Part shown: piece after piece, positions 1 through 9,182 of the stretch
Layout of the letters: each line of letters begins with the position of its first letter
Numbering within the stretch: position 1 is the first letter of the stretch
Assembly: GCA_007136585.1 (NCBI GenBank)
Contig: SLGR01000127.1
Span: 1-9,182, forward strand
Source: Candidatus Sumerlaeota bacterium
GTDB taxonomy: Bacteria > CG03 > SLGR01
Reading direction: 5' to 3'
DNA length: 9,182 nt
The notes under the pieces: model-generated
Seen by the model: only the letters and a program-made list of their open reading frames with translations
What the model was told of the DNA's origin: nothing
Databases searched by the model: none
Program-made: the position numbers and the translations under genes

Positions 1-3000
1 CGGGGAACCGGTTCGTCGACGGGGTCTGCAGGATATGGATACCGCCGGATAAGGCCCAGAAAATCGGGGAACCGGATTCGCAGCACCGCCCGCTGCCCAA
101 GGCGTTCTTTATAACTCTGGACCTTAATAACGAGGCCGAACCGGGCAGGACTATAAGGCTTACCCTGGATGAACCTTCAAATATAGTTCTTTCCCAGCCG
201 AATGTTATGAGCGGGGAGAACCTTCCTTTTACAACGGAGGTATCAACCGTGGTAGCCTCCCCGAGGGTTATGACAGTTACTCCCGAGAGCCGGGCCCCCG
301 AGTGGACGGAGCAGGGGACCAGAAACATACTTATGGCTACCCTGGACCTCAGGGTGGACGGTTATAAAATAGACTGGGAGGAGATGATGATGGTCCGGGT
401 AGGTAACGAACTCTCCAGGGACAGTGACTTCTCCAGGGTGGCGGTTTACCGTAACGTTTCTTCGCACGATCCCGGCGAGGTTCCTCCTTTCTTCCCTGAC
501 GCTGATGTTCTGGTAGCGACCGGGACCGTCGTGGACGGGGCGGTACGGCTTAATTTCAAGGAGCAGTACGGCGCCCAGGAGGTTGATACCCAGGAGCGGT
601 ACTGGTTCATTGTAGCCGATATAGCCCCTTACGCGGAGCCCGGAGCCGAGGTGGGGCTCCGGATAGGGGACAGGTCCTACTTTACGGTTGATTATCCTCA
701 CTCGGTAAGCGAGGAGAATATACCTTTTGAGACGGGGCATATGGAGATACGGCCTACACAGGATACGCTCCTTGTTACACCCGAGGATAACCCTCCCGGT
801 TATGTAACCCAGGGGGATTCCATAGATTACCTGCTTTATATGCGCGATCTATATAACGAGGGAAAGATAGAGGAAGAGCCCCGGCGCCCCTACTACTTTA
901 CGTCTCTTATAATGAGGTCTGACGATAACGCTGTCATCTGGACAGGGATGGACCTTCATCTGGAAGGAACCGCCGGAGACGGGGATGTGGCAAGCGCCCG
1001 CATATACCGGGATACCGGTGGAGAGGGTATATTTGACCCGAGGAGCGACGAGCTTGTAAGCGATGCGATGAACGTCTTCATTGACGGGGTAAGCAGTGTT
1101 GATTTCAGGGAGGCCAGGTTTCAGACGATAACTACCGAACCCAAGGTGTACTTCATAGTCCTGGAGATAGCAAACCTTGCCCGTGTGGGAAGAAGGGCGG
1201 GTTTCAGTTTTACCCAAAGGGATTTCAGGTACGAGGGGGATTCCGATTCCGTGGCCCCGGTTGAGTTTACCTCGTCGCAGCCCGAGATCCGGGAGTTCAC
1301 TGATACGGTCAGGATAATCCCCGAAAGGGATTCCGGAGGCAGACCCTATACACCAGAGAGAGCCGTGCAGGGAGAGCGGGATGTCCTGGTAGACCAGTTT
1401 GTCCTTACCACGAGGAACCCCGACCCGAATATACCGGCATCGGAAGCGGTATGGAGCGGGGTGAGGTTAGATCTGACGGGCGAGTCCGTAATAGAAGATA
1501 TAGAATCTGTAAAGATATACTATGACTCAAATAATAACGGAATCTTTGAACCCGACTCGGATGTACTTATAACTTCAGGCGAGGATATCTTCCGGGAGGG
1601 TAGAAACGCCCATATTGAGCTTACAGAGCCCCAGACGCTCGGGCCGCGCTCAAGAAGGTATTTTATAGTCTACGATCTTGCGGTTGACGCCGAACCGGGG
1701 CACGCCCCCGGCTCCCGCGTAGCCTCCCCGGGTATATTTTCAATAAGCGGGGAGAACGAGATGGCCGATCAGCCCGATACCTACCCGGTCGAGAGCGGCG
1801 ATATATTCATAGATACTATGCGGATGGATTTTGTGACTTCGGACCCGACCCTTGATATTACAGGAGCCAAGCAGGGTGAGAGGGGTGTCCCGGTATGCAG
1901 GTTTACGGTAAGGGTGGATTCGGAGACCGCCGCGGGAGCCGGCGGGAGCCCGACCCTTGACCGTATACGCGTAAGGCGGGTTGAACATCCTTTCAGCTCC
2001 AGTGACGCGGATATAGAGTCAGTGAGAATATACTACGCACCTGACGGGGCCGCGGAACTTGATACAGATTCCGCCGTTCTTGTCTCTTCGGGTCAGGACA
2101 GGTTTATAAACGCTGCGGCGGAGGTGCTTATTTCCACGCATAACGTGATAACAACGCAGGAGAAGACATTTTTCATAGCCGTTGATATCCATCAGGAAGC
2201 CGATGTAAATCATAAACTGCTCTCCATAGCGCTTGATACTAACGAGAACGATATAATTTCCCTGACCCCGTCCCAGAGGATAATAAACCAGCGCGGCGGT
2301 ATGCCCGAGGAGCCTTTCTATATGTCTTCTTACCTGCCTATAAGGCACGAGTTTACCCCTACGACCCCCGTTGTTGAAGTAAGCAGTTGGGTAAACTCCG
2401 CCACCACTGTAAGAGGGGAATGGAGTTCGGCTACCAACTCCGAGTTCGGTATACGCCATAACCAGTACAGAGCGGGCAGATACGATATCTATTCGGATGA
2501 AGGGTGGAGCGACCTGGGGCCGACAACGGATTCGGCGGGGACCTCCAGCGCCGAGGCCACCATACACGGTCTTACCCTGGAACACGGGGAGAGGTACCAG
2601 TACCACGTAAGGACCTGGACCCGCGACGCTGAGGGTAATATGTACGCTTCCGACGTTGGTGTTGCCGAGTTCAGGGTTGACCTTAACCCGCCGACAAAGC
2701 CCGGCCAGCCTGTTCCGCAGCAGGTTGTGCAGGATATACCTCTTACCGATTTTAACGTAAGCTGGGGGGCCTCCTACGATAACGCTACCGATGCCGAGAG
2801 CGGTGTAGCCCGCTACGAGATACAGGAAAGAAGGGATACATCGCCCGTCTGGAGAACCGTGGATTACGTCGACGGCGACCGGCTGAATATATTCATCCAG
2901 GACAAGGAACCCGGGCATTTCTATTTCTACCGGATCCGGGCCCAGGATGAGGCGGGGAACTGGAGCGAATGGTCGGAAATATCCGAGCCGGCTCTGACAG

Positions 3001-3329
3001 GTGTGCCTTCGCGGGTTGTATCGCAGGTATCAAACTACCCCAACCCCGCAAGGTTTGACCAGGGTGACGAGAAGACAACCATAACCTATATACTTAACCA
3101 GGATGCTGAGGTCGAGGTATACCTTTACGATCTTATGGGGCATCTTGTAAGAGAGTGGAAGTTTGCCAAGTCCGCTCCCGGAGGACGACAAGGGCCCAAC
3201 TCGTTTGACTGGTTCGGGGATAACGAGCGTGGCGCGGATGTCGCCAAAGGCGGGTATATACTGCGTATAGTCGTAAAGTCGGACGAGGGGACAATGGAAG
3301 AGACCCGGCGAATAGCCATAATAAGGTAG
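1..3329 (+). CDS. Large secreted repeat / FN3 / C-terminal sorting-domain protein (5' partial)
   Basis: The frame is open from base 3 to the TAG at 3327-3329 (1108 visible codons). No start is needed inside the window: the repeat pattern already runs before the first good ATG at 207, so the gene begins upstream. The N-terminal two thirds are five related units of about 170 residues. Each carries a beta-strand signature of the type (Y/F)FIVxDIAxxAEPG and, in complete units, an IxSVxIYxDxNxxGxF...SDVL segment. Two fibronectin-III-like domains follow (about 2355-2685 and 2690-3005; the second has the typical DEAGNWSEWSE strand). The C-terminus (about 3019-3329) is a FlgD-Ig/type-A sorting-like domain: YPNPARF, then TxITYxL, VYLYDLMGHLVREW, FDWFGDN and GGYILRIVV. 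Such domains (family knowledge) target proteins for outer-membrane export or attachment. I infer a cell-surface adhesin or exported structural protein. The specific ligand or enzymatic role is not recognisable, and no catalytic motif is seen. Confidence 0.88.
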   Translation, partial: GNRFVDGVCRIWIPPDKAQKIGEPDSQHRPLPKAFFITLDLNNEAEPGRTIRLTLDEPSNIVLSQPNVMSGENLPFTTEVSTVVASPRVMTVTPESRAPEWTEQGTRNILMATLDLRVDGYKIDWEEMMMVRVGNELSRDSDFSRVAVYRNVSSHDPGEVPPFFPDADVLVATGTVVDGAVRLNFKEQYGAQEVDTQERYWFIVADIAPYAEPGAEVGLRIGDRSYFTVDYPHSVSEENIPFETGHMEIRPTQDTLLVTPEDNPPGYVTQGDSIDYLLYMRDLYNEGKIEEEPRRPYYFTSLIMRSDDNAVIWTGMDLHLEGTAGDGDVASARIYRDTGGEGIFDPRSDELVSDAMNVFIDGVSSVDFREARFQTITTEPKVYFIVLEIANLARVGRRAGFSFTQRDFRYEGDSDSVAPVEFTSSQPEIREFTDTVRIIPERDSGGRPYTPERAVQGERDVLVDQFVLTTRNPDPNIPASEAVWSGVRLDLTGESVIEDIESVKIYYDSNNNGIFEPDSDVLITSGEDIFREGRNAHIELTEPQTLGPRSRRYFIVYDLAVDAEPGHAPGSRVASPGIFSISGENEMADQPDTYPVESGDIFIDTMRMDFVTSDPTLDITGAKQGERGVPVCRFTVRVDSETAAGAGGSPTLDRIRVRRVEHPFSSSDADIESVRIYYAPDGAAELDTDSAVLVSSGQDRFINAAAEVLISTHNVITTQEKTFFIAVDIHQEADVNHKLLSIALDTNENDIISLTPSQRIINQRGGMPEEPFYMSSYLPIRHEFTPTTPVVEVSSWVNSATTVRGEWSSATNSEFGIRHNQYRAGRYDIYSDEGWSDLGPTTDSAGTSSAEATIHGLTLEHGERYQYHVRTWTRDAEGNMYASDVGVAEFRVDLNPPTKPGQPVPQQVVQDIPLTDFNVSWGASYDNATDAESGVARYEIQERRDTSPVWRTVDYVDGDRLNIFIQDKEPGHFYFYRIRAQDEAGNWSEWSEISEPALTGVPSRVVSQVSNYPNPARFDQGDEKTTITYILNQDAEVEVYLYDLMGHLVREWKFAKSAPGGRQGPNSFDWFGDNERGADVAKGGYILRIVVKSDEGTMEETRRIAIIR
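102..2210 (+). repeat. Five protein-level repeats of ~170 aa within the surface protein
   Basis: The anchor segment AFFITLDLNNEAEPG (102-146) recurs in diverged form at 597-644 (RYWFIVADIAPYAEPG), 1143-1190 (KVYFIVLEIANLARVG), 1653-1700 (RRYFIVYDLAVDAEPG) and 2163-2210 (KTFFIAVDIHQEADVN). The conserved Phe codons fall at 108, 606, 1152, 1662 and 2172, so the periods are 166, 182, 170 and 170 codons. Ahead of the anchor, the units share an (I/V)xSVxIYxD... strand, best seen near 1500-1570 and 2015-2090. The coordinates given span first to last anchor, not exact unit borders. The DNA copies are strongly diverged, so this is an old internal duplication. Confidence 0.75.
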
Positions 3330-3370
3330 TCCAGTGGAACTTATACAGGAAAAATTTAATAAGCTTAAAG

Positions 3371-3399
3371 TTGACAAAACCCGGAAACGGTGTTATTTA
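3371..3399 (+). promoter_or_regulatory. Sigma70-type promoter for the riboswitch-controlled operon
   Basis: A perfect -35 box TTGACA (3371-3376) is followed after 17 bases by TATTTA (3394-3399). The latter is preceded by TG at 3391-3392, giving an extended -10 (TGTTATTTA). Transcription would begin around 3405, about 45 bases before the aptamer. The -10 hexamer itself is only a moderate match. Position and spacing fit an independent promoter for the downstream operon, even though no terminator separates it from the preceding gene. Confidence 0.6.
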
Positions 3400-3449
3400 T
3401 CTATCGGAGCCGTATGGTTCCCTGTATGCTCATTTAAAGCATGTTATTG

Positions 3450-3535
3450 TGCTGATAAAGGCAACCATCGGGTAACCGATGCACGCAAAGTCACAGCACC
3501 GGGGTATGAAGCTCCGGTGGGCTGGTCTGCCGGCA
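3450..3535 (+). promoter_or_regulatory. Class-I cyclic-di-GMP (GEMM-I) riboswitch aptamer
   Basis: The order of conserved elements matches GEMM-I. These are the AAAGGCAACC segment (3457-3466), a hairpin ATCGG-GTAA-CCGAT (3467-3480) closed by a GNRA tetraloop, the hallmark GCACGCAAAGTC (3481-3492), a second hairpin CACCGGGG/CTCCGGTG (3497-3504 with 3512-3519) and a closing GGTCTGCCGG-type 3' segment. P1 can form from TGCTG (3450-3454) and CGGCA (3531-3535). Aligned by eye to the Vibrio Vc2 aptamer, the adenine stacked between the two ligand guanines would be A3487 and the guanine contacting one ligand base would be G3460. A guanine there favours c-di-GMP over cGAMP, but the strand is one A shorter than the usual GGCAAACC, so that alignment is not certain. 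With the terminator just downstream, it should control transcription into the PorV-like gene. Confidence 0.82.
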
Positions 3536-3564
3536 AGTGGGCTGACGGTAAGGCTTATTAAGGA

Positions 3565-3572
3565 GGGCTGTT
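3565..3572 (+). promoter_or_regulatory. Candidate antiterminator strand of the riboswitch expression platform
   Basis: GGGCTGTT here is exactly complementary over 8 bases to AACAGCCC (3654-3661) in the 3' half of the downstream terminator. Pairing the two would prevent terminator formation. GGGCTG also occurs at 3519-3524 (base of the aptamer) and 3539-3544 (just after P1), so several competing partners exist. A perfect CAGGC-AGGTA-GCCTG hairpin (3576-3590) lies between the strands. The direction of the switch cannot be settled by eye. Confidence 0.4.
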
Positions 3573-3629
3573 TCTCAGGCAGGTAGCCTGGTATATAAGT
3601 TTACCGGAAGCTTGGGCTTATTTTACTGA

Positions 3630-3670
3630 AACCGGGTTGTCTTTATCTTTAAGAACAGCCCGGTTTTTTT
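3630..3670 (+). terminator. Rho-independent terminator of the riboswitch
   Basis: AACCGGG (3630-3636) pairs with CCCGGTT (3659-3665). The stem continues with TTGT against ACAG (one G-U pair) and, after a bulged A, CTT against AAG. A run of seven T (3664-3670) follows directly. The hairpin ends 7 bases before the ATG at 3678, so it is an attenuator in a leader rather than the end of the upstream gene. Confidence 0.85.
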
Positions 3671-3677
3671 AAAGGTT

Positions 3678-5267
3678 ATGAGAAAGATAATAAAACAGAC
3701 AGCTCTTACAGCGGCAGCGGCCCTTTACCTGGGCGCGGTAGCCGGAATAGCGGTAAACTGGGCCGGTACGGGCCGGGGCGGTATGCCGGGAGCGTTTATG
3801 TCCTGGGGGGCCGGGGCGAGGTCTCTGGGGATGGGGAAGGCTTTTGTCTCTATTGCTGATGATGCTACGGCCACGTACTGGAACCCGGCGGGGCTTGCAG
3901 GTATTACAAGGAGCGAGCTTACTGCGCTTCATTCGGTCCTCTGGGGCGGGACCGTGTATGATTTTATAAGTTATGTCCAGCCTACCCGCGGCGGCGGAAC
4001 CTTCGGATTTTCCGGAACAAGGCTTTTTCTGGGAGGGTTTGAGGGCAGGGATGCCCAGAACAGGGTTACCCACGAGTTTGAGGATATCCAGAGCGCCTAC
4101 GGGGTCTCATACGGACAGAAAATACTTGATACACTCTCCATTGGGGCAACTCTTAAAAAGATGAGCCATACGCTTGATGACCACAAAAGCGGGAGCTATA
4201 TAGTGGATATGGGAGCCCTTTACTCCCCTGTTGATAACCTGAGCTTGGGGATGAATCTCCAGAACCTGCTTGCCGTGACATATGGCACTTCCGACGACCT
4301 TCCTATTGTGGCGAGGATGGGGCTTAGCTACAGGCTTCTCCGAGAGAGGCTAACCCTGGGAATGGATGTCCAGTCGGCCATCGGTTGGGAAATGGGTACC
4401 CCGCTGCACCTTGGGGCGGAGTACTGGGCCGCCAACTTCCTGGCCCTGCGGATGGGTATAGACCCGCAGGAGTTCAATATGGGGTTCGGGCTGAGGTACG
4501 AAGATTACGGTCTGGATTACGCCTACGCTTCCCACGAGCTCGGAGGGTCGCACAGGATATCGGCTTCAATAACTTTCGGGCGTTCCGTTGAAGCCCTCAA
4601 ACAGATGAGCAGCCGGGAGCACGAGGTGGAGGGGGACGCAGCTTACGAGGCGGGGCTTTACCGGGAGGCTGTGCGTAGTTACGAAAGGGCCTACAGTCTG
4701 AACCCGGATAACAGGGATCTTGCCAGAAAACTTGATATCATATCAAGGATAGCAGATATTATTCCGCGCAAGGTTGAAGATACAAATATAGGGAGACTTA
4801 TAAGGCAGGGGGTGAAAGAATATGTTGAGCATAATAACGCGCAGGTCCTGCTGCTTGCTCTTAACCATATACTCAGCGAGGACCCGGAGGACGAGGTCGC
4901 CCGGCGCCTTCTAAGGCTCTTAGGATCGCTGGAAGGGATACCGGAGCCGCGCATAAGGGTTCCCCGCGGCGTTACACTCACGGAGTATAAGCTTCACGAG
5001 GCTCTGCAGTACTTCTATGATGCCAGGTACTCGGAGGCTATCCGGGAGCTTCAGGATGTCCTTACAGTGGACCCCGGAAACGCGGCTGCGTATAAGAGGC
5101 TCGGTTCGGCTTTCTTTGCTATGGGAAACGAGGAAAGGGCCGTTGAGGCCTGGGAGGAGTCCCTGCGCAGGGATCCTTCAGACGATAATCTCCGGGATTT
5201 CCTGAATAACATCCCCGAACGGCAGAGAGATTTTGAGCCGGAGGAGATTATGGAGGAGATGAGATAA
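3678..5267 (+). CDS. PorV/PorQ-family outer-membrane protein with C-terminal TPR repeats
   Basis: The protein is 529 aa. A signal peptide is visible at residues 1-29 (RKIIKQ, then an Ala/Leu-rich core). The family signature follows at 44-77: GAGARSLGMGKAFVSIADDATATYWNPAGLAGI in outline (GARxLGMGxAFVxxADDATAxYWNPAGL). Alternating beta strands run to about residue 301, ending SHRISASITFG. This PorV/PorQ (UPF0164-like) region is an outer-membrane barrel; PorV itself shuttles type-A sorting-domain cargo in the type IX secretion system (family knowledge). The C-terminal 220 residues are helical, with TPR-like units near 313-347 and 434-511. They presumably face the periplasm, making the protein longer than a plain PorV-type barrel. 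The start is fixed by the signal peptide; AAAGG sits only 2 bases before ATG, directly after the terminator T-run. Its neighbours suggest a c-di-GMP-regulated, translocon-like or motility envelope complex. The upstream sorting-domain protein is a plausible partner (inference). Confidence 0.88.
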   Translation: MRKIIKQTALTAAAALYLGAVAGIAVNWAGTGRGGMPGAFMSWGAGARSLGMGKAFVSIADDATATYWNPAGLAGITRSELTALHSVLWGGTVYDFISYVQPTRGGGTFGFSGTRLFLGGFEGRDAQNRVTHEFEDIQSAYGVSYGQKILDTLSIGATLKKMSHTLDDHKSGSYIVDMGALYSPVDNLSLGMNLQNLLAVTYGTSDDLPIVARMGLSYRLLRERLTLGMDVQSAIGWEMGTPLHLGAEYWAANFLALRMGIDPQEFNMGFGLRYEDYGLDYAYASHELGGSHRISASITFGRSVEALKQMSSREHEVEGDAAYEAGLYREAVRSYERAYSLNPDNRDLARKLDIISRIADIIPRKVEDTNIGRLIRQGVKEYVEHNNAQVLLLALNHILSEDPEDEVARRLLRLLGSLEGIPEPRIRVPRGVTLTEYKLHEALQYFYDARYSEAIRELQDVLTVDPGNAAAYKRLGSAFFAMGNEERAVEAWEESLRRDPSDDNLRDFLNNIPERQRDFEPEEIMEEMR

Positions 5268-5332
5268 TGCCTGGGAGAAGGAAACCCGTGCCCTCGGTCT
5301 CTGTAAATGTATTTGAGGGTATTTTCAGGTGA
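5267..5332 (+). CDS. Possible 21-aa peptide ending RKPVPSVSVNVFEGIFR
   Basis: The ATG overlaps the stop of the PorV-like gene (TAATG at 5265-5269), a classic coupling arrangement. The frame ends in TGA at 5330-5332. Its last 17 residues match, with 12 identities, the C-terminal 17 residues of the next small frame. In the conserved codons every base difference is synonymous (AGG/CGG, GTG/GTA, CCC/CCG, AGG/AGA), which argues for selection on the peptide. It has no signal peptide or recognised family and is basic at the N-terminus. The same DNA could be a regulatory repeat with accidental coding capacity, so confidence is limited. Confidence 0.4.
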   Translation: MPGRRKPVPSVSVNVFEGIFR

Positions 5333-5474
5333 AACGTACATGAGCATAGACTCACAAAAAACGTTTAAAATACTGAGTCAGTCCCCGACGGCACGGGTTT
5401 CCTCATTCTCGCCTCCGGCTCCGAGGGGTTCCGTCCGAAGGACGCAACAAACCCGGAAACCCGTACCGCCGGAG
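5275..5474 (+). promoter_or_regulatory. Cluster of inverted repeats able to form alternative RNA structures
   Basis: GGAAACCCGTGCC (5280-5292) is the perfect reverse complement of GGCACGGGTTTCC (5390-5402), extended after a bulge by GAGAA (5275-5279) with TTCTC (5406-5410). The same middle strand can instead pair 12 of 13 with 5455-5467. Further possible stems are CTCCGGC/GCCGGAG (5413-5419, 5468-5474), GGGTT/AACCC (5426-5430, 5449-5453), CGTCC-GAA-GGACG (5432-5444) and GACTCA/TGAGTC (5349-5354, 5374-5379). I do not recognise a known riboswitch class here. Confidence 0.45.
5280..5334 (+). repeat. 55-bp direct repeat, copy 1
   Basis: This copy aligns without gaps to 5455-5509 (offset 175 bases), with 44 of 55 positions identical by hand count. 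Shared blocks are GGAAACCCGT, CTGTAAATGTA and GGTATTTTCAG followed by (G/A)TGAAA. Copy 1 has GTG AAA CGT ACA TGA where copy 2 has the fusion gene's start, ATG AAA AAA ACA. The repeat covers the end of the first small frame. Confidence 0.8.
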
Positions 5475-5507
5475 ACTGTAAATGTAGTAGTAGGTATTTT
5501 CAGATGA
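5340..5507 (+). CDS. Possible 55-aa basic Ser/Pro-rich small protein ending RKPVPPETVNVVVGIFR
   Basis: An ATG at 5340 lies 7 bases after AGGTGA (5327-5332), an excellent Shine-Dalgarno match. The frame reaches TGA at 5505-5507, overlapping the next ATG as ATGA, typical of coupled genes. An in-frame ATG at 5307 is a weaker alternative. The protein is Ser/Pro/Arg/Lys-rich with no hydrophobic segment. Its last 17 residues repeat the end of the preceding 21-residue frame. I recognise no family. The coupled position directly before the FliF-FliG fusion suggests a related role or translational control of it (inference). The stretch also contains several strong inverted repeats, so an RNA-structure explanation is the main rival. 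Confidence 0.42.
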   Translation: MSIDSQKTFKILSQSPTARVSSFSPPAPRGSVRRTQQTRKPVPPETVNVVVGIFR

Positions 5508-5509
5508 AA
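5455..5509 (+). repeat. 55-bp direct repeat, copy 2, running into the FliF-FliG start codon
   Basis: This is the second copy of the repeat at 5280-5334. It spans the end of the second small frame and the first two codons of the fusion gene (ATG at 5504). Because the offset of 175 is not a multiple of three, the two copies sit in different absolute frames, yet each is read in the same repeat phase by its own small frame. Confidence 0.8.
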
Positions 5510-7474
5510 AAAACAGCGGTTCTTCTGTTTTTTCTTTTATTATGGGGCGAAGCCCGTCCGGCGGAGTTTACCGATTATACCACTCTTCTCAACCAGAAGA
5601 TGGAAACAGAGAGCAGGCTGGAATCTCACCTGGGGGGGATTGTAGAGAGGGTAGCGGGTGAAAATAAATCCTCTGTTATAGTAAGCGTCCAGGTGAGCGA
5701 TCTGAGCCGGAGCCGCACGCTCACCGAAGAATGGCTTGAAAGTGAGAAAGAGAGCCGCCCGGCCCCGCCCCGCGATAGGGAGATACTTCCGGGGATTCCT
5801 TCCAGGAGCAGGGTTGAAGAGGCTCCCGAACCCCGGCCTGAGGAGAGGGCCGGCGGTAAGCGGGTTGAGGATATTGTCACTCTTCCCTCTGAGTTCATAA
5901 GAGGGGTGAGGGTAAGCCTTATACTTGACCGCGGTGTTCCCGAAGAGGTAGTGGCCACTGTTGAGGGTATAGTCAGGGATATAGTAAATAACATAAGTCC
6001 GGCCGGGGAGAATACTATTGAGACCCGGCTTGTTGATTTTGCCGGAAGGAGCATAGATTTTCTCGGGTTTCTTTTTAACCCTTACTTTTACATTATATCC
6101 CTTATAGTAATTACCCTTATTATACTTGCAGTTTTTCTTTTCGGGCCTCTCAGGAGGTTTCTCTTTGCGGCTCTACAGACGCTAAAAGACTTAAAGGCCA
6201 TGAAATCCCAGACCGAATATACCGGCCCCGGGATGGGGGGCGGAGCCGGGCTCTCAGAGGGTGAGATGGACCTTGAAGAGGAGGAAGAGCTGAGCGGGGA
6301 TGAGGATGAAGAAGGCGAGGAGGGTGAAGAAGAGGAAGAAGATTCTGAAGAAGAACTTATCGCCGAAGGAGAAGGATTAGAAGAGGGGGATATAACAGAG
6401 GAAGAGGAGGAGTTCATTAAAATGACATATAAGCCGCTAAAGTTTCTTGAAGATAAAGACCTTAAGAAACTCGCGTACCTGGTGACTTTTGAAAAACCGG
6501 AGGTCGCGGCGCTTCTTATAGATTACCTTGAGCCCGCCAAGGGGGCAAAGGTAATGGCGGCGCTTCCCGCTGAGAAAAGGACGCCTGTAGCCAAGAGCAT
6601 AGTTAAGATGCAGAGGACCTCCAGGGAGATAATGCAGCATATTGACGAATTTCTCTCCAAAAAAATAGATTATGTCTCCGGGGGCGCGGATCAGCTTGTT
6701 TCAATGCTTGAGGTGATGAGCGAGGATGAGAGGGAGAGACTTCTCAATACGCTGACCGAGGATGATCCCGAGTTTGCCGAAAAGGTCAGAAGCAGGATTT
6801 TCAGCTTTGATGATATAGTGAACCTTGATGATGCTGCGGTTCAGATGATCATACAGGAGTTTGACGCCCAGGATCTCGGGGTTGCGCTTAAGACGGTTCC
6901 CGATGAGATAAAGCAGAAATTCATTAATAATATGAGCGAGGGAGCCGCTGCCCTTCTCAAGGAGGAGATAGAGTTCGGAAGAAATATCACAGAGGCCCAG
7001 ATGAAAGAGAAACAACTGGGTATAGTTAATAAGATAAAGGAGCTTCAGCGCAGGGGCGCCATTGAAGGTATAGCTGGTCCGGCCGGCGACGAACTCTGGG
7101 AAGAGGAACTGGGAGAAGAGGAGAAGGAAGGGGTCCTTGAAGGGATAATAAAGGCGGCCCAGGAGGCTCTCAGAAAGAAAGACGAGATGGAAGCTTCAGG
7201 TTCCCGGAATACTTCCGGCGCCGCTGATGATGAACTTGCTTTTGAAGAATATGAGAAAGGGTTAAACGCCTATAAACAGGAGGATTACGAAAAAGCCGTT
7301 GAGCATTTCAGCAGGTCCGCTGAGTACAATCCTTCGGTATGGCAGACCTATCAGTACCTTGGAACCTGCTATCTTGCCCTGGGGGAAGAGTCCGAAGCAA
7401 AGCGGGCTTACAGCAGGTCCCTTGAGCTTAACCCGTCCAATACGGAGCTTCAGGAATGGCTGGAGTCGCACTGA
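5504..7474 (+). CDS. FliF-FliG fusion: periplasmic FliF C-terminal-like domain, TM helix, acidic linker, FliG middle/C domains, TPRs
   Basis: The protein is 656 aa. Residues 1-20 are a signal peptide (MKKTAVLLFFLLLW...ARPA). Residues 22-70 (LNQKMETESRLESHLGGIVERVAGENKSSVIVSVQVSD in outline) and 131-180 (GVRVSLILDRGVPEEVVATVEGIVRDIV, then VDF) match the split C-terminal periplasmic domain of the MS-ring protein FliF. One TM helix follows (about 194-214), then a strongly acidic linker (about 255-303). FliG-middle homology runs about 310-390 (KFLEDKDLKKLAYL, then EKPEVAALLIDYL in place of EHPQ), then a GGxD-like SGGADQL (392-398). FliG-C covers 421-520 (IFSFDDIVNLDD, VALK, NNMSEGAAALLKEE). Two TPRs (about 578-650) end it. 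Absent are FliF TM1 and its first two ring domains, and FliG-N. In canonical flagella FliF is the MS ring and FliG the rotor surface driven by stators. The ATG overlaps the previous small frame (ATGA). I infer a non-flagellar rotor or scaffold; homology is by reading, not search. Confidence 0.85.
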   Translation: MKKTAVLLFFLLLWGEARPAEFTDYTTLLNQKMETESRLESHLGGIVERVAGENKSSVIVSVQVSDLSRSRTLTEEWLESEKESRPAPPRDREILPGIPSRSRVEEAPEPRPEERAGGKRVEDIVTLPSEFIRGVRVSLILDRGVPEEVVATVEGIVRDIVNNISPAGENTIETRLVDFAGRSIDFLGFLFNPYFYIISLIVITLIILAVFLFGPLRRFLFAALQTLKDLKAMKSQTEYTGPGMGGGAGLSEGEMDLEEEEELSGDEDEEGEEGEEEEEDSEEELIAEGEGLEEGDITEEEEEFIKMTYKPLKFLEDKDLKKLAYLVTFEKPEVAALLIDYLEPAKGAKVMAALPAEKRTPVAKSIVKMQRTSREIMQHIDEFLSKKIDYVSGGADQLVSMLEVMSEDERERLLNTLTEDDPEFAEKVRSRIFSFDDIVNLDDAAVQMIIQEFDAQDLGVALKTVPDEIKQKFINNMSEGAAALLKEEIEFGRNITEAQMKEKQLGIVNKIKELQRRGAIEGIAGPAGDELWEEELGEEEKEGVLEGIIKAAQEALRKKDEMEASGSRNTSGAADDELAFEEYEKGLNAYKQEDYEKAVEHFSRSAEYNPSVWQTYQYLGTCYLALGEESEAKRAYSRSLELNPSNTELQEWLESH

Positions 7475-7475
7475 T

Positions 7476-7510
7476 TTGAATTAAGGGGTTGAAAAACCCC
7501 GAAGCTTCAA
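7476..7510 (+). other. Intergenic hairpin after the fusion gene
   Basis: GGGGTT (7485-7490), loop GAAA, AACCCC (7495-7500) is a perfect 6-bp stem with a GNRA loop, starting 10 bases after the stop codon. TTGAA (7476-7480) and TTCAA (7506-7510) could add an outer stem. There is no T-run, so it is not a convincing terminator. It may tune or stabilise the operon mRNA. A palindrome CAATTATTAATTG (7508-7520) follows. Confidence 0.5.
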
Positions 7511-7550
7511 TTATTAATTGACAATTTGGAAATTTACGCAGAGCAGATTA

Positions 7551-9182
7551 ATGGACGAAAAAATAAACAGAAAAATTCCGGGACCGCCGCCGCCTCCTCT
7601 TAAGGGTAGAAAGGCCCCCGGCGTGCCGCCACCCCCTCCAGGGATAAAACCCCCAGGCCCTTTTCCGGGGGGGAATATCCCGTCTTTTACTTCTTCCGGA
7701 AGAAAAGAAGTTTCCCCCAGGAGCCGTGCTGCTGACGAGGAACTGGATGCGCTTGAATCCCGTCTCTCCAGGGAAAGACAGGAACTCCTTGCCCGGATTC
7801 AGGAGAAAGAGTCTCAGAATATACGGTTGCAGGAGAGTTTTCTTGAGAAGGAGAAAGAGGAGACAGAGCGGCGCAGGAGGGAACTTGATGACCTGAGGCG
7901 CAGGCTTGAGAATGAGTACTCAAACCGGGAGGAGAAGCTCCGGCAGGAGCGGCTCCAGTGGCAGCAGACGCTTGAGGAACTCAAAAACGAAAACAGAAAA
8001 AGGGAAGCCCTTGAGAAAACTCAGAACCTCATAAGAGAGCAGGCGACTGAGGAGGTGAGAAAAGAGGCTTTTGAGCAGGTTGAGAAACTGAAATCCGAAC
8101 TTGAGGAGGCAAAGAAACAGGTATACCAGGAGAGGGCCAGAAAAGAGGAAGAGGAGAAAAACTCTCTAAGAGTGGAGCAGTCCCTCAAGGAGGTCCTGCA
8201 CAGCGCGACAAGGAACCGTAAGGTTGAGGACCTGGAAAAAGAGAACACCCTGCTCAAGAAGGAAATAACGGAAATTGAAAAGGAGCTTATAGAGGAAAAA
8301 ACCCGGTGGGGGAGAAAGCTCCAGGAGAGCGAGAACTTAAGGGATAACCTCCGGCTTGATTTTCAGCACCGCATCTCGCAGAAGGAAAAAGAGTTTGAAA
8401 CAAAGGCGCAGGAGCTTCAGCGGGATAATTCGGAGCTCAGTAACCGTCTCTGGCAGTTAAAGAATGAGTTTGATACAAGGAAGAGCGTTTCACAGGAGCG
8501 CCTCAGGGACAGGGAGTATGAGAAAGAGAACCTGGCGGCCGAGTTTCAGAAAAACCTGAGCCAGAGAAAACTGGAGTTTCAGCAATCCCTTGCCGCTGCT
8601 GAGAAAGAGAGGGATTCGGCGTTAAGAGAGCTTGAAGAGGTAAGCTCAAAATACCAGGAGACCAGGGCGGAGCTTTCGGGGAGGATAAGCGTCCTTGAGA
8701 AAGAGAAGGATCTGGTTGAAAAGGAACTTGGGGCGAAACTCTCCGGGATACGCGAAAAATTAAACGAGAAGGAAACAGAACTTCTTTCCCTGAGGAAAGT
8801 TTACGAAGAGAAGATAAGAAGCCTGGAGAACGCTGCGGCGTCCTCGGAGATGCGGTTTAAGGAAAAGATAGCTTCCCTGGAACTTGAGAAAGAAAAAGAA
8901 GCTTCCCGGATAAGAGACCGGTTTACTGAAAACGCGGGTTCCCTGGAGAGGGAGGTATCCGAACTGCGGAAAGAGAAGAACGCCCTTAGGGCATCTTTGC
9001 AGGAACTTCAGGCGGAGAACCGGGAGCTTACCGAGGAGAGAAACCGCAGGGTCCGGGAATTTGAGGGTGAGCTTAAAAGGGAGAAAGAAAGGTATGAGCG
9101 CCTGACCCGGGAGGCCGAAGAGGAGTATCTATCCCGGATTGAGTCTCTCAAGGAATCAGCCGCCGCCTCTGAGGAAAAGATA
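7551..9182 (+). CDS. Proline-rich, long coiled-coil cytoplasmic protein (3' partial)
   Basis: The frame is open from the ATG at 7551 to the window edge (544 codons, no stop). Residues 10-39 are proline-rich, with two PPPPP runs (IPGPPPPPLKG and GVPPPPPGIKPPGP). From about residue 62 onward the sequence is almost pure heptad coiled coil, very rich in Glu, Lys, Arg, Gln and Leu, with repeated LEKEKE / ELEEVSSKYQE-like segments and few helix breakers. No signal peptide or TM segment is visible, so it should be cytoplasmic and filamentous. There is no good Shine-Dalgarno; ATG is still preferred over the only other in-frame start, TTG at 7518. The gap to the fusion gene is 76 bases, so co-transcription is likely. 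Long coiled-coil proteins act as polar or cytoskeletal scaffolds of motility machines elsewhere (for example AglZ in Myxococcus gliding). That is an analogy only, as no receiver domain is present here. Low-complexity composition would make database matches unspecific. Confidence 0.85.
   Translation, partial: MDEKINRKIPGPPPPPLKGRKAPGVPPPPPGIKPPGPFPGGNIPSFTSSGRKEVSPRSRAADEELDALESRLSRERQELLARIQEKESQNIRLQESFLEKEKEETERRRRELDDLRRRLENEYSNREEKLRQERLQWQQTLEELKNENRKREALEKTQNLIREQATEEVRKEAFEQVEKLKSELEEAKKQVYQERARKEEEEKNSLRVEQSLKEVLHSATRNRKVEDLEKENTLLKKEITEIEKELIEEKTRWGRKLQESENLRDNLRLDFQHRISQKEKEFETKAQELQRDNSELSNRLWQLKNEFDTRKSVSQERLRDREYEKENLAAEFQKNLSQRKLEFQQSLAAAEKERDSALRELEEVSSKYQETRAELSGRISVLEKEKDLVEKELGAKLSGIREKLNEKETELLSLRKVYEEKIRSLENAAASSEMRFKEKIASLELEKEKEASRIRDRFTENAGSLEREVSELRKEKNALRASLQELQAENRELTEERNRRVREFEGELKREKERYERLTREAEEEYLSRIESLKESAAASEEKI

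What the first reader, a model, noticed from the sequence alone, without database searches (positions are those of the whole stretch)
5504..7474. Natural membrane-anchored FliF-FliG fusion outside a flagellar operon
One frame joins a FliF C-terminal periplasmic domain and its TM helix to FliG middle and C-terminal domains. In flagella these are separate proteins, and engineered FliF-FliG fusions in Salmonella are known to work. Here the fusion appears natural, has a signal peptide in place of FliF's first TM, and has no flagellar genes beside it. It suggests a FliG-type rotor face used for another purpose.
Basis: partly seen in the sequence, partly recalled or inferred. Interest (0 to 1): 0.92.

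Follow-up and report, generated by a model that had tools for sequence, protein, structure and literature searches.

The report
Flagellar motor without a flagellum
Bacteria of a small uncultured phylum with no detectable flagella carry the turning ring of the flagellar motor as one fused membrane protein, next to its ion-driven stator genes and under a c-di-GMP riboswitch, which suggests a rotary motor used for a different job at the cell surface.

Summary
It is not a lone fragment. In relatives the operon is porV-TPR, the fusion, a proline-rich coiled coil, motA, motB. The window's contig ends inside the coiled-coil gene, so the stator genes would lie just beyond it; they are not in this draft assembly. 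MotA/MotB match flagellar MotA/PomA/MotB and keep the channel aspartate and prolines. All 16 genomes held of this phylum (MAGs mostly deposited as Elusimicrobia) lack FlhA, FliM/FliN and flagellin. Two further fusion types, usually followed by motA and motB, occur in the phylum, and similar fusions occur elsewhere. A covarying c-di-GMP-I riboswitch precedes the operon in the window and eight relatives. Best explanation: a stand-alone FliG/MotAB rotary motor, not a flagellum, tied to the cell surface (gliding, adhesin movement or powering T9SS-like secretion). Rotation and output are inferred, not shown. I found no description of such a system in the open-access library; preprints and most subscription papers were not searchable.

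The parts
3451..3535 (+). c-di-GMP-I (GGC subclass) riboswitch aptamer, 5' leader of the operon
   Evidence: Rfam RF03167 44.4 bits, E 1.9e-9, below Rfam's gathering score of 59. Same element before the same operon in eight relatives; 13 of 22 pairs covary among eight copies.
3678..5267 (+). PorV/PorQ-family outer-membrane barrel with C-terminal TPRs, 529 aa
   Evidence: NF033709 128 bits (cut-off 90), residues 40-300; TPRs at 442-507. Same neighbour in every type A locus with that side sequenced.
5504..7474 (+). Rotor fusion: signal peptide, FliF RBM3 domain, TM helix, acidic linker, FliG_M, FliG_C, TPR
5561..6061 (+). RBM3-like periplasmic domain (residues 20-186), with the LPGIP motif
   Evidence: Foldseek 9a67 FliF E 1.6e-4; VIA Z 11.8, 2.2-2.5 A over about 98 residues to Salmonella FliF 227-438.
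6080..6142 (+). Transmembrane helix (residues 193-213), equivalent to FliF TM2
   Evidence: Hydropathy maximum 3.05; helix 193-213 in the model.
6209..6418 (+). Acidic linker (residues 236-305), 35 of 70 residues D or E, standing where FliG_N would be
   Evidence: Sequence.
6467..7066 (+). FliG_M and FliG_C (residues 322-521), with acidic pair E487/E488 at the torque-helix D288/D289 positions
   Evidence: Pfam; 8ucs FliG bound to MotAB TM 0.89, 1.3 A; residue table.
7250..7453 (+). TPR domain (residues 583-650)
   Evidence: Pfam TPR_1/TPR_2.
7518..9182 (+). Proline-rich N-terminus and long coiled coil, cut off by the contig end; about 1160-1300 aa in most complete relatives
   Evidence: In relatives motA and motB follow directly (L037 16643-18351, L040 6683-8421).
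3..3329 (+). Upstream surface protein (partial) ending in a FlgD_ig / T9SS-type C-terminal domain; before the riboswitch, so probably a separate transcript
   Evidence: FlgD_ig 9e-5, Por_Secre_tail 0.002, both below cut-off.

Best explanation
The locus encodes the rotor of a stand-alone, ion-driven rotary motor that reuses the torque-generating core of the flagellar motor but builds no flagellum. Proposed working: the periplasmic RBM3 domains assemble into an S-ring-like ring, each subunit held by one TM helix; fused FliG_MC domains form a ring on the cytoplasmic face; peptidoglycan-anchored MotA/MotB stators, encoded downstream, engage the FliG_C acidic helix and turn it. With FliM/FliN absent, the C-terminal TPRs and the coiled-coil protein probably take over scaffolding or control. 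Output is probably to the cell surface through PorV-TPR and surface proteins with FlgD/T9SS-like C-terminal domains: gliding or movement of adhesins, or powering of their secretion. c-di-GMP controls expression through a riboswitch. Shown: domain make-up, operon in relatives, conservation, absence of core flagellar genes, riboswitch. Inferred: ring assembly, rotation, the mechanical output, and the topology.
For: FliG and RBM3 folds. Conserved operon with MotA/MotB in all ten type A loci where that side is sequenced. MotA is flagellar-type (8ucs MotA E 4.5e-51 against ExbB 0.008) and MotB matches MotB; MotB channel Asp, MotA prolines and the TTFYG motif kept, and a basic residue kept in the torque-interface region of type A. 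FliG_C acidic pair kept in all type A and B. No FlhA, FliM/N or flagellin in 16 genomes; the FliM-binding EHPQ motif is lost. Three fusion types in the phylum, mostly each with its own MotA/MotB; similar fusions in seven other genomes, three of them without FlhA. c-di-GMP riboswitches precede this operon and surface-protein/PorV operons.
Against: The window's own assembly holds no matching MotA/MotB, only an ExbB/TolQ-type gene; explained by a contig break, but not shown. FliG R281 and R297, conserved in flagellar FliG, are lost, so the charge pattern at the interface differs. Some type C and other-lineage members lose one or both acidic residues. No experiment; motility of these organisms is unknown. 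The full-length model is of low confidence (pLDDT 60).
Confidence: 0.74

Rival explanations
1. The motor powers secretion or export of PorV-dependent surface proteins (as GldLM powers the type IX system) rather than cell movement.
For: PorV-family barrel in the same operon; surface proteins with FlgD/Por-type C-terminal domains around it and under the same riboswitch class; weak SprA_N matches in 6 of 16 genomes, including the window's.
Against: SprA matches are weak and cover a short part of the model. c-di-GMP control fits motility or adhesion at least as well. The two outputs are not exclusive.
Confidence: 0.35
2. The fusion forms a static envelope scaffold or mechanosensor: MotA/MotB leak ions or sense load, but nothing rotates.
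For: R281 and R297 of the torque interface are lost; the second MotB of types B and C lacks the channel Asp.
Against: The first MotB always keeps the Asp; MotA keeps prolines and TM motifs; FliG_C keeps the EE pair in types A and B.
Confidence: 0.15
3. It is a decaying remnant of a lost flagellum.
For: The phylum lacks flagellar export, switch and filament genes.
Against: Intact, under purifying selection, conserved operon across at least four families, three fusion types, new domains (TPR) and a riboswitch.
Confidence: 0.04
4. Assembly chimera or chance resemblance.
For: None beyond the MAG status.
Against: Independent genomes carry the same fusion; strong profile and fold matches.
Confidence: 0.01

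Closest known systems
Bacterial flagellar motor (FliF/FliG rotor with MotAB stator)
   Same: RBM3 and TM2 of FliF, FliG_M and FliG_C, a flagellar-type MotA/MotB with peptidoglycan-binding domain.
   Different: One fused polypeptide; no RBM1/RBM2, no FliG_N, no FliM/FliN, no export apparatus, no flagellin; adds TPR; loses the EHPQ motif and R281/R297.
Engineered FliF-FliG fusions (Salmonella; Vibrio alginolyticus, PMC11481574)
   Same: FliF joined in frame to FliG.
   Different: Those are laboratory fusions of full-length proteins from a flagellum; this is natural, truncated to RBM3-TM and FliG_MC, and has no flagellum.
GldLM / type IX secretion-gliding motor of Bacteroidota and AglRQS of Myxococcus
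   Same: Ion-driven motors proposed to act on envelope and surface proteins; PorV-family barrels and Por-type C-terminal domains nearby.
   Different: Those are not built on a FliG rotor; here the stator is flagellar-type MotA/MotB and the rotor is FliG.
SpoIIIAG and T3SS ring proteins (RBM-type rings)
   Same: Ring-building motif proteins; SpoIIIAG is the next profile match (E 0.002), EscJ/PrgK next in fold.
   Different: No FliG domain and no MotAB partner.

Membership tests
FliG torque domains | FliG_M and FliG_C domains | tested here: met
   Pfam above cut-off; all 23 members match at E <= 0.1; fold.
FliG torque domains | FliG_N domain that binds the FliF C-terminal helix | tested here: not met
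   Replaced by an acidic linker; the weak FliG_N match (331-419) overlaps FliG_M.
FliG torque domains | Torque-helix charged residues K264, R281, D288, D289, R297 | tested here: inconclusive
   K264 and the acidic pair kept in type A; R281 and R297 lost.
FliG torque domains | EHPQ motif binding FliM | tested here: not met
   EKPE in the window; not intact in any fusion, matching the absence of FliM.
FliF | RBM3 fold followed by TM2 | tested here: met
FliF | RBM1, RBM2 and first TM helix | tested here: not met
   Only about 20 residues precede RBM3, a signal-peptide-like stretch.
Flagellar system | Export gate FlhA, switch FliM/FliN, flagellin | tested here: not met
   0 of 16 genomes for each; controls ring.
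MotAB flagellar stator | MotA with large cytoplasmic torque domain, MotB with channel Asp and OmpA domain | tested here: met
   In relatives, not in the window's own assembly (own genome).
c-di-GMP-I riboswitch | Aptamer sequence and structure | tested here: met
   Window copy E 1.9e-9 though below RF03167 gathering; L047 above RF03167 and L037 above RF01051 cut-off; covariation. Ligand not tested.
Type IX secretion / gliding system | SprA translocon, GldL/GldM motor | tested here: inconclusive
   SprA_N weak in 6 of 16 genomes; GldL/GldM not searched.

The most novel reading that the evidence does not exclude
A separate class of ion-driven rotary machine, spread over several bacterial lineages, in which a FliG-type rotor fused to an RBM3 ring and powered by flagellar-type MotAB stators works without any flagellum or type III export, moving surface adhesins; in types B and C the stator has a two-gene, asymmetric MotB with only one ion-binding aspartate.
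Probability: 0.5. Interest if true: 0.96.

Novelty: new variant of a known kind. Interest (0 to 1): 0.9.

Why it matters
A 2025 survey (PMC12199754) found that 11% of species classed as non-motile have a rotor protein (FliG, FliM or FliN) but no filament proteins, and asked what use half a motor could be. This locus gives a concrete, testable answer: a complete torque unit, rotor and stator, in one operon, without export apparatus, switch or filament. If it turns, the FliG/MotAB engine is a module that can work alone, which bears on how the flagellum arose and on how other gliding and secretion motors work. It also names a compact set of genes for structure work.

Tried and rejected
MotA/MotB in the window's own assembly: not found; the one MotA_ExbB match there (C244) is a short ExbB/TolQ-type protein, so not counted. 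Full-length structure prediction was weak (pLDDT 60), so the N-terminal part was predicted alone. FliG_N match at 331-419 set aside as an internal cross-match overlapping FliG_M. The genome-contig scan gave only nine type A loci; the other 40 matches were TPR cross-matches. Rfam matches mir-3913, ncS54 and KCNQ1OT1 dismissed as chance. Literature searches found no description of a FliG/MotAB motor without a flagellum; the library holds no bioRxiv collection and few subscription papers. The thought that the phylum might be CSSED10-310 was dropped: that paper (PMC8248873) does not list the relevant MAG and reports flagellum genes.

Full report
WHAT WAS CHECKED. The window is a whole 9182-bp contig of a 1.88 Mb draft genome, 88% complete. 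It holds four long ORFs on the plus strand: a partial surface protein (3-3329), a PorV/PorQ-family barrel with TPRs (3678-5267), the target (5504-7474) and a proline-rich coiled coil that runs off the contig end (7518-9182).

THE TARGET PROTEIN. FliG_M (322-391, E 4e-16), FliG_C (416-521, E 8e-29) and TPRs (583-650) are clear. The NCBI FliG model scores 140 bits, below its cut-off of 226.7, as expected without FliG_N. The N-terminal part is a FliF RBM3 domain: 12 of 23 relatives match YscJ_FliF_C (best E 1e-6), a family profile finds FliF in the PDB at 6e-5 with SpoIIIAG further down, and the predicted fold of residues 20-236 has FliF as top Foldseek hit and as all of the first 15 structural alignments, Z 9.9-11.8, before EscJ and PrgK at 9.0 and 8.9. 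A single strong TM helix follows at 193-213, then an acidic linker (35 of 70 residues D/E) where FliG_N would stand. The first 20 residues look like a signal peptide; this and the topology (RBM3 outside, FliG inside) are inferred from hydrophobicity and from FliF.

IS IT REAL. The same fusion, called type A here, is intact in other genomes of the phylum at 32-68% identity; second codon positions change far less than third ones in every part, the linker included. All genomes of the phylum that are at least 90% complete and at most 5% contaminated have a match to the query (6 of 6). Named loci are MAGs deposited mostly as Elusimicrobia (HGW-Elusimicrobia-2, CSSed10_371m, T1Sed10_83R1 and others), one as Caldiserica and one only as 'bacterium'; the genome set places them in one small phylum of 16 held genomes, whose name was not given.

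THE OPERON. In relatives with longer contigs the order is PorV-TPR, fusion, coiled coil, MotA, MotB (L037, L039/L040, L042, L043, L044, L045, L046; G014, G015 and G011 show the coiled coil, MotA, MotB end). MotA and MotB are confirmed by Pfam. MotA is closest to flagellar MotA and PomA (E 4.5e-51) and far from ExbB (0.008); MotB matches MotB. The MotB channel Asp, both MotA prolines and the TTFYG motif are kept (Y and F vary in one or two rows), and type A MotA keeps a basic residue in the torque-interface region. The window's own assembly has no such MotA/MotB; the contig ends inside the coiled coil, so this is most simply a gap, but it is not shown.

NO FLAGELLUM DETECTED. FlhA, FliM/FliN and flagellin are absent in all 16 genomes, while the controls E. 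coli, B. subtilis, C. vibrioides and T. maritima ring each time. In keeping with this, the FliM-binding EHPQ motif of FliG is not intact in any fusion, whereas all 15 flagellar FliG rows keep it. In the torque helix, flagellar rows keep K264 (once R), R281, an acidic pair and R297 (once K); type A keeps K264 and the pair (E487/E488 in the window) and loses R281 and R297. So the interface is changed but not erased.

RELATED SYSTEMS. The phylum holds two further fusion types, B and C. Most are followed by MotA and usually two MotB-like genes; exceptions are the B copies in G008 and G007. In ten clusters with both MotB genes sequenced, the first keeps the TM aspartate and the second always has N, S or T, which suggests an asymmetric heterodimer. 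In the sample of 290 genomes that reached beyond the phylum, fusions also occur in G223, G082, G137, G274, G058, G203 and G132; G223, G082 and G058 lack FlhA, the other four have it. G223, G082 and G137 also have MotA/MotB beside the fusion. In a tree of FliG_MC domains the flagellar sequences fall together (support 62/92), type A is a firm clade (100/96) and the other fusions are deep and long-branched; the root is not known, so which form is older is open.

CONTROL BY c-di-GMP. A c-di-GMP-I aptamer lies at 3451-3535, in the leader of the PorV gene (44.4 bits, E 1.9e-9; below the RF03167 gathering score of 59). The same element precedes the same operon in G005, G008, G015, G009, G011, G006, G012 and G004, above the cut-off in G005 (RF03167) and G012 (RF01051); none was found at the G001 locus. 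In an alignment of eight copies, 13 of 22 pairs show changes on both sides with pairing kept. Genomes with a match have only 1-4 such elements, and several of the others, including the second one in the window's genome, precede surface proteins with FlgD-like ends and PorV-like barrels, as read from the ORFs. c-di-GMP commonly governs motility and attachment (general knowledge). Whether this GGC subclass binds c-di-GMP or a related dinucleotide here was not tested.

INTERPRETATION. Shown: a conserved fused rotor protein, flagellar-type stator genes in its operon in relatives, no core flagellar genes found, and a riboswitch leader. Inferred: ring assembly, rotation, and coupling to the surface by way of PorV-TPR and surface proteins. 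I put the motor reading at about 0.74 and cannot separate gliding or adhesin movement from powering of T9SS-like secretion; SprA_N gives only weak matches.

KNOWN OR NEW. Engineered FliF-FliG fusions exist (PMC11481574). Stator evolution work separates flagellar from generic ion transporters (PMC12505986), and a 2026 gliding review describes GldLM and AglRQS motors and does not mention FliG (PMC13104615). PMC12199754 reports rotor proteins without filaments in 11% of species classed as non-motile and suggests an alternative function. I found no paper describing this system in the open-access library; preprints and most subscription papers could not be searched, so prior description is not excluded. 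I rate it a new variant of a known kind (a flagellar-type motor) rather than categorically new, because the function has not been shown.

Noticed in passing
L048, L049, L050, L051, L052, L054, L110, L111, L112, L148: Clusters of fusion types B, C and G223 carry two MotB-like genes; the first keeps the TM aspartate (e.g. WLTIYSDLMTNLMLFF), the second has N, S or T there (e.g. WIVPYGNLMTILMIFF) in all ten pairs, suggesting an asymmetric MotB heterodimer with one ion-binding site.
   Followed up: partly
window 5268-5503: The intergenic stretch before the fusion is a dispersed repeat with 36 matches in the genome (68-100% identity) and internal direct and inverted repeats; it looks like a non-coding mobile or REP-like element.
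   Followed up: partly
L155 7640-10300, L156 5750-8485: In genome G274, which also has FlhA, two 886-911 aa proteins join a long N-terminal part (TPR and SLH matches in the first), an RBM3-like stretch and FliG, each next to a PorV-like gene.
   Followed up: no
L168 825-3302, L171 708-8501, L172 599-5206, L175 1-4336: Other c-di-GMP-I riboswitches of the phylum precede surface proteins with FlgD/T9SS-like C-terminal ends and PorV-like barrels, hinting at a c-di-GMP surface regulon.
   Followed up: partly
L157 7823-9778, L158 6905-8839: Genomes G058 and G203 encode diverged RBM3-TM-FliG proteins between a probable lipoprotein gene and small outer-membrane-like proteins, with no MotA beside them.
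   Followed up: no
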